Part shown: positions 1-64,000 of the stretch, in pieces | Position numbering within the stretch: the stretch's first letter is position 1 | Layout of the letters: each line of letters opens with the position of its first letter | DNA from: Agreia pratensis | Lineage (GTDB): Bacteria; Actinomycetota; Actinomycetes; Actinomycetales; Microbacteriaceae | Assembly: GCF_900177685.1 (NCBI RefSeq) | Contig: NZ_FXAY01000002.1 | Location: 310,001-374,000 of the forward strand | Direction: 5' to 3' | Length of the DNA stretch: 64,000 bases | The notes under the pieces: generated by a model | The model's database searches: none | What the model was told of the DNA's origin: nothing | What the model saw: only the letters and a program-made list of their open reading frames with translations | Made by a program: the position numbers and the translations under genes

Positions 1-99
1 CTGTCGTCGAGCACCGCGAGACCGCGACGAATGACACACTCCACATCGCGTTCGTGACGAGCGGAGGACGAGAGGTCGCTCCAGACGCGGTGGAGCGCG
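1..99. other. left edge, possible end of an unidentified gene
   Basis: Two frames are open to the window edge. On the + strand a frame runs from base 3 to a stop at 127-129, which would overlap the end of idi tail to tail. On the - strand a frame continues downstream of the idi stop to base 1. Both have GC-rich third positions, so I cannot say which is coding and recognise neither product. Confidence 0.25.
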
Positions 100-636
100 T
101 TACCGTGCCGGCGCGCTCGCCTCGTTGAGCAGTGGAAGCTGGAGAGTCAGCCACGGACTGAACGCCCACGGTGTGCTGGCGACAGCGGAGACGAGAGAGC
201 CCGCGTCGACCCAGTTCCATTCGGCGACCTCGTCGGGACTGGCCGCGATATCGTCGCGCGTGGTGGCGGTGAACACGGGGCAGATCTCGTATTCGACGAT
301 GCCGGATGCGTCGGTCGCCCGGTAGCGGAAGTCCGGCAGCACCAGGGTCACGTTCTCGAGCGTGATGCCCAGTTCGCGTTCCGCGCGTCGGGCGACGGCG
401 TCGGTCATCTGCTCTCCCGGAGAGGGGTGGCCACAGAAAGAATTCGTCCAGACGCCCGGCCAAGCCACCTTGGCGAGCGAGCGTCGAGTCACGAGAATCC
501 GACCCCGTTCATCGAAGACATGGCACGAGAATGCAAGGTGCAGCGCCGTGTCTGTTGTGTGCACAGTGGCCTTGTCGGCCGTTCCGATCGGCGTTCCCTC
601 CTCAGAAAGGAGAACCACCTGTTCGCGAGAAGACAT
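100..636 (-). CDS. idi: isopentenyl-diphosphate delta-isomerase, type I
   Basis: Interconverts isopentenyl and dimethylallyl diphosphate in the cytosol, supplying the starter for prenyl-chain synthesis. The 178-residue length fits the Nudix-fold type I family. The catalytic-cysteine motif SFCGHP is visible with Cys68, followed by a Nudix-like helix (RRAERELGI) and the glutamate-bearing YEICPVF segment near residue 117. The ATG start follows a purine-rich stretch. The gene is divergent from crtE across 139 bases, so it probably shares control with the carotenoid operon and feeds CrtE and CrtEb with DMAPP. Family assignment is firm; a specific role in pigment synthesis is inferred from position. 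Confidence 0.95.
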   Translation of the reverse strand: MSSREQVVLLSEEGTPIGTADKATVHTTDTALHLAFSCHVFDERGRILVTRRSLAKVAWPGVWTNSFCGHPSPGEQMTDAVARRAERELGITLENVTLVLPDFRYRATDASGIVEYEICPVFTATTRDDIAASPDEVAEWNWVDAGSLVSAVASTPWAFSPWLTLQLPLLNEASAPAR

Positions 637-775
637 TGCTTCAGTCTGCCAGAGTGAGCGAATAGTCAGCCGACTGACTGTTCGGGCCCGGTTTCATCGA
701 GCAGGCAAGCCGGCATTGTGCAATCCCCCTGTCGAGGCGGACTACTTAGACAGTCTCGTAAGTTAGCCTCGGACT
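637..775. promoter_or_regulatory. divergent idi / crtE control region with two palindromes
   Basis: Holds a perfect inverted repeat GTCAG-CCGA-CTGAC at 665-678 and a second, AGAC-A-GTCT at 748-756, embedded in CTTA-N10-TAAG (745-762). The latter overlaps a plausible -10 (TAAGTT, 759-764) for crtE. Corynebacterial carotenoid operons are repressed by the MarR-type CrtR from a divergent intergenic region; by analogy these palindromes may be operators, but no regulator gene is visible in the window. Confidence 0.45.
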
Positions 776-1846
776 GTGGATACGCATGATCTCGTGGTGG
801 TGACTCAGCGGCGACGGCAGCATGTCGACGCGGTTCTCGACCGCTTCTTCGGGCTCGCGAAGTCGCGGGCCTCAGGCATCGGCCCGCGCTACGTCACCCT
901 CTGGGAGACGCTCGAGAAGAACTCCGCCGGCGGCAAGCGCTTTCGGCCGTCGATGGTCCTGGCGGCGTACGAGTCGTTCGGGGGAACCGACTCCGAGACC
1001 GCCGCATATGTCGGAGCAGCCTTCGAACTGCTGCACACCGCCCTCATCGTGCACGACGATGTGATCGACCGCGACTTCATCCGTCGCGGCGGCCCCAATG
1101 TCTCGGGAAGCTACCGCGATCTCGCCCAGACGGCAGGAATCCCCATTCCCACCGCGGAGCATCGGGGGCTCTCGGTCGCCGTCATCGCCGGCGACCTCGC
1201 CCTCTTCAACGCCTTCCGCCTGCTCGATCGCAGCGGAGTGGCAGGCGAGCTGCGCGAGCGTCTGCACGAGATTCTCGACGAGGCCATGTTCGCCTCGGCC
1301 GCCGGCGAACTGCTCGACGTCGACTTCTCTCTGCACCCAGACCCACCGTCGGTCGACGACATCGTCGACATGGAGAGACTCAAGACGGCCGTGTACTCCT
1401 TCGAGACTCCTCTGCAGGCCGGCGCCGTGCTGGCGGGAGCCGATGACGCCGCGGTGCAGGCTCTCGGATCGTTCGGTCGCAATCTCGGCATCGCCTATCA
1501 GATCGTCGACGATCTCCTGGGTGTGTTCGGAGACGAGGGCGACACCGGAAAGTCCACACTCGGCGACCTTCGCGAGGGCAAGCGCACCGTGCTGATCGCC
1601 TATGCGGCGACGACTGAGCAGTGGTCAGAGATCGAACCGCTGTTCGGCGATCCCGACCTCGATCAGCAGGGCGCGAAACGCATCCGGGCTCTGCTTGAAG
1701 AAAGCGGAGCGCGGCGCTACGCAGAGGCTCTCGCAAGCGACTTCGCCAATCGAGCCTGGGAGCATCTGGCCTCGCCCTCTCTTCCCGACTCGGTTCGCGC
1801 AGAGTTCCGCGGCTTCGTGTCGACCGTGCTGGAACGGGCCAAATGA
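776..1846 (+). CDS. crtE: geranylgeranyl (polyprenyl) diphosphate synthase
   Basis: Condenses DMAPP with isopentenyl diphosphate units to make the C20 precursor of phytoene. The 356-residue protein has both aspartate-rich motifs of trans-prenyl synthases: DDVID at about 94-98 and DDLLGVFGD at about 245-253, plus the GKR/FRPS region near residues 52-58. The start is GTG at 776, the first start after the divergent control region. It is the first gene of a six-gene operon; its stop overlaps the crtB start in ATGA, implying translational coupling. Chain length (C20 rather than longer) is inferred from the operon, not proven by the sequence. Confidence 0.92.
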   Translation: MDTHDLVVVTQRRRQHVDAVLDRFFGLAKSRASGIGPRYVTLWETLEKNSAGGKRFRPSMVLAAYESFGGTDSETAAYVGAAFELLHTALIVHDDVIDRDFIRRGGPNVSGSYRDLAQTAGIPIPTAEHRGLSVAVIAGDLALFNAFRLLDRSGVAGELRERLHEILDEAMFASAAGELLDVDFSLHPDPPSVDDIVDMERLKTAVYSFETPLQAGAVLAGADDAAVQALGSFGRNLGIAYQIVDDLLGVFGDEGDTGKSTLGDLREGKRTVLIAYAATTEQWSEIEPLFGDPDLDQQGAKRIRALLEESGARRYAEALASDFANRAWEHLASPSLPDSVRAEFRGFVSTVLERAK

Positions 1847-2718
1847 CTCAGCAACGCTCGCTCTACGACCGCGTCGCCATGGAGGCATCGGCCGTCGTCA
1901 TCCGTCGGTACTCCACCTCGTTCGGGCTCGCCTCCAAGCTCTTGGCCCAGCCCGTGCGCCAGCACGTCGAGAACATCTACGCTCTCGTGCGGCTCGCAGA
2001 CGAGGTCGTCGACGGCGTCGCCGCCGAGGCGTGTCTCGCGGCGGATGCCATCCGGTCTCAACTCGACACTCTCGAGGCAGAGACCAACGAGGCCATGCGC
2101 TGCGGTTTCAGCACAAATCTGGTGGTGCACGCCTTCGCGCTGACCGCCCGCGAGACGGGATTCGGCGAGGAGCTCACGGCGCCGTTCTACGCCTCGATGC
2201 GCGCCGATCTGAGCCAGACCGCGCACACCCAGGACTCGTTCGAGCGCTACGTCTACGGCTCGGCCGAAGTCGTCGGACTGATGTGTCTCAAGGCCTTCCT
2301 CGTAGGACATCGCTACTCAGAAGCCGACGATGCCCGCCTCGTCGACGGCGCCCGCCACCTCGGCGCCGCTTTTCAGAAGATCAACTTCCTGCGCGACCTC
2401 GCCGCAGACTTCACCGCCCTCGGCCGCAGCTATTTTCCTGGCGTCGACGTCGACTCGTTCACCGAGGCGCAGAAGAGCGCGATCATCGACGATATTCAGA
2501 ATGACCTCGACATCGCCTGCAGCACCCTCACGCTTCTGCCGTCGTCATCGCGTCGTGCCGTGGTACTCGCGCAGGGCCTCTTCGCCGAGCTCACCGGCCG
2601 TCTACGCGAAACGCCGGCGTCGGTATTGGTGACCACCCGCATCCGCGTGCCCAACCCCGTTAAAATGCGAATCGCGGCCCTTGCTGCCGCGGGACGTCTA
2701 CCGAAGGAGCACGAGTGA
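1843..2718 (+). CDS. crtB: phytoene synthase
   Basis: Joins two geranylgeranyl diphosphates head to head into phytoene (C40). The 291-residue protein has the two substrate-Mg binding motifs of squalene/phytoene synthases: DEVVD at 53-57 and FLRDLAADF at about 182-190. It begins inside the crtE stop and ends overlapping the crtI start (GTGA), so it is tightly coupled on both sides. Squalene-type HpnC/D enzymes are the alternative within the superfamily; the crt context decides for CrtB. Confidence 0.93.
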   Translation: MTQQRSLYDRVAMEASAVVIRRYSTSFGLASKLLAQPVRQHVENIYALVRLADEVVDGVAAEACLAADAIRSQLDTLEAETNEAMRCGFSTNLVVHAFALTARETGFGEELTAPFYASMRADLSQTAHTQDSFERYVYGSAEVVGLMCLKAFLVGHRYSEADDARLVDGARHLGAAFQKINFLRDLAADFTALGRSYFPGVDVDSFTEAQKSAIIDDIQNDLDIACSTLTLLPSSSRRAVVLAQGLFAELTGRLRETPASVLVTTRIRVPNPVKMRIAALAAAGRLPKEHE

Positions 2719-4631
2719 CTGTCATCCCCACCGGTGGAGAGACCGATCCGCAGGGCGTGCCGCGCCGTGCCATCGTGATCGGCGCCGGCATCAGCGGGTT
2801 GGCGAGTGCAGCGCTTCTCGCGCGCGAGGGCTACTCGGTGACCGTGCTCGAGAAGCAGGCGTCTGTCGGCGGCCGAGCCGGAGTCTGGAAGAAAGACGGG
2901 TTCACTTTCGACACGGGGCCGTCGTGGTACCTGATGCCCGAGGTATTCGACCACTTCTACAAGCTCATGGGCACCTCGGCTGCAGAGCAGCTCGACCTCA
3001 CCCGGCTCGACCCCGGGTACCGCGTCTTCTTCGAGGGAGAAGAGACCACGGTCGACATCCGCAGCGATCTCGACTCCAACCTCGAGCTGTTCGAATCGAT
3101 CGAGCCTGGCGCCGGGGTGAAGATGGCCGGCTACCTGGACTCCGCTGCCGAGACCTACGAGCTCGCCAAGAAGTACTTCCTCTACTCCACCTTCGAAGAC
3201 CTCAAGCCGCTCGCGGTCGGCCCCGTGGTCTCGCGTACGCTCAGGCTCGTGCGCTTGCTCACCGAGACGCTGGCCAGCTTTGCCGGTCGCGCGGTGCACG
3301 ATCGCAGACTGCAGCAGATTCTCGGATACCCCGCCGTCTTCCTCGGATCGTCGCCGTATGCCGCTCCGAGCATGTATCACCTGATGAGTCACCTCGACAT
3401 GAACGATGGCGTGCTTTACCCCCAGGGCGGATTCGGTCAGGTGATCGCCAGCATCGCGAATATCGCGAGAGACGCGGGGGTCGAGATCCACACCGGAGCG
3501 ACCGTCACCCGCATCGTGCTCGAACTCGATCCGGCTCTTCGTGCGCCGGAACCCGAGAAGAGCGTCTACGACTACGAGACCACCGAGTTCGACACGAACG
3601 TGATCGACCGCGACGAGTTGCGGCGCGTTCTGGCCGGCGAAGTGGATGCGCACGGCAACGGCGCGGCCGCGTCCCCGAGCGGGCCCGGCTCATCGACGGC
3701 CGGCGCAGGCGCCGCAGCCGATTCCGTGACCGCGCCACGCGCATCCGATCGCAGCCGTGTCGGCGGCGTGCACTACCTCGACGACGAGGGACGGGCTCAC
3801 GAGCTCGAGGCCGACCTCGTCGTGGCGACGGCCGACCTGCGTCACGTCGAGACCACGATGCTGCTGCCCGAGCTGCAGACGTACCCCGAGTCGTATTGGC
3901 AGAAGAAGACGGCGGGCCCCAGCGCCGTGCTCGTCTACCTCGGTGTCACGGGCGAGCTGCCCGAGCTGGCGCACCACTCGCTGTTCTTCACCAAGGACTG
4001 GAAGGGCGACTTCGGCAAGATCTTCGGAGCGAGCAAGTTCGGACGTTTCGGACCGAAGGGACCGACCTCGGTTCCCGAACCCGCATCGATCTACGTATGC
4101 CGCCCCAGCGCCACCGACAGCGGCGTCGCTCCCGAGGGCCACGAGAACATCTTCATCCTCGTTCCGATTCCTGCCGACCCGGCCATCGGCCATGGCGGCG
4201 AGAACGGCCAGGGGGATGTGCGGGTCGAGAGGATCGCCGACGCTGCGATCGCACAGGTGGCCGAGTGGGCAGGCGTTCCTGACCTCGCCGATCGCATCGT
4301 GGTTCGGCGCACCGTTGGGCCGGCCGACTTCGTCGACGACCTCAACTCGTGGAAGGGCACTGCCCTGGGCCCGGCCCACACGCTGGGCCAGAGCGCGTTC
4401 TTCCGCGCAGGCAACGTGTCGAAGAAGGTCGACGGCCTTGTCTACGCCGGTGGGTCCACGATCCCCGGAATCGGGCTGCCCATGTGTCTGATCAGCGCCG
4501 AGCTCGTGATCAAGCGGCTGCGCGGCGACACGAGCACGGGGGCGTTGGCGGAGCCTGCCGACGAGACCGCCGAGATCGCGCCGCTGCCGTTTCCGGCCGA
4601 CGCGTCGACGGACCTGCCAGCGGACGACTGA
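2715..4631 (+). CDS. crtI: phytoene desaturase (CrtI type)
   Basis: FAD-dependent desaturation of phytoene to lycopene at the membrane. A dinucleotide-binding motif GAGISGLAS lies at 23-31, the CrtI segment FDTGPSWYLMP near 62-72, and the C-terminal FAD signature YAGGSTIPGIGLPM near 580. Start is GTG, overlapping the crtB stop. At 638 residues it is longer than the usual 500-550. The excess is an Ala/Ser/Gly-rich low-complexity insert at about 280-350 and an acidic, proline-rich tail after about 605. Catalytic regions look intact, so I expect activity; the insert looks like a flexible surface loop. Confidence 0.93.
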   Translation: MTVIPTGGETDPQGVPRRAIVIGAGISGLASAALLAREGYSVTVLEKQASVGGRAGVWKKDGFTFDTGPSWYLMPEVFDHFYKLMGTSAAEQLDLTRLDPGYRVFFEGEETTVDIRSDLDSNLELFESIEPGAGVKMAGYLDSAAETYELAKKYFLYSTFEDLKPLAVGPVVSRTLRLVRLLTETLASFAGRAVHDRRLQQILGYPAVFLGSSPYAAPSMYHLMSHLDMNDGVLYPQGGFGQVIASIANIARDAGVEIHTGATVTRIVLELDPALRAPEPEKSVYDYETTEFDTNVIDRDELRRVLAGEVDAHGNGAAASPSGPGSSTAGAGAAADSVTAPRASDRSRVGGVHYLDDEGRAHELEADLVVATADLRHVETTMLLPELQTYPESYWQKKTAGPSAVLVYLGVTGELPELAHHSLFFTKDWKGDFGKIFGASKFGRFGPKGPTSVPEPASIYVCRPSATDSGVAPEGHENIFILVPIPADPAIGHGGENGQGDVRVERIADAAIAQVAEWAGVPDLADRIVVRRTVGPADFVDDLNSWKGTALGPAHTLGQSAFFRAGNVSKKVDGLVYAGGSTIPGIGLPMCLISAELVIKRLRGDTSTGALAEPADETAEIAPLPFPADASTDLPADD

Positions 4632-4975
4632 TGGGCCTGCTCTACCTTCTGGCCCTTCTGGTATCGCTCACCGGCATGGTCGTACTCGACCGGCGCTTCA
4701 CGCTCTTCTTCTTTCGTGACGCGCGGCGGGCATCCATCGTTCTGGTCGCCGGTCTGGTGTTCTTCGTCGGCTGGGATCTGGCGGGTATCGGCCTCGGCAT
4801 CTTCTTTCGTGGCGAGACCTCGTTCATGACCGGGCTGCAGCTGGCTCCCGAGCTGCCCATCGAGGAGCTCTTCTTTCTGACCCTGCTCTGCTATCTCGCC
4901 ATGAACCTGTTCGGGTTCCTGACGAGAGAGCGTGCGACTGCGGGCGCCTCGCGCCGACCGGCGGTGCGCTCGTGA
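4631..4975 (+). CDS. crtYe: C50 carotenoid epsilon-cyclase subunit (CrtYe-like)
   Basis: Small hydrophobic protein of 114 residues with three predicted membrane helices and the lycopene-cyclase-domain signature LPIEELFFL near residues 75-83. Heterodimeric actinobacterial cyclases consist of two such small subunits encoded side by side; together they cyclise the elongated C50 chain. The ATG at 4631 overlaps the last base of the crtI stop and the gene ends overlapping crtYf (GTGA). Ring type (epsilon, beta or gamma) cannot be read from sequence by eye; the Corynebacterium symbol is used because the operon order matches. Confidence 0.85.
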   Translation: MGLLYLLALLVSLTGMVVLDRRFTLFFFRDARRASIVLVAGLVFFVGWDLAGIGLGIFFRGETSFMTGLQLAPELPIEELFFLTLLCYLAMNLFGFLTRERATAGASRRPAVRS

Positions 4976-5304
4976 ACTACTGGGCGCTCAATGCGATCTT
5001 TCTCACGGTGGTCGCACTGATCGCGATCGTCGCGGCCGTGCGCATCCGGAGCGTGAGGCCGTGGGTCGCCGTGACGATCACCCTCGGTGTTCTGCTCGTG
5101 ATGACCGCTGTCTTCGACAATGTGATGATCGGCGTGGGGCTCGTCGGCTACGAGCCCACGCTCATCTCGGGCGCATTCATCGGCATAGCGCCGCTCGAGG
5201 ACTTCGCGTATGCGGTGGCCGCCGCCATTCTGCTTCCGTCGCTCTGGATGCTGCTGCCCGCGGGCTCGCGCGCATCCGGTGTCGACACGAGGCCCGGCGC
5301 ATGA
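4972..5304 (+). CDS. crtYf: C50 carotenoid epsilon-cyclase subunit (CrtYf-like)
   Basis: Second small cyclase subunit, 110 residues, with three membrane helices and the companion signature IAPLEDFAYA near residues 73-82. GTG start overlaps the crtYe stop; its own stop overlaps the crtEb start (ATGA). Co-translation would favour assembly of the heterodimer. Both subunits are known to be required for ring formation in Corynebacterium glutamicum; here that is inferred by family. Confidence 0.85.
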   Translation: MNYWALNAIFLTVVALIAIVAAVRIRSVRPWVAVTITLGVLLVMTAVFDNVMIGVGLVGYEPTLISGAFIGIAPLEDFAYAVAAAILLPSLWMLLPAGSRASGVDTRPGA

Positions 5305-6161
5305 TCCGCCAGCTGCTTCTGTCGTCGCGGCCTCTGTCGTGGGTCAACACGGCGTTCCCGTTCGCGGCCGGCTACCTGCTGGTCACGCGCGAGGTCGACC
5401 TCGTGTTCGTACTGGGCACGCTGTACTTTCTGATTCCGTACAACCTCGCGATGTACGGCATCAACGACGTCTTCGACTACGAGTCCGACATGCGCAATCC
5501 GCGCAAGGGCGGTGTCGAGGGCGCGGTGCTCGACAAGTCGTTGCATCGCATCACACTGTGGGCCGTCGTCATCACGAATGTGCCGTTCGTCGTGTTTCTC
5601 ATCGCGGTCGGCTCGCCCCTGTCGTGGCTGGTGCTGGCCGTGAGTCTCTTCGCCGTGCTCGCCTACAGCGCCCCGAAGCTGCGGTTCAAGGAGCGCCCCT
5701 TCATCGACTCGCTCACCTCGAGCACGCACTTCGTGAGCCCGGCCGTTTACGGTCTCGTCTTGGCCGGGGCCGCGTTCACGCCTGCCCTCTGGGCGGTGCT
5801 CGCGGCCTTCTTCCTCTGGGGTGTGGCCAGCCACGCGTTCGGCGCGGTGCAGGACATCGTCGCCGACAGGGAGGGCGGCATCTCGTCGATCGCCACCGTT
5901 ATCGGGGGAGCGGCCACGGTGCGCATCGCCTTCGTGGCGTATCTGCTGGGTGGCGTGCTCATGCTGTTCACCACGTGGCCCGGCCCGTTGGGAAGCGTGC
6001 TGGTTCTGCCCTACGCGCTGAGCGTTCTGCCGTACTGGTCGATCGCCGACGCGGATGCGGAGCATGCGAACACGGGCTGGCGCCGCTTCCTGACGTTCAA
6101 CTTCGTCTGCGGGTTCGTGGTCACGATGCTGCTGATCTGGCTCTGGGTGCTGGTTCCCTAG
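5301..6161 (+). CDS. crtEb: lycopene elongase (UbiA-family prenyltransferase)
   Basis: Adds C5 units from DMAPP to both ends of lycopene, giving flavuxanthin-type C50 carotenoids. The 286-residue membrane protein has about eight helices and both UbiA-superfamily aspartate motifs: NDVFDYESD starting near residue 54 and DIVADREGG near 185. It is the last gene of the operon. Its TAG stop overlaps the stop of the convergent broken gene by a few bases. With CrtYe/CrtYf the expected end product is decaprenoxanthin or a close C50 relative such as sarcinaxanthin. Confidence 0.9.
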   Translation: MIRQLLLSSRPLSWVNTAFPFAAGYLLVTREVDLVFVLGTLYFLIPYNLAMYGINDVFDYESDMRNPRKGGVEGAVLDKSLHRITLWAVVITNVPFVVFLIAVGSPLSWLVLAVSLFAVLAYSAPKLRFKERPFIDSLTSSTHFVSPAVYGLVLAGAAFTPALWAVLAAFFLWGVASHAFGAVQDIVADREGGISSIATVIGGAATVRIAFVAYLLGGVLMLFTTWPGPLGSVLVLPYALSVLPYWSIADADAEHANTGWRRFLTFNFVCGFVVTMLLIWLWVLVP

Positions 6162-7126
6162 GCTTCAGGTTCGTAGTGCAGGCCGGGCCATGTCGAGCTG
6201 CCAGTCCAGCCTCGCTTCTGCAGTTCTCGTTCGATCACGAGAATGATGTGGTGGGGTTGCTTCAGGTCTGAGCGCATCACGTCGATCGTTTTCCAGTCGA
6301 TGTCGTCGAGGTTGCGTTCTCGTCGGATGTCGTTCTCCCATGCGTCGTGGCTCGTCGCATGCACGAATCCCTTGTATTCGATGCCGAGGTTGTAGCCGCG
6401 AACACGAAGGTCTGGGCAGGCGAGCACCCGTCCTGTGTCATCCCGGACGGGTTCGTTGACGATGAGCTCGGGAAAGCCTGCAGTCTGCAGAAGCAGCCGC
6501 AGTTCCGTCTCCTTAGGCGAGTCCACCCTCTCGCGTACGGCGTCGAGGGCGCGGTCGATCATCTTCCGGTGGCGGCGTCCTCGATGAGCTGCGGCCGCGT
6601 CGCGCAGGCGTCGAACCGTCGTGAAAGGACGTCGTGTGCCGTTCGGCTCCCGAAATCCGCGCAGGAGGTAATCTCCTGCCGCGACGAGTTCGAGGAAGTC
6701 CAGTTGTATCCCCAGCTCGAGCCAGGTCTGCTCCGCGGTCGACATCCGGAGCCCGCGCGAGTTTATGGGTGTGGCGCGGCCCGCGCCGACGGAATGGCCC
6801 ACTACACGGCTCGCTCGGGGTGGACGGCGAGGCCGCACGACGGTGACGTGGATGTCTTTCGTCGTCTCGAGTCACCGCGGCAAAGGGCATCCGAACAGAA
6901 GCGCAGCCGTGGAATGGCTGACGTATGAGTCGGCCGGAGCGATGGACTGCCAGGCCATGCATCGTTGCCGCAGGCTGGTTGATGCCGACGGCAGCCGAGT
7001 GCCGTGAAAGGGGGCGTAGAGGTCGGATGCGCGGAGCCTGCTCCGAGTCACGCCTCGACTCTGCGCGTCGCTGACCGAGAAGGGGCCACCGCGAAGATCA
7101 TCGGGCAGGGGTGAGGCGTTCGGCAT
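6158..7126 (-). pseudogene. nonsense-interrupted AbiEi-like / nuclease-like hypothetical gene
   Basis: Reading from an ATG at 7126 gives 84 codons, then a TGA at 6874-6872, then an open frame in the same phase to a stop at 6158. Aligned with the intact paralogue at 41773-42741, homology continues straight through the stop (SHSTAA..LPR* then IHVTV against SHSTAA..LPWR then IHVTV). Both reading frames are exactly 969 bases long. So this is one gene with a single CGA-to-TGA-like change, not two genes or a frameshift. The N-terminal part resembles AbiEi-type antitoxin winged helices; the C-terminal part has a PD...E-x-K pattern (PDLRV then GIEYK), suggesting a PD-(D/E)XK nuclease fold. The C-terminal fragment could restart at a GTG at 6838. 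Confidence 0.75.
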
Positions 7127-7309
7127 CCGCCTAGCTTCGTCGAAAGCGTCTCGGTGCGTCCTCGGTTCTCCACAGGGGAGCGCCGCGAGCTCGCCGCGTG
7201 AGGTGACGTGAATGGCGGGCGCGAGCGGCCACCATGTCGCCATTTGCGACATCTCACCGTGAGCATGTCGCTCAAGTGGGTGCCGAACGGGCGCGGATGT
7301 CTGGGGCGG

Positions 7310-8779
7310 CTACTCCGCGGACGCCGTGGCGCGCAGATCGGGCAGCTTCACGAAGAGCATCAGCACGAGGCCCACCGCGACGACGAGCACGATGCCCAGG
7401 ATGCCCCAGTACTGCGCTCCTGCGATGGCGATGAACAGCGCCCAGAGGCCGGGAGAGATGAAGCTCGCCGCGCGGCCGGTCGTGGCGTAGAGGCCGAAGA
7501 TCTCGCCCTCGCGGCCTGCCGGTGACACCCGGGCGAGCAGCGAGCGCGACGCTGTCTGGGCCGGTCCGACGAAGAGACAGAGTGCCAAGCCGCCGATCCA
7601 GAACACGATCTTGCCGGCGTCGTGCAGGGCGAAGACGCCCGTGCCGGCCACGACCAGGCCGATGAGTGAGAAGAGAATGACGGCGCGCGGCCCGAAGCGG
7701 TCGTCGAAACGCCCGGAGATGATCGTGCTGACTCCCGCCACCAGGTTGGCAGCGATTCCGAATGCGACCACCTCGAGGAACTTGAAGCCGAAGGTGCCAG
7801 ACGCGATGATCGCTCCGAAGGCGAAGACACCGGCGAGGCCATCGCTATAGACGGCGCTGGCCACAAGAAACCAGAACGTGTGACGGCTCTCGCGGTAGAG
7901 CTGTGCGATGTCTTTCACGAGAACGACGTAGCTCGCGAAGAAGCCGACCTTCGGGCCGACCGAACGTGCCGCCGGCAGCTCTGGCACGAAGACGAAGATG
8001 GGGATCGCGAAGATGATCGTCCAGATGGCACAGCCGACCGCGACGATGCGGAACGGCAGCCCGTCGTCTTGCGGCAGTCCGAACCAGTCGGCGCTGTAGG
8101 CCACGACGACGAGCACGAGCGCGACGATGCCGCCGATGTAGCCGAGCCCCCATCCGAGCCCGCTGACGCGGCCGATCGTCTTCTTGGTCGATACCTGTAC
8201 GAGCATCGCGTTGTAGTTCACTCCGGCGAGTTCGCTGAAGACACTGCCGATCGCGACCAGAGATGCTCCGAGCACGAAGTAGCTCGGCTGCCCCTGCACG
8301 AAGAAGAGCGCGCCCATGCTCGCAATGAGCAGGATCGTATAGAGAAGCAGTCCCGCCTTGCGACTTCCGGCGCGGTCGGCGCGTTGGCCGAGTACGGGTG
8401 CGAGAACGAGGATGACCAGCCCGGCAACGAAGATGGCGAAGCCGAACCCGCTGGCGAGGTCGGCGAGGCCCGCGACCTTGGCTGGAGCATCGTCGGGCAG
8501 CGACGCGACATCGGCAGGGAGGAACACATCGGTGGTCAGGTAGAGAGCCGTGAAGATGAACGTGAGAATCACCGAGTTGTACGGCTGAGTAGCCCAATCC
8601 CACAGCGCCCACGACCGCACCTGCCGGGCGGGAACGGGAGTGACCTGCAGGTCGAGACCGATCGCGAGCGCGGCGCCGGTGTTGGCGACGGTGGGCATCC
8701 TGGGCGGTGCCGAAGGGTCGAGAGGGTCGGTCGTGTCGCCGGCCGAGTCACCGGCTGCACGGCCGGAATTCTGATTCAT
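7310..8779 (-). CDS. MFS transporter, UMF1 / Atg22-like
   Basis: Multi-pass membrane protein of 489 residues from the ATG at 8779, with about 12 helices. The N-terminal segment WDWATQPYNSVILTFIF is characteristic of the UMF1 (Atg22-like) branch of the major facilitator superfamily; yeast Atg22 exports amino acids from vacuoles, but bacterial substrates are unknown. A cytoplasmic, acidic and Ser/Pro-rich N-terminus precedes the first helix. The frame extends upstream of 8779 but would run into the divergent gene, so the internal ATG is preferred. It is divergent from the ROK regulator at 8880, a likely controller. Confidence 0.85.
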   Translation of the reverse strand: MNQNSGRAAGDSAGDTTDPLDPSAPPRMPTVANTGAALAIGLDLQVTPVPARQVRSWALWDWATQPYNSVILTFIFTALYLTTDVFLPADVASLPDDAPAKVAGLADLASGFGFAIFVAGLVILVLAPVLGQRADRAGSRKAGLLLYTILLIASMGALFFVQGQPSYFVLGASLVAIGSVFSELAGVNYNAMLVQVSTKKTIGRVSGLGWGLGYIGGIVALVLVVVAYSADWFGLPQDDGLPFRIVAVGCAIWTIIFAIPIFVFVPELPAARSVGPKVGFFASYVVLVKDIAQLYRESRHTFWFLVASAVYSDGLAGVFAFGAIIASGTFGFKFLEVVAFGIAANLVAGVSTIISGRFDDRFGPRAVILFSLIGLVVAGTGVFALHDAGKIVFWIGGLALCLFVGPAQTASRSLLARVSPAGREGEIFGLYATTGRAASFISPGLWALFIAIAGAQYWGILGIVLVVAVGLVLMLFVKLPDLRATASAE

Positions 8780-8879
8780 GCTCACACAGTAGTCGCGCAA
8801 GGCGTCGAGGCAGGAGACAACGCGTGCACGCCCGGTGAATCGTGACGGCGCCCATATCGTGGGGTCTAAGGTTGTGGGC

Positions 8880-10091
8880 ATGAACCGGCACCGGGGGGGC
8901 CTCTTCAGCCGAGCGCGCGGCGGAGATACGGCGGATCTGCGCGAGCACAATCTCTCTCTCGTGCTGCGTTACCTGCGAGACAACGGGCCTTCGTCGCGTG
9001 CGCAGATCGCCGAGTCGTCGACGCTGGGGCTGTCGACCCTCACCGGCATGATCGGCGAGTTGAAAGCACTCGATCTCGTGCACGAGGGCCTCGCCCCGAC
9101 ACAATCACGCCTCGGCCGCCCTACGCACTCCGTCTCGCTCTCAGGCGACGCGTGGGTCGTCGCGGGGCTGCGGGTGGATGTCGATGGTGTGCAGGCGAAG
9201 ACCGCCACGGTCGGCGGCGATCACCTCGGCAGCTACGCCGACAGAGCAGATCTGCGAGGCGGTGACGCGGCGCCGGCGATTCGGATGCTGCGGGCCGCGA
9301 TCGACTGGATCATCGAGTCGATAGACCCGCAGCGCACCCTGACGGCGATCACCGTCGCGGTGCCCGGAATCATCTCCCCGTGCGGCGATTCGGTGGCGCG
9401 GTCGGAATCACTCGGCTGGAGCGACATCGATCTTCTGGCGGCCGTGCGAGAGCAGCTCCTCGCCGGCGGATGCGGCGGAGCCGTGGTCGAACTCGCCCGC
9501 GACAGCGCCGTGGCTGCTCTCGGACTCGCTCGAGGCGAGTTGCATGAGCGCATCGGGCGCCGCACGACGCTGTACTTCGGGGGAGAGCGAACCGTCATCG
9601 GCGCCGTCCTCCTCGGAGGTGAATCGCTGGTCTCCGGATCGCCGGGCGAAGCGGACTTCGCCGGTATCCGTGTCTTGGCCGAGGGCAGAGGCGTCGAGCG
9701 CCTCGACCGCGTCGTGGCGCTGTCGACGCTCCTCACGGATGCCTCGGTGCATGATCGCGACGCCGCGGTCGCCCTCGTCGATCGCTTTCCCAGAGATGCG
9801 CTCGCCTCATTCGTGTCGGCGTTGGCCGATGGGCACGACGGGGCGGCATCAGTTCTCGCGTCGGCCATGAGGTCGCTCGCGCAGGCCATCGAATCCGCCG
9901 TCGCGGTGCTCGGTGCCGAGGTCGTGATGCTCGACGGATATCTGGGTGTCCTTGCATCGCTCGTAGACCCGCCGGTCGACGCGGCGGTCGACGTGATCGC
10001 ACTCGGGTCGCACCCGTCTCGAATCGTCGACGGCGCCGTCTTCGCGGCCAGAGACGCCCGCCTTGCTCAGCCCTTGCACATCCGGAACTGA
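8880..10091 (+). CDS. ROK-family protein with N-terminal winged helix
   Basis: 403 residues. Residues 20-80 form a MarR-like winged helix (LRYLRDNGPSSRAQIAESS, then LSTLTGMIGEL) as in NagC/XylR-type ROK repressors. The rest is a ROK sugar-kinase-like fold. The cysteine cluster that binds zinc in most ROK proteins (CGxxGCxE) is absent: the corresponding segment reads EGRGVERLDR. The glycine-rich phosphate loops are also weak, so kinase activity is unlikely and a pure regulator is favoured. The ATG at 8880 leaves 100 bases to the divergent transporter, which it may regulate in response to an unidentified sugar or derivative. Confidence 0.82.
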   Translation: MNRHRGGLFSRARGGDTADLREHNLSLVLRYLRDNGPSSRAQIAESSTLGLSTLTGMIGELKALDLVHEGLAPTQSRLGRPTHSVSLSGDAWVVAGLRVDVDGVQAKTATVGGDHLGSYADRADLRGGDAAPAIRMLRAAIDWIIESIDPQRTLTAITVAVPGIISPCGDSVARSESLGWSDIDLLAAVREQLLAGGCGGAVVELARDSAVAALGLARGELHERIGRRTTLYFGGERTVIGAVLLGGESLVSGSPGEADFAGIRVLAEGRGVERLDRVVALSTLLTDASVHDRDAAVALVDRFPRDALASFVSALADGHDGAASVLASAMRSLAQAIESAVAVLGAEVVMLDGYLGVLASLVDPPVDAAVDVIALGSHPSRIVDGAVFAARDARLAQPLHIRN

Positions 10092-10124
10092 TTGCGCACG
10101 GCGCCGTACCGACGCACGATAAAA

Positions 10125-10208
10125 CTTGAGTCGACCAAGCTCAACTTTAGCTGTGAGCGCTTGACATTGATTTTGGTCGCTGGCAAGCTTGAGTCAACAA
10201 GGCTCAAC
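10125..10208 (+). promoter_or_regulatory. dnaK promoter with two HAIR operators for HspR
   Basis: Two inverted repeats match the HspR-associated inverted repeat CTTGAGT-N7-ACTCAAG: CTTGAGT-N7-GCTCAAC at 10125-10145 and again at 10188-10208. Between them lies TTGACA at 10161-10166, a good -35; the second HAIR falls where the -10 should be, so bound HspR would block polymerase. AAGGAG at about 10247 precedes the dnaK ATG. Confidence 0.88.
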
Positions 10209-10263
10209 CCTTGTGCGAACTTATCTTTTCGGTCCCGCCAGCAAACAAGGAGAAATCACTCAC

Positions 10264-12135
<1,872 letters not shown>

Positions 12136-12137
12136 TC

Positions 12138-12794
12138 GTGACTGACAAGTCAAACCCCGAGAACGGGCCTGACGAATCGGTCGACACCCCGTCGACAGGC
12201 TCAGGGAACGAATCGTTCCCCGAGCCTGCCGAGGGGCAGCCCGTCGAAGGCGCCACCGAAGACATGAACTTCGTCGAGGCCGAAGGCCCCGACGTCGAGA
12301 CTTCGCTGAGCGACGCCGACCTGAGCTTTCTCGAAGACGCGTCGACCGCGTCGAGCTCGACGGCTTCAGACGAGGTGCTGGCTGCTGAGCGGCTCGCCGA
12401 TCTGCAGCGCGTCACGGCCGAGTACGCCAACTACCGCAAGCGCACCGAGGCGAACCGTGAGATCGAGCGGGAGCGCACGGTCGGCGAGGTCGTGAAGGTT
12501 CTGTTGCCGGTGCTCGACGATCTCGACCGCGCTGAGAAGCACGGCGATCTCGGAGACGGGCCGTTCGCATCCATCGCGCAGAAGCTGCGCGGCGGCACCG
12601 AGCGCATGGGCCTCAAGCCCTTCGGCGCCGCAGGCGATGCCTTCGACCCGCAGCTGCACGAGGCGATCTTCCAGCAGCCGTCGGCCGAGGTCGAGGTCGA
12701 GACGGTCGCCGATGTGGTCGAGACCGGCTACTACCTCGGTTCCACGCTTCTGCGTGCGGCCAAGGTCGTCGTCTCGGCACCCGTCAGCGCGTAA
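12138..12794 (+). CDS. grpE: nucleotide exchange factor GrpE
   Basis: Releases ADP from DnaK. GTG start two bases after the dnaK stop. The 218-residue protein has a long disordered acidic N-terminus (to about residue 80), then the coiled coil beginning LADLQRVTAEYANYRKR and the beta-domain ending VVETGYYLG...LLRAAKVVVS. Residues 17-33 (TPSTGSGNESFPEPAEG) are encoded by a 50-base palindromic repeat that recurs elsewhere in the window, so the disordered tail has absorbed a repeat element in frame. The structured domains are untouched, so function should be normal. Confidence 0.95.
   Translation: MTDKSNPENGPDESVDTPSTGSGNESFPEPAEGQPVEGATEDMNFVEAEGPDVETSLSDADLSFLEDASTASSSTASDEVLAAERLADLQRVTAEYANYRKRTEANREIERERTVGEVVKVLLPVLDDLDRAEKHGDLGDGPFASIAQKLRGGTERMGLKPFGAAGDAFDPQLHEAIFQQPSAEVEVETVADVVETGYYLGSTLLRAAKVVVSAPVSA
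12187..12236. repeat. family A palindromic repeat inside the grpE coding sequence
   Basis: Left arm CCCCGTCGACAGGCTCAGGG (12187-12206) and right arm GTTCCCCGAGCCTGCCGAGG (12215-12234) form a nearly perfect hairpin. It matches the intergenic copy at 12811-12866 and the half copy in the permease gene at 21906-21930. It keeps the grpE frame and adds a Ser/Gly/Pro/Glu stretch. Confidence 0.85.
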
Positions 12795-12810
12795 GCAATC
12801 CCCTGGTAGA

Positions 12811-12866
12811 GCCCCTTCGACAAGCTCAGGGAGCGGATCCCGCTCCCTGAGCCTGTCGAAGGGCTG
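12811..12866. repeat. family A palindromic repeat between grpE and dnaJ
   Basis: Arms AGCCCCTTCGACAAGCTCAG and CTGAGCCTGTCGAAGGGCT surround GGAGCGGATCCCGCTCC; together a stem of about 26 base pairs with a three-base loop. Same core as the copy in grpE. In the operon mRNA this hairpin could stabilise or attenuate dnaJ-hspR. There is no T run, so it is not a classical intrinsic terminator. Confidence 0.88.
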
Positions 12867-12884
12867 AACAAAACAAGGACAAGA

Positions 12885-13874
12885 ATGGCCAGCCAGGATT
12901 GGTTCGACAAAGACTTCTACAAGGTGCTCGGTGTCTCGAAGGACATCTCCGAGGCCGAGCTCAAAAAGACCTATCGCAAGCTCGCACGCCAGTATCACCC
13001 CGACTCCAACCCGGGCGATCCCAAAGCCGAGGCGAAGTTCAAAGAGATCTCCGAGGCCAACTCGGTTCTCTCCGATCCTGAGCAGCGCAAAGAGTACGAC
13101 CAGATCCGAGCCATGGGCTCCGGAGCACGATTCCAGGCTCCGGGCCAGCAGGGCGGCGGTTTCGAAGACGTCTTCGGCGGCATGTTCGGCGGAGGCGGCG
13201 GAGGCGGGCGCGGAGGCCAGCAGTACACCTACACGCAGCCCGGGGCCGGCAGCCAGTACGACGATCTGCTCGGCGGACTGTTCGGCGGCTCGTCGGGAGG
13301 CTTCCGTGGTTTCGGCGGACCGACTCGTGGGCGTGATGTCACGGCTCGCGCGACCATCGACTTCCTCACCGCCACCAAGGGCGACACGATCAAGCTGCAG
13401 ACGGCCGACGGACGTCCTATCACGGTCAAGATTCCGGCCGGCGTATCTGACGGCCAGAAGATCAAATTGCGCGGCAAGGGCGAAACGAGTCCTGACGGAG
13501 GCGAAGCAGGCGATATCGTCTTGACAGTGACCGTGCGCAAACACCCTGTATTCGAGCGCGACGGGTTGAACCTGCGCGTGAACGTTCCGGTGACCTTCGT
13601 CGAGGCGACTCTCGGCGCGACGATCGAGGTTCCGACCCTCGGCGGCGACCCCGTGAAGCTCAAAGTGGCCCCCGGCACTCCCTCAGGGCGAGTACTGCGG
13701 GTGAAGGGGCGCGGAGTCGAGACGTCGAAGGGCACGGGCGACCTGCTCGCCGTCGTTCAGGTCGCCGTTCCGGCGCACCTGAGCGCCGAGGCACGCGAAG
13801 CCCTCGAAGCGTTCCACGCGGTCGAGCCGCAGGAGAACCCGCGCCTCGAACTGCTCTCTAAGGCGCACGAGTAA
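12885..13874 (+). CDS. dnaJ: co-chaperone DnaJ, zinc-finger-less type
   Basis: Stimulates DnaK ATPase and delivers substrates. 329 residues: a J domain (about 5-75) with the HPD motif in YHPDSNPGD, then a Gly/Phe-rich linker (about 85-145), then C-terminal beta domains from FLTATKGD onward. No CxxCxGxG zinc motif is present and I see no cysteine, so this is a type II (CbpA/Sis1-like) DnaJ despite its place in the dnaK operon. ATG at 12885 follows an AAGGACAAG box. Upstream lies the family A hairpin. Confidence 0.93.
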   Translation: MASQDWFDKDFYKVLGVSKDISEAELKKTYRKLARQYHPDSNPGDPKAEAKFKEISEANSVLSDPEQRKEYDQIRAMGSGARFQAPGQQGGGFEDVFGGMFGGGGGGGRGGQQYTYTQPGAGSQYDDLLGGLFGGSSGGFRGFGGPTRGRDVTARATIDFLTATKGDTIKLQTADGRPITVKIPAGVSDGQKIKLRGKGETSPDGGEAGDIVLTVTVRKHPVFERDGLNLRVNVPVTFVEATLGATIEVPTLGGDPVKLKVAPGTPSGRVLRVKGRGVETSKGTGDLLAVVQVAVPAHLSAEAREALEAFHAVEPQENPRLELLSKAHE

Positions 13875-13922
13875 CCCCGATTCACTTCTTCATCCCACAG
13901 TAGCCAGACAGGAAGGCAGGCC

Positions 13923-14345
13923 ATGGACGAGAACTCTCCGGTGTTCGCTATCGCCATGGCCGCCGAACTGGCCGGCATGCATCCGCAGACTCTGCGCCAG
14001 TACGACCGCCTCGGGCTCGTCAGCCCGACACGTACGGCGGGCAAATCGAGGCGCTATTCGATGCGCAACGTCGTTCAGCTACGCGAAATAGCGCGGCTGT
14101 CGGCCGAAGGGGTCAGCCTCGAGGGCATCGCCCGCATCCTGACGCTCGAGAACCAGGTCTCTGCGCTCACCGGTCGCGTGCGCGAACTCGAGAGCGCCCT
14201 GGCCGACGAGTTGCTCAATCGCCCCAACCGTCGCGTCTTCGCGGCGGATGTGCAGGGCGACGTGGTGTCTCTGAAGCACGGAACACGCACAGCACGCCGC
14301 ACTGAGATCGTGATCTGGCGCCCGACGCGGGCAGAACTCGACTGA
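13923..14345 (+). CDS. hspR: heat-shock repressor HspR, MerR family
   Basis: 140-residue MerR-type regulator with the actinobacterial HspR pattern: AAELAGMHPQTLRQYDRLGLVSPTRT (about 14-39), then YSMRNVVQLREIARLSAEGVSLEGI and a coiled coil. It represses the dnaK operon and clpB by binding HAIR sites with DnaK as co-repressor in other actinobacteria. Here it sits at the end of the operon it controls, closing a feedback loop. ATG at 13923 follows GGAAGG. Unlike many orthologues it lacks a long acidic C-terminal tail. Confidence 0.95.
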   Translation: MDENSPVFAIAMAAELAGMHPQTLRQYDRLGLVSPTRTAGKSRRYSMRNVVQLREIARLSAEGVSLEGIARILTLENQVSALTGRVRELESALADELLNRPNRRVFAADVQGDVVSLKHGTRTARRTEIVIWRPTRAELD

Positions 14346-14361
14346 CAGGTCGTTGCGCTGA

Positions 14362-15240
14362 TCAGGTGACCGGGGTCGACACGAAGAGGACGCGGTCGCT
14401 CGAGACCAGCTCCCCGAGCGCGAATACGCGGTTCAGATCGTGGCCCGCTGAGACGGCCGTAGCCCGCTCCGACTCCGACTGCGGCGCCATGCAGCCCTGC
14501 ATAAAACCTCCGAGTGAGCGCACGGCGCAGGCCGCGATGATCCCCTCTGGCGTGCCACCCGTTCCCATCACGGCGTCGATGCCCGACCCTGGTGTGGCTG
14601 CGGCGATGGCGATCGACACATCGCCCTCTCCGACCAGGTGCACGCGCATGCCCGCGTCTCGCAGCTCAGCGGCGAGGGATGCGTGTCGGGGCTTGTCGAG
14701 AACGCCGACGACCAGCTCGTTGAGCGGCTTGCCCAGCGCGTCGGCCAGCCGCGTGGCGTTCTGCACGGGCGTCGCGCGCAGATCGAGCACGCCGATACCC
14801 GCCGAGCCCGCAATGAGCTTCTGCATATAGAACACGTCGCGCGGATCGAACATGCTCCCGCGAGGCGCCAGTGCGATCACCGCGACCGCGCCGGGCAGAT
14901 TCTCTGCCGCCAACCGCGTTCCGTCGAGGGGATCGACTGCGACGTCGCACTCCGGCCCGATGCCCGTTCCGAGCCGCTCGCCATTGGCGAGCATCGGAGC
15001 CTCGTCTTTCTCGCCCTCGCCGATGACCACCGTGCCGTCGAAGGGGGCCAGACCGAGGGCATCCCGCATCGCCGCGACGGCGAGCTCATCGGCGGCGTTC
15101 TTGTCGCCCGAGCCCACGAGGGGCAGGCAGGCGGATGCCGCTGCCTCGGTTGCGCGAACAACGGCGGCCACGAGATCGGCCGGGTAGTTCTCTGCCCCGA
15201 CGACGGTGGTGGGAGCGAGGGGAGGCGGTTGCGGGGCCAT
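14362..15240 (-). CDS. glpX: class II fructose-1,6-bisphosphatase (GlpX-like), C-terminally short
   Basis: Hydrolyses fructose 1,6-bisphosphate in gluconeogenesis. GlpX metal and substrate motifs are clear: VIGEGEKDEAPM (about 72-83), VAVDPLDGT (about 101-109) and MGTGGTPEG (about 226-234). The protein stops at 292 residues, just after LFVSTPVT. In full-length GlpX the equivalent position reads FxATGxTDGDLL and continues for about 40-50 residues, so the TDG motif and the last strands are missing. No remnant is visible downstream, where hspR ends 16 bases away. It may be a specialised short paralogue or an inactivated copy. Confidence 0.8.
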   Translation of the reverse strand: MAPQPPPLAPTTVVGAENYPADLVAAVVRATEAAASACLPLVGSGDKNAADELAVAAMRDALGLAPFDGTVVIGEGEKDEAPMLANGERLGTGIGPECDVAVDPLDGTRLAAENLPGAVAVIALAPRGSMFDPRDVFYMQKLIAGSAGIGVLDLRATPVQNATRLADALGKPLNELVVGVLDKPRHASLAAELRDAGMRVHLVGEGDVSIAIAAATPGSGIDAVMGTGGTPEGIIAACAVRSLGGFMQGCMAPQSESERATAVSAGHDLNRVFALGELVSSDRVLFVSTPVT

Positions 15241-15270
15241 GGGTGAAAAGGCTACCGCTCGCTGCGTGCC

Positions 15271-16617
15271 CTAGACGGCGATCCCGGCGCTGCGCTCTTC
15301 GCGCAGGCGAGCGCGGCGTTCGAAGCGCGGCTCGGCACCGGCTGCACGGGCGCCGAGGTAGATCAACTCACGCACCGCCCATCCGAGAAGAACCACGACC
15401 AGCGCGTTGCGCCCCGTGAGCAGCAGGGCCACTCCCGGGTCTCCGGCGATGAGGGGCATGTACAGAATCGGGAACACGAAGGTGGTGAGCACCGAGATCG
15501 CGACCATCAGAAGAGCGGGGGTGCGCCACGCACGCCAGCCCTGTGTGATGCCCACGGCGATGATCGGGGCGAGCCACAGCATGTACTGCGGCGACCCCAC
15601 CTTGTTGAAGACGACCAGCGTGGTGGCCAGCGCCAGCGACGCGACGAGCAGCAGCTTCTGGGTCTCGGCGCCGCGGTGCTTCGCCCAGACGACCAGAGCC
15701 AGCACGCCGACGACGGCGAGCGCCAAGGCGGGCGTCATCAGCGCGACGGCGAGGTGATCGTAGGGACCGACGACCTCACGCGTGGCGATCGCGGTGTTGT
15801 TGATGATGTGGCTGCCGGGCCGGTCGAAGATCGCGAGCCAGAGCCACGGCGTGGTCACAGGAGCCTCCAGCTGCAGACCCCGTGAGGTCTGCATCTGCGC
15901 GAAGCCGAGAAGGTACTGCAGTCCGCCCAGCGCCCACACGATCGCTGCGACGCCGATGGAGAAGGCGGCGCCCGTGGCGATCGCGATGCGGCGACGCGGG
16001 AATGCGCCGAGAATCGCGAGGAAGATGGCGGCGGGCCACACCTTGATCCAGGTGGCGAGTGCCAGAAGAGCGGATGCGATGATCGGCCGGCGCGCGATCA
16101 GAACGAGGGCGATGATCACCAGGGGAGCGGTGATGCCCTCGAGGCGAAGCAGCGCCACGGGGCTCAGGAGTGTGAGGATGCCGAGCCACCACCACGAGGC
16201 GAGGATGCCGCGGCGCGAGCGACCGCGGTCTGAGAGCACGACGATGGACGCGGCGTTGAGCGCAGCGATCAGCACGAACCAGAGCAGCTGGTAGAACTGC
16301 GGGCCGGCGACGTTCGAGATGGAGATCGGCAGGATCGCGCCGATCGGGTAGACCCACTCGAACTGGATTCCCGGCCACTGCCCGAAGGTCTCTGCGGCGA
16401 CGGCCCAGCGGCGGTAGAGCGGCAGATCGCCCTCGACGGTTCCGGCGATGATGTTCGGCAGCAGGCCGAGGAAGTAGACGATGTGCAGACCGATGAAGCC
16501 CCACACCAGGGTGCGCGGCTTCTCGAAGACCTCGGACTCGGGGATGGCCGGCCTGACGAATCGGTCGTACAGAGTCGGTCGGGCGATGCCCGGTGCAGTC
16601 ATTTCAGTTGTCGCCAC
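15271..16617 (-). CDS. GT87-family membrane mannosyltransferase
   Basis: 448-residue polytopic protein with about ten helices, resembling DUF2029/GT87 (GT-C fold) polyprenol-phosphate-mannose-dependent alpha-mannosyltransferases that build actinobacterial lipoglycans. The first extracytoplasmic loop has the acidic pair EGDLPLYRRW, typical of the catalytic loop. The GTG at 16617 is used; an ATG five codons later (16602) is an alternative. It is followed by glpX on the same strand with a 30-base gap, but no functional link is apparent. Confidence 0.75.
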   Translation of the reverse strand: MATTEMTAPGIARPTLYDRFVRPAIPESEVFEKPRTLVWGFIGLHIVYFLGLLPNIIAGTVEGDLPLYRRWAVAAETFGQWPGIQFEWVYPIGAILPISISNVAGPQFYQLLWFVLIAALNAASIVVLSDRGRSRRGILASWWWLGILTLLSPVALLRLEGITAPLVIIALVLIARRPIIASALLALATWIKVWPAAIFLAILGAFPRRRIAIATGAAFSIGVAAIVWALGGLQYLLGFAQMQTSRGLQLEAPVTTPWLWLAIFDRPGSHIINNTAIATREVVGPYDHLAVALMTPALALAVVGVLALVVWAKHRGAETQKLLLVASLALATTLVVFNKVGSPQYMLWLAPIIAVGITQGWRAWRTPALLMVAISVLTTFVFPILYMPLIAGDPGVALLLTGRNALVVVLLGWAVRELIYLGARAAGAEPRFERRARLREERSAGIAV

Positions 16618-16683
16618 TCTAGCGACCGTAGTGTCGAACGCCTGCGAACGAGCAGGGATTCACCTTGTGGTTACCTGACCGTC

Positions 16684-16717
16684 GCGCGCCGGACACCTTG
16701 CGGGGGCGTCCGGCGGG
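16684..16717. terminator. GC-rich hairpin after the methyltransferase gene
   Basis: GCCGGAC (16688-16694) pairs with GTCCGGC (16708-16714), extended by flanking GC pairs. It lies just downstream of the gene ending at 16733 on the - strand. No T tract follows, so this is only a possible terminator. Confidence 0.35.
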
Positions 16718-16732
16718 CGCGTTCTCGGCGGC

Positions 16733-17566
16733 TCACGACGCCGCCTTGACCGCCTGAATCGTGTAGCTGAGCGGCGCGACGCCCGCCCGCTGGTCGAGTG
16801 CGAACTCACCGTCTGGGCGCATCAGCATCTGCCCAGGAAGAGCTCGCCAGGGCACACTGTCGTGCTCGACGAGCATCGTGAGTGTGAGGCCGGCGGCCAG
16901 CAGGGCCGTCACGATCTCGCCGATTCCGTGGTTCCACTCGTAGGTCTTCGTGGCCGTGATCGGCTTGTCCGTCTCGACATAGCTCGCCTCGTCGTTCCAC
17001 TCGAGGGGGTCTGCCTGCTCGAAGTACGGAAAGCGCAGGTGCAGGTCGTCGTCGAGTCTCTCGTCCATGGTCCAGAGAATCGGATGCCCCTCGCGGATGA
17101 AGAGACGTCCTCCGGGTGTGAGCAGGCTCGCGACCACAGCCGCCCATCGTTCCACGCTGGGGAGCCAGCAGAGCGCGCCGATGCCGGTGTAGACGAGGTC
17201 GAAGCCGCCTTCGCCGAGCGCCTCGACCGCCGAGTAGACGTCGGACTCGACGAAGTCGACGACATCGCCCGTCTCCGCGACCAGGGCCCGCGCCTCGTCG
17301 AGGGCGACCGGCGAGAAGTCGAGTCCTGTGACGTGGGCGCCGAGTCGGGCGAGAGAGAGCGTGTCGGTTCCGATGTGGCACTGCAGATGCGCGGTTCGCA
17401 GCCCCTCGATAGGGCCGAGGCGCTCGCGGTCGAATCTGACGACGTCGGAGATGAGCTGCCGGTCGTCGATGTAGCGCTGCACCTGGTACCCCACCCCGGT
17501 GCGCACGGCGTGCGCAGACGCACGGTCGTTCCAGTTCTCGCGGTTCGCATTCAGATAGTCGGTCAT
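16733..17566 (-). CDS. class I SAM-dependent methyltransferase
   Basis: 277 residues with a Rossmann methyltransferase core: the motif I region reads HLQCHIGTDTLSLARLGA (about 60-77), followed by VTGLDFSPVALDEAR (motif II) and FDLVYTGIGALCWLP (motif IV). Substrate is unknown; the small-molecule methyltransferase branch (methyltransf_11/25) is most likely. Transcribed divergently from the rRNA methyltransferase-like gene 76 bases away. ATG at 17566. Confidence 0.8.
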   Translation of the reverse strand: MTDYLNANRENWNDRASAHAVRTGVGYQVQRYIDDRQLISDVVRFDRERLGPIEGLRTAHLQCHIGTDTLSLARLGAHVTGLDFSPVALDEARALVAETGDVVDFVESDVYSAVEALGEGGFDLVYTGIGALCWLPSVERWAAVVASLLTPGGRLFIREGHPILWTMDERLDDDLHLRFPYFEQADPLEWNDEASYVETDKPITATKTYEWNHGIGEIVTALLAAGLTLTMLVEHDSVPWRALPGQMLMRPDGEFALDQRAGVAPLSYTIQAVKAAS

Positions 17567-17619
17567 CGTCGGCTTCTTTCTGCCGCCGTCTGGCGAGCCG
17601 ACCAGAATAACATCCGGTT

Positions 17620-17639
17620 CCCATCCCTGTCAGGATGGG
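17620..17639 (+). promoter_or_regulatory. hairpin over the ribosome-binding site of the RlmG-like gene
   Basis: CCCATCC (17620-17626) pairs with GGATGGG (17633-17639), and the second arm is the purine-rich ribosome-binding site directly before the ATG at 17643. A -10-like TAACAT lies at 17608-17613. Folding would hide the ribosome-binding site, hinting at translational control. Confidence 0.4.
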
Positions 17640-17642
17640 GGG

Positions 17643-18767
17643 ATGCCCGAATTCTCGTTCGACGACCTCCGCCGCTTTCCCGACGTCGAGGCTCCCAATC
17701 TGTTCGCTGTCGACGCGAGCGACCGGCTGATCCTCGACGAGGCGGCCGATGCTCTCTCGTCCGCGGCTCCCGGAGAGGTCGTCGTGATCGGCGACCGATA
17801 CGGGGCGCTGACGCTCGGAGCGGCCGGGCTGCACGGCGCGACGCGCATCCGGGTTCAGCAAGATGCGCTCACGGGCGAGCGGGCGCTGGCTCGCAACGCC
17901 GACCGCACGCAGCTCGCGGGCACCTTCGAGTCGATGGCCTTCGACGCCTCGCTCGTCGAAGGGGCGACCGTTGTGCTCATGCAGCTTCCGCGCACTCTCG
18001 CCGCGCTCGATCAGGCGGCGGCGCTCATCGCGCGCCACGCGCATCCGTCGGTCGTGGTGTTCGCCGGCGGGCGCATCAAGCACCTCTCGATCAGCATGAA
18101 CGAGGTGCTCGCCAAGCATTTCTCCGAGCTGCGGGTGAGCCTGGCGCGGCAGAAGTCGCGGGTGCTCGTCGCCTCGCGACCCATCGAGGGCGCGCACGAA
18201 GACACGATGCGAAGCGAGTTCCACGACGATCTGCAGCTGTGGGTGGCAGCGCAGGGCACCGCGTTCGCCGGCACGAAGCTCGACATCGGCACGCGCTTTC
18301 TGCTGTCGTTCATTCCGCAGATGCAGGTGCATCCCGATGTGGCCATCGACCTCGGATGCGGCACGGGCGTTCTCGCCGCCGAGATCGCCCGGGCCCGCCC
18401 TGAGGCGAGGGTGATCGCGAGCGACCAGTCGTCGTCGGCCGTCGCATCGGCCCGTGAGACGATGCGACTGAACGGGCTCGAGGGCCGGGTCGACGTGGTG
18501 CGAGACGACGCGCTGCGCTCGCAGCCGGATGCCTCGGCCGGGCTGATCCTCTGCAATCCGCCGTTCCACGTGGGCGCGGCCGTGCACGCCGACGCGGCCC
18601 TCGGGCTGTTCCGCGATGCGTCGCGTGTGCTCCGTTCGGGCGGCGAACTCTGGACGGTGTTCAACAGCTCGCTCTCGCACGCCACGACGCTGCGCAAGAT
18701 CGTCGGGCCGACCGACGTTGTCGGCCAGAACACGAAGTTCACGGTGACGCGCAGCACCAAGCGCTGA
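17643..18767 (+). CDS. RlmG/RsmC-like rRNA guanine-N2 methyltransferase
   Basis: 374 residues in two halves, as in RlmG and RsmC: a degenerate N-terminal methyltransferase-like domain (to about 200) and a catalytic C-terminal domain with DLGCGTGVLAAEIARA (about 237-252) and the NPPFH tetrad (about 304-308) that marks N2-guanine methyltransferases. The likely target is guanine in 23S (G1835) or 16S (G1207) rRNA by E. coli numbering; which one cannot be decided by eye. It is preceded by a hairpin that covers its ribosome-binding site. Confidence 0.8.
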   Translation: MPEFSFDDLRRFPDVEAPNLFAVDASDRLILDEAADALSSAAPGEVVVIGDRYGALTLGAAGLHGATRIRVQQDALTGERALARNADRTQLAGTFESMAFDASLVEGATVVLMQLPRTLAALDQAAALIARHAHPSVVVFAGGRIKHLSISMNEVLAKHFSELRVSLARQKSRVLVASRPIEGAHEDTMRSEFHDDLQLWVAAQGTAFAGTKLDIGTRFLLSFIPQMQVHPDVAIDLGCGTGVLAAEIARARPEARVIASDQSSSAVASARETMRLNGLEGRVDVVRDDALRSQPDASAGLILCNPPFHVGAAVHADAALGLFRDASRVLRSGGELWTVFNSSLSHATTLRKIVGPTDVVGQNTKFTVTRSTKR

Positions 18768-18814
18768 CGCGCCCGTCGGGTGATAGCGTCGAATCCGCAG
18801 CCCCGGGAGGTCAG

Positions 18815-20284
18815 ATGTCGCGTTCGCTCGGCCTCACCGCGGAGGCTCGCTCCGCCGTCTTCGCGCCGCTCGCCGGCCCGGGGCGCAGCGAGCAGGTCGA
18901 ACAGCGGATGCGCGAGGCCATCGTGCTCGGGCTGGTCGGGCATGGCGAGCGTCTGCCCAGAGAGACCGAGTTGGCCAGGCAGTTCGGCGTAGCGGTCTCG
19001 ACGGTGCGCGAGGCGCTCGACGCACTGCGCAATCAGGGACTCGTGCGCACCACCCGCGGACGCGACGGGGGCAGCTTCATCACGTCGAGTGAGGAGGGGC
19101 AGCGGGAGCTCCTCGCGGCCCGTCTCTCGGGGTTCTCGCGGGCGCAACTGCACGACCTCGCGCTTCAGCTCGCAGCGGTCAGCGGCACCGTCGCGGCCGC
19201 GGCCGCGACGCGCGCCACGTCGAGCGACCTCGAGAACCTGCGCTCGATCACACAGTCGATCGACTTCGGCGACGAGGTCTCGGCCCGCCGAGGGGAGGCG
19301 CTGTTCCGCGTCGAGGTCGCGGCCGCCGCACAGTCGCCGCGGCTCGTCGCCGAGGAGCTGCGTCTGCAGGCGGAGTACGGCCCCCTGCTCTGGTTCGGCA
19401 TGCGCGATCAGGATCTGCGCGATACTGTTCGGCGCGCGCAGCTCTCACTCATCGAAGCCCTCGGCGTGCGCGACGCCGCAACAGCACGGGCCATCGTCGA
19501 TGGGCAGCTGTCGACGCTGACAGCCAGCGCCATCTCGTTCGCAGATCGATCGCGGGCAGGCGCAGACGACGACGCACAGCTCGCTCCTGTCGTTCTCGCC
19601 GACTGCGCATCCCTCGTCGTCGAGACCTTCGACACCGTCTTCACCACGCTGGGGCGGGCCCGCGACGCTTTCGCCACCACCCTCGCGAGCCTCGCGCATC
19701 CGATCACCAAGGCCGCCCTCGACGGCAGCGTGCGCGCCCTCGCCGAGGCAGAGCTGGCAGACGGCGCCCAGCTCGTGATCGGCGCCGGCTTCGTGGCCAC
19801 CCCGGGATTCGTCGCCGACGCGGCCTGGCACCTCGCGTGGTGGGTGCGTCAGGCCGGCGATCCTCTTGTGCAGCGGCTGCCGCCTCGGCAGCTGGCTGTC
19901 GTCGAAGACCCGGAATCTGAGTTCTTTCGCGACTACACCCGACTCGAATGGTGGCGGGGCGTGGCGTCGGGCGAGGCGAGCCACATCACGGGCCCGTACG
20001 TCGACTACCTCTGCACCGACGAGTTCATTCTGACCCTCACCATGCCCGTGTTCGACACGTCGGGCGCGCAGCCGGGCGTCGCGGGCGTGGATGTCACGGT
20101 GTCGGCTCTCGAGGCCCGCTTCCTGGCCGCGTTCGGCCGGCTCGGCGAGCGCGTCACTCTCGTGAACGCGCAGTCGAGGGTTGTGCTGTCGACCGATCCC
20201 ACGATCGCGGCGGGAACACTGCTTGCCGAGGGCGGTGAGCGGCTGCCCTGCGGAACGCTGCCCCTCGCTCTCGTGCGCCACTGA
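18815..20284 (+). CDS. GntR-type regulator with a C-terminal Cache-like sensor domain
   Basis: 489 residues in three parts. Residues 25-95 are a GntR winged helix (LPRETELARQFGVAVSTVREALDAL, then GLVRTTRGRDGG). Residues 105-240 are helical and FCD-like. Residues 265-480 look like a dCache/PDC sensor: FFRDYTRLEWW, then GPYVDYLCTDEFILTL and GVAGVDVT, a pattern of spaced Tyr/Arg/Trp/Asp typical of amino-acid- and amine-binding dCache domains. No membrane helix is present, so the sensor must be cytoplasmic, which is unusual. It is convergent with the amine permease-oxidase operon. I infer that it senses an amine or amino acid and controls that operon. ATG follows GGGAGG. Confidence 0.75.
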   Translation: MSRSLGLTAEARSAVFAPLAGPGRSEQVEQRMREAIVLGLVGHGERLPRETELARQFGVAVSTVREALDALRNQGLVRTTRGRDGGSFITSSEEGQRELLAARLSGFSRAQLHDLALQLAAVSGTVAAAAATRATSSDLENLRSITQSIDFGDEVSARRGEALFRVEVAAAAQSPRLVAEELRLQAEYGPLLWFGMRDQDLRDTVRRAQLSLIEALGVRDAATARAIVDGQLSTLTASAISFADRSRAGADDDAQLAPVVLADCASLVVETFDTVFTTLGRARDAFATTLASLAHPITKAALDGSVRALAEAELADGAQLVIGAGFVATPGFVADAAWHLAWWVRQAGDPLVQRLPPRQLAVVEDPESEFFRDYTRLEWWRGVASGEASHITGPYVDYLCTDEFILTLTMPVFDTSGAQPGVAGVDVTVSALEARFLAAFGRLGERVTLVNAQSRVVLSTDPTIAAGTLLAEGGERLPCGTLPLALVRH

Positions 20285-20311
20285 TGTGTCGTGCTGCGAA
20301 CGGTCGGTGAA

Positions 20312-20361
20312 GTGCGGAGAATGGCCGCTTCACCTCGTGTCGAAGCGGCCATTTCCCGCAC
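20312..20361. repeat. family C hairpin between convergent genes
   Basis: GTGCGGAGAATGGCCGCTTC (20312-20331) and GAAGCGGCCATTTCCCGCAC (20342-20361) form a 20-base-pair stem with two mismatches. It is related to the hairpins at 33291-33419 and 42799-42916. Lying between the convergent regulator and permease genes, it may serve as a two-way transcription barrier. Confidence 0.8.
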
Positions 20362-20380
20362 CTCGGCGCGACGGCACCGC

Positions 20381-21949
20381 TCAGTCGGTCGATGTTCCGC
20401 GCTTCAGCGTCTTTCCGGTGAAGAACGCGGGGTTCACCGCGCGCATCACGAACATCAGTGCGACCCCCGCGAGCAGCAGGAATGCGCCGAGGATGAACAC
20501 GAGGCCGAGTCCGCCGATGTTCGAGCCGCTGCCATAGTCGGGGTTCATCGAGTCGATCAGGGTGGTCACGAAGATCACCGCGAGAATCACCCCGCCCACG
20601 AGTGGCGCGAGGAACTTGAAGAAGAACGATCGGGCACTGGAGAAGGCCTCTTTACGGAAATACCAGACGCACGCGAGAGCGGTGACTCCGTAGTAGAAGC
20701 AAATCATCATGCCCAGCGTCAGGATGGTGTCGGTGAGCACATCGTTCGACAGCACCCGCATCACGGCGTAGAAGCCCCAGGCCACGACGCCCGCGATGAT
20801 GGTGGCGAAGCCCGGTGACTTGAAGCGCGGGCTGATCGATGCGAACCGCTTCGGGAAGGCCTGGTAGTGGCCCATCGCCAGCATCGTGCGCGCGGGGCCG
20901 ACGAAGGTCGACTGCAGCGAGGCGGCCGAGCTCGACAGAACTGCGAGAGACAGCAGGATGGCGAAGGGTCCCATGATCGGTCCGGCCAGCGCCGCGAAGA
21001 CGTTGCCCGAGATGTCTTCGTTGCCGAGCCCGAGTTCACCGGCACCGATGCCCGAGAACATGAGGCTCGCGACCGCCACGAGGATGTAGAGAACGAAGAT
21101 GATGCCGACGGTCAGTGTCGCCGCGCGACCCGGCGTGGTCTTCGGGTTCTTCGTCTCCTCGTTCATCGTGAGCGTCACATCCCAGCCCCAGAAGATGAAG
21201 ATCGAGAGCGAGACGCCGGCCGCGAAGGCCGAGAATGAGGCAACACCGAAGGGGTTGAACCACTCGATACTGAAGGGCGTCGCGTCGAAGGCAGAGCCGT
21301 CGGCGAAGTGGACGATGGCGGCGATCGCGAACCAGACGAGCACCACGAGTTGGAAGCCGACCAGCCAGTACTGCAGTGACTTCGTCGTCTCCATGCCTCG
21401 ATACGAGACGTAGCAGGCGCCCACCATGAAGACCAGACAGGTGAGGATGTTGATGGGCACGTTTGCGGCGAGATCTGCGATGTCGGGGTTCTGGCTTATC
21501 TGCGAGATCGCAAGATAGAGAAAGTCGACGGCGACTCCAGCGAGGTTCGAGAGCACCACCACCGTGGCGACGATCAGGCCCCATCCGCCGAGCCAGCCGA
21601 GCCACGGACCGAAGGCGCGCGTCGCCCAGGTGAACGACGTGCCGCTGTCGGGCATGGCGTTGTTCAGTTCGCGGTAGCCGAGCGCCACCAAAAGCATGGG
21701 CAGGAAGCCCACAAGGAAGATGCCGGGCATCTGCGTTCCGACGGCGGCGGCAGTCGGGCCGAGTGACGCCGTCAACGTGTACGCCGGCGCGATGCACGAG
21801 ATGCCGATGACGGTGGCTCCGAGCAGACCGATGGAGCCGGCCGAGAGACCTTTCGACGAGAGACCCGTCTTCGCATCCGCGGCGTCGATGAAATCAACGC
21901 CGGCGTCGTTCCCTGAGCCTGTCGATGGGGCTGTGTTCTTGCGTGCCAT
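20381..21949 (-). CDS. APC-family amino acid / amine permease
   Basis: 522-residue secondary transporter with about 12-14 helices. The first helix carries ATVIGISCIAPAYTLTA, an APC-superfamily substrate-loop pattern, and the first loops contain ALGYRELNNAMPDSG. It is last in the amine-catabolism run (aldehyde dehydrogenase, gabT, amine oxidase, uspA, permease), so import of a biogenic amine or amino acid is likely. Residues 7-14 (APSTGSGN) of the cytoplasmic tail are encoded by a half copy of palindromic repeat family A, the same peptide seen in GrpE. ATG is preceded by AGAAGGA. Confidence 0.87.
   Translation of the reverse strand: MARKNTAPSTGSGNDAGVDFIDAADAKTGLSSKGLSAGSIGLLGATVIGISCIAPAYTLTASLGPTAAAVGTQMPGIFLVGFLPMLLVALGYRELNNAMPDSGTSFTWATRAFGPWLGWLGGWGLIVATVVVLSNLAGVAVDFLYLAISQISQNPDIADLAANVPINILTCLVFMVGACYVSYRGMETTKSLQYWLVGFQLVVLVWFAIAAIVHFADGSAFDATPFSIEWFNPFGVASFSAFAAGVSLSIFIFWGWDVTLTMNEETKNPKTTPGRAATLTVGIIFVLYILVAVASLMFSGIGAGELGLGNEDISGNVFAALAGPIMGPFAILLSLAVLSSSAASLQSTFVGPARTMLAMGHYQAFPKRFASISPRFKSPGFATIIAGVVAWGFYAVMRVLSNDVLTDTILTLGMMICFYYGVTALACVWYFRKEAFSSARSFFFKFLAPLVGGVILAVIFVTTLIDSMNPDYGSGSNIGGLGLVFILGAFLLLAGVALMFVMRAVNPAFFTGKTLKRGTSTD
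21906..21930. repeat. family A half-repeat inside the permease coding sequence
   Basis: One arm (GTTCCCTGAGCCTGTCGATG) of the palindrome seen at 12187-12236 and 12811-12866. On the - strand it is read as PSTGSGN in the protein N-terminus. The second arm is missing or has diverged beyond recognition. Confidence 0.75.
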
Positions 21950-21975
21950 GATCGAATCCTTCTGCTGAGAGGGCG

Positions 21976-22833
21976 CTACGCGGCGTCGTTGGGAACGACG
22001 ATGAGGGGCACGGGAAGGGAGTGCAGCATGCGATTCGCCGTGGTGCCGAGGAAGATGCGGCTCGGGGATGCGAGTCGGCTCGACCCGACGAAGGCGATCT
22101 CGTCGTCGCGCCAGCCGAGGGCCTCGACGGCGGCCTCGACGGTGGGGCCCTCCGCGACCTCTGTCGAGAGGATGCCCTCGGTCTTCTCCCGCTCGGAGAA
22201 GTAGTCGAGCACAGTCAGAAGGTGCTCATCGCTGGTGACGGGGCGAGACTCTCCCGCTCCGACCTCGACCAGGGTCACGAAGCGTAGCTCGACATCGAGA
22301 CCCTCGGAGATCGAGACCATCGAATCGAGCAGAGCCTGCCAGCCCGATCGCGTTCCGATCGCGCAGGTTATACGGCTGATGCGCTCCGGCGCTCGATAGC
22401 CGCGCGGCGCGAGTGCGACGGGCACGGGAGAGGCGTGCAGGAGGGCGTTCGCCACGCTGCCGATCGAGAAGCGCTGCAGGAGTCCCGAGCGTGCCGCACC
22501 GACGACGATGCGGTCGGAGTCGAATGCCTGGGCCGCTTCGATGAGGCCTTCCGAGGTGGACTCGGCCCACAGCACATGGGTCGTGGCCGTCACATCCGCG
22601 GGAACTTTCTGGATGGCCTCATCCAGCCACAGTTGCGCCTGCTGGGCGATGATGCCCTCGTAGTCTGCGGCGGATGTCGGCACCTTGGCGGGCACCCCGG
22701 TGCTCTGCGGCAGAACGAGGCAGATGCGGAGCTCGGAGTCGGTGAGCCGCGCGAGCGCGATGCCCAGTTCGATGGCCTCCCGCCCGCGCTCGGTCGCTTC
22801 GTATGCCACGACGTAATTGGCTGTGTGGGTCAC
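21976..22833 (-). CDS. universal stress protein, tandem UspA domains
   Basis: 285 residues with two UspA folds. The first ends in an ATP-loop-like GAARSGLLQRFSIGSVANALLHASPVPV (about 112-139, G-2x-G-9x-G-S/T pattern), the second in GSSRLASPSRIFLGTTANRMLHSLPVPLIV. GTG start preceded by AAGGAG. It lies between the amine oxidase and the permease on the same strand, 34 bases from the former, so it is co-transcribed; a role in modulating transport or catabolism under stress is only an inference from position. Confidence 0.9.
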   Translation of the reverse strand: MTHTANYVVAYEATERGREAIELGIALARLTDSELRICLVLPQSTGVPAKVPTSAADYEGIIAQQAQLWLDEAIQKVPADVTATTHVLWAESTSEGLIEAAQAFDSDRIVVGAARSGLLQRFSIGSVANALLHASPVPVALAPRGYRAPERISRITCAIGTRSGWQALLDSMVSISEGLDVELRFVTLVEVGAGESRPVTSDEHLLTVLDYFSEREKTEGILSTEVAEGPTVEAAVEALGWRDDEIAFVGSSRLASPSRIFLGTTANRMLHSLPVPLIVVPNDAA

Positions 22834-22867
22834 TGGTGAGCTCCTTCGCTCTCGAGACGTGTGCTGC

Positions 22868-24790
22868 TCAGTGCATGTGACCGGGTGCGCAGTGAGCGCC
22901 CGGACTCGGCTCCACGTCGATCGACGGGTTGCGGTCGAAGAACGAGACGGGCTTCATCCAGAACGAGACAGTGTCGCTCGGCATGATCGGCCAGTCCTCC
23001 TGGCGCGTGATGTGGTGGATGCCGAAGACGTACCAGAGCACGAGGTCGGTGTTGCGGACGGGGCGTTCTGCCTGGATCCACTCGGGCAGGCCGTGGTCGA
23101 CGCCGCTCTGGTTCACGAACTCACCGCTCGGCCAGCGCTCGTTCTCGTCGTTCGGTGTGACCCACACGGTGTGACCGATCACCTGTGCGCGTTCGAGAAC
23201 GGCCGAACCGGGGGCGAAGAACGACGGGATCGCTCCTCCCGGAACCAGCTTGTAGGCGACCTGGTTGCCGATCGTATTGCGCTTGTTCTCGTTGACGACC
23301 TTCCACGCGCGCTGCGTGTTCCAGTCGAAGTCGTCGTGACCCTCGACCTCGATCGGGGTGTTCGCTTGCACCAGAGCGAGCCCGTGCGGGTTCTCGTCGG
23401 AGATCGGCACGATCTGCGTCTCGGAGCGTACGACGGTGTTCTCTGTGCCGTCGATGTCGAGGTCCATGCGGGCCACGATGAAGTGCTGGTGGAACGGCGC
23501 GTACGTGCGGTTGTCGACCAGCGTTCCGTGAGGGTGGGCCTGGCCCTCGTCGATATGAGTGACGACCATGATGCCTGTGGCACGCACCTCGCACTCGATG
23601 TTGCCGTCTTGGTAGAAGCGCCAGTAGACGAGATATTCGTAGTTCGCCACCGTCACGTGGAACGAAACGACGAGCCTGCGCATGCGGCGCACCTCGGCGC
23701 CCGCATCGTGGTCGACGTGCTTCCACAGCACGGCATTGTCTTCTTCGTGAACGCAGAACGCGTTCGGAATCGCGTACGGCTCACCCTTCGAGTCGTGCAT
23801 CACGGCGTCGATGTAGCGGATCTCGCCCAGGCAGTCGCATCCGAGTTCGAGCGACGTTGTCATGAAGCCGAGGCCCCACTCGCCGATGTCGAACGCGGTG
23901 CGGCGGAAGTGGTCGACGCTCGGGTCGCGATACGGCACCACCATCTCGGAGAACGAGAGACGGTTCGCGATCGAGCGCACCTCGTCGCCGTCTTTGTACG
24001 AGATGGAATGCAGGGTCATGCCCTCGCGGTAGTTGAACCCCACTCGCAGCGACCAGTTCTGCCACTCGATGAGGTTGCCGTCGACCTCGACGCTCGTGCC
24101 CTCGGGCTGCACGATGTCGAGCGGCTTGAGTGGTGGACGCTTGTAGTGCTCGCGGATGCGCTCGGGAATCAGGTGCGGCACGTACTCGCCCATGATCTCG
24201 GGCTTGTCGACCGTGAAGCTGTCTTCGATCTCGAGCAGCTCCATGCTGTTGACGTCGATCACGCAGTGGAAGCCGTTCACCGGGCCGGCGTAGGGGTTTG
24301 CGCCGGGCTGCGACTTGACCCAGGTGTCGCTCCAGCCGAGTCGGCGCCCCTTGTACTTCTCCGGGATCACGGCTGCGCCGTACGTCCATGTGTCCATGAA
24401 CACGAGGTCGAGGTCGGTGATGCCGCGCTTGGCGAGGGCTGCGATCACCTCGGGGTTGGCGCGCAGCACGGCGTCGGCCTCCTCCCACTCGTCGACGGTG
24501 AAGTTGGCCTGCACATCGGGCACGTGCGTGTACTCGAGCAGGGCGTCGGATGCGAGTGAGACGACCGCGATGTAGGTCGCGTTCTCGGCACGGTTCAGCA
24601 CCACGAGTCGGGCACGACGGTCGGGAACCGTGCCGTCGGTCTCGAACTGCCTGACGGCGGCCTTCGATGGCTCGACCATCTCGATCGATGCGAAGCGCCA
24701 GCCGTCGCCGACGCCCTTCTCGCGCTTCAGAATGCCGGATGCCGCACGAAACTCGTCGGCGTTCAGCGGGTCGAGTGGGTGGAATGTCAT
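22868..24790 (-). CDS. copper amine oxidase (primary-amine oxidase)
   Basis: Oxidises primary amines to aldehydes, releasing ammonia and hydrogen peroxide. 640 residues, close in length to Arthrobacter globiformis enzymes. The topaquinone precursor Tyr384 lies in VANYEYLVYW. Copper ligands are HQH near 432 and a histidine in GIHHITRQEDWPIMP near 590. The base aspartate lies in FDIGEW near 300, and the disulphide segment CDCLGEIRYID is present. Substrate may be phenylethylamine, tyramine or histamine as in Arthrobacter; the neighbouring gabT and aldehyde dehydrogenase suggest putrescine. Peroxide formed would explain a linked stress protein. No signal peptide is visible. Confidence 0.92.
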   Translation of the reverse strand: MTFHPLDPLNADEFRAASGILKREKGVGDGWRFASIEMVEPSKAAVRQFETDGTVPDRRARLVVLNRAENATYIAVVSLASDALLEYTHVPDVQANFTVDEWEEADAVLRANPEVIAALAKRGITDLDLVFMDTWTYGAAVIPEKYKGRRLGWSDTWVKSQPGANPYAGPVNGFHCVIDVNSMELLEIEDSFTVDKPEIMGEYVPHLIPERIREHYKRPPLKPLDIVQPEGTSVEVDGNLIEWQNWSLRVGFNYREGMTLHSISYKDGDEVRSIANRLSFSEMVVPYRDPSVDHFRRTAFDIGEWGLGFMTTSLELGCDCLGEIRYIDAVMHDSKGEPYAIPNAFCVHEEDNAVLWKHVDHDAGAEVRRMRRLVVSFHVTVANYEYLVYWRFYQDGNIECEVRATGIMVVTHIDEGQAHPHGTLVDNRTYAPFHQHFIVARMDLDIDGTENTVVRSETQIVPISDENPHGLALVQANTPIEVEGHDDFDWNTQRAWKVVNENKRNTIGNQVAYKLVPGGAIPSFFAPGSAVLERAQVIGHTVWVTPNDENERWPSGEFVNQSGVDHGLPEWIQAERPVRNTDLVLWYVFGIHHITRQEDWPIMPSDTVSFWMKPVSFFDRNPSIDVEPSPGAHCAPGHMH

Positions 24791-24812
24791 GGGTTCAGTC
24801 TTTCTCTGTTGT

Positions 24813-24904
24813 CGCTGGTCGAGTAGTCGCGCGAGGAACGAGCCGGCGTATCGAGACCCGCCGCGGTGATCTCGATACGTTCGTGCCTCGCTACTCGATC
24901 AGCG
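24813..24904. repeat. family B inverted repeat, copy 1
   Basis: Arm 1 at 24813-24858 runs from CGCTGGTCGAGTAG to CGTATCGAGACC; arm 2 at 24869-24904 is its inverse, from ATCTCGATACG to CTACTCGATCAGCG. The second arm overlaps the 3' end of gabT and supplies its last codons and TAG stop. Other copies are at 39229, 46995 and 61317. Confidence 0.85.
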
Positions 24905-26237
24905 CGTTCATGCGGACGGCGTCTTCGAGCACACTGATTCCCTCGAGAAGCAGCGCATCGTCGATGACCAGCGAGGGGAGGAGGCGGATGACATTGCCGT
25001 AGGTTCCGCAGGTGAGAATGATGACGCCCGACTCGAGAGCGGCAGCAGCGACGCGTCTGGTGATGTCGGCATCCGGTTCTGTGGTGCCGGGACGCACGAA
25101 CTCGATCGCGAGCATCGCTCCTCTGCCGCGCACGTCGCCGATGACGCCGGTCGCATCGGCCAGGGCGTGCAGTCGGGGCAGCACGATCTCCTCGATGTGT
25201 CGCGCGCGGCCGGCCAGGTCGTGCTCGCGCATCTGGGCGATGGATGCGACTGCCGCGGCACACGCGATCGGGTTGCCGCCGTAGGTGCCTCCGAGGCCGC
25301 CGGGATGCACGGCATCCATCAGCTCGGCCCGGCCGACGACGGCTGCCAGCGGGAGCCCGCCCGCGATGCCCTTGGCGAGGGTGAGGATGTCGGGAACGAT
25401 GCCCTCGTCGTCGCTGGCGAACCAGGAGCCCGTGCGGGCGAAGCCCGTCTGCACCTCGTCGGCGATGAACACGACTCCGTTGGCCGTGGCCCAGGCGCTG
25501 AGGGTCGGGAGGAATCCGGGCGCGGGCACGATGAAGCCGCCCTCGCCCTGGATGGGCTCGATGATGAGCGCGGCGACCTGGTCGCCGCCCAGCTGCTTCT
25601 CGATGGCGAGGATGGCCCGCTTCGCGGCGTCGACGCCCGAGAGGCCGGCCTCATCGCGGAAGGGATACGACATGGGCATGCGGTAGACCTCGGGCGCGAA
25701 CGGCCCGAAGTTGGTCTTGTACGGCATGGCCTTGGCGGTGAGTGCCATGGTGAGGTTCGTGCGGCCGTGATAGGCGTGGTCGAAGGCGACGACCGCATCG
25801 CGACCCGTGGCGAGCCGGGCGACCTTGATCGCGTTCTCGACCGCCTCCGCACCCGAGTTGAAGAGCGCCGAGCGCTTCTCGTGGTCACCGGGAGTCAGCT
25901 CTGCAAGCAGTTCGGCGACCTCGACGTAGCCCTCGTAGGGCGTGATCGTGAAGCAGGTGTGCGCGAAGTGGGTGGACTGCTCGGTGACCGCCGCGGCGAC
26001 GGCCGGGTTGGATGCTCCGACACTGGTGACCGCGATGCCGGCGCCCAGGTCGATGAACGAGTTGCCGTCGACATCGACGACGACCCCGCCGTCGGCATCC
26101 GCCGCATAGACGGGAACGAGCGACGAGACGCCGGCCGACACGGCCTTGCGGCGGCGCTCGGTGAGAGCGGCCGACTTCGGCCCGGGGAAAGCTCCCGTGA
26201 TGCGCCGTTCCTGCGGCAGGCGATGCGTGATGGTCAT
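24891..26237 (-). CDS. gabT: 4-aminobutyrate aminotransferase
   Basis: PLP enzyme moving the amino group of GABA to 2-oxoglutarate, giving succinate semialdehyde. 448 residues of class III aminotransferase: SGAEAVENAIK (about 117-127), FIADEVQTGFARTG (about 251-264) with the PLP aspartate, and the lysine in LTLAKGIAGGLP (about 280-291). The AAGGAGAG ribosome-binding site lies eight bases before the ATG. It sits 10 bases after the aldehyde dehydrogenase, so the two are one transcript. The C-terminus LIE and stop codon come from repeat family B. Confidence 0.92.
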   Translation of the reverse strand: MTITHRLPQERRITGAFPGPKSAALTERRRKAVSAGVSSLVPVYAADADGGVVVDVDGNSFIDLGAGIAVTSVGASNPAVAAAVTEQSTHFAHTCFTITPYEGYVEVAELLAELTPGDHEKRSALFNSGAEAVENAIKVARLATGRDAVVAFDHAYHGRTNLTMALTAKAMPYKTNFGPFAPEVYRMPMSYPFRDEAGLSGVDAAKRAILAIEKQLGGDQVAALIIEPIQGEGGFIVPAPGFLPTLSAWATANGVVFIADEVQTGFARTGSWFASDDEGIVPDILTLAKGIAGGLPLAAVVGRAELMDAVHPGGLGGTYGGNPIACAAAVASIAQMREHDLAGRARHIEEIVLPRLHALADATGVIGDVRGRGAMLAIEFVRPGTTEPDADITRRVAAAALESGVIILTCGTYGNVIRLLPSLVIDDALLLEGISVLEDAVRMNALIE

Positions 26238-26247
26238 GGGACTCTCC

Positions 26248-27678
26248 TTATTCGAGCGACGACATCACGTGCTTGATGCGCGTGTAGTCCTCGACGCCGT
26301 ACATCGACAGGTCTTTGCCGTAGCCCGAGTACTTGAATCCGCCGTGCGGCATCTCGGCGGTGAGCAGGATGTGCGTGTTGATCCAGACGGCGCCGAAATC
26401 GAGATCGCGCGAGACGCGCATCGCGGTGGCGTGGTCGGTCGTCCAGACGCTGGAGGCGAGGGCGTAGCGCACGTCGTTCGCGAGCTCGACCGCCTCGTCT
26501 TCTGTGCTGAACTTCTGCACCGTGATGACCGGCCCGAACGTCTCGTCTTGAACGATGTCGTCGCTCTGCAGCACATTCGTGATGACGGTGGGCTCGAAGA
26601 AGAAGCCCGTGGTTCCTACCCGGTGGCCACCGGTAGCGATGACGGCGTGGTCGGGAAGCGACTCGACCTTGGTGACGACGTCGGTGAAGTGGTTGATGTT
26701 GTTGAGTGGGCCGAAGTAGTTCTCGCTGTCGTCGGCACTGCCTGTCTTGCGTTCTTTCGCCTCGCTCGACAGCGCTTCGACGAGCTCGTCGTGGATCGAC
26801 TCGTGAACGAGCACGCGGGTGATCGCTGTGCAGTCCTGGCCGGCGTTGTAGAACGAGAAGTCGGCGATGGCTGCGGCCGTCTTCGCCACGTCGACATCGC
26901 CGAACACCACGGCGGGGGCTTTTCCGCCGAGCTCGAGGTGGGCGCGCTTGAGAGTCTTGGCCGCGCCGGATGCGACGGCCATCCCCGCACGCACTGATCC
27001 GGTGATCGACACCAGACCCGGAGTGGGATGATCGACGATCGCGGCGCCTGTGGAGCCGTTGCCGAGAACGATATTGAGCACGCCGTCGGGCAGAATGCCC
27101 TGGCTGATGCGAGCGAGCTCGAGCGTGGACTCCGGGGTGGTGTCGCTGGGCTTCAGCACGATCGTGTTGCCGGTTGCGAGGGCCGGGCCGATCTTCCAGA
27201 TCGCCATGAGGAATGGGAAGTTCCAGGGGGTGACCTGGCCGACCACGCCGATCGGCTCGCGGCGCACATACGAGGTCGTGCCCTCGATGTATTCGCCGGC
27301 GCTCTTGCCCTCGAGCAGGCGGGCGGCTCCGGCAAAGAAACGGATCTGGTCTGCGCCGGCCTCGACCTCGTCGGTGCGAATGGTGTCACGGGGCTGTCCG
27401 GTGTTGCGATGCTGGGCCTCGACGAGCGCGTCGGCGTTGGCTTCGATCGCGTCGGCGAGCTTGAGCAGAGCGAGCTGGCGGGCGCTGGGCGTGAGCCGGG
27501 CCCACGGCTTGAAGGCGGCCTTGGCGGCCTTCATCGCGAGGTCGACGTCGTCTGGCGAAGAGACGGGAGCCTGTGCCACTGTCTCGCCGGTGGCCGGATT
27601 GACGATGTCGAGCAGCTCTGTGCCCCGCGGGTGAACGAACTGGCCGTCGATGAAGTTCTGGAGCGTAGGCGTAGACAC
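26248..27678 (-). CDS. gamma-aminobutyraldehyde-type dehydrogenase
   Basis: NAD(P)-dependent aldehyde dehydrogenase, 476 residues from the GTG at 27678, which has GAGG nine bases upstream; an ATG three codons earlier is possible. Motifs: TPWNFPFLMAIWKIGPALATGN (about 146-167), catalytic Glu in LELGGKAPAVVF (about 246-257) and catalytic Cys in NAGQDCTA (about 278-285). The GQDCTA form, rather than GQxCxx of other branches, is typical of aminobutyraldehyde dehydrogenases (PatD/Prr). First gene of the amine operon; converts the amine-oxidase product to GABA for GabT. Confidence 0.88.
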   Translation of the reverse strand: MSTPTLQNFIDGQFVHPRGTELLDIVNPATGETVAQAPVSSPDDVDLAMKAAKAAFKPWARLTPSARQLALLKLADAIEANADALVEAQHRNTGQPRDTIRTDEVEAGADQIRFFAGAARLLEGKSAGEYIEGTTSYVRREPIGVVGQVTPWNFPFLMAIWKIGPALATGNTIVLKPSDTTPESTLELARISQGILPDGVLNIVLGNGSTGAAIVDHPTPGLVSITGSVRAGMAVASGAAKTLKRAHLELGGKAPAVVFGDVDVAKTAAAIADFSFYNAGQDCTAITRVLVHESIHDELVEALSSEAKERKTGSADDSENYFGPLNNINHFTDVVTKVESLPDHAVIATGGHRVGTTGFFFEPTVITNVLQSDDIVQDETFGPVITVQKFSTEDEAVELANDVRYALASSVWTTDHATAMRVSRDLDFGAVWINTHILLTAEMPHGGFKYSGYGKDLSMYGVEDYTRIKHVMSSLE

Positions 27679-27739
27679 GGATCTCATCCTCTGCATCGAG
27701 TGGTGGAACAACCGGGCGGCTGGGGCAAGTCTGGCATCA

Positions 27740-27795
27740 CCCGCGTCGCTGCGGCGATCGGATCTATAAAGATTCGATTCCGAATGTTATCACTC
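27740..27795 (-). promoter_or_regulatory. AT-rich promoter with palindromes before the amine operon
   Basis: A clear drop in GC content marks this stretch. It contains ATCT-ATAA-AGAT (27762-27773) and ATTCG-ATTC-CGAAT (27772-27785); read on the - strand it offers a TATAGA -10 with TGATAA about 18 bases upstream. The string GTGATA followed by TCG and AATC also occurs before the GntR-Cache gene (18780-18797), so these may be its operators. This is inference from pattern and position. Confidence 0.5.
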
Positions 27796-27803
27796 GGTCG
27801 TCG

Positions 27804-28100
27804 TCATTCGTCAGAGACAGCGATCCACTTGTTTTTCACGCGCCGCGTCAGTTCGGGCGTGCTCAGCTGCGCGAGTTCACGCGCCAGAGAGAAGATGCCG
27901 AGCGCGACGTTTCGCGCATCCTGGTCGTCTTCGCCCGTGAACCGGATGACGACGCGCGCTTCACCGCGCACGACGGCGATGCTCGACGCCTCGACGATGG
28001 CGAGAGTGCGTGCGTCATCGGTGAGCTCGGGAAGCAGGCGGGCTGCCGCAACGCCCGGGCGCAGGGCGCCGATGGCAGCGGAGAAACGGTACGAGGGCAC
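27804..28100 (-). CDS. small conserved-looking protein, possibly Pcc1-like
   Basis: 98 residues from a GTG start. I do not recognise it with confidence. The pattern (N-terminal strand YRFSAAIGAL, central ASSIAVVRGEARVVIRFTGEDD, then a helix DARNVALGIFSLARELAQL) recalls the two-layer fold of the KEOPS subunit Pcc1, which is small and of low sequence conservation. Codon use is GC-rich at third positions and the frame is free-standing, so it is likely real. It lies between the amine operon promoter and the NlpC/P60 gene on the same strand as both. Confidence 0.6.
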   Translation of the reverse strand: MPSYRFSAAIGALRPGVAAARLLPELTDDARTLAIVEASSIAVVRGEARVVIRFTGEDDQDARNVALGIFSLARELAQLSTPELTRRVKNKWIAVSDE

Positions 28101-28162
28101 GGGTGCGAGTATGCCACTGCATCGGATGCCCAGCGCGGGAGTGTCCGCCGAGCGCGGCGCGG

Positions 28163-29029
28163 TTACAGGCGGTAGAAGACCGGGCTGCCCCAGAGGCTGT
28201 GCGCGTGCTCGACGTAACGACCGAAGTCGGGGGAGTGCACCACGCCACCGGCTCCGTCGTAGATGCCGATGTGCTCGCCGGGCCAGACGACGAGGTCGCC
28301 GGCGACAGCCTCATCCTGGGTGATTCGCGTGGCGAGCGCAGCCTGGTGGTCGACGCCTCGGGGCAGCGAGATGCCGAACTGGCCGTAGACGTACTGGGTC
28401 AACCCATCGCATCCGAAGCTGTCGTTGGGGTCTGCGCCCCAGCCGTAGGGCACGACGCCGACGAACTGCTCGGCGTAGGCGACGACGGCCTCGCCGCTGT
28501 AGCCGCCCTGCGGCGGTGCGAAGGTTCTGGGGCCCGACGGCGTCGACGCCGTCTCGACCGCTCTGGCTGCTGCGTCGACGGCATCGGCCGCGGCCTGGGC
28601 TGCCGCTGCTTCGGCGTCGCGCTGTGCCTGAAGCACGGATGCGTCGGTCGAGTTGTAGGAGTCGCGTGTCGCTGAGAGCGCGGTGACCTGGGCGTCGGCA
28701 TCGACGTCGAGGGTCTGAGTGGCTGGTGCCGAGGCGTCGACGAAGGTCTGGCCCGCGTTGACCGTAGACGCCACCGGGTTGGTGCCGGTGGGCATCATCG
28801 CGTAAGCCGGAAGCGCCGTGACGCTGGCCATGCCGGCTGCCACGATGAACACGCCGACTCGGGCGAGATTGCGGATGCCGCGGCTCCGCAATGGCGAGGA
28901 GCCCGAGGTTGGGCGTGCCCGCGACTGGCGGGTCGCCTCTGCGAGGGCGGCTCTGGTCGGGGCCTGGAAACTCGTGCGCTGCCCCGTGGGTAGGAGGGCG
29001 GCGGATCGTGCCGAGCGTCGTGCACTCAT
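28163..29029 (-). CDS. secreted NlpC/P60 peptidoglycan hydrolase
   Basis: 288 residues: a basic Arg/Ser-rich cytoplasmic head (1-52), a signal anchor or signal peptide (about 53-77, ending TALPAYAMMP), an Ala-rich helical linker (about 115-155) and an NlpC/P60 domain at the C-terminus. The catalytic Cys is in FGCDGLTQYVY, where FDCSGL is usual, and the His in GEHIGIYDGAGGVVH. It should cut D-gamma-glutamyl-diaminopimelate or related cross-links in the cell wall, affecting daughter-cell separation. The long untranslated leader upstream may carry a riboswitch. Confidence 0.85.
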   Translation of the reverse strand: MSARRSARSAALLPTGQRTSFQAPTRAALAEATRQSRARPTSGSSPLRSRGIRNLARVGVFIVAAGMASVTALPAYAMMPTGTNPVASTVNAGQTFVDASAPATQTLDVDADAQVTALSATRDSYNSTDASVLQAQRDAEAAAAQAAADAVDAAARAVETASTPSGPRTFAPPQGGYSGEAVVAYAEQFVGVVPYGWGADPNDSFGCDGLTQYVYGQFGISLPRGVDHQAALATRITQDEAVAGDLVVWPGEHIGIYDGAGGVVHSPDFGRYVEHAHSLWGSPVFYRL

Positions 29030-29214
29030 GCGTTAGTACCTCAAGGATCTGTAGAACGTCGGGCAGGTATTCGGGTTTCCCCCCGTATGGACGCACCGCC
29101 CTGTCTCAGGTCGACGCGGCGACCGGCGGGGTGCTTTTCCAACCCGGGCGACGGTACAGGGGCGTCCTGAGTACAACCTGGCAGAGGTGAGCCCTGCTCA
29201 GGCGTCGAGCCCGC
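29030..29214 (-). promoter_or_regulatory. 185-base structured leader of the NlpC/P60 gene
   Basis: Between the SNF2 stop and the hydrolase start, the - strand reads a series of short GC hairpins, then TACGGGGGGAAACCCG and CCTGCCCGACGTTCTACAG, ending GAGGTACTAACGC before the ATG. Cell-wall hydrolase genes of actinobacteria often carry a c-di-AMP (ydaO-type) riboswitch, and the G-rich GGGGAAACC core with a downstream CCCGAC and TAAC is reminiscent of it. The match is loose and by memory only. Confidence 0.35.
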
Positions 29215-32200
29215 TCAGCTCTCGAGCAGACCCCGAATGTCGTCTGCCGTGAGCGCCTGGCTGAACGCAGCCTCGTCATCGAGCACGGCATCCGTGAGCT
29301 CGGCCTTCTTGGCCTTGAGCGCCATCACCTTCTCTTCGATGGTGCCCTCTGCGACCAGCCGATAGACCATGACGTTCTTCGTCTGGCCGATGCGGTGGGT
29401 GCGATCGATGGCCTGCGATTCGGATGCGGGATTCCACCACGGGTCGAGCAGGAAGACGTAGTCGGCCTCGGTGAGGTTGAGTCCGAAGCCACCGGCCTTC
29501 AGGCTGATCAAGAACACGGGCGCTTCGCCCTGCTTGAAGCGGTCGATGATGTCTTTGCGTCTGCGAGAGGAGCCATCGAGGTATTCGTAGGGCACGCCGA
29601 GCGCATCGAGTCGGGCTGCCGCCTTCTGCAGAAAGGTGGTGAACTGGCTGAACACGAGGGCCCGGTGCCCCTCGGCCACCACGTCGTCGAGCTGCTCCAT
29701 GAGTGCGTCGAGCTTCGACGACGGAATGTTCGCGTACTTCTCGTCGATCAGTGAGGCATCGAGGCTGAGCATGCGCAGCAGGGTGATCGAGCGGAACACG
29801 ATGAAGCGGTTCTTGTCGAGATCGTCGATGAGGCCCAAGAGCTTCTGCCGCTCGCGCTGCAGCACCACGTCGTAGAGCTTGCGGTGGCTCGGTGCGAGCT
29901 CGATCTGCAGCTCCTGCTCCTGCTTCTCGGGCAGCTCGGGCGCGACGAGCTGCTTCGTGCGCCTCATCATGAGAGGCCGGATGCGTCGGCGCAGCCGGGC
30001 GATCAGCTCGGGGGTCTCGCCGCGATCGATGGGGCGCACGTAGTCTTCGGTGAACCGGCGAGACGACGGGAAGAGCCCCGGCGCAGTGATGGCGAAGAGC
30101 GACCACAGCTCGAGCAGGTTGTTCTCCATGGGGGTACCCGTGATGGCGAGCTTGAACGGTGCCTTCAGGTCGCGGGCACAGTGGTGGATGCGCGACGTGT
30201 GGTTCTTGGCGAACTGCGCTTCGTCGAGAATGAGCCCTGCCCAGTCGACCGAGTTGTAGGCCGCGAAGTCGAGCCGGAACAGCGCGTACGACGTGACGAC
30301 GAGATCGGCGCCGGCAGAGATCGCGGCGACCTTCTTCTTGCTCTTGGCCTCGGTGGCACCGATCGAACGCACGACGAGGTGCGGCGTGAACCGCTGGGCC
30401 TCGGCGACCCAGTTCGATACGACCGATGTGGGTGCGACCACCAGGAACGGCGCCTTCGCCTGGCCGGGCTCGTCGGACTGCGCCCGCGCATGGGCGATGA
30501 GCGCGAGCGTCTGCAGCGTCTTGCCCAGCCCCATGTCGTCGGCGAGGATGCCGCCGAGCGAGTGTGCGTACAGAAACGCGAGCCAGGAGAATCCGTCGAC
30601 CTGGTAGGGGCGCAGCTCTGCTTGTACCGTCGCCGGCACAGCCACCGCGTCGACGCCGTCGGCCGCGTTGAGCCCCGACACCGCCTCTCGCCAGCTCGTG
30701 GCCTCGATGGTCTCTTCGGCGAGGTCTTCGAAGTCGGCCCAGAGGCTCGCCTGGTAGCGACTGATCTGCGGCTTGTCGGTCTCCCACTCGGCGATGCTGC
30801 GTGCCTCTTCGATGAGTTCGAGCAGCCGTTCGAAGACCGGCTGCTCGAGCGAGAGATAGCTGTTGTCGATGAGCTTGAGTTTCTTCTTGCCTTTCGACAG
30901 GGCGGTGAACAGGGGCCCGAATGGAATCGTGCGCCCCTCGACCGTGACCATGATGCCGAGGTCGAACCAGTCGCGCTTGTCGGTCTCGACGGTGGTGACC
31001 GTGAGCTCGGGAACCGCGGTGAGTTCGACGTAGTCGGGGCGAGTGCCCACCGTCTCGACCACCACGTCGTCGCGACCGTCGATCTGATCGACGACCTCGA
31101 CCACGAACTGCGCCGCGTCGACCCCGTCGAACACGTTTTTCGACGCGAATGCCACGCTCGGGTCTGCCCCGCCCCAGCCGCGCGCAGTGAGTGTGTGCGA
31201 GAGCAGAGACAGGATGCGATCTTCGTCTGTCTCGTCGCGCAGTGCGCTGTCGGCGGCGGTTGCGTGCAGAGGAAGAAGCTGTGACCCGCCGTAGCGCCAG
31301 CCCCATGAGATGCGCAGTCGACCCTTGGGCTCGAATGTCGCCGTGAGCACCAGCGCAGCCTTCGCCTGCTCGGGCAGGGCAACCGACTCGTCGGAGCTCG
31401 TGATGGGCAGAAGCCGGCGCAGCCGAGGGTAGTAGTCGTCGAAGAACTCGGCCTTCTCGCCGCGCGGCACCTGGATCGTGTGCATCGGAGTGTCGAAGAC
31501 GAGTCGACGCTGCTCGTCGGTGAGAGGCGCGTCGAGTGGTGCGAGAGCCACGCTGAATGTCGGGCTCAGAGCATAGGAATAGAGGCCGTGGGCGCCGATC
31601 GGTCCGATCGAGTCGACCTCGACCTCGGTGTCGTCGAAGGCGACCGTGGTGGCCAACGCGAGGCCGCCCGATTCGTCGGCCGAGGCATCCAGGCCGACGC
31701 TCGCCCGCCGAGCCACCGCGACCGTGCCGTCTTTCTTGATGCCGACCAGCGCGATGCCGAGGCGCGCGGCCTCGTCGAGCAGGTGCCAGAGCAGCGGACT
31801 CGCGAACTCGTCGAGGTAGATCCAGTCGAGGTCTTGACCCGTGTAGGTAGCTCTGCTCGCGCGCTGCACGGCCGCGAACTCGGCGAACCAGCGATGCTGT
31901 TCGGCGTCGAGATTCATGCGGTTGGCCTGGTGCACGACCGTGCCCCAGGTGAGGTTGTTGCGCACCCACGCGCCGGTGGATGCGCTGCGCACCACGGGCC
32001 GCACGCCCAGTCGGCGGGTTGCGGCCACTGCGGCAGAGGAGCGCGGCGACGCCGATGTGGATGTGGGGCCGCGCCAGCGGTCGTGCGTGCGAGCGGCCCG
32101 CTCTCGCAGTTCGAACTGCAGCGCCATCGGCACGGATCCGGCCTTCTCGGTCTCGACCGCCGGAGCGCCGGTCGAGACGCCGACGGCGGTGCCGAGCAGG

Positions 32201-32565
32201 CTCTTCCAATCGGTGGCGCCGGATGCCTCGGGCCGGCCGGATGATGCGACCAGCGGCTTCATGGCGCGCGCGTTGGTGTCGATGAGCGCGGCCGCGACAT
32301 GCTTGCAGTCGATGCCGACGGGGCAGTCGCACATGCTGAAGATCGGACGGAAACCGCGACCCGTCGTGCCGAGGGTGACCGAGCAGGCGTAGGGGTCTGG
32401 AGCTCCGCCCTGGACGAGCGCGCTCACCACCCTCGTTGCGGGGTTCCACGCGACATCGACCACCGCGCCCTGGCGAAAGTAGGCCTGCCCGCGCTCGAAT
32501 GCGCTTCGACCGACTAGCCGGCTGATCTCCGTCGCGTCGACGAGCGGAAAGATCGACTCGGGCAT
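29215..32565 (-). CDS. SWIM zinc-finger SNF2-family helicase
   Basis: 1116 residues from the ATG at 32565. N-terminal SWIM zinc finger near 78-92 (CDCPVGIDCKH). Superfamily 2 SNF2 motor in the C-terminal half: motif I DDMGLGKTLQT near 675, motif II DEAQ near 778, then TGTPMENNL, and a helicase-C half with VFSQFTTFL and DRTHRIGQTKNVMVYRL. Such actinobacterial HepA-like SWIM-SNF2 proteins are DNA-dependent ATPases that remodel nucleoprotein; the precise role is unknown. It starts 37 bases after the membrane-protein gene on the same strand. Confidence 0.9.
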   Translation of the reverse strand: MPESIFPLVDATEISRLVGRSAFERGQAYFRQGAVVDVAWNPATRVVSALVQGGAPDPYACSVTLGTTGRGFRPIFSMCDCPVGIDCKHVAAALIDTNARAMKPLVASSGRPEASGATDWKSLLGTAVGVSTGAPAVETEKAGSVPMALQFELRERAARTHDRWRGPTSTSASPRSSAAVAATRRLGVRPVVRSASTGAWVRNNLTWGTVVHQANRMNLDAEQHRWFAEFAAVQRASRATYTGQDLDWIYLDEFASPLLWHLLDEAARLGIALVGIKKDGTVAVARRASVGLDASADESGGLALATTVAFDDTEVEVDSIGPIGAHGLYSYALSPTFSVALAPLDAPLTDEQRRLVFDTPMHTIQVPRGEKAEFFDDYYPRLRRLLPITSSDESVALPEQAKAALVLTATFEPKGRLRISWGWRYGGSQLLPLHATAADSALRDETDEDRILSLLSHTLTARGWGGADPSVAFASKNVFDGVDAAQFVVEVVDQIDGRDDVVVETVGTRPDYVELTAVPELTVTTVETDKRDWFDLGIMVTVEGRTIPFGPLFTALSKGKKKLKLIDNSYLSLEQPVFERLLELIEEARSIAEWETDKPQISRYQASLWADFEDLAEETIEATSWREAVSGLNAADGVDAVAVPATVQAELRPYQVDGFSWLAFLYAHSLGGILADDMGLGKTLQTLALIAHARAQSDEPGQAKAPFLVVAPTSVVSNWVAEAQRFTPHLVVRSIGATEAKSKKKVAAISAGADLVVTSYALFRLDFAAYNSVDWAGLILDEAQFAKNHTSRIHHCARDLKAPFKLAITGTPMENNLLELWSLFAITAPGLFPSSRRFTEDYVRPIDRGETPELIARLRRRIRPLMMRRTKQLVAPELPEKQEQELQIELAPSHRKLYDVVLQRERQKLLGLIDDLDKNRFIVFRSITLLRMLSLDASLIDEKYANIPSSKLDALMEQLDDVVAEGHRALVFSQFTTFLQKAAARLDALGVPYEYLDGSSRRRKDIIDRFKQGEAPVFLISLKAGGFGLNLTEADYVFLLDPWWNPASESQAIDRTHRIGQTKNVMVYRLVAEGTIEEKVMALKAKKAELTDAVLDDEAAFSQALTADDIRGLLES

Positions 32566-32602
32566 GCGTCCATGCTCCCACGAGCCTCCGACAGCGGATG
32601 CC

Positions 32603-33157
32603 TCACTCGAGCTTGCTGAGCGACCAGAGGTGGTAGAACGCTGCTGCGGACGCAGCGACGGGCACCAGCAACCAGGGCGTGGCATTCGTTGCATCGTCGC
32701 CGTCGGGCAGAACGCTCAGGCCGAAGTAGGTGATAGCCGCGGCGATGATCATGACGATGCCCAGCACGATGAGGGTGAGTCGCGGCCCACGGCCATGTCT
32801 CGCCCACACGTTCACCACGGTGACGAGCGCGCAGAAGATGGCGACCAGCAGCAGAACGAGACCGATTCGGGTCAGCGTGAGTCCGGCATCCAGAGCAAGT
32901 GGATATATCTCTCTGTCGCCGAACGACTCGGGGTCGTTCTGAAAGAAGTAGCCGAGCGAGCCGAAGATCCCCATGGCGTCGGTGACGGGGTCATCGGCGT
33001 CTGGTTGCTCGATGATGGCGGTCAGAGGCGCGACGACGGATGCGACAAGCAGGGCGATAAGCACTATTCGCTGCTGGATCAGCAGGAGTGATTGCAGCAC
33101 AGCGACGCGTTCGCGCAGCAGATGTGACTGAACCTGGGAGCTTTCCGACGTATCCAT
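32603..33157 (-). CDS. membrane protein of unknown function
   Basis: 184 residues with about four helices (about 27-48, 88-112, 123-146, 158-176) and a 40-residue acidic loop after the first. A short N-terminal amphipathic segment precedes helix 1. I recognise no family. Transcribed just ahead of the SNF2 gene, possibly in one unit. ATG at 33157. Confidence 0.7.
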   Translation of the reverse strand: MDTSESSQVQSHLLRERVAVLQSLLLIQQRIVLIALLVASVVAPLTAIIEQPDADDPVTDAMGIFGSLGYFFQNDPESFGDREIYPLALDAGLTLTRIGLVLLLVAIFCALVTVVNVWARHGRGPRLTLIVLGIVMIIAAAITYFGLSVLPDGDDATNATPWLLVPVAASAAAFYHLWSLSKLE

Positions 33158-33290
33158 TGTTCAAGCCTACAAAGACGGGTGCGCCTGGCATCAGTCACAG
33201 AGCCCGAGTGCGCCAGCTCGGGGGTCATGAGCCCGATGCGTTTTTCACCGACGAGCATGGCGCCATCGTGCCAGATCAGCCTCGGCTTTC

Positions 33291-33419
33291 GAGGTGTGGC
33301 ATTTGGCCCTTCCAGGCGTGGACGAAGGGCGAAATGACGCCACTCGATCGCGAGTCGCTTTTTGAGTGGTGGCATATGGCCCTTCCTGAGGGCTGCGAAG
33401 GGCGAAATGACGCCACTCG
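33291..33419. repeat. tandem pair of family C hairpins
   Basis: Two successive inverted repeats of 56-57 bases, 33291-33347 and 33364-33419, separated by 16 bases. The second has left arm GAGTGGTGGCATATGGCCCT and right arm AGGGCGAAATGACGCCACTC; the first differs at few positions. Part of a gene-free stretch of 425 bases (33158-33582) that otherwise holds only the clpB promoter. Related hairpins are at 20312 and 42799. Confidence 0.88.
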
Positions 33420-33510
33420 ACTCCGCACGGAAAGCTCTCGTGATCCATGTCGCGTCCGGCCTGAGGTCATCGAGGGAATGCTGTAGCGCCCACGCGGCGT
33501 TAACGATAAA

Positions 33511-33531
33511 GTTGAGTCAGCAAGACTCAAG
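33511..33531 (+). promoter_or_regulatory. HAIR operator of clpB
   Basis: GTTGAGT-N7-ACTCAAG, an almost perfect HspR-associated inverted repeat, 52 bases before the clpB start. It marks clpB as a member of the HspR regulon together with the dnaK operon. Confidence 0.9.
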
Positions 33532-33582
33532 TTTTGAGGGCGCCTCGCGAGGCCGCCCCACGAGAAGAAGAAGGACAGGCAT

Positions 33583-35736
33583 ATGCAGGCAGGGCAGGCC
33601 CCCGCTCAGGAGGACGCGAAGAGCGCCCTCGAACTGTATGGCGTCAACCTCACCGAGATCGCAGCCTCCGGCAAGCTCGACCCGGTGATCGGGCGCGACG
33701 CCGAGATCCGTCGGGTCAGCCAGGTGCTGACACGGCGCACCAAGAACAACCCCGTGCTCATCGGCGAGCCCGGCGTCGGCAAGACGGCCGTCGTCGAAGG
33801 GCTCGCCCAGCGCATCGTTGCGGGCGACGTGGCCGACTCGCTGAAGGGCAAGCAGCTCATCTCGCTCGACCTCGCAGCCCTCGTCGCGGGTGCCAAGTAC
33901 CGCGGCGAGTTCGAAGAGCGCCTCAAGGCTGTGCTGCAGGAGATCAACGACGCCGAGGGACAGGTCATTACGTTCATCGACGAGCTGCACACCCTGATGG
34001 GTGCGGGCGCCGGCGAGGGCAGCGTTGCGGCATCCAACATGCTGAAGCCCATGCTCGCCCGAGGCGAGCTGCGCATGATCGGCGCCACCACGCTCGACGA
34101 GTATCGCGAGTACATCGAGAAAGACAAGGCGATGGAGCGCCGCTTCCAGCAGGTGCTGGTCGGCGAGCCCAGTGTCGAAGACACGATCGCGATTCTGCGT
34201 GGGCTCAAGGAGCGCTATGAAGCGCACCACAAGGTGTCGATCGCGGACTCCGCGCTTGTCGCCGCAGCCGCGCTGAGCAACCGCTACATTCCCGGCCGGC
34301 AGCTGCCCGACAAGGCCATCGACCTGATCGATGAGGCCGCGTCGCGCCTGCGCATGGAGATCGACTCGGCCCCCGTCGAGATCGACGAGCTGCGCCGCAG
34401 CGTCGACCGTCTGAAGCTCGAAGAGCTCGCGCTGAAGAAGGAGAAGGACGACGCCTCGAAGGAGCGCCTCGAGAAGCTGCGCGAAGATCTGAAGACCCGC
34501 GGCGCCACGCTGAAAGAACTGCAAGACCGGTGGGAGAAGGAGCGCGCGAGCCTCAACCGTGTCGGTGAGCTCAAAGAGAAGCTCGACGCTGCGCGCATGA
34601 AGGCGGAGCGTGCCCAGCGCGAGGGCAAGCTCGAGCAGGCCTCGAAGCTGCTCTATGCCGAGATCCCCGTTCTCGAGCGCCAACTGGCCGAGGCCGAAGC
34701 CGTCGAACAGGATGGCCCGATGATGGTGAACGACCAGGTGACCAGCGACGATATCGCGTCGGTGATCGCAGCCTGGACGGGCATCCCGGTCGACCGTCTG
34801 ACGCAGGGGCAGACCGAGCGGCTGCTCGCTCTCGAGGCCGAGTTGGGCAAGCGGCTCATCGGGCAGAAGCGGGCAGTCGTGGCGGTGTCGGAGTCGATTC
34901 GGCGCTCGCGGGCGGGCATCGCCGACCCTGATCGCCCTACCGGCTCGTTCATGTTCCTCGGCCCGACCGGTGTCGGAAAGACCGAGCTCGCCAAGGCTCT
35001 CGCCGACTTCTTGTTCGACGACGAGAAGGCGCTGATCCGCATCGACATGTCGGAGTACGGAGAGAAGCACTCCGTGGCGCGTCTGCTCGGAGCCCCTCCC
35101 GGATACGTCGGATACGAGCAGGGCGGTCAGCTCACCGAGGCCGTGCGCCGTCGGCCCTACTCGGTGGTGCTGCTCGACGAGGTCGAGAAGGCGCACCCCG
35201 AGGTCTTCGATGTGCTGCTGCAGGTGCTCGACGACGGCCGGCTCACCGACGGGCAGGGTCGCACGGTCGATTTCCGCAACACGATCCTGATCCTCACCTC
35301 GAACCTCGGCTCGCAGTACCTGGTCGACCAGAACCTGAGCCTCGAGCAGAAAGAAGAGGCGGTGCAGGCGCTCGTGCGCCAGGCATTCAAGCCCGAGTTC
35401 GTGAACCGGCTCGACGACATCGTCGTATTCCAGGCGCTCACCCGCGAAGACCTCGCTCAGATCGTCTCGCTCTACGTCGATCGGCTGGCTCGCCGCATCG
35501 GCGACCGCAGGCTCGATCTGGCCGTCACACCGGATGCCCGTGCCTGGCTCGCCGAGAAGGGATACGACCCGATCTATGGTGCGCGCCCGTTGCGTCGCCT
35601 GATGCAGCACGAGATCGACGACCGCCTCGCCACCGAGATCCTGCGCGGAACGGTGCGCGACGGCGATACGGTGCGGGTCGACCTCGATGATGACGGCGAG
35701 GCGCTGACGGTGACGCCGGAGGGCAATAACGCGTAG
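33583..35736 (+). CDS. clpB: disaggregase ClpB lacking the N-terminal domain
   Basis: AAA+ chaperone that resolubilises aggregates with DnaK. 717 residues instead of about 860: the Clp-N repeat domain is absent and the protein begins just before NBD1. Walker A motifs are GEPGVGKTA near 61 and GPTGVGKTE near 461; the coiled-coil middle domain runs about 270-395, rich in Glu/Lys/Arg. The upstream region contains the HAIR operator and no remnant of a Clp-N domain, so the short form is genuine, not a start-site error. The start is ATG at 33583 behind AGAAGAAGGA. Confidence 0.95.
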
Positions 35737-35897
35737 CTCGTGCCGACGAGCGGATGCTGTCGGTGCGTGGGCGGCCGACCGCGACGGGTGCTACCGGGCG
35801 ACCGGCAACATCCGTCGCCGCCGGCACCATGTGTTGGGTCCACCCCGCTAGGGTTCGGTTGCTACTTTCTGTAGCGTTTCTCAAGCGAAGAGGCTCC

Positions 35898-37541
35898 ATG
35901 CTGCGCGATGTCCGCTCCCATGCCCGTTTTTCTCGTCGTCGGCTGGGGAGCGCGTTCGCCGCGCTTGCCCTCTCGGGGGCGGCGCTAGGCCTCGGAGCGA
36001 GCGCAGCGGTTGCGGCGCCGGCCGGCAGTGCGCCGGCGGTCACGTCGACGTCGACCCAGACCGCTGTCCTCGACACCAACAAGGTCTACAGCAAGACCGG
36101 CAAGTACTTCTATCAGGACGGCGTAGTCGATCCCACGCGCAACGTACTCTATCTCTCCGACTCCACCGGCACTGAGGCGGACTCCTTCGAGACCGCGCTC
36201 GTACGCATCGACCTCGCCACCGGAGCGAGCACGGTGATTCCCCTCGGCGGTGGCTTCGCCGCATCCGATGTGGCTGTCTCGCCGCTCGACGGCACGGTCT
36301 ACGTGGCCCACAACACGGCGCCGAACGCCAGCGTCTCGGTTCTCGACCCCAACGCCACCTATACGGACTCATCGCGGCCGCCGCAGATTCCGGTCGCAGA
36401 CCACTCACAGCGTCTCGAGGCCGGCAGCGACGGTCGGATCTTCGTTATGGGCTCGGACACAGACGCCATCTCGGTGATCGGTGCCTCGACCGGCGCCGAC
36501 CGCATGAACGTCGTGCAGATCATCCCCGGCGTCGAGACAGGTGCAGCCGTCACCGCGATGGACTCCGTGCATCAGCGCCTCTACGTTTCGAGCGAATCCA
36601 CGAAGACCGTGACCGTCATCGACGCCGCATCGACGCCGGCCGCTGTGCTCGGGGTCATCCCGGTCGAGAAGACTCCCGTGGGCGTCACCTGGGACGCCAG
36701 CAGCGATCAGCTCGTGCTGACCTTCGACGACAACACCATCTCGTGGCTCGACCCGTCTTCCGACTTCACGTCTGCCGAGGTCACTCGTACAGAGACGCTC
36801 GCGCCGCTGCCCGAAGGCGCCGAGCCGTCGGTCTCTCTGCCGCGCGCACTGTCGGTGCGTGCCGACGGCACCGCGATGGTGCTCACCGAGGTCTGGCCCT
36901 CAGAAACCGGGCCCGAGAACATCACGTCGTTCGTGTCGGTCGTTCCGCCCGTGGTGGATGCTGCGACCCCGGTCGTTCCGCTGACCGTCGGCATCGACGG
37001 ATTCGCTCTCATTCCCGACACCCGGGTCGGCGGCTCGGTCTACGTCACGAATATCGGCGAGGGAACGGTCTCGACCCTCGGCGATGTCACCTTGACCGGA
37101 TACGCCAGTCGTCACGTGGTCGGTACCGACGGCGCTGCCACGGCGAGTCTGGTGCGCGCCGACGGCTTTCCGCTGGCAGCCTCGCTGAACTTCACCGACG
37201 CATCCGGAACCGTCTTCTCGGCTCAGACCGGCGCCGGCGGGTTCGCCCGGGCAGCCGTTGCAGGTCTGGCCGTGGGCGAGGCCGGGTTCGATGTGTCCGT
37301 CGCTGCGCCGGCCACCATCACGCTCGCGGGCGAGAGCGCGGTCACCACCACCGCTGCGGCCGCCACGCCGGGAGATGACCAGAGCACGTCGACTCCTCCC
37401 GGTGTGACGGGGCAGATCACCCCGTCTTCGCTAGCAGCCACCGGGTTCCCTGTGGGCGTGGCTGCGGCCGGTGTATTGGCGCTGTTCGCTCTTGGAGCTG
37501 CCGGCATCCTGATCTCGCGACGGGGCCGTGTGCGCGCCTGA
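35898..37541 (+). CDS. cell-surface beta-propeller protein with a sortase-type signal
   Basis: 547 residues: Sec signal peptide (about 1-42, ending AAVAAPAGS); a propeller-like body (about 50-400) with repeats such as VAVSPLDGTVYVAHN and TAMDSVHQRLYVSSESTKTVTVID that resemble YncE-type blades; an Ig-like or carboxypeptidase-regulatory-like segment (about 410-490); a Thr/Pro-rich linker; and a C-terminal LAATG motif, hydrophobic helix and RRGR tail. LAxTG is the motif of actinobacterial class E sortases, so the protein is probably wall-anchored. Ligand unknown. ATG at 35898 is preceded by GAAGAGG. Confidence 0.8.
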   Translation: MLRDVRSHARFSRRRLGSAFAALALSGAALGLGASAAVAAPAGSAPAVTSTSTQTAVLDTNKVYSKTGKYFYQDGVVDPTRNVLYLSDSTGTEADSFETALVRIDLATGASTVIPLGGGFAASDVAVSPLDGTVYVAHNTAPNASVSVLDPNATYTDSSRPPQIPVADHSQRLEAGSDGRIFVMGSDTDAISVIGASTGADRMNVVQIIPGVETGAAVTAMDSVHQRLYVSSESTKTVTVIDAASTPAAVLGVIPVEKTPVGVTWDASSDQLVLTFDDNTISWLDPSSDFTSAEVTRTETLAPLPEGAEPSVSLPRALSVRADGTAMVLTEVWPSETGPENITSFVSVVPPVVDAATPVVPLTVGIDGFALIPDTRVGGSVYVTNIGEGTVSTLGDVTLTGYASRHVVGTDGAATASLVRADGFPLAASLNFTDASGTVFSAQTGAGGFARAAVAGLAVGEAGFDVSVAAPATITLAGESAVTTTAAAATPGDDQSTSTPPGVTGQITPSSLAATGFPVGVAAAGVLALFALGAAGILISRRGRVRA

Positions 37542-37588
37542 GTGTGTCCGATCGGATGGGTGCCAGCGTTTCGACTTCGTTAAACGTT

Positions 37589-37622
37589 GGCCACCCTTCC
37601 GGGGGTGGCCCCCCGTTCGGGG
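37589..37622 (+). terminator. double hairpin after the surface-protein gene
   Basis: GGCCACCC-TTCCGG-GGGTGGCC (37589-37610) is a perfect 8-pair stem, immediately followed by CCCC-GTTC-GGGG (37611-37622). No T run follows, as is common for GC-rich actinobacterial terminators. Confidence 0.55.
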
Positions 37623-37626
37623 CTAG

Positions 37627-37658
37627 TATCGCTTCGCTAGGACACCAGTGAAGCGATA
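37627..37658 (+). promoter_or_regulatory. inverted repeat before the asparagine permease gene
   Basis: TATCGCTTC (37627-37635) and GAAGCGATA (37650-37658) are perfect 9-base arms, 14 bases apart, ending 18 bases before the start codon. It could be an operator or a hairpin in the untranslated leader that controls ribosome access. Confidence 0.55.
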
Positions 37659-37676
37659 GTTGAAACGAGGCAGACG

Positions 37677-39212
37677 ATGTCCACAACAGACTCATCTACG
37701 GGAGATTCACACCCGGTCGAGGATTCTCCCCAGAAGCAGGACTTCTCGCATGAGCAGGAGGGGTATCACAAGACCCTCAAGCCCCGGCAGTTGCAGATGA
37801 TCGCCATCGGCGGCGCGATCGGAACGGGTCTGTTCCTGGGCGCCGGTGGGCGGCTCGCGTCGGCCGGGCCGTCGCTCGTGATCGTCTACGCGATCTGCGG
37901 GTTCTTCGCGTTCCTGATCTTGCGGGCCCTCGGCGAGCTGGTGCTGCACCGGCCGTCATCCGGCTCATTCATCTCGTACGCGCGTGAGTTCTTCGGCGAG
38001 AAGATGGCGTTCGTGGCCGGCTGGATGTACTTCTTGAACTGGGCCATGACGGCCATCGTCGACGTCACCGCGGTGGCTCTGTACGTGAAGTTCTGGTCGG
38101 CGTTCACCGACGTTCCGCAGTGGCTGCTCGCCCTCATCGCCCTGGCAATCGTTCTGAGTCTCAACCTCGTGTCGGTGAAGGTCTTCGGCGAGATGGAGTT
38201 CTGGTTCGCGATCATCAAGGTCGTGGCCCTCGTGGCGTTCCTGATCATCGGCGTCGTGTTCTTGGCTTTCAACTTCCCGACCGACGTGGGCAACGGCCAG
38301 ACCGGTTTCGCCCTTCTGGCAGACAACGGCGGCTTCTTCCCGCAGGGCCTGCTGCCCGCCGTGCTTGTCATTCAGGGCGTCGTCTTCGCTTACGCGGCCA
38401 TCGAGCTGGTGGGCACCGCAGCAGGCGAGACCGCCGACCCCAAGAAGATCATGCCGAAGGCCGTCAACACGGTCGTCATCCGCATCGCTGTCTTCTACGT
38501 CGGATCGGTGCTGCTGCTGTCGCTTCTGCTTCCGTACACCGCATACAAGGCAGGCGAGAGCCCGTTCGTCACGTTCTTCTCGAGCATCGGCAGCCCCGAG
38601 GTCGGAGCCATCGCCGGAAACATCATGAACTTCGTCGTTCTCACGGCGGCCCTCTCGAGCTTGAACGCCGGGCTCTACTCGACCGGTCGCATCCTGCGTT
38701 CGATGTCTGAAGCCGGGGCGGCGCCGAAGTTCACCGGGCGCATGAACAAGTCGGGTGTGCCGTACGGAGGAATCCTGTTGACCGCAGCCATCACGCTGCT
38801 TGGCGTGGGACTCAACGCGATCGTTCCCGAGCAGGCGTTCGAGATCGTGCTCAATGTGTCGGCCCTCGGAATCATCAGCGGTTGGGGCACGATCATCCTC
38901 TGCCAGATGCGGCTGCAGAAGTGGGCGAAAGAGGGCAAGCTCGAGCGGCCGGCCTTCAGGCTGTTCGGTGCGCCGTTCACCTCGTGGCTCACGCTCGCGT
39001 TCCTTGCGACCGTGCTCGTGCTGATGGCCGTCGACTTTCCGGTGGGCACCATCACGATCTCGTCGCTCGTGCTCATCATTCCGTTGCTCATCATCGGCTG
39101 GTACGCCAGCCGCGACCGCATCAAGGCGATCGCGGCCGCTCGCGAGGGCTACACCGGGGCGTTCCCCGTGGTGGCGGAGCGCCCCGGCGACGGTCGCGGC
39201 ACCAAGAAGTAG
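37677..39212 (+). CDS. ansP: L-asparagine permease
   Basis: 511-residue proton-coupled amino-acid transporter with 12 helices. It matches the E. coli AnsP pattern closely: EEGYHK-type start ([20 protein letters not shown]), [55 protein letters not shown] and [10 protein letters not shown]. Asparagine specificity is therefore well supported, though relatives carry GABA or aromatic amino acids. ATG at 37677 is preceded by GAGG. A conspicuous inverted repeat lies in its leader; repeat family B lies after its stop. Confidence 0.93.
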
Positions 39213-39228
39213 CGCTCTCGTTGCCTGT

Positions 39229-39320
39229 GGTCTCGATACGCCGGCTCGTTCCTCGCGCGGCTACTCGACCAGCGAAGGCCTCGCTGGTCGAGTAGGTCGC
39301 CCCGCGACCGTATCGAGACC
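39229..39320. repeat. family B inverted repeat, copy 2
   Basis: Arm GGTCTCGATACG...CTACTCGACCAGCG (39229-39274) followed after seven bases by its inverse CGCTGGTCGAGTAG...CGTATCGAGACC (39282-39320). It sits between the convergent ansP and nitroreductase genes. Arm order is opposite to copies 1, 3 and 4. Confidence 0.88.
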
Positions 39321-39327
39321 CGGTCGG

Positions 39328-39927
39328 TTACTCGTTGACGAGAACGAGCTCGTCGAGGGGGAAGCGCTCGCGCGGAGCCTTCTCGCGGGCGATCGCGCCC
39401 TCTTCGCCGAGTGCCTCGGGGGAGTCGATGGTTCCGAGCGCAGTGACGGTGAGTGCGGTGAAGTTCTCGGGAATCGAGAACGCGTCGCGCAGTCCCTCAG
39501 CGATGATGCCGCTCATCTGGTGAACGTGCAGGCCTTCGTGGTGCGCCTGAACCGACATGTGGGCGACGGCCTGGCCCAGGTCGTACGAGGCCATGGGGCG
39601 CGGCTTGCCGTCGGGGTCGGTCGTCTCGGCGAGGTTCACGATCAGCGCGGCCGCGTTCGGGGTCCACGCCTGGTTGAAGCCCATGAGGTTCGACACGATC
39701 TTGTCGAACGCCTCGCTTCCGCGGCGGGCCACGATGAAGCGCCACGGCTGCGTGTTGGCGGCCGACGGCGACCAGCGGCCGGCTTCGAGAACGGATGCCA
39801 GTGCCTGCTCGTCGATCGCGACCGTCGGGTCGTAAGAGCGCGGGCTCCAGCGGGCGGCGAGCACCTCGAGAATAGGAGCGCTGGTCTCGTCGGCACGGGT
39901 GACGGCGGTGGTCGTGGTGAGGGTCAT
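39328..39927 (-). CDS. nitroreductase family protein
   Basis: FMN-dependent NAD(P)H oxidoreductase fold, 199 residues. The FMN-binding start RWSPRSYDP (about 26-34) and AGRWSPSAANTQPWRFIVAR (about 49-68) are standard, with the phosphate-binding GEEGAIAREKAPRERFPLDE near the end. Such proteins reduce nitro-aromatics or quinones; the natural substrate is unknown. AAGGAAA lies before the ATG. Convergent with ansP. Confidence 0.88.
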   Translation of the reverse strand: MTLTTTTAVTRADETSAPILEVLAARWSPRSYDPTVAIDEQALASVLEAGRWSPSAANTQPWRFIVARRGSEAFDKIVSNLMGFNQAWTPNAAALIVNLAETTDPDGKPRPMASYDLGQAVAHMSVQAHHEGLHVHQMSGIIAEGLRDAFSIPENFTALTVTALGTIDSPEALGEEGAIAREKAPRERFPLDELVLVNE

Positions 39928-40147
39928 TGCGATGTTTCCTTACGGTGTACTTCGTCGCATCGCCATGAGCGGCGGATGCATGGCCGGGCATCCATTGCCC
40001 AGCTATGCAAACGCAGAAACGCGCACTCTATTCCCGACTGAGCGCCGCCCGCCCGCTGAGCGGCTTAGAGCAGATCACACGCGCGCCGTGCGAACGTCTT
40101 GTATGGTCAGTTCGAATGACTGTGACAAGAGGAGCGTCGATATCGTG

Positions 40148-40585
40148 ATGAGTACGTCGGCTCAGGTGAACCGCCCGGCAGTACGTCCGTGGGGTGCTGC
40201 CATCACCTCGCTCGTGTGCGGAGTGATCGTGGCAGTCGTGGCGATCATCTCTCTCGCCAACGCTCCTTCCGACGGCGCCCTTCTCGGGGGCGGGCTGGTC
40301 GCGGCCGTCGTCGCCGTCATCGCGTTCCTGTTCGCTGCATACGGATTCCAGTTCGCTCGCTCATCGTCGGCGAAGCTCCCCGCATCGGGGCCGCTGATGC
40401 TGCTCTCTTTCGTCGTCGTGATCATCGGCGTCATCGGCAGCATGGGGGCTTTCGTGCTCAGCTCCGCACTGGTGAGTCAGAACGGGGTCTCCGTGTCCAT
40501 CATCGTGCTGGTGCTGTCGATCGTCGTGACGATAACCGGGTTCCGCCTGGTGCGCGTTGCCCTTCAGCGCAGTCGGCGGATCTGA
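40148..40585 (+). CDS. small four-helix membrane protein
   Basis: 145 residues from the ATG at 40148 (a GTG directly before it is also possible), behind AGAGGAG. Four hydrophobic helices (about 15-37, 42-62, 77-99, 106-128) and a short basic C-terminus RVALQRSRRI. No domain recognised. The 220 bases upstream contain no gene; TATGGT near 40102 could be its -10. Confidence 0.65.
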   Translation: MSTSAQVNRPAVRPWGAAITSLVCGVIVAVVAIISLANAPSDGALLGGGLVAAVVAVIAFLFAAYGFQFARSSSAKLPASGPLMLLSFVVVIIGVIGSMGAFVLSSALVSQNGVSVSIIVLVLSIVVTITGFRLVRVALQRSRRI

Positions 40586-40607
40586 TTCTGGGTCCGGGTT
40601 CTTGCGG

Positions 40608-41687
40608 TCAGCGCTCGGCGAGTAGCTCCTTGAGCCGCGCGGCGAACGCGTCGACGTCGGCCTCCGTTGTATCGAACGCGCACATCCAGCGCACCTCACC
40701 CGTCGACGGGTCCCAGTCGTAGAAGCGGAAGCTCTCGCGCAAACGGTCCGCGACCTCCGGAGCCACGATCGCGAAGACCGCGTTCGACTGCGTGGGCTGG
40801 GTGATCGTCACGCCATCCAGCCCCTCGACGGCCTGCCGCAGCCGCTGGGCCATCGCATTGGCCTGTGAGGCGGAGCGCATCCAGAGCCCGTCGCCCAGGA
40901 GCGCGATGAGCTGAGCCGACACGAAGCGCATCTTGGAAGAGAGCTGCATGTTGAGCTTGCGCAGATACGTCAGGCCCTCGGATGCTGCGGGGTTGAGTAC
41001 CACGACCGCCTCGCCGAACATCAGCCCGTTCTTGGTGCCGCCGAACGAGAGCATGTCGACGCCGGCGTCGGTGGTGAAGGCGCGGAACGGAACGCCGAGG
41101 TAGGCGGCGGCGTTCGAGATGCGGGCGCCGTCCATGTGCAGGGTCATGCCGCGGGCGTGCACGTGATCGGCGATGGCACGCACCTCGTCGGGCGTGTACG
41201 CCGTGCCGAGTTCCGTGGTCTGAGTGATCGACACGGCGAGCGGCTGAGCGCGGTGCTCGTCGCCCCAACCCCAGGCCTCGCGATCGATGAGTTCGGGTGT
41301 GAGCTTGCCATCCGGTGTCGGAACGGTGAGCAGCTTGAGGCCTGCCACGCGCTCGGGAGCTGCGTTCTCGTCGGTGTGGATGTGAGCGGTCTGCGTGCAG
41401 ATGACCGCACCCCAGCGGGGCAGCATCGACTGCAGGCTCAGCACGTTGGCGCCGGTGCCGTTGAAGACCGGGAACGCCTCGACGCCGTCACCGAAGTGCT
41501 CGGCCATCACGTGCTGAAGACGTGCGGTGTAGAGGTCTTCTCCGTAGGCGATCTGGTGTCCGCCGTTGGCCGCGGCGACGGCGGCCAGCACCTCGGGGTG
41601 CACGCCGGCGTAGTTGTCACTCGCGAATCCGCGGTAGTCGGTGTCGTGCAGGCGCAGGGCAGAGGAGGTGTCGGTCGAAAGGGTCAC
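40608..41687 (-). CDS. threonine aldolase family (beta-eliminating lyase)
   Basis: PLP enzyme cleaving L-threonine or L-allo-threonine to glycine and acetaldehyde. 359 residues from the GTG at 41687 (another GTG is adjacent). Motifs: FASDNYAGVHPEVLAAV (about 21-37), HMDGARISNAAA (about 173-184) with the PLP aspartate, and the Schiff-base lysine in SFGGTKNGLMFGEAVV (about 204-219). Low-specificity LtaE is the usual assignment. The frame remains open upstream into the next gene's antisense, so the start is set by homology. Confidence 0.87.
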   Translation of the reverse strand: MTLSTDTSSALRLHDTDYRGFASDNYAGVHPEVLAAVAAANGGHQIAYGEDLYTARLQHVMAEHFGDGVEAFPVFNGTGANVLSLQSMLPRWGAVICTQTAHIHTDENAAPERVAGLKLLTVPTPDGKLTPELIDREAWGWGDEHRAQPLAVSITQTTELGTAYTPDEVRAIADHVHARGMTLHMDGARISNAAAYLGVPFRAFTTDAGVDMLSFGGTKNGLMFGEAVVVLNPAASEGLTYLRKLNMQLSSKMRFVSAQLIALLGDGLWMRSASQANAMAQRLRQAVEGLDGVTITQPTQSNAVFAIVAPEVADRLRESFRFYDWDPSTGEVRWMCAFDTTEADVDAFAARLKELLAER

Positions 41688-41772
41688 CACCCCAGTCTCG
41701 CGTACGAGCCACGCACGGGCGTTGCGTTCGACGCCACTTTGTTGCTGGCGGATGCACTGCGGTGCGGTGCTG

Positions 41773-42741
41773 TCAGCCGCCGACGCCGAGGGTCGGCCAC
41801 GTGCCGGTTCCTGTCCACCCGCGCTGGCGGAGTTCGCGTTCGAGAGTGTGCAGCAGGTGGCCGGGATTGCGGATGTCGGGGAGGACGGCCTCGATCGACT
41901 TCCACTCGATGAGGTCGAGCTCGCGGCGGCGCACCACGTCACGTTGCCACTGCGATTTGTCGGTGCGGTGGCCGTCTCCCTGGTATTCGAGCCCCACGTT
42001 GTAGCCGGGGATCCGCAGGTCTGGCTGCGCGATGACCTCGCCCGCGGCATCCAGAATCGGCACGTTCACGACCGGATCGGGAAAGCCGGCGCTGTGCACG
42101 ATGAGCCGCAGCCGGGTCTCATAGGGGGAGTCGACGCGCTCGCGGATGAGCTCCAGGGCTCTCACGATCAGTGCGGCATGTCGGCGATCGGCGTGCTCTG
42201 CTGCCGCTTCTCGGAGCTGCGGAATGGTCACGAAAGGAGCATGCCGGCCGTCGCGTTCGCGGAAGCCGCGCAGCAGATAGTCGCCCGCGATCACGAGGTC
42301 GACCAGCTCGAGTTGGCTCGCGAGCTCGAGCCACATGCGCGCGGCGCGGGAGATGCGCAGACCGCGGGAGTCGACCCACGGGGGCGCCCCGTCGCCCGGT
42401 GTCGAGGAGTGCCCGATGACGCCGGGGCGCTGCGGAGCGCGGTGGGGTCTCTCGACGGTGACATGAATCGTGTGATCACTCTGCAGCCGCCACGGCAGAG
42501 GCACCCCGTAGAGGCGAGCCGCAGTCGAGTGGCTGATGAAGCTCGTATGGTTCGTGACCGACTGCAGAGCCAGGCAGTGGTCACGAACCGTGCCAGCGCC
42601 CGACGGCAAGCGCGCTCCATGGAACGGCCTGTCGAGGTCGGAGGACATCAGCTGCTTCACCGTTGCACCGAGCCTCAGGGCTTCTCGTGTTGAGAACGCG
42701 CGACCGACCACGGCGGGCGGAAGTGGTTTTCGTCTGGTCAC
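41773..42741 (-). CDS. AbiEi-like N-terminus with PD-(D/E)XK-like C-terminus, intact paralogue
   Basis: 322 residues from the GTG at 42741. Residues 1-110 contain a winged-helix region and the SHSTAARLYGVPLP signature seen in AbiEi-type antitoxin-like proteins. The C-terminal 150 residues look like a small nuclease fold: PDLRIPGYNVGLEYQGDGHR places Asp and Glu as in PD-(D/E)XK, with Gln where Lys is usual. Very common as hypothetical proteins in Microbacteriaceae; activity is unproven. The disrupted homologue at 6158-7126 is the same length. No obvious toxin partner is adjacent, so a standard toxin-antitoxin pair is not supported. Confidence 0.7.
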   Translation of the reverse strand: MTRRKPLPPAVVGRAFSTREALRLGATVKQLMSSDLDRPFHGARLPSGAGTVRDHCLALQSVTNHTSFISHSTAARLYGVPLPWRLQSDHTIHVTVERPHRAPQRPGVIGHSSTPGDGAPPWVDSRGLRISRAARMWLELASQLELVDLVIAGDYLLRGFRERDGRHAPFVTIPQLREAAAEHADRRHAALIVRALELIRERVDSPYETRLRLIVHSAGFPDPVVNVPILDAAGEVIAQPDLRIPGYNVGLEYQGDGHRTDKSQWQRDVVRRRELDLIEWKSIEAVLPDIRNPGHLLHTLERELRQRGWTGTGTWPTLGVGG

Positions 42742-42798
42742 GCGTCCACAATGCCGTGCGACGTGGTTCGGGCGTTGAATCTGTCCACAGGCGGCGAA

Positions 42799-42916
42799 GT
42801 GCGGCAAATAGCCGTTCGAACCTCGTCGGAAGGGCAATCTTCCGCACATCGAACCGCACGACGCAGAGCAGGTGTGAGAAATCGACCTTGGTTTCGGAAT
42901 CGAAGGGGCGTTTGCC
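42799..42916. repeat. family C hairpins, tandem and degenerate
   Basis: First hairpin: GTGCGGCAAATAGCCGTTC (42799-42817) with GGAAGGGCAATCTTCCGCAC (42828-42847). A second, more decayed one spans about 42871-42916 (GTGTGAGAAATCGACCTT against GAAGGGGCGTTTGCCGCAT). Same core as at 20312 and 33291. The 293 bases from 42742 to 43034 hold no gene apart from these and the promoter of the next one. Confidence 0.7.
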
Positions 42917-43034
42917 GCATCTCGCCCGGCAGAGCCGAGGCGCGCAAGGGGGTGGAAGGCGCATCGGCGAGAGGACTATCGTGGCCAACTCGACTTCGCG
43001 CATCCGCGACCGATATCGAGAAGGAAGGACACGC

Positions 43035-43232
43035 ATGGCGCTCAGCGAGCACTTCGATGTGACCAAGCACGATGACGCACCCTGGGAGGTGATCTTCGTG
43101 GGCACGCCCAACGTCGCGGGGCACATCACCCCTGAGGGAACCGGGCTGCGTCTGCACGACTCGGCCGACAACGACCTCGGACTGTTCGGCACTCTCGAGC
43201 ACGCACTGACGGTGTTGTATGGCTCCGACTGA
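43035..43232 (+). CDS. small conserved-looking protein
   Basis: 65 residues from the ATG at 43035, with AAGGAAGGAC eight bases upstream. Acidic, beginning MALSEHFDVTKHDDAPWEVI and containing HITPEGTGLRLHDSADNDLG; it looks like a compact single domain. No family recognised. Its end overlaps the HAD gene start by 14 bases in another frame, so the two are translationally coupled. Confidence 0.65.
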   Translation: MALSEHFDVTKHDDAPWEVIFVGTPNVAGHITPEGTGLRLHDSADNDLGLFGTLEHALTVLYGSD

Positions 43233-43917
43233 GCAGCGCGCGACCACGCTCTGGTCGCCCGCCCCGAAGGCCGTGCTGTTCGATATCGACGGCACGCTCG
43301 TCGACAGCAACTACCTGCACGTGGATGCCTGGGCCCGGGCCTTCGAGAAGGTCGGCCACCCGGTCGAGTCGTGGCGCATCCATCGATCGATCGGCCTCGA
43401 CAGCGACCGCCTGCTCGACGCGTTGCTCGGCGATGAGGTCGACGAGTTCGGCGATCGCGCGAAAGATCTCCACTCCGAGTTCTATCGAGCATCCACAGGC
43501 AGGCTGCGCCCGCTCCCCGGTGCCGTCGAGCTGCTGCACGCGCTCAGCGACGCGGGCGTCCGCGTGGTGCTGGCGACCAGCGCGCCGAAAGAAGAACTCG
43601 AGATTCTGCTCGGCGTCCTCGATTCCGACGACGCCCTGCACGCGACCACCTCGTCAGACGACGTAGGCACCGCGAAGCCCGAACCCGACATCGTGAACGT
43701 GGCGCTCGAGCGCGCCGGGGTCGACGTATCCGAGGCGCTGTTCGTGGGCGATGCCGTATGGGACATCGAAGCCGCCGCACGCGCGAGCCTCGGCGCGATC
43801 GGCGTGCGTACCGGGGGCATCTCGTTGGGCGAGCTGATGGATGCCGGTGCGCTGCAGGTCTTCGACGACGCGGCAGCGGTGCTGGCCGACTTCGAAAGCC
43901 GACGCGCTGATCAGTGA
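43219..43917 (+). CDS. HAD-superfamily phosphatase (beta-phosphoglucomutase-like)
   Basis: 232 residues with all HAD motifs: nucleophile in VLFDIDGTLVDS (about 19-30), Thr/Ser motif II in VVLATSAPKEEL (about 113-124), Lys motif III in GTAKPEPDIV (about 150-159), and acidic motif IV in LFVGDAVWDIEAA (about 174-186). A helical cap between motifs I and II marks subclass IA, as in phosphoglycolate phosphatase or beta-phosphoglucomutase. Specific substrate unknown. Overlaps the upstream 65-residue gene and ends just before the convergent antiporter. Confidence 0.9.
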   Translation: MAPTEQRATTLWSPAPKAVLFDIDGTLVDSNYLHVDAWARAFEKVGHPVESWRIHRSIGLDSDRLLDALLGDEVDEFGDRAKDLHSEFYRASTGRLRPLPGAVELLHALSDAGVRVVLATSAPKEELEILLGVLDSDDALHATTSSDDVGTAKPEPDIVNVALERAGVDVSEALFVGDAVWDIEAAARASLGAIGVRTGGISLGELMDAGALQVFDDAAAVLADFESRRADQ

Positions 43918-45659
43918 TCGCCGGTGCGCGGACGCAGCCTGGTCTCTTCGAGGTCGAGCATGCCCTGGGCCTGCGCGAGAATTCGTGACGGATAAGCGCC
44001 CCGGCGCCGAGCATCCAGAAGCCGTTCGCGTTCGGCGAGCACGACGGCCAATCGCAGCTGGCGGTACACGCGGTGCGGCGTCTCGTCTGCGCTCGTCGAA
44101 GCGGGCGACGCCTCGTGCGAGCGTTCCCAGGCGGCCTCGGCTCTGAGGAATGACGACTGGCGGACGCGTTCGACGACGTCGGGATCGACCTCGTTCGCGC
44201 CGTCGATCGATGCCGCGGGATCGTCGAGAACGGCGAGCCCCGCGAAGCTGATCTCGTCGAGCAGGGTGGCGAGTTCGCGGCGATCTTCCGCCTCGTCGAC
44301 GCCCTGGATTCCGAGCAGCCGGATCAGCCAGGGCAGAGTGCCACCCTGAAGAATCAAGGTCACCACGGCCACGGTGAACGCGATGAGAATCAGCTGCGAT
44401 CGATAAGGGATGTCGTAGGGCAGCGACTGCGCGGCGGCCAGCGTGACGACGCCGCGCATTCCCGACCAGCTCAGAACGATTCCGCCGCGCCAGTCGATGC
44501 TCTCGCGACGCAGCTGCTCGAGGTCGGAGCGTCGCCGCTGGTAGAGCCGCTCCTCGCGCAGGCGCCGCCGACCGGTCCACACGCCTCGGTGGGGGGTCTT
44601 GCGATAGTGGTACAGCGCGAGCAGATTCTTATAGGTGAGCTTCTCGGCGTGCTCCGCACGCTTCTTCAGCATGTAGACGAGCGGACCGATCCAGAGAAAC
44701 CGCACCAGGGTCAACGCGACGACGGCGATGAGACCCAGCCCGATGGCATCCAGCACGCTCAAGACCTCGGGGTTCTCGACATCGTTGATGAGGGTGCGAA
44801 TCTCGAGCCCGATGAGCAGAAAAACGCCGTTCTCGAGCAAGAACTGAATGGTGCGCCAGTTGATGCGGTCACTGATTCGTGCCTGCGCCGAGAAGGCCGA
44901 CGGCGCATGATGCCCTGTGTAGAGGCCGGCCACGACCACGGCGAGAACGCCGGATGCGCCGAGCGCCTGGGTGGGCAGGAACGCCAGAAACGGCACGGCG
45001 ATCGAGATCGCGGTGTCGAGCACGGGGTCGTTGAGCTTCGTGCGCACGAACACCGAGATGAGCCCGGCCAGCAGCCCGATCACGATGGCCACGAAGACCG
45101 CGAACAAGAAGTCGCCGACGGTCTCCCATGGCGAGAGCAGGCCGCCCGCGGCCGCGGCGGTGGCCGACCGCAGCAGCACCAGGGCCGTGGCGTCGTTTAC
45201 GAGACCCTCGCCCTCGAGCACGGTCAGGATGCGCGGGGGCAGTCCCAGACGTCGGCCGATGGATGTCGCCGCGACCGCGTCGGGCGGGCTGATGATGGCG
45301 CCCAGCGCGATGGCCGCGGCGAGATTGAGGTCGGGGAGCATCGTGAACAGCAGGAAGCCCGTGCCGAACGCGGTGACGATGACGAGCACGACGGAGAGAC
45401 TCGTGATGGTGCTGAAGTTGCGTCTGAAATCGACCACGGGAACGCTGATGGCCGCCGCGTAGAGGATCGGGGGCAGCACGACATCGAGCACGAGTTCGCC
45501 CTCGATGCGCAGTTCGGGAAAGCCAGGAAGGAAGGAGATGGCGAGACCCACGATCACCAGGATGATCGGCGCGGCCACTCCGAGGCGCTTCGAGAAGTAC
45601 GCGACCGCGACGATGACCGCGATGCCGAATACTGCGTAGACGCCGAGTTCCATGGTCAT
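43911..45659 (-). CDS. Na+/H+ antiporter, CPA1 family
   Basis: 582 residues from the ATG at 45659 (GTG at 45662 and ATG at 45653 are alternatives). About 12 helices; the ion-binding region reads GAIISPPDAVAATSIGRRLGLP and LEGEGLVNDATALVLL, matching NhaP-type CPA1 exchangers, with Asp residues in mid-membrane. The last 190 residues are cytoplasmic and charged. It exports Na+ (or K+) for protons. Its end overlaps the HAD gene by seven bases, tail to tail. A palindrome lies upstream, shared with the divergent MFS gene. Confidence 0.9.
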   Translation of the reverse strand: MTMELGVYAVFGIAVIVAVAYFSKRLGVAAPIILVIVGLAISFLPGFPELRIEGELVLDVVLPPILYAAAISVPVVDFRRNFSTITSLSVVLVIVTAFGTGFLLFTMLPDLNLAAAIALGAIISPPDAVAATSIGRRLGLPPRILTVLEGEGLVNDATALVLLRSATAAAAGGLLSPWETVGDFLFAVFVAIVIGLLAGLISVFVRTKLNDPVLDTAISIAVPFLAFLPTQALGASGVLAVVVAGLYTGHHAPSAFSAQARISDRINWRTIQFLLENGVFLLIGLEIRTLINDVENPEVLSVLDAIGLGLIAVVALTLVRFLWIGPLVYMLKKRAEHAEKLTYKNLLALYHYRKTPHRGVWTGRRRLREERLYQRRRSDLEQLRRESIDWRGGIVLSWSGMRGVVTLAAAQSLPYDIPYRSQLILIAFTVAVVTLILQGGTLPWLIRLLGIQGVDEAEDRRELATLLDEISFAGLAVLDDPAASIDGANEVDPDVVERVRQSSFLRAEAAWERSHEASPASTSADETPHRVYRQLRLAVVLAERERLLDARRRGAYPSRILAQAQGMLDLEETRLRPRTGDH

Positions 45660-45710
45660 CACAGGGTACCTGGGCTATGTTCCGCCCACATTTCGCGCCA
45701 GAGGGACCCA

Positions 45711-45733
45711 ACTATATGCCTCGGCTATATAGT
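45711..45733. promoter_or_regulatory. operator-like palindrome between divergent transporters
   Basis: ACTATAT-N9-ATATAGT, perfect 7-base arms, AT-rich in a GC-rich background, ending seven bases before the MFS start codon and 52 before the antiporter. It has the look of a TetR- or MarR-type operator or overlapping promoters, but no regulator gene is next to it. Confidence 0.6.
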
Positions 45734-45739
45734 TGATCA

Positions 45740-46981
45740 GTGCCAACTTCTACCTCCCCCCAAACCGGATCCATTCTCAAGCAGCCTCTCGCCGTGTGGG
45801 CGGTGGCATTCGCCAGTGTGATCGCGTTCATGGGCATCGGCCTCGTCGACCCGATTCTGCCCGCCATCGCGAAGAGCCTGAAGGCCAGCCCTACCGAGAC
45901 GTCTCTGCTGTTCACGAGCTATCTCATGGTCACCGGACTCGCCATGCTCATCACGAGCTGGATCTCGAGTCGCATCGGTGCGAAGAAGACGCTGCTCATC
46001 GGGCTCGCGCTGATCGTGGTGTTCGCTGCGCTCGCGGGCCTGGCCGGCAGCGTCGAGGGCGTCATCGGGTTCCGCGCCGGATGGGGGCTCGGCAACGCGC
46101 TCTTCATCTCGACCGCCCTGTCGACGATCGTCGGCGCCGCAAGCGGCGGAAGCGGAGCCGCGATCACCCTGTACGAGGCTGCGCTCGGCGTCGGAATCGC
46201 CGTAGGCCCCTTGCTTGGAGGAACGCTCGGCACGATCAGCTGGAGAGGTCCCTTCTTCGGAACGGCCGTGCTGATGGCGATCGGATTCATCGCTATCGTG
46301 ACGCTCCTGCGCGAAGAGAAGTCGGTGGTGCGCACGCCCACAAAGCTCTCGGCTCCGTTCACCGCGATGAAGGTGCCCGGCATCCGCTACCTCGCCGGAA
46401 TAGCGCTGTTCTACAACATCGGCTTCTTCGTGCTGCTGGCGTACACGCCCTACCCGCTCGGCCTCGACGAGATGGGGCTCGGCTACACCTTCTTCGCGTG
46501 GGGTCTGTCGGTGGCGTTCACCTCGGTGTTCGTCGCGCCGCTGCTCACAAAGCGCATGAAGCGCACCAGCGTGCTCAAGCTCGTGCTCACGATCCTGGCG
46601 CTCGACCTGATCGCCGGCGGCATCGTCATCGACTCGCAGGCCGGCCTGATCGTCTGCATCGTCATCGGTGGTCTGATGCTCGGAGTCGTGAACACCGTGT
46701 TGACCGAAAGCGTGATGGAGGCGAGCGACCTGCCACGCTCCGTCGCCTCGTCGTCGTACTCCGCCGTTCGTTTCCTGGGCGGCGCATTCGCCCCTCCCGG
46801 TGCTGCCGCGCTGGCCGCGGCGATCTCGCCGAGCGCCCCGATGTACGCGGGGGCGGCATCCGTCTTTGTCGCCGTGCTCATCGCGTTCGCCGGGCGAAAG
46901 GCGCTGCGTCGAGTCGATAACGGCCACGAGGAGAGCCTGCTCGCCGAGGCCGAGGCGATCACGGTCGGCGAGTCGCTCTAG
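45740..46981 (+). CDS. MFS drug-efflux-type transporter
   Basis: 413 residues, 12 helices, GTG start. Sequence features of the DHA1 branch: MGIGLVDPILPAIAKSL in helix 1, and motif A-like SSRIGAKKTLLIG between helices 2 and 3 (about 75-87). Substrate unknown; multidrug or metabolite export is typical. Divergent from the antiporter behind the ATATAGT palindrome and followed by another MFS gene. Confidence 0.87.
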   Translation: MPTSTSPQTGSILKQPLAVWAVAFASVIAFMGIGLVDPILPAIAKSLKASPTETSLLFTSYLMVTGLAMLITSWISSRIGAKKTLLIGLALIVVFAALAGLAGSVEGVIGFRAGWGLGNALFISTALSTIVGAASGGSGAAITLYEAALGVGIAVGPLLGGTLGTISWRGPFFGTAVLMAIGFIAIVTLLREEKSVVRTPTKLSAPFTAMKVPGIRYLAGIALFYNIGFFVLLAYTPYPLGLDEMGLGYTFFAWGLSVAFTSVFVAPLLTKRMKRTSVLKLVLTILALDLIAGGIVIDSQAGLIVCIVIGGLMLGVVNTVLTESVMEASDLPRSVASSSYSAVRFLGGAFAPPGAAALAAAISPSAPMYAGAASVFVAVLIAFAGRKALRRVDNGHEESLLAEAEAITVGESL

Positions 46982-46994
46982 CTCCGTCCCTGTT

Positions 46995-47089
46995 GCGTTG
47001 GTCGAGTAGGCCGCCCGCGGCCGTATCGAGACCACTGGCGGGTGGTCTCGATACGTCGACTCCTTCGTCGCGCGACTACTCGACCGGCG
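46995..47089. repeat. family B inverted repeat, copy 3
   Basis: Arm 1 GCGTTGGTCGAGTAG...CGTATCGAGACC (46995-47033) and arm 2 GGTCTCGATACG...CTACTCGACCGGCG (47044-47089). Between two same-strand MFS genes; it could separate their transcripts. Confidence 0.87.
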
Positions 47090-47152
47090 CAGAACGCGCA
47101 CTCGACCCGCGGGCGGGGGCGGGTGACCTCGAAACGCCCGTAGCCTGAGAGG

Positions 47153-48427
47153 GTGCCACGCCTTCCCGCCCTTCTCCGCAGGCGCGGTGCCACCGCCGCC
47201 CCGCGCGAGCGCCTCTCCCGCGACGTCTACGTTCTCGGACTCATCGCCTTCTTCGTTATGGTCGGCTTCGGCGTGGTCGTGCCGGTGCTTCCGGTCTTCG
47301 TGCGCAGCTTCGGCGTGGGCTACGCCGAAGTCGGCGCCGTCGTCTCGGCTTTCGCGCTGATGCGCCTCGTCGCGAGCCCGTTCGTCGGAAAGCTCATCGA
47401 CCTCATAGGCGAGCGAGTCGTACTCGCCGTGGGAATCGGCATCGTCGCCGTCTCGAGCGGACTCGTGGGCATAGCCGCCGACTACCCCCACCTGCTCATC
47501 CTGCGCGGCGTCGGCGGAATCGGCTCGGCCATGTTCACCGTCGCGGCCATGACACTTCTGCTCGGAACGACGAGCGCTGCGCATCGCGCCCGCGCCGTGG
47601 GCTTTTACCAGGGTGGCTTCCTCATCGGAGGCATGACCGGCCCCGCGATCGGCGGCCTTCTCGCTACGATCTCGCTCACCGCTCCCTTCTTCTTCTACGC
47701 GGGAACGCTGGCCGTCGCCGGCATCGTCGGACTCGTGCTGCTGCGGCCGCGCGCGAAGCTCGTCGACGGCCAGGCAGCCGCGGGCGTTCCGGATGCCGAT
47801 GGCTCGGAAAATCCGCTGGTTCCCCTTCGCGACGTACTGCGGGATGCGCGCTTCCGCGCTGCCTGCCTGGCCAACTTCGCGCAGGGCTGGAACTCCTTCG
47901 GAGTGCGCAGTGCGCTGATCCCCGTGATCGTGGTCGAGGTCATCAAGGGACCGAGCTCGTTCACGGGAATCGCGTTCGCCATCGCCGCCGTCGCGCAGAC
48001 GCTCGCGCTGGGACCCGCGGCCCGCTTCATCGACCGCGCCGGTCGCAAGCCTGCTCTGGTTCTCGCGCTCGCGCTCGCGGCCGTGCTGACCGTCGCGATC
48101 TCGTTCTCGGGCGATATCGTCACGCTCACGATCTTGCTGAGTCTCTACGGGGTCGTCTCAGCGTTCCTCGGAATCGCGCCCGCGGCATCCGTCGGCGATG
48201 TCGTGGGGCGCCGAGGCGGCCGGGGCGTCGCGATCTTCTCGATGAGCTCGGACGTCGGTGCGATCGCCGGTCCGCTCGTGGCCGGCGCACTCGTCGACGC
48301 GTTCTCGTTCCCTGTGGCGTTCGGCGTGGGTGCGGTCTTCTTCGTCGCTGCATCTCTGTATTCGCTGCGCATGCCCGCCTCGGTGTCTGCGGCACCCGCT
48401 AGCGTGAGGGCGACGACAAAAGGTTAG
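47153..48427 (+). CDS. MFS transporter
   Basis: 424 residues, 12 helices, GTG start at 47153. Helix 1 reads GVVVPVLPVFV and motif A is GKLIDLIGERVVL (about 80-92), placing it in the DHA1-like drug/metabolite efflux group. A basic N-terminal tail (about 25 residues, Arg-rich) precedes helix 1. Only eight bases separate its stop from the nuclease-helicase gene, so they may be co-transcribed. Confidence 0.87.
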   Translation: MPRLPALLRRRGATAAPRERLSRDVYVLGLIAFFVMVGFGVVVPVLPVFVRSFGVGYAEVGAVVSAFALMRLVASPFVGKLIDLIGERVVLAVGIGIVAVSSGLVGIAADYPHLLILRGVGGIGSAMFTVAAMTLLLGTTSAAHRARAVGFYQGGFLIGGMTGPAIGGLLATISLTAPFFFYAGTLAVAGIVGLVLLRPRAKLVDGQAAAGVPDADGSENPLVPLRDVLRDARFRAACLANFAQGWNSFGVRSALIPVIVVEVIKGPSSFTGIAFAIAAVAQTLALGPAARFIDRAGRKPALVLALALAAVLTVAISFSGDIVTLTILLSLYGVVSAFLGIAPAASVGDVVGRRGGRGVAIFSMSSDVGAIAGPLVAGALVDAFSFPVAFGVGAVFFVAASLYSLRMPASVSAAPASVRATTKG

Positions 48428-48435
48428 GCGTATCC

Positions 48436-51400
48436 ATGTTTCTGCTCGACGACACGGTGGTCTACTCGGCCAGCGATCTCACGGCTGCGGCATCGTGCGA
48501 GTGGGCGTTGATGCGCAAGCTCGACGCCAAGCTCGGGCGCATCGACGCCGTCGTCGAGGCCGAAGACGACATGCTGCGCCGCACGGCGACACTGGGCGAT
48601 CTGCACGAACTCGCCACGCTCGAGCAGCTGCGCGAGGCGGGCGGGGTCGTCGAGATCGAACGGCCCGCGATCGACCAGGTGGCTGTGGCCGCAGCCCAGA
48701 CTCTCGAGGCGCTGCGTTCCGGCGCCGCCGTCGTCTTTCAGGGGGCCTTCTTCGATGGGCGCTTCCTCGGGTACTCCGACTTCCTCGTGCGCGACGACTC
48801 CGTGGCGGGCGCGCCCGCGTATTCGGTCTACGACACGAAACTCGCCCGCAAGGCCAAGATCACCGCGCTCCTGCAGCTCGCCGCCTACGCCGATCAGCTG
48901 CAGCAGAACGGTATCCCCACCAGCGAGACCGTGCACCTCATCTTGGGAACAGGCAAGACCACCTCACACCGGCTGCGCGACATCCTGCCCGTCTACCGCC
49001 GACGGCGTGCACGGCTGCAACAGCTCATCGACGACAGGGTGGCCGATCCGTCGCCCACAGAGTGGGGCGATCCGCGCTACACCGCATGTGGGCGTTGCGC
49101 CGCCTGTGCAGAGCAGGTTGAACGAACCCGCGACGTGCTGCAGGTCGCGGGCATGCGGCTCACGCAACGGGCGCGCCTGCGTGCCGCGGGCATCCAGAGC
49201 ATCGACCAGCTCGCGGTGGCCGTGGGCCCCGTGCCCGGGCTCGCACAGTCCACACTCGACTCGCTCGCTGGCCAGGCGCGCATGCAGATCGAGCCGCCCT
49301 CTCCGGGGCAGGCGCTGAGCTGGCAGATCGCCGATCCGGCTCCGTTGGCGGCGATCCCCGCTCCCGACGCCGGCGACATCTTCTTCGACTTCGAGGGTGA
49401 CCCGCTCTATCAGGAGGGGTCTGCGTGGGGTCTCGACTATCTCTTCGGCCTCGTCGAACCCGACGAGACGTTCGTGGCGTTCTGGGCGCACGATCTCGCC
49501 GAAGAGCGGCAGGCCCTCATCGACTTTCTCGACTACGTCGCCGAGCGTCGTGCTCGGCATCCCCTGATGCACATCTACCACTACGCCTCCTACGAGCGCA
49601 CCCACCTGCTCACGCTCGCCGCCCGCCACGGTGTCGGCGAAGAGGCGGTCGACGACCTGCTGCGCCAGAACGTGCTGGTCGACCTGTACCCCATAGTGCG
49701 GCAGGGCATGCGCATCGGCACGCACAGCTACTCGCTCAAGAAACTCGAACCCCTCTACATGGGAGATGCCGAGCGCGCAGGCGTGGCCAATGCGGCCGAC
49801 TCCATCACCGAGTACGTGCGCTCGCGCGAGCTGCTCGCCGCGGGCGACGTGGCCGGCTCGGAACGCGTGCAAGACGACATCGCCCGCTACAACACCTACG
49901 ACTGCGTCAGCACGCTGCGGCTGCGCGATTGGCTGCTCGAGCGCGCCGCCGCGGTCTCTCGAGACTCCCTTCCGGATGCCGGCGGCCGGCTCGACTTCGA
50001 CCTCCCGGTGCGCGAGCCCGACCCGGTCTACCTCGAACTCGCCGCGCTGTCGTCGGCCATACCACTCGCAGAACGCACGGCCGACGACACAGCGCTGGCA
50101 CTCGCATCCGCCGCCATCGACTATCACCGGCGCGAGCAGAAGTCGTTCTGGTGGCAGCACTTCTCGCGGCTCACTGCCCCGATCGACGAGTGGGCCGACA
50201 CCCGCGACGTGCTCGTCGTGACAGAGGCCGTCGTGCTGCGCGACTGGTTTCGCGAGGGCAGACAGCGCAGCGATAGGCGGCGGCTGGGTCTGCGGGGCAT
50301 CCTCGCGCCGGGCAGCTCGATCAAGCCGGGGCAGAACCCGTTCATTCTCTACGACGCCCCTTATCCACCGATTCTGCGCGGTCGTGAGCCCGGCGCTCGA
50401 ACCGCGCACAGTCGAGTCACGGTGGTCGAGACGCTCGACGATGGCACGATCGTGGTCGACGAGGTGCTCGAGAAAGAGGCGCCGCACTACGACGAGTTGC
50501 CGGTGGCTCTGACACCCGGCACGCCGCCGCCTGCCGGAACCCAGGTCGAGGCGATCTCGGAGTGGGGCCGAGCGATCCTCGACGCGCATCCCGAGCCTCT
50601 CGCCGACCCGGCCTACGACGTGCTGCGTCGTCGAGCGCCGCGCGCGACGCTGGCACCCGTGGTGACCGACGCGAATGGTGTGGGCGACGTTGCATCGGCT
50701 CTCGTCGAATCGCTGCTCACCCTCGAACACTCCTATCTCGCGGTGCAGGGCCCTCCGGGAACGGGCAAGACCTACACGGGGTCGCACGTCATCGCGCGGC
50801 TCGTGCACGAGCACGGCTGGAAGATCGGTGTCGTCGCCCAGTCGCATGCCGCGGTCGAGAACATGCTGCGCGCCGTCGTCGGCGCCGGCGTCGACCGCAC
50901 GATGGTCGGCAAGAAGGCCTCGGCTGGCAGCACTCCGTCTGGCGATTCGTCGTCGAACGAAGAGCCCGAGTTCACCGTGCTCACTCCCACGGCCTTCGCC
51001 GGGTTCACAGGGCGAGACGGCGGCTACGTCGTCGGGGGAACCGCGTGGGATTTCAGCAACGCCTCCCGCATCCCTCGCCAGTCGCTCGACCTGCTCGTCG
51101 TCGACGAAGCCGGCCAGTTCTCGCTCGCGTCGACCATCGCGTCAGCGGTCTCGGCCCAACGACTGCTGCTGCTCGGCGACCCGCAGCAGCTCCCACAGGT
51201 GAGCCAGGGTACGCACCCCGAACCCGTCGATGAGTCGGCGCTCGGTTGGCTGTCGGCGGGGCACGATGTGCTGCCACCCGAGTTCGGCTACTTCCTCGCC
51301 ACCTCCTGGCGAATGCATCCCGCGGTCTGCGCGCCGGTATCCGAGCTTTCGTACGAGGGGCGGCTGGTGTCGCATCCGTCAGACCGACGGCTCGAGGCAA

Positions 51401-51879
51401 TCGAACCCGGGCTGCATCCGGTGCCGGTCGAGCACGCCGAGCGATCGACCTCGTCGCCCGAAGAGGCCGACGCCGTGGTCGAGCTCGTCGCATCCGTTCT
51501 CGGCCGCACCTGGTGGTCGAGTGGAGCCGCGCGCCCGCTCGACGAGCGAGATGTGATCGTGGTGGCGCCCTACAACGCGCAGGTCGAGCTGCTCAGGCTG
51601 CGGCTCGCAGAAGCGGGGTACACGTCTGTTCCCGTGGGAACTGTCGACAAGTTCCAGGGCCGAGAGGCGGCGGTGGCCATCGTGTCGCTCGCCGCATCGT
51701 CGGCCGATGACGTGCCTCGGGGCCTCGAATTCCTGCTCATGGCGAACCGGCTAAACGTCGCCATCTCCCGCGCGCAGTGGGCGGCATACCTCGTGTACTC
51801 GCCCGCGCTCACCGACGCGCTCCCGACAACCGAGCAGACGCTCGCCCAGCTGAGCGCGTTCATTCGCCTGGTGTCGTGA
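48436..51879 (+). CDS. TM0106-family RecB-like nuclease fused to SF1 helicase
   Basis: 1147 residues. The N-terminal RecB-type nuclease has YSDFLVRD and YSVYDTKLA (about 115-138) plus four cysteines (one near 21 and CGRCAAC near 217-223) expected to hold an iron-sulphur cluster. A middle part contains the acidic FFDFEGDPLY (about 315-325) of an RNase-H-like exonuclease. The C-terminal Upf1/DNA2-type helicase has GPPGTGKTY near 772, DEAGQ near 889, GDPQQLPQ, and VDKFQGREAAV. Such proteins occur widely in actinobacteria and are thought to process DNA ends in repair; function is not established. Complete and apparently active. Confidence 0.88.
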   Translation: MFLLDDTVVYSASDLTAAASCEWALMRKLDAKLGRIDAVVEAEDDMLRRTATLGDLHELATLEQLREAGGVVEIERPAIDQVAVAAAQTLEALRSGAAVVFQGAFFDGRFLGYSDFLVRDDSVAGAPAYSVYDTKLARKAKITALLQLAAYADQLQQNGIPTSETVHLILGTGKTTSHRLRDILPVYRRRRARLQQLIDDRVADPSPTEWGDPRYTACGRCAACAEQVERTRDVLQVAGMRLTQRARLRAAGIQSIDQLAVAVGPVPGLAQSTLDSLAGQARMQIEPPSPGQALSWQIADPAPLAAIPAPDAGDIFFDFEGDPLYQEGSAWGLDYLFGLVEPDETFVAFWAHDLAEERQALIDFLDYVAERRARHPLMHIYHYASYERTHLLTLAARHGVGEEAVDDLLRQNVLVDLYPIVRQGMRIGTHSYSLKKLEPLYMGDAERAGVANAADSITEYVRSRELLAAGDVAGSERVQDDIARYNTYDCVSTLRLRDWLLERAAAVSRDSLPDAGGRLDFDLPVREPDPVYLELAALSSAIPLAERTADDTALALASAAIDYHRREQKSFWWQHFSRLTAPIDEWADTRDVLVVTEAVVLRDWFREGRQRSDRRRLGLRGILAPGSSIKPGQNPFILYDAPYPPILRGREPGARTAHSRVTVVETLDDGTIVVDEVLEKEAPHYDELPVALTPGTPPPAGTQVEAISEWGRAILDAHPEPLADPAYDVLRRRAPRATLAPVVTDANGVGDVASALVESLLTLEHSYLAVQGPPGTGKTYTGSHVIARLVHEHGWKIGVVAQSHAAVENMLRAVVGAGVDRTMVGKKASAGSTPSGDSSSNEEPEFTVLTPTAFAGFTGRDGGYVVGGTAWDFSNASRIPRQSLDLLVVDEAGQFSLASTIASAVSAQRLLLLGDPQQLPQVSQGTHPEPVDESALGWLSAGHDVLPPEFGYFLATSWRMHPAVCAPVSELSYEGRLVSHPSDRRLEAIEPGLHPVPVEHAERSTSSPEEADAVVELVASVLGRTWWSSGAARPLDERDVIVVAPYNAQVELLRLRLAEAGYTSVPVGTVDKFQGREAAVAIVSLAASSADDVPRGLEFLLMANRLNVAISRAQWAAYLVYSPALTDALPTTEQTLAQLSAFIRLVS

Positions 51880-51897
51880 GGCATAGCCCGAGACGCC

Positions 51898-52179
51898 CTA
51901 GTGCGGGTGCGACGCCGGCTTCGGGTGACCGGGAATCGAGTCGCCGCTCAGATTGAACTCCGACGGGTCGACCTCGATATCGCCGACATCGTCGGGGCCT
52001 CCCGTGCCGGGAAGGACGAGGATCTCCGAGGGGTCCATGTCGGCGTCGACGGCATCGCTGTCGGTGACCGCCTCGTTCTCGAGAACCTCGTCGTCACGCT
52101 CGCTCGACGGACTGTACGACGTATCTTTCTCGAGGTCTTCTTCTGACGAAAGGTGGTGGTGCCGCTTCTCGTGGGTCAT
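51898..52179 (-). CDS. acidic hypothetical protein
   Basis: 93 residues from the ATG at 52179. Starts MTHEKRHHH, then is strongly acidic and Ser-rich (DMDPSEILVLPGTGGPDD, VDPSEFNLSGDS) and probably disordered. No domain recognised. It is convergent with the nuclease-helicase gene and follows the SDR gene on the same strand with a 66-base gap. The repeated DPSE motif may be a short linear binding element. Confidence 0.6.
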   Translation of the reverse strand: MTHEKRHHHLSSEEDLEKDTSYSPSSERDDEVLENEAVTDSDAVDADMDPSEILVLPGTGGPDDVGDIEVDPSEFNLSGDSIPGHPKPASHPH

Positions 52180-52245
52180 GCGTTCCACGCTACGGCGGCG
52201 CACCGGCAACAACCACCCCTTGCCAGGGACAGGCTGCGCTGTGAG

Positions 52246-52968
52246 TCAGGCGAGCGGAATGCGGCTGTCGTTGAGCTCGGCCGCGTCGCTCTGCCACAGG
52301 TCGACCACGGCCTGGCCGAGCGCATCCACGTGCGTGAAACCTGCGTAGGTCTTCTCGGGGTTGTCTCGCCGCATGTCGTCGTCGACGAGCGCCATGATCG
52401 AGAACCGAACGGCGGCGGCGCGCTGAGGCGTCGGATCGGTCTTGCTGCCCGACTGCGCCCGGCGGAAGCCGTCTGCGACGGAGCGCACCCAGCTCTCCGC
52501 GGCTGCCTTCGCCGCGGTGTAGCTGGCGCCTCCGGCCGTCGGACGTTCGACCGAGTTCGACGACACGATCGCCAGCCGACCTGCATCGCTCGCCACCAGC
52601 GCGTCGAAGAAGGCGCGCGAGGTGTTGCGCAGGGTAGTGAAGCCCGATTCCATCGCAGCCCAGTCGTCATCGCTCTGGGCCGTGATGCCCGCGGCGCCGC
52701 GCCATCCGCCCACGAGGTGGACGAGTCCGTCGACCGCTCCGAACTCCTCCGACACCGATGCGGCGAGCTCGGCGACAGCGGTCAGCTTCGACAGGTCACA
52801 GACCCGCGTAGCGGCATCCGGAACCGAGCGCTCGAACGCACTGAGCCTCTCGACATTCGACCCGACCGCCACGACCCGGGCCCCCGCCGCGACGAGGGCT
52901 CGCGCGGTGGCGACCCCCGAAGAACTCGTGGCCCCCGCGACAACAACAACCCGACCCGCGACGCTCAT
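52246..52968 (-). CDS. short-chain dehydrogenase/reductase
   Basis: 240 residues from the ATG at 52968. Rossmann glycine motif VVVAGATSSSGVATARAL (about 8-25), where the usual GxxxGxG is GATSSSG; NAG equivalent near LVHLVGG; catalytic Ser in IVSSNS (about 140) and SYTAAKAAAE (about 154-163) carrying Tyr and Lys. NAD(P)-dependent reduction of an unknown carbonyl. It lies directly downstream of the DUF6421-type gene on the same strand, 76 bases apart, so the two may act together. Confidence 0.82.
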   Translation of the reverse strand: MSVAGRVVVVAGATSSSGVATARALVAAGARVVAVGSNVERLSAFERSVPDAATRVCDLSKLTAVAELAASVSEEFGAVDGLVHLVGGWRGAAGITAQSDDDWAAMESGFTTLRNTSRAFFDALVASDAGRLAIVSSNSVERPTAGGASYTAAKAAAESWVRSVADGFRRAQSGSKTDPTPQRAAAVRFSIMALVDDDMRRDNPEKTYAGFTHVDALGQAVVDLWQSDAAELNDSRIPLA

Positions 52969-53044
52969 GACCGACCCTTCTGTAGGTACTCCTGCGGACA
53001 GTATGCCCCGGCGTGCCGGCACCTACTGTCCGCAGCGGGGACTG

Positions 53045-54481
53045 CTAGCTCTGCAATGACCCCGTGATTCCCTCTGTCGACAGGATCACGTCGCCGATCT
53101 TCTTCGAGAGGGCCTCGTAGAACATCGAGAGGGGGAACTCGTCGTCGAGGATCGCGTCGGTCAGAGCGCGAGGCGGGCCGTCGAGGGGTAGGGCCTCGGG
53201 CCCGCGAGCCCAGACGGATGCCGGGTGCGGCGTGACCGTCTCGGTGACCAGCTCGTAGGCGGCCAGCCAGTGCGCCACCTTGGGGCGGTCGATCGAGCGC
53301 CAGTACAGGTCGTCGATCCTCTGTCCGAGGGCGAGAACGCTGTCGGCCACTTCGGGCCAGTCGATGGTGAGCTTCGTGTCGGTCCAGTGCAGCACGTGGT
53401 GCTGGTGCAGCCACGCGAACAGAAGCTGGCCGCCGAGCCCGTCGTAGTTGCGCACGCGCGAGCCTGTGAGGGCGAATCGGAAGATGCGGTCGAACAGGAT
53501 CGCGTACTGCACGAGCCGAGCGTGCTCGAGAAGGTGCGCATCGGCATCCGACAGTGTGCTCTCGCCGAGCGCCTCGAGCCTGCGCTGGATGCGCACCGAC
53601 TCACGGAACGCGGTGAGGTCGCAGCGCAGCTCTTCGAGCGAGTAGAGGAAGAACGGCATGCGCTGCTTGATCATGAACGGGTCGAAGGGCAGGTCGCCGC
53701 GCATGTGGGTGCGGTCGTGGATGAGGTCCCACATCACGAAGGTGCGCTCGGCGAGCCCCTGGTCGGTGAGCAGGCGTGCCGCATCCTCTGGCAGTTCGAG
53801 CCTCGTGGTGTCGGCGGCCGCGCGCACGACCGTGCGGAATCGGGCAGCCTCCCTGTCGGCGAAGATGGCGCCCCAAGTGAACGTCGGCACACTGCGCGTC
53901 GCGACCGTCTCGGGAAAGAGAACCGCCGAGTTGGTGTCGTAGCCGGGGGTGAAGTCCACGAATCGAATGGGCACGAACAGAGCGTTGGAGTAGTCGCCCG
54001 CCTCGAGTTCAGCAACGAACTCGGGCCAGATGACCTCGATGAGCACGGCCTCGACCAACCGAGAGGCCGAGCCGTTCTGCGTCGTCATCGGAAAGACGAC
54101 GAGGTGCCGGATGCCGTTCTCGCGATGCGCTTCGGGGTGGAAGACCACGAGTGAATCGAGAAAGTCGGGAACGCCGAAGCCGTCGGACACCCATCGCGAG
54201 AAGTCGCTGCGCAGCGCCGCGTGGTACTCGGCGTCGTGCGGGAAGGCCGGCGAGAGAGCTGCGATGGATGCCGAGAGAACGGCGACGAGCTCGGCTGCAC
54301 GCGCGTGGTCTGCCGTGTCGGGCACCGAGCCGTCTTTGACCTGGAGCGCCTGGAGCTCGGTGGCCGCCGCCTTGAGCCCGAGCCAGGCAGCAGAGGATTC
54401 GGCCAACGACGCGTCTTCGACAACCTCGGGTTCGTCGCCGATCGCGGGAACGACGTACTGAGTGGTCGTTGTTGTGGGCAT
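53045..54481 (-). CDS. DUF6421-type protein of unknown function
   Basis: 478 residues, no signal peptide or membrane helix. From memory it fits the uncharacterised actinobacterial family DUF6421. Its most striking segment is MWDLIHDRTHMRGDLPFDP (about 249-267), with an HDxxH motif followed by EELRCD and later a histidine-rich HQHHVLHW, which together could bind a metal. ATG at 54481 with GGAGG eight bases upstream. It precedes an SDR gene on the same strand. No function can be assigned. Confidence 0.65.
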   Translation of the reverse strand: MPTTTTTQYVVPAIGDEPEVVEDASLAESSAAWLGLKAAATELQALQVKDGSVPDTADHARAAELVAVLSASIAALSPAFPHDAEYHAALRSDFSRWVSDGFGVPDFLDSLVVFHPEAHRENGIRHLVVFPMTTQNGSASRLVEAVLIEVIWPEFVAELEAGDYSNALFVPIRFVDFTPGYDTNSAVLFPETVATRSVPTFTWGAIFADREAARFRTVVRAAADTTRLELPEDAARLLTDQGLAERTFVMWDLIHDRTHMRGDLPFDPFMIKQRMPFFLYSLEELRCDLTAFRESVRIQRRLEALGESTLSDADAHLLEHARLVQYAILFDRIFRFALTGSRVRNYDGLGGQLLFAWLHQHHVLHWTDTKLTIDWPEVADSVLALGQRIDDLYWRSIDRPKVAHWLAAYELVTETVTPHPASVWARGPEALPLDGPPRALTDAILDDEFPLSMFYEALSKKIGDVILSTEGITGSLQS

Positions 54482-54667
54482 GGGGAACCTCCGATCCGAA
54501 AAGGGTGCTGGCGAGCGCTTCGTGCGCCGTGCTTCGAGGCTACGGTCGATCGGGCAGTGGTTTCATGTTCGTCGCATCGATTTGCTGCAGCAGCACCCAC
54601 CGGGCGAGCACGAATCCTGCATCTCGCGCAGCTCTCTTGGTGCTGTCGGTCAGATGCGTACTCCCTT

Positions 54668-54673
54668 TATGAT
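54668..54673 (+). promoter_or_regulatory. -10 box of a probably leaderless gene
   Basis: TATGAT, seven bases before the ATG at 54681, with no ribosome-binding site in between. This spacing fits transcription starting at the A of the start codon. It also decides the start against the ATGs at 54669 and 54672, which overlap the box. Confidence 0.5.
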
Positions 54674-54680
54674 GAACGGC

Positions 54681-55613
54681 ATGAGCCAGATGCCGCCCAA
54701 TCAGCCCCCCGTACCCCCTTCTTCTGGTCAGGGAGCGCCCGTTCCATCTCCTGACGGGTATTCGAGCCCCACTCCGTACGGCGGATACCAGGGTGGCGGC
54801 TACCTGCCCGTTCAGGAGCCTCGCTACAACGTTCTGGCGATCGTCTCGTTGATCTCGGCCTTCTTCGTCTCGGTGGTCGCGGTCATCACCGGTCACATGG
54901 CTCTGGGTCAGATCAAGCGCACGGCCGAGAAGGGCCGCGGTCTCGCGATCGCCGGTCTCATCATCGGCTATGTCGGCATCGTGACCGGCGTCCTCGCCGT
55001 TGTCGCGTTCATCGTGACGACCGTTCTGGGGGTCAGTCTGATCGGTATGCTCGCCAGCCAGTACGACCCCGACGACTACAGCTACACGTCGGATCCCTCG
55101 ACGGGCGGCGTGGGAGACGACCTCTCGTTCGAGGCGGGCAACGATCTCACCGCCGGCACGGTCGCGCAGTTCTCCGACCCGTTCGTCGTCGACTCGGACT
55201 GGACTGTCGTGAGCCCAGACGACGGCCAGGGCAACTGGTCGTACCTCGACCCGTCCGGGCTCTGCACCGTCTCGTTCCACCAGGGAGGGATGGGCGGCGA
55301 GGTCGCTGTCACGACGGGCGACGACCGTGCCACGACACAGGATTTCCTGGCCGTTGTGCTCAAGACGGATGCGTCGACCATCGCCGGCAAGGCGACAGAC
55401 AGCACCATCTCGTACAACTTCGAAGACCTGGGCACTGTGGACACACTGCTGATGCAGGGCACAGACGACGACGGCTCGAACTGGAAGCTCGCGGGACGAG
55501 CATTCGGCGAGCTCGACAGCGGACTCTATGTCGATGTCACGTGCAAGCCCGGCGGCGACCTGGATTCCGTCTACGACACCGTCACGACGAAGGCTGCGAT
55601 CACGGTCTACTGA
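54681..55613 (+). CDS. DUF4190-type membrane protein
   Basis: 310 residues from the ATG at 54681. Proline- and Gly/Tyr-rich N-terminus (about 1-45), then a DUF4190-like pair of helices (NVLAIVSLISAFFVSVVAVITGHMALGQIKR and LAIAGLIIGYVGIV, about 48-120) and an acidic extracytoplasmic domain of about 180 residues. DUF4190 proteins are common in actinobacteria near cell-envelope genes; function is unknown. A leaderless transcript is likely. Confidence 0.72.
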   Translation: MSQMPPNQPPVPPSSGQGAPVPSPDGYSSPTPYGGYQGGGYLPVQEPRYNVLAIVSLISAFFVSVVAVITGHMALGQIKRTAEKGRGLAIAGLIIGYVGIVTGVLAVVAFIVTTVLGVSLIGMLASQYDPDDYSYTSDPSTGGVGDDLSFEAGNDLTAGTVAQFSDPFVVDSDWTVVSPDDGQGNWSYLDPSGLCTVSFHQGGMGGEVAVTTGDDRATTQDFLAVVLKTDASTIAGKATDSTISYNFEDLGTVDTLLMQGTDDDGSNWKLAGRAFGELDSGLYVDVTCKPGGDLDSVYDTVTTKAAITVY

Positions 55614-55685
55614 TCCATTGAGCGATGCGGCGGGTTGTGTGGGTAACGCACAATCCGCTGCACTCGTCGGTGACGAATACCGATC

Positions 55686-56381
55686 ATGAGCCTCCTGCAG
55701 CAGAACCCCACCGACGGCACGTTCGGGCGTGGAGGAGACGAGCCCTATGCCCGCGCGATCCGCAATGAGGTTCCCGGTGGACTCGCTTTGCGCGAGGCCC
55801 GCCCGGGCTCAGCTGATACGGGGGCGCGACTCGATCTCGACTTCGGCAAGTGGACATCCGATGCCGACGCGGTAGATCACTCGCTCCTGAGGCACGCGCG
55901 CGGGCCGGTTCTCGACATCGGATGCGGTCCCGGGCGCATGGTGCGGGCCGCGGGCCGGCTCGGCCTCGTCGCCCTCGGTCTGGATGTCTCGCCCGAGGTC
56001 GTTGCGCTGGCTCGCGGCGGCGGGGTGGCCGTCGCTCTCGGTTCGGTCTTCGAGCGCGTTCCCGCAGAGGGGCTGTGGGGCACAGTGCTGCTCATCGACG
56101 GAAACGTCGGTATCGGGGGAGACGTCGCGGCGCTCCTCGTGCGCTGTCGCGAGATCCTTGCCCCATCAGGCGTTCTGATCGTCGAGGTGCACCCCGACGA
56201 CGACCGCGATCACTCCTACAGCGCGACCGTTGTCGACACCGACGGGGCGCAAAGCGGCGAGTTTCCTTGGGCGGAGGTGGGTGTCACCCACCTGACCGAC
56301 CTCGCCCTCGCATCCGGCTACACCGTCGATCGGGCGTTCACCGCGGGCACTCGCCGATTCTGCCGGCTGACGCGCATCTGA
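55686..56381 (+). CDS. class I SAM-dependent methyltransferase
   Basis: 231 residues. Motif I is VLDIGCGPGRMVRA (about 74-87), motif II LGLDVSPEVVALA (about 94-106), and the acidic post-motif region LLIDGNVGIGGD (about 133-144). Compact, without extra domains, so probably a small-molecule methyltransferase; the substrate is unknown. It starts 72 bases after the DUF4190-type gene on the same strand. Confidence 0.78.
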   Translation: MSLLQQNPTDGTFGRGGDEPYARAIRNEVPGGLALREARPGSADTGARLDLDFGKWTSDADAVDHSLLRHARGPVLDIGCGPGRMVRAAGRLGLVALGLDVSPEVVALARGGGVAVALGSVFERVPAEGLWGTVLLIDGNVGIGGDVAALLVRCREILAPSGVLIVEVHPDDDRDHSYSATVVDTDGAQSGEFPWAEVGVTHLTDLALASGYTVDRAFTAGTRRFCRLTRI

Positions 56382-56403
56382 ACGAAAAAGGCAGAGAGCT
56401 CCG

Positions 56404-56739
56404 CTAGCCCGCGGGCCCGAGCAGCACCGCGAGCATCGCGGCGGTGCCCCCCACGATGAACAGCATCGTTCCGAGCTGCATGGTGCGGGTCTTGTTGCGG
56501 TCGGCCGTGGGAACGTCGACCTCCAGGATCGGGCAGCCCGACCACCCGATGAGTCCGATACTCACCGCCACGAGTCCTGCGCCGATCCACCACAGCAGTG
56601 CCAGCCCCTTGGTCAAGAGTGCCGGTCGCCACCCGCTCGAGAGCAGCAGGCCGAGGGTGATCGCAGACGCCCCGACGGCGGCGACGAACCAGATGGTTCC
56701 CGTCCACATGATGCGTTGGACGTTCTTCTCGGGTGACAT
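56404..56739 (-). CDS. small membrane protein
   Basis: 111 residues from the ATG at 56739 (GTG codons at 56769 and 56754 would add 5-10 residues). Three helices (about 10-33, 42-60, 80-103) and a conserved-looking loop IGWSGCPILEVDVPTADRNKTRTM between helices 2 and 3. No family recognised. Its upstream region contains the ACAAAT palindrome. Confidence 0.6.
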   Translation of the reverse strand: MSPEKNVQRIMWTGTIWFVAAVGASAITLGLLLSSGWRPALLTKGLALLWWIGAGLVAVSIGLIGWSGCPILEVDVPTADRNKTRTMQLGTMLFIVGGTAAMLAVLLGPAG

Positions 56740-56785
56740 CAGATCGTGGCTCACGTAGATATCTTTCACCCGCGAGCCGCGCAAA

Positions 56786-56799
56786 ACAAATTGATTTGT
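56786..56799. promoter_or_regulatory. AT-rich operator-like palindrome
   Basis: ACAAAT-TG-ATTTGT, perfect 6-base arms in a run of unusually AT-rich sequence, just upstream of the small membrane-protein gene. Resembles MarR/TetR-type operators. No regulator gene is adjacent. Confidence 0.55.
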
Positions 56800-56830
56800 A
56801 GCAACTATCGCCGGATGCCATCAGAGCACG

Positions 56831-57451
56831 CTACAGAAAGCGCACCCGTCGCAGTAGACGGGTCACTCCCGGCAACACCCAATAGGCCATGATCGGCGTC
56901 AGAACCACCGTCGTGATGAGCACTTTCAGGGCCGTTGCGAGGTCGTTCCATCCCGGAAGAAGCGTCGTCACGAGCAGGGTGAACGCGAGATTCACCGGAA
57001 AGAAGCCGAGCCAGATGCTGGTCGCCTGTTTCCATCTCGGGGGCGCAACGGGCGGCCCGGCCGAGCCATCGGCATCCGATGCTCTGAGCGCTTGCGGTTC
57101 GTCGAACCAGCCCTCGATGCCCGTGCGCTTCTCGACGCGGGATTCGCGCACGAGCTCCCGACCGCCCTCGAGCCAGCGCCTGCGGTCCTCAGACGACTCC
57201 CACTGCTCGAGGAGACCGGCGTCGGCGAATCTGTAGAGCATGTGCCAGTGCACCGAGTCGGCGCCCTGTCTCACCCAGCCCGAGCCGAGAAAACCCGGAT
57301 ACCGGTTGGCGAGATTCACCCCCGCCTGCACCCAGCGGGTGACATCGGGGATGCGGTCTGGATCGACGGCGCGGGTGATGGACACGGTGATGGGAACGGA
57401 AGGCGATGCTTGTGGCTGCCCGAGTACGTTCTCCGACTCTTCTGGAGACAT
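56831..57451 (-). CDS. antibiotic-biosynthesis-monooxygenase domain fused to a membrane domain
   Basis: 206 residues. Residues 18-110 form an ABM-like ferredoxin fold (VSITRAVDPDRIPDVTRWVQ, then GFLGSGWVRQ and VHWHMLYRFADAGLLEQWESSEDRRRWL). After a Pro-rich linker the C-terminus has two helices (about 140-165, 172-195) of the kind seen in DUF2798-like proteins. ABM domains are dimeric, cofactor-free monooxygenases or heme-degrading enzymes; the membrane tail would tether one to the inner face. Activity is unknown. ATG at 57451. Confidence 0.75.
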   Translation of the reverse strand: MSPEESENVLGQPQASPSVPITVSITRAVDPDRIPDVTRWVQAGVNLANRYPGFLGSGWVRQGADSVHWHMLYRFADAGLLEQWESSEDRRRWLEGGRELVRESRVEKRTGIEGWFDEPQALRASDADGSAGPPVAPPRWKQATSIWLGFFPVNLAFTLLVTTLLPGWNDLATALKVLITTVVLTPIMAYWVLPGVTRLLRRVRFL

Positions 57452-57506
57452 GTCCTCCAGTATCCGCCGCCGATGTTACGCGCGCATTAAGCGGCTGCCG
57501 GAAGTG

Positions 57507-58142
57507 TTACTTCTCGTCGTCGTCTTCGTCGGTCTCGTCGTACTCCTCGAGAATCTCGAGGGCTTCCTCGTCGAGGTCGTCGGGCTGGTGCCCGGCCGCG
57601 TGGCGCACGGCATGGCGGCCCAGGATGAGCAGCTCGCGCGTCTCCATGGCTTCCGCCAGCTCGTCACGATCGAGATCGTCGGCATCGTTGATGACCTTCG
57701 TGACCATCTCGATGCCCATGTCGAACCAGCGCTCGGCGTTGTGCGCGTCGCCGGCGGCGTCGTAGCTGTCGCCCAGAAACGAATAGACCATCGGGTCTTC
57801 GGGCTTCTCTGCGCGCAGCGCCTTCGCGAGCTCGTTGGCCTCGGCCTCCTGGCCGGTGCGCAGCAGTCCCTCGATCAGATAGACGCGCTTGTCGGGGGCC
57901 GCGTCTCCCGGCGCATCCTGTGCCTCGCGTGCTGCCTCGTAGGCGCGCAGTGGCAGAAGCGCGTCGTAGAAACTCTCGGATGCCGCGATGAAGAGAGCGG
58001 CGGGCGTCACGTCGTCGTCGTAGAAGGTCTCGGGGTCGCGGGCTGCGGCGAGGAACTCCTCGGCGACGGCGAGCGCCTTCTCGGGGTCGTCGGCTTTGAA
58101 GCTGGACTCATCGATGTAGTCCCAGGTCACGGTCGTAGGCAT
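57507..58142 (-). CDS. TPR-like acidic protein
   Basis: 211 residues, helical throughout with tetratricopeptide-like spacing (for example DKRVYLIEGLLRTGQEAEAN, then DPMVYSFLGDSYDAAGDAHNAERWFDMGIEM at about 110-165) and a strongly acidic C-terminus of Glu/Asp repeats. No signal peptide. A scaffold or adaptor role is plausible; nothing more can be said. Divergent from the acyltransferase gene; only about 50 bases separate them. Confidence 0.65.
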   Translation of the reverse strand: MPTTVTWDYIDESSFKADDPEKALAVAEEFLAAARDPETFYDDDVTPAALFIAASESFYDALLPLRAYEAAREAQDAPGDAAPDKRVYLIEGLLRTGQEAEANELAKALRAEKPEDPMVYSFLGDSYDAAGDAHNAERWFDMGIEMVTKVINDADDLDRDELAEAMETRELLILGRHAVRHAAGHQPDDLDEEALEILEEYDETDEDDDEK

Positions 58143-58190
58143 GTAAGCAACCTTAACGGCCCAGGCCTTATGGCTACCATGGGACGCGAT

Positions 58191-60368
58191 ATGGATATGA
58201 CCCCGCCGCCCTCCCGACGGTCCCTCCGACGACGCCAGGCAGCGAGCGACCCCGCGTCGGGCGACGTGCGCGGAGCCGCCGGAGCCACGCCCGCCCCCAC
58301 CCACTTTCTGCCGCACCTCCAGGGGCTTCGTGCGATCGCGGTGCTGCTCGTGGTGGTCTACCACTTCTGGCCAGGGCGCCTGCAGGGCGGCTACATCGGC
58401 GTCGATGTCTTCTTCGTGATCTCGGGCTTTCTCATCACCGGTCAGCTGGCCCGTGAGCTTGAGAGGTCGGGCCGCATAGGGCTGCCCGGCTTCTACGCGA
58501 AGCGCGTGCGACGGCTTCTGCCCGCCGCAGTGACCGTTCTCATCTTCTCGGCTCTCGCGACCCTGTTCATCTTGCCGCTGTCGAGCCTCGGCGAGAATCT
58601 GCGCGAGATCCTCGCGTCGACGTTCTATGTTGAGAACTGGGCGCTCGCGGCGAACTCCGTCGACTACCTCGCAGCCGCCAACGAAGCAACTCTGGTGCAG
58701 CACTACTGGTCGCTGTCGCTCGAGGAGCAGTTCTACCTGATCTGGCCGCTGCTTCTGCTCGGCGCCTCGTGGCTGGGCGTGAAGTATTGGAGCGGCAAAC
58801 GCTGGAACGCTCTGCTCGCGCTCGTCGTGACCGTCAGCATCCTGTCTCTGGCGTTCTCGATCATCTACACCCAGACCAATGCGGCGCAGGCCTATTTCGT
58901 GACCTTCACCCGCATGTGGGAGTTCGGCGCGGGCGCGATTCTCGCGCTGCTGCCGCGGTTGCGGCCGACGAAGGCCTGGTTGTCGAATGTGCTGGGCTAC
59001 GGCGGCATCGCTGTGGTTCTCGGATGCGGGTACTTCTACGACAAGGCGACGCCGTTCCCCGGCTACGCGGCCGTGCTGCCGGTGCTCGGAACGATGGCGA
59101 TCATCCTCGCGTCGCATCGTGCGCGATGGTTCGACGCGGGCAGTGTGCTGAGTTTCCGACCCGTCAGCTTCATCGGCGACATCTCCTACTCGCTCTATCT
59201 CTGGCATTGGCCGCTCATCATCATCGCGCCGTTCGTTCCGGGCTGGGGTCTCTCGACGATCAACCGCCTGGTGCTGTTCGTGCTCTGCTTCGTGATCGCC
59301 TGGCTCACCAAGAAGTTCATCGAAGACCCGACGCGCGCGTGGCGGCCTCTGGTCACGCGCAAGCCTCGGGTGACCTTCGCTGTGATGGTGGCGGGCATGG
59401 CCGTGGTGAGTCTCGTCGTGGGTGTCACCAGCGTCGTGCAACAGCCGAAGTACGACGCGGCGGCAGCGGAGCTGCGCAGCACACTCGCAACGTTGCCCGA
59501 CTGCTTCGGCGCGGCATCCGGCGGCACCGATGGGCTGGCGCCCATCGAGGCATGCTCGAACCCTGCACTCGCCGACCAGATCATCCCGAGTCCCGGCTTC
59601 GGCAACGCCGACCGGCCGCAGCACCCCGACTGCCTGGTCACGCTCAACGACTCCACGCTGACGACGTGCGAGTTCGGAGACACGACATCAGATACCGCGC
59701 CCCGGGTCGCGATCATCGGCGACAGTCATGCGTACTCGCTGCTCGACCCGCTGATCCAGCTCGCCGAGACCAAGGGCTGGCACCTCACCACTTACCTCAA
59801 GGGCGCCTGCCCCTGGAGCACGACACCGATCGCGGGCGGTGACGCCTTCGCCGCCTCGTGCGCCGACTGGCGCGCCAATCTCGACAAGGAACTCGCGTCG
59901 GTGCAGCCCTACGACGTGATCTTCACGGCCGCCCTCGCCGATCACACGCTGGATGCCGATGGCTCGGCCGCCGCCGCCGAGACCGCGGGATTCGTGGAGG
60001 CTTGGACCCCCCAGCTCACGCAGGGCGCTCCGGTCGTGACCCTCGTCGACAACCCGTCATGGGAGACGGATCCGAACAAGTGTCTGCGTATCTCCGACGC
60101 GGCCAGCTGTACGGAGTCTCGAAAAGACGGCCTCGGCGAGGTCGACCCCCTCGCATCGGCCGCCCGGCAGCTGAAGGCCAGCGGCTCCGACGTGACGCTG
60201 CTCGACTTCTCAGACATGTACTGCGATGCCGAGGACTGCTTCCCGGTGATCGGCGGAGCGAACGTCTACCGCGACCAGGATCACCTGACGCGCACTTTCG
60301 CCTTCACTCTCGCCCCCTTCATCGAGAGCGCCATCGACGCCGCCCTCGCTCGATCCTCAACGCGCTGA
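58191..60368 (+). CDS. OafA-type membrane acyltransferase with SGNH domain
   Basis: 725 residues. After a basic N-terminus (about 1-35) comes an acyltransferase-3 domain with ten helices: VVVYHFWPGRLQGG (about 55-68) holds the essential His, followed by FFVISGFLITGQL and LVQHYWSLSLEEQFY. The last 220 residues form a periplasmic SGNH hydrolase fold with IGDSHAYSL (about 506) and a terminal DHLT. This fusion O-acetylates extracellular sugars or peptidoglycan in other bacteria. The start is uncertain: in-frame ATGs lie at 58170, 58179, 58191 and 58197. Confidence 0.85.
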   Translation: MDMTPPPSRRSLRRRQAASDPASGDVRGAAGATPAPTHFLPHLQGLRAIAVLLVVVYHFWPGRLQGGYIGVDVFFVISGFLITGQLARELERSGRIGLPGFYAKRVRRLLPAAVTVLIFSALATLFILPLSSLGENLREILASTFYVENWALAANSVDYLAAANEATLVQHYWSLSLEEQFYLIWPLLLLGASWLGVKYWSGKRWNALLALVVTVSILSLAFSIIYTQTNAAQAYFVTFTRMWEFGAGAILALLPRLRPTKAWLSNVLGYGGIAVVLGCGYFYDKATPFPGYAAVLPVLGTMAIILASHRARWFDAGSVLSFRPVSFIGDISYSLYLWHWPLIIIAPFVPGWGLSTINRLVLFVLCFVIAWLTKKFIEDPTRAWRPLVTRKPRVTFAVMVAGMAVVSLVVGVTSVVQQPKYDAAAAELRSTLATLPDCFGAASGGTDGLAPIEACSNPALADQIIPSPGFGNADRPQHPDCLVTLNDSTLTTCEFGDTTSDTAPRVAIIGDSHAYSLLDPLIQLAETKGWHLTTYLKGACPWSTTPIAGGDAFAASCADWRANLDKELASVQPYDVIFTAALADHTLDADGSAAAAETAGFVEAWTPQLTQGAPVVTLVDNPSWETDPNKCLRISDAASCTESRKDGLGEVDPLASAARQLKASGSDVTLLDFSDMYCDAEDCFPVIGGANVYRDQDHLTRTFAFTLAPFIESAIDAALARSSTR

Positions 60369-60375
60369 GGTAGCC

Positions 60376-61299
60376 ATGGCCGGAGTTCTCACCGGATTCG
60401 CGATCATCGGTTTCGTCATCGCGGTCGGCTACGTCGTGGGTCGCACGAACATCTTGCAGGTCGACGCGCAGAAGCCGCTGAACCGCATCGCGTTCTTCGT
60501 GACCAGCCCGGCGCTGCTCTTCACGGTGCTCGCGCGAGCCGACGTGAGCGTCATCTTCTCGTCTTTCCTCGTGGTGACCATCATCACCGTGGCCACGTCG
60601 ATCTCGCTGTACATCGTGGCGTCTCGGCTCTTCTTTCGGCGACCCGCGGCCGAGACCACGATCGGGGCGGTGGCCTCGTCGTACTCGAACGCCAACAACA
60701 TCGGCCTGCCCGTAGCCATCTACGTGCTGGGAGACCCCCAGTTCATCGCTCCGCTGCTGATGTTGCAGCTGATCGTGATGGCGCCCGTGACGCTCACGGT
60801 TCTCGACACGGTGACGCGAGGCAGAGCATCCATCGGCTCTTTTCTTTCGCAGCCCGTGCGCAACCCCATGATCATCGCCTCGCTGATCGGTCTGCTGCTC
60901 AGCGTCTTCGGTGTCACGCTGCCCGACGCCGTGATGGCACCGTTCGATCTCATCGGCGGAGCGACGATTCCGCTCGTGCTCATGACGTTCGGCATGTCGC
61001 TCGCGGGACAGCGGCCGTTGGCGCCGGGAACCGGGCGTCGCGACGTCGTGACCGCCGCGCTGCTGAAGAGTGTGGTGATGCCGATCGTCGCCTACCTGCT
61101 CGGTCGGTTCGTCTTCGGTCTCGATTCGACGCATCTCTTCGGCGTGGTGGTTCTCGCCGCCTTGCCGACTGCGCAGAACGTGTTCAACTTCGCATCGCGC
61201 TACGAGCGTGGAGTGGTGATCGCGCGCGACACAGTGCTGATCACGACGGTGGCGGCGGTACCTGTGCTGGTGGTCGCCGCCGCGCTCCTCGCGCCGTAG
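60376..61299 (+). CDS. AEC-family transporter
   Basis: 307 residues with ten helices and the auxin-efflux-carrier pattern: NRIAFFVTSPALLFTVLA (about 36-53), SYSNANNIGLPV (about 98-109), GGATIPLVLMTFGMSL (about 194-209). Members export small organic acids or amino acids; substrate here unknown. It begins seven bases after the acyltransferase stop, so the genes are co-transcribed. Confidence 0.85.
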   Translation: MAGVLTGFAIIGFVIAVGYVVGRTNILQVDAQKPLNRIAFFVTSPALLFTVLARADVSVIFSSFLVVTIITVATSISLYIVASRLFFRRPAAETTIGAVASSYSNANNIGLPVAIYVLGDPQFIAPLLMLQLIVMAPVTLTVLDTVTRGRASIGSFLSQPVRNPMIIASLIGLLLSVFGVTLPDAVMAPFDLIGGATIPLVLMTFGMSLAGQRPLAPGTGRRDVVTAALLKSVVMPIVAYLLGRFVFGLDSTHLFGVVVLAALPTAQNVFNFASRYERGVVIARDTVLITTVAAVPVLVVAAALLAP

Positions 61300-61316
61300 C
61301 CGGGTAACGCGGCTCT

Positions 61317-61411
61317 GCGCTGGTCGAGTAGCGAGGAACGAGCGTATCGAGACCATCGTGACGTGATTTCGATACACCGGCTCGTCCCTCGCGCGGCTAC
61401 TCAATCAGCGC
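61317..61411. repeat. family B inverted repeat, copy 4
   Basis: Arm 1 GCGCTGGTCGAGTAG...CGTATCGAGACC (61317-61354); arm 2 ATTTCGATACACCGG...CTACTCAATCAGCGC (61366-61411), with several substitutions relative to the other copies. Between the convergent AEC and xthA genes. Confidence 0.85.
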
Positions 61412-61430
61412 AGGATGCCGGGCACGCAAT

Positions 61431-62267
61431 TCACCAGAACATCGGGCGGTCGTCGTCTTCTTCTGTCTCGACATCGAGGTCGACCCAGACCGGAACGTGG
61501 TCGCTGGGCGCATCGCCCTTGCGCTCGTTGCGGTCGATGCCGGCATTGGTCACCTTGTCGGAGAACGGCTGCGAGCCCAGGATGAAGTCGATGCGCATGC
61601 CCTCGTTGCGGGGAAAGCGCAGCTGCTTGTAATCCCAGTAGGTGTAGCCGGTGGGGATGCGCGGACGCACCACGTCGGTGAGCCCGGCATCCATGAAGTC
61701 GTTGAACGCGGCCCGCTCGGGAGGCGAGACATGCGTCGAGCCTTCGAAAGCCTGGATGTCCCAGACGTCGGTGTCGAGGGGGGCCACATTCCAGTCGCCC
61801 ATCAGGGCGAGCGGCTGCTCGGGGTTCGCCGCGATCCAGGCCCGGGTGTCGGCAGAGAGGGCGGCTAGCCAGCGCAGCTTGTAGTCGTAGTGAGCGTGGC
61901 CGAGCTCGCGGCCGTTCGGCACGTAGAGGCTCCAGAGCCGCACATCGTTCACCGTGACACCGAGGGCGCGCGCCTCGAGGGGGAGTGTGCCGTCGTCGGC
62001 CGCGACGCCGAAGCCAGGCATGTTCTCGAAGTCCTTGGTGACCTCGGTCATCGGCAGCCTCGAAGCGAAGGCGACGCCGTTCCACTGGCTCAGGCCGTGC
62101 AGTTCGACCTCATAGCCCGCAGCGGTGAACTGCTCGAACGGAAACTGATTCTCTTTGCACTTGATCTCCTGCATGGCGAGAACGTCGACGTCCTCTCGCA
62201 CGAGCCAATCCGCGACCCGGTCGACCCGGGCTCTGATGGAGTTCACGTTCCAGGTCGCAATGCGCAT
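61431..62267 (-). CDS. xthA: exodeoxyribonuclease III
   Basis: AP endonuclease / 3'-5' exonuclease of base-excision repair. 278 residues of the Mg-dependent endonuclease-exonuclease-phosphatase fold: MRIATWNVNSIRAR (1-14), LAMQEIKCKENQFP (about 31-44, Glu metal ligand), GDWNVAPLDTDVWD (about 146-159), and DRNERKGDAPSDHVPVWVDL near the end (His active site). All catalytic positions seem present. ATG at 62267; divergent from pyrE by 44 bases. Confidence 0.92.
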   Translation of the reverse strand: MRIATWNVNSIRARVDRVADWLVREDVDVLAMQEIKCKENQFPFEQFTAAGYEVELHGLSQWNGVAFASRLPMTEVTKDFENMPGFGVAADDGTLPLEARALGVTVNDVRLWSLYVPNGRELGHAHYDYKLRWLAALSADTRAWIAANPEQPLALMGDWNVAPLDTDVWDIQAFEGSTHVSPPERAAFNDFMDAGLTDVVRPRIPTGYTYWDYKQLRFPRNEGMRIDFILGSQPFSDKVTNAGIDRNERKGDAPSDHVPVWVDLDVETEEDDDRPMFW

Positions 62268-62299
62268 GCGCCCCAGTTTATTCGCGTGAACGGCTCCCC

Positions 62300-62305
62300 T
62301 AAACT
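62300..62305 (+). promoter_or_regulatory. -10 box of leaderless pyrE
   Basis: TAAACT, six bases before the pyrE GTG, with no ribosome-binding site between them. This supports leaderless translation from the GTG at 62312. Confidence 0.5.
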
Positions 62306-62311
62306 AGGGCG

Positions 62312-62860
62312 GTGACGAACGCGCGCCAGCAACTCATCGACTACATTTCCGCCGAAGCCGTGTTTCACGGCGACTTCACGCTCACGAGCGGAAAGAAGGC
62401 GAGCTACTACGTCGACCTGCGCAAGGTGAGCCTCGATCACCGCGTCGCGCCGCTCATCGGCCAGGTCATGATCGATGTCATCAAAGACATCCCCGACGTG
62501 TTCGCCGTCGGCGGCCTGACCATGGGAGCCGACCCCGTGGCATCCGCGATTCTGCATCAGGGTGCGGCACAGGGCCTGGCCTACGACGCTTTCGTCGTGC
62601 GCAAAGAGCCCAAGGATCACGGCCGAGGCAAGCAGGTCGAAGGCCCCGAACTCGAAGGCAAGCGCGTGATCGTGCTCGAAGACACGTCGACGACGGGCGG
62701 TTCGCCTCTTAAGGCCATCGAGGCGCTCGAGAAGGTCGGCGCCATCGTCGTGGGCGTCGCCGTGGTCGTCGACCGCAACACCGACGCACGCGAGCGCATC
62801 GAGAAGGCCGGCTACCCCTACTACTACGCGATCGGCCTGGCAGACCTCGGTCTCGAGTAG
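62312..62860 (+). CDS. pyrE: orotate phosphoribosyltransferase
   Basis: Makes orotidine monophosphate from orotate and PRPP in pyrimidine synthesis. 182 residues. The PRPP-binding loop is VIVLEDTSTTGGSPLKA (about 117-133), and the orotate region includes FTLTSGKKASYYVDLRK (about 20-36). The mobile catalytic loop with RKEPKDHGRG (about 96-105) is intact. GTG start, apparently leaderless. Confidence 0.93.
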   Translation: MTNARQQLIDYISAEAVFHGDFTLTSGKKASYYVDLRKVSLDHRVAPLIGQVMIDVIKDIPDVFAVGGLTMGADPVASAILHQGAAQGLAYDAFVVRKEPKDHGRGKQVEGPELEGKRVIVLEDTSTTGGSPLKAIEALEKVGAIVVGVAVVVDRNTDARERIEKAGYPYYYAIGLADLGLE

Positions 62861-62880
62861 ACGGTGATCTCGGGCAGACG

Positions 62881-63531
62881 ATGACAGAGCCAGTGGATGC
62901 CGCGGGCGCCTCGGGCGTGCGTCGTCCGACGCCGAGATGGCTGGTCGTCGCCGTCGCGGCACTCGCCGCCGTGTTCGTCGTCGTGCTCTTCTTCGTGATC
63001 GGCCGGCACCTGCCCTGGTTCGACGAGGCCCAGACAGCGGCGCCGACATCCGGCCCCACCGCGTCGACATCGGCGACGCCGGCAGCTGCGACGCCCACGC
63101 CAACGCCTACGGCTCCGGAACCTGCTGCTGCTCCGACGGGGCCCGCCGCCGCGGGGGTTCATCCGTGGAACGAGCTTCGCGGGGGCGAGTGTCTCGATCC
63201 GTTCGGCACGCCGTGGGACGAGACGTTCACCGTCGTCGACTGCGCGGCGCCGCACGCGGCCCAGCTGATCGCGAGGGTGTCACTCAACCCCGACCCTGCT
63301 GCGGTGTATCCCGGCGAGGCCGCGATCACGTCGCAGCTCAACCTGGCGTGCACGGCTCCGACCGTGCTCGACTTCGCTGCCGCCTCGGCGTACCCCGACG
63401 TGCAGTGGCAGGCGAGCTACCCGGTCTCGGAGGCGCAGTGGGCGGCCGGTCAACGGGAGTATTCGTGCTTCGTCAGCCGATCGTCGGGCGAGAAGTTCAC
63501 AGCTTCTGTGCAGGCGCCGCCGGCTGCCTGA
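62881..63531 (+). CDS. membrane-anchored septum-formation-like protein
   Basis: 216 residues: a single helix (about 20-42), a Pro/Thr/Ala-rich wall-spanning linker (about 50-90), and a C-terminal domain with GGECLDPFG, VVDCAAPHAAQLIARV and a late Cys in EYSCFVSR. The two-cysteine GxCL...VxCxxPHxxE pattern is that of the actinobacterial septum-formation family (Septum_form), membrane proteins with a role in division in mycobacteria. Here the assignment is by pattern. It starts 20 bases after pyrE. Confidence 0.7.
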   Translation: MTEPVDAAGASGVRRPTPRWLVVAVAALAAVFVVVLFFVIGRHLPWFDEAQTAAPTSGPTASTSATPAAATPTPTPTAPEPAAAPTGPAAAGVHPWNELRGGECLDPFGTPWDETFTVVDCAAPHAAQLIARVSLNPDPAAVYPGEAAITSQLNLACTAPTVLDFAAASAYPDVQWQASYPVSEAQWAAGQREYSCFVSRSSGEKFTASVQAPPAA

Positions 63532-63813
63532 GGCGGTTCCTGCGGGATCGGGCTGAAAGAAAAGCAGCTCACGTGGGCCGGTGAGCCGCACCTCCCGCGG
63601 TCGCTAAGCGCAGCGTGATCAGGTTCTTTGGCGGCTCGAAAAATAGAGACAGTGTGTAACCTTTTCGAGGGGGTCTGGATTTAATCCTTCAGGGGTTGGC
63701 TTATCTGGGAAAGTGCCGATAGCCTCAATGGGACGCAGCATTCTCGCAGCATCGCCACTTTCGTCGGGAGAGACACCGACGATGATCCCCCTGCTCGCTT
63801 ATTTCAGGAGAAC
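63532..63813 (+). promoter_or_regulatory. gene-free stretch before the secreted-protein gene
   Basis: 282 bases without a gene. GCTCAC-N8-GTGAGC (63567-63586) is a possible terminator of the preceding gene. The middle part (about 63630-63710) is AT-richer and may contain the promoter; AGGAG at 63806-63810 is the ribosome-binding site of the next gene. Nothing else recognised. Confidence 0.4.
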
Positions 63814-64000
63814 AATGTCCCGCTCAATCCTTTCCCGCCTCGGCGCGGGCCTCGTCGCGGCGGCTCTCGTCGCTGGCGGCTCACTTCTCGTCGCCGCTCC
63901 GGCTTCGGCCGCCGGTGATGTTGTCACCCCCGGCTCGGTCGTCGAGAATTCGTGGGGCCACGACGGCAAGGTCACGGTCTCCGGCCAGGGCAACCCCGGC
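63814..64000 (+). CDS. secreted protein, truncated by the window edge
   Basis: 62 codons visible from the ATG at 63814, with AGGAG four bases upstream. Begins with a Sec signal peptide (basic MSRSILSR, hydrophobic core, AxA cleavage near PASAAGD, about residue 29-31). The mature part starts with VVTPGSVVENSWGHDGKVTVSGQGNPG, suggesting a beta-rich extracellular domain. Function cannot be assigned from this fragment. Confidence 0.75.

Follow-up and report, generated by a model that had tools for sequence, protein, structure and literature searches.

A 23-nt REP-like DNA repeat multiplies in some Microbacteriaceae, and in Agreia it has very probably inserted into existing genes, where the copies that are in frame, exposed, and non-damaging would have survived, most likely as tolerated passengers. 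Most copies are located between genes, mainly a few bases past a stop codon, and the copies within genes are read mostly as PSTGSGN, FPEPVEG, or LRQAQG. The window, i.e., the whole 64,000-nt stretch analysed here, belongs to a 3.58-Mb Agreia genome (G000) of a free-living actinobacterium with 68% G+C, with which relatives coded G001–G007 were compared.

The repeat unit and its copies in the window

Alignment of 140 units from G003 yielded the 23-nt consensus CCCTTCGACARGCTCAGGGAACG, with sharp edges in that genome: agreement was 88–100% per position, the R position excepted, and mostly 30–60% outside the 23 nt. The unit occurs singly, in tandem, and as inverted pairs, with pair spacers of 5–28 nt and both the '+-' and '-+' orders present among the G003 units. 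Single units were unfolded (monomer z-scores of 0.48, -0.29, and 0.02), and inverted pairs folded (z of -6.61 for the pair in grpE and -9.44 for the pair in the grpE–dnaJ gap). Because the spacer and order of the pairs vary, the hairpin is an arrangement rather than the element, and a fixed hairpin element was ruled out by this variation together with the conserved 23-nt block. The orientation of units relative to genes showed no clear bias (33 antisense vs 25 sense). Three weak Rfam matches to microRNA models, all under the gathering score, were taken as chance matches to a hairpin.

Five units with 1–3 mismatches to the consensus were located in the window, namely an inverted pair in grpE, a second such pair in the grpE–dnaJ gap, and a lone unit in a permease gene, and 17-mer matches with no more than two mismatches numbered four against 0.03 expected. 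The features are as follows.

12138..12794, + strand: grpE, with a GTG start 2 nt past the dnaK stop and the repeat in its N-terminal tail
12188..12210, + strand: 23-nt unit in grpE, read as PSTGSGN, 1 mismatch to consensus
12214..12236, - strand: inverted 23-nt unit in grpE, gene-strand reading (N)ESFPEPAEG, 3 mismatches
12813..12835, + strand: unit in the grpE–dnaJ intergenic region, 1 mismatch
12841..12863, - strand: inverted unit in the grpE–dnaJ intergenic region, 1 mismatch; the hairpin is kept in G000–G006
20381..21949, - strand: gene of an amino acid permease (PF13520) whose N-terminal tail contains the repeat
21907..21929, - strand: single unit in the permease N-terminus, read as PSTGSGN, 1 mismatch, 47 nt past the stop of the upstream gene

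A preliminary description of this DNA had reported a 50-base hairpin at 12187–12236 inside grpE, the same element after grpE, and a half copy in the permease. The first was confirmed as two inverted units in frame within the grpE open reading frame (translation TPSTGSGNESFPEPAEG; repeat-derived residues in the GrpE stretch PSTGSGNESFPEPAEG), and the second as the intergenic inverted pair. For the permease the PSTGSGN reading stood, but the supposed half copy is the unit itself and the hairpin is two units. Some matches with two or three mismatches are native codons, as for the AFDKLNE codons of DnaK at window position 11957.

Comparison of grpE among the eight Agreia genomes revealed the full hairpin in G000 and G001, an everted order in G002–G005 (NSFPEPVEG, spacer, and PSTGSGS in succession, or variants of these peptides), a decayed everted form in G006, and no repeat in G007, with length differences that were all multiples of 3. 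The first unit begins 53 nt (G000) or 23 nt (G003) past the dnaK stop. These forms indicate that insertion into grpE predates the divergence of most Agreia species and that reshuffling followed; the insertion is old and rearranged, and grpE alone provides no clean empty site. GrpE N-termini were also read at 73 of 80 named loci (seven were not found), and the matches in Agromyces italicus (L040) and in Humibacter (L058), with 2 mismatches of 17 apiece, are at most suggestive of independent gains, since the native DnaK codons score equally.

Other repeats were also noted in the window. A second family, GGTCTCGATACGC...GGCTACTCGACCAGCG and its complement, occurs as long copies in inverted orientation, with complementarity of up to 98%, at 24812–24905, 39207–39282, 47022–47097, and 61317–61418. 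At 33282–33420, two tandem, imperfectly palindromic 66-nt copies are 80% alike and 73 nt apart.

Abundance and placement of the unit

In the whole G000 genome, 26 exact 16-mers were detected vs 0 in the reversed control, and a 19-mer search that allowed up to 3 mismatches gave 75 matches vs 4 in the control; the site survey of this genome at up to 3 mismatches comprised 47 sites. Units with at most 1 mismatch of 16 numbered 50, 110, 53, 482, 278, 68, 11, and 1 in G000–G007, respectively (reversed control 0–1), i.e., copy number varies up to several hundredfold among Agreia species, and G006 had seven matches in 800 kb. Exact copies were found in 28 of the 199 genomes and 16 of the 85 genera of the family sample, with hundreds in two genera (g51 and g72), and 6 of 159 genomes in the phylum sample matched, with one copy each, G000 excepted. 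In a 200-kb sample from another genus (G078), one of 14 sites was located within a gene, namely a 48-nt tandem array of units (G078:C1:296750, L310) that is read as PSTGSGTVGSTGSGTV repeats within a 408-residue open reading frame.

Placement was analysed in an 800-kb sample of G003 (92% coding according to a simple purpose-made gene caller), where the 140 units form 70 sites against 0 in the reversed control. Fifty sites were intergenic, four lay partly in a gene, and 16 lay in genes, one of which (HFYKLMG) was a chance or native match, since G006 carries nearly identical residues. Of the intergenic sites, 30 were in unidirectional gaps, 16 in convergent gaps, and 4 in divergent gaps, the last type being depleted (p = 3e-5), and in 25 of the 30 unidirectional sites the distance from the upstream stop to the start of the site was 2–26 nt. 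One intergenic site had a clear empty counterpart, with 52 nt in G003 that are absent from G001, G002, and G005. No target-site duplication or terminal inverted repeats were visible by eye at the one clean empty site, and the edges were unclear at five of the six sites viewed. In G005, a full in-frame hairpin, FPSTGSGNEPFPEPVEG, was observed between two pyruvate dehydrogenase-type genes (L009, 1495–1570); it is open into the E2 reading frame and probably lies upstream of the E2 start.

Of the 15 non-native sites in genes, four were close to the protein start (no more than 45 residues away) and five close to its end (no more than 40). The N-terminal copies lay 22–53 nt past the upstream stop (47–49 nt for the amino acid permease and 22 nt for an ABC permease), a zone near the intergenic landing zone and somewhat further downstream. 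Thus, grpE and the two permeases may have been hit at their N-termini because these genes start right past an upstream stop, in the favoured landing zone, and a preference for disordered tails need not be invoked. The earlier proposal that the repeat spreads into disordered protein tails while keeping frame was upheld as to frame, but internal loops and linkers are also hit. In-gene copies were always in an open frame, a statement that applies to called genes only; a direct count of in-frame survival is impossible because genes broken by out-of-frame copies go uncalled. Under the favoured explanation, the 23-nt unit would have been inserted into existing genes, and only those insertions that were in frame, solvent-exposed, and non-damaging would have survived.

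Filled and unfilled orthologues

Insertion is illustrated by phosphoglucomutase (PGM), isoleucyl-tRNA synthetase (IleRS), and a PuuD-like amidase, which contain the repeat in three, three, and two of the eight Agreia genomes, respectively. The filled PGM genes (G000, G003, and G004) read CTG GCC CTT CGA CAG GCT CAG GGA ACG, encoding ALRQAQG, and the unfilled ones (G001, G002, G005, and G006) read CTG GC(G/C) CAT CCG (A/G)AT GAG CC(G/C) and have exactly 8 fewer codons at this place; the loop of G007 is unrelated and intermediate in length. The PGM insert corresponds to a 9-residue gap in the PDB homologue 9v68, and in the structure model (pLDDT 87) it is predicted to extend helix 118–136 and the loop preceding strand 147–152. 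The comparison took in 10 of the 16 genomes sought for PGM and 9 of 12 for the permease. IleRS, a single essential enzyme by annotation, carries a single unit in each of G000 and G004, a tandem pair in G003, and none in the other five genomes, so that the filled loops are longer by 8 or 16 codons than those of G001, G002, G005, and G007, and by 5 or 13 than that of G006; a PDB search added little, with an alignment that was loose at the insert. The PuuD-like amidase of G000 and G003 has a 24-codon loop with two units, compared with 3–4 codons in G001, G002, G004, G005, and G006 (20–21 fewer) and ten in G007, and its structure model was poor (mean pLDDT 39, 8 sequences).

For these three proteins, the alignment of orthologues that the preliminary description had proposed as a check showed that relatives devoid of the repeat are also missing the residues it encodes. 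For the two proteins it had named, the outcome was mixed: the N-terminus of the amino acid permease is repeat-spelled in only five of eight genomes (G000, G001, G003, G004, and G005, not G002, G006, or G007), and grpE is not clean. The FPEPVEG copy at 881487 in G003 aligns to G006 with no change in length, the G006 stretch being equally long and unrelated, and for 7 of the 16 host genes in G003 the G006 sample offered no match.

An intragenic unit may also duplicate in multiples of 3 nt, which would yield longer Gly/Ser linkers; the tandem units of G003 IleRS are one sign of such growth. The G003 permease (L158) displays GSGN runs with tandem in-frame growth, like young protein microsatellites. 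PutA of G003 (C1:816123) has PSTGSGN and a Gly/Ser/Asn run in a linker, where 26 residues are without a counterpart in G006.

The PGM, IleRS, and PuuD-like inserts conflict with the species tree, a 13.4-kb concatenation of window genes in which G005 is nearest to G000: G000 shares them with G003 and not with its sister G005, and the PGM and IleRS inserts, not the PuuD-like one, are common to G004 too. Passage of short element-bearing alleles between Agreia species by homologous recombination, rather than repeated insertion or precise loss, has about an even chance of accounting for this pattern. The PGM inserts of G000 and G004 are almost identical base for base, also beyond the unit, and in IleRS the neighbouring residues are likewise shared between these two genomes despite the closer relationship of G000 to G005; such near-identity suggests allele exchange. 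In the PuuD-like gene, however, most spacer positions differ between G000 and G003, and the trees of the flanks match the species tree, which fits parallel insertion better.

Persistence, movement, and peptide spelling of the repeat

The copies could instead be kept by selection, those in genes serving as useful linkers and the intergenic ones as RNA hairpins that govern mRNA stability, as in the grpE–dnaJ gap. The hairpin in this gap is kept in seven Agreia genomes, and 6 of its 27 pairs have changed on both sides, but arm-templated repair of a palindrome would also yield paired changes, breaks affect 4 of the 27 pairs in one sequence and 2 pairs in two or more, and G007 has neither this hairpin nor the GrpE peptide. 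The avoidance of divergent promoter regions, the location past stop codons, and the continued in-frame growth of the PutA and permease linkers also speak for selection; against it stands the patchy presence of in-gene copies among close relatives. Selection is judged unlikely, an mRNA role of the grpE–dnaJ hairpin is possible, and the repeat peptides are most likely tolerated passengers.

As to how such passengers spread, the organisation of the unit (single, in tandem runs, or paired in inverted order, near gene 3' ends) resembles that of REP/BIME elements, and GTAG REPs are thought to be mobilised by a REP-associated tyrosine transposase (RAYT), the GTAG families often occurring with a RAYT gene according to Di Nocera et al. 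2013 (PMC3733652). Movement of the present unit by a transposase of this or the IS200/IS605 type is nevertheless improbable: the Y1_Tnp domain (PF01797) was found in one of 199 family genomes (G018), which lacks the exact unit, and, among the matches listed, in none of the 28 genomes that bear the repeat in the equally drawn family set. The family search took in G000–G003 of Agreia, and the G000 genome searched by itself had no such domain. Nine genes in the G003 sample have a unit no more than 250 bp away on either side, and none was transposase-like by eye.

Several known systems share features with the unit. The GTAG/CGTC REPs (PMC3733652) are similarly short, occur as monomers and inverted dimers, are mostly intergenic and near 3' ends, and are in some cases in frame within housekeeping genes, including those of tRNA synthetases, and at protein ends; they differ in their GTAG or CGTC tag and in a monomer that is itself a stem-loop (8–9 bp stem in the CGTC families). 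The 23-nt unit has no such tag, its other strand beginning with CGTT, one base from CGTC, and its monomer forms no stem-loop. The RPE elements of Rickettsia (Ogata et al. 2000, 2002; via PMC2229807, PMC10969869, and PMC3733652) are likewise found both between genes and in frame in unrelated conserved genes, a combination also seen here (in the G003 sample, 50 sites between genes and 15 non-native ones within them), but RPE-1-type elements are about 105–150 bp long, and for the 23-nt unit the palindrome is only one arrangement. REPIN/RAYT systems (PMC3116915, PMC2817692) also have inverted pairs and a copy number that varies between related strains; in contrast, no RAYT was found here and the pair spacer and order vary freely. 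The ERIC and Correia/NEMIS elements, MITEs fused in frame to genes (Delihas 2007, PMC2229807), are non-autonomous like the unit but about 100–170 bp long with terminal inverted repeats. RPE and MITE gene fusions are covered by that article and by a 2024 MITE review (PMC10969869).

The phenomenon was initially regarded as RPE-like and undescribed for Microbacteriaceae. The likeness in kind fits, and the open-access literature, to which subscription papers are mostly external, yielded no earlier report of the repeat, of its peptides, or of actinobacterial in-frame REPs; the text of PMC3733652 does not mention Actinobact, Microbacter, Leifsonia, or Clavibacter. In-frame repeats beyond Rickettsia are nonetheless published, and the kind was already known, because PMC3733652 describes in-frame intragenic REPs in several species, in Rickettsia and several other phyla.

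The spelling of the peptides points to the repeat as their source. In the G003 genes PSTGSG is the commonest reading; LRQAQG and FPEPVEG also occur, with SLSLSKG types in two C-terminal regions and no FDRLRE. Twenty-nine readings pooled from G000 and G003 (picked by hand, leaving out native matches and copies upstream of a start codon, as for TrpS; the names RecQ, SMC, TrpS, and GabT were assigned by eye) comprised 12 PSTGSG, 8 FPEPVEG, 7 LRQAQG, 2 SLSLSKG, and 0 FDRLRE (chi-square p = 0.003). Among genes called in the G003 sample, STGSG is present seven times, four times spelled exactly as in the repeat and three times one codon off (chance of the exact spelling computed from codon usage, 5.7e-5), LRQAQG four times, three exact (2.1e-5), PEPVEG four times, three exact (1.8e-5), and SLSLSKG twice, both one codon off (2.0e-3). 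The codons TCA (3.0%), ACA (4.7%), CTT (3.8%), and CCT (4.6%) of the repeat are rare. Ancestral protein sequence with ordinary codon divergence, the outcome that would have spoken against an inserted repeat, was thus not seen, and on this codon evidence the peptides are derived from the repeat and not convergent. That they are ordinary Gly/Ser/Pro linkers that arose within proteins and resemble the repeat by convergence can be dismissed as very improbable: such composition is common in linkers and tails, the FPEPVEG copy at 881487 faces an equally long unrelated stretch, and some looser matches are native (DnaK FDKLNE), but exact rare-codon spelling far beyond chance contradicts convergence, three reading frames of one DNA word are present in genes, and the proteins of congeners are shorter at repeat sites.

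In its widest form the account is tentative: an actinobacterial 23-nt repeat may spread without a REP tyrosine transposase, land by preference right past stop codons, and so go on supplying housekeeping proteins with new tails and loops and with Gly/Ser linkers that grow, while element-bearing alleles cross between species. If this is true, the repeat would keep generating differences in protein length within Agreia. The in-gene copies extend protein-coding palindromic repeats to free-living, G+C-rich Actinobacteria. Stretches such as PSTGSGN, FPEPVEG, and LRQAQG may be mistaken by annotators for conserved protein motifs. The filled and unfilled versions of one enzyme in sister species make the cost of an insertion directly measurable.
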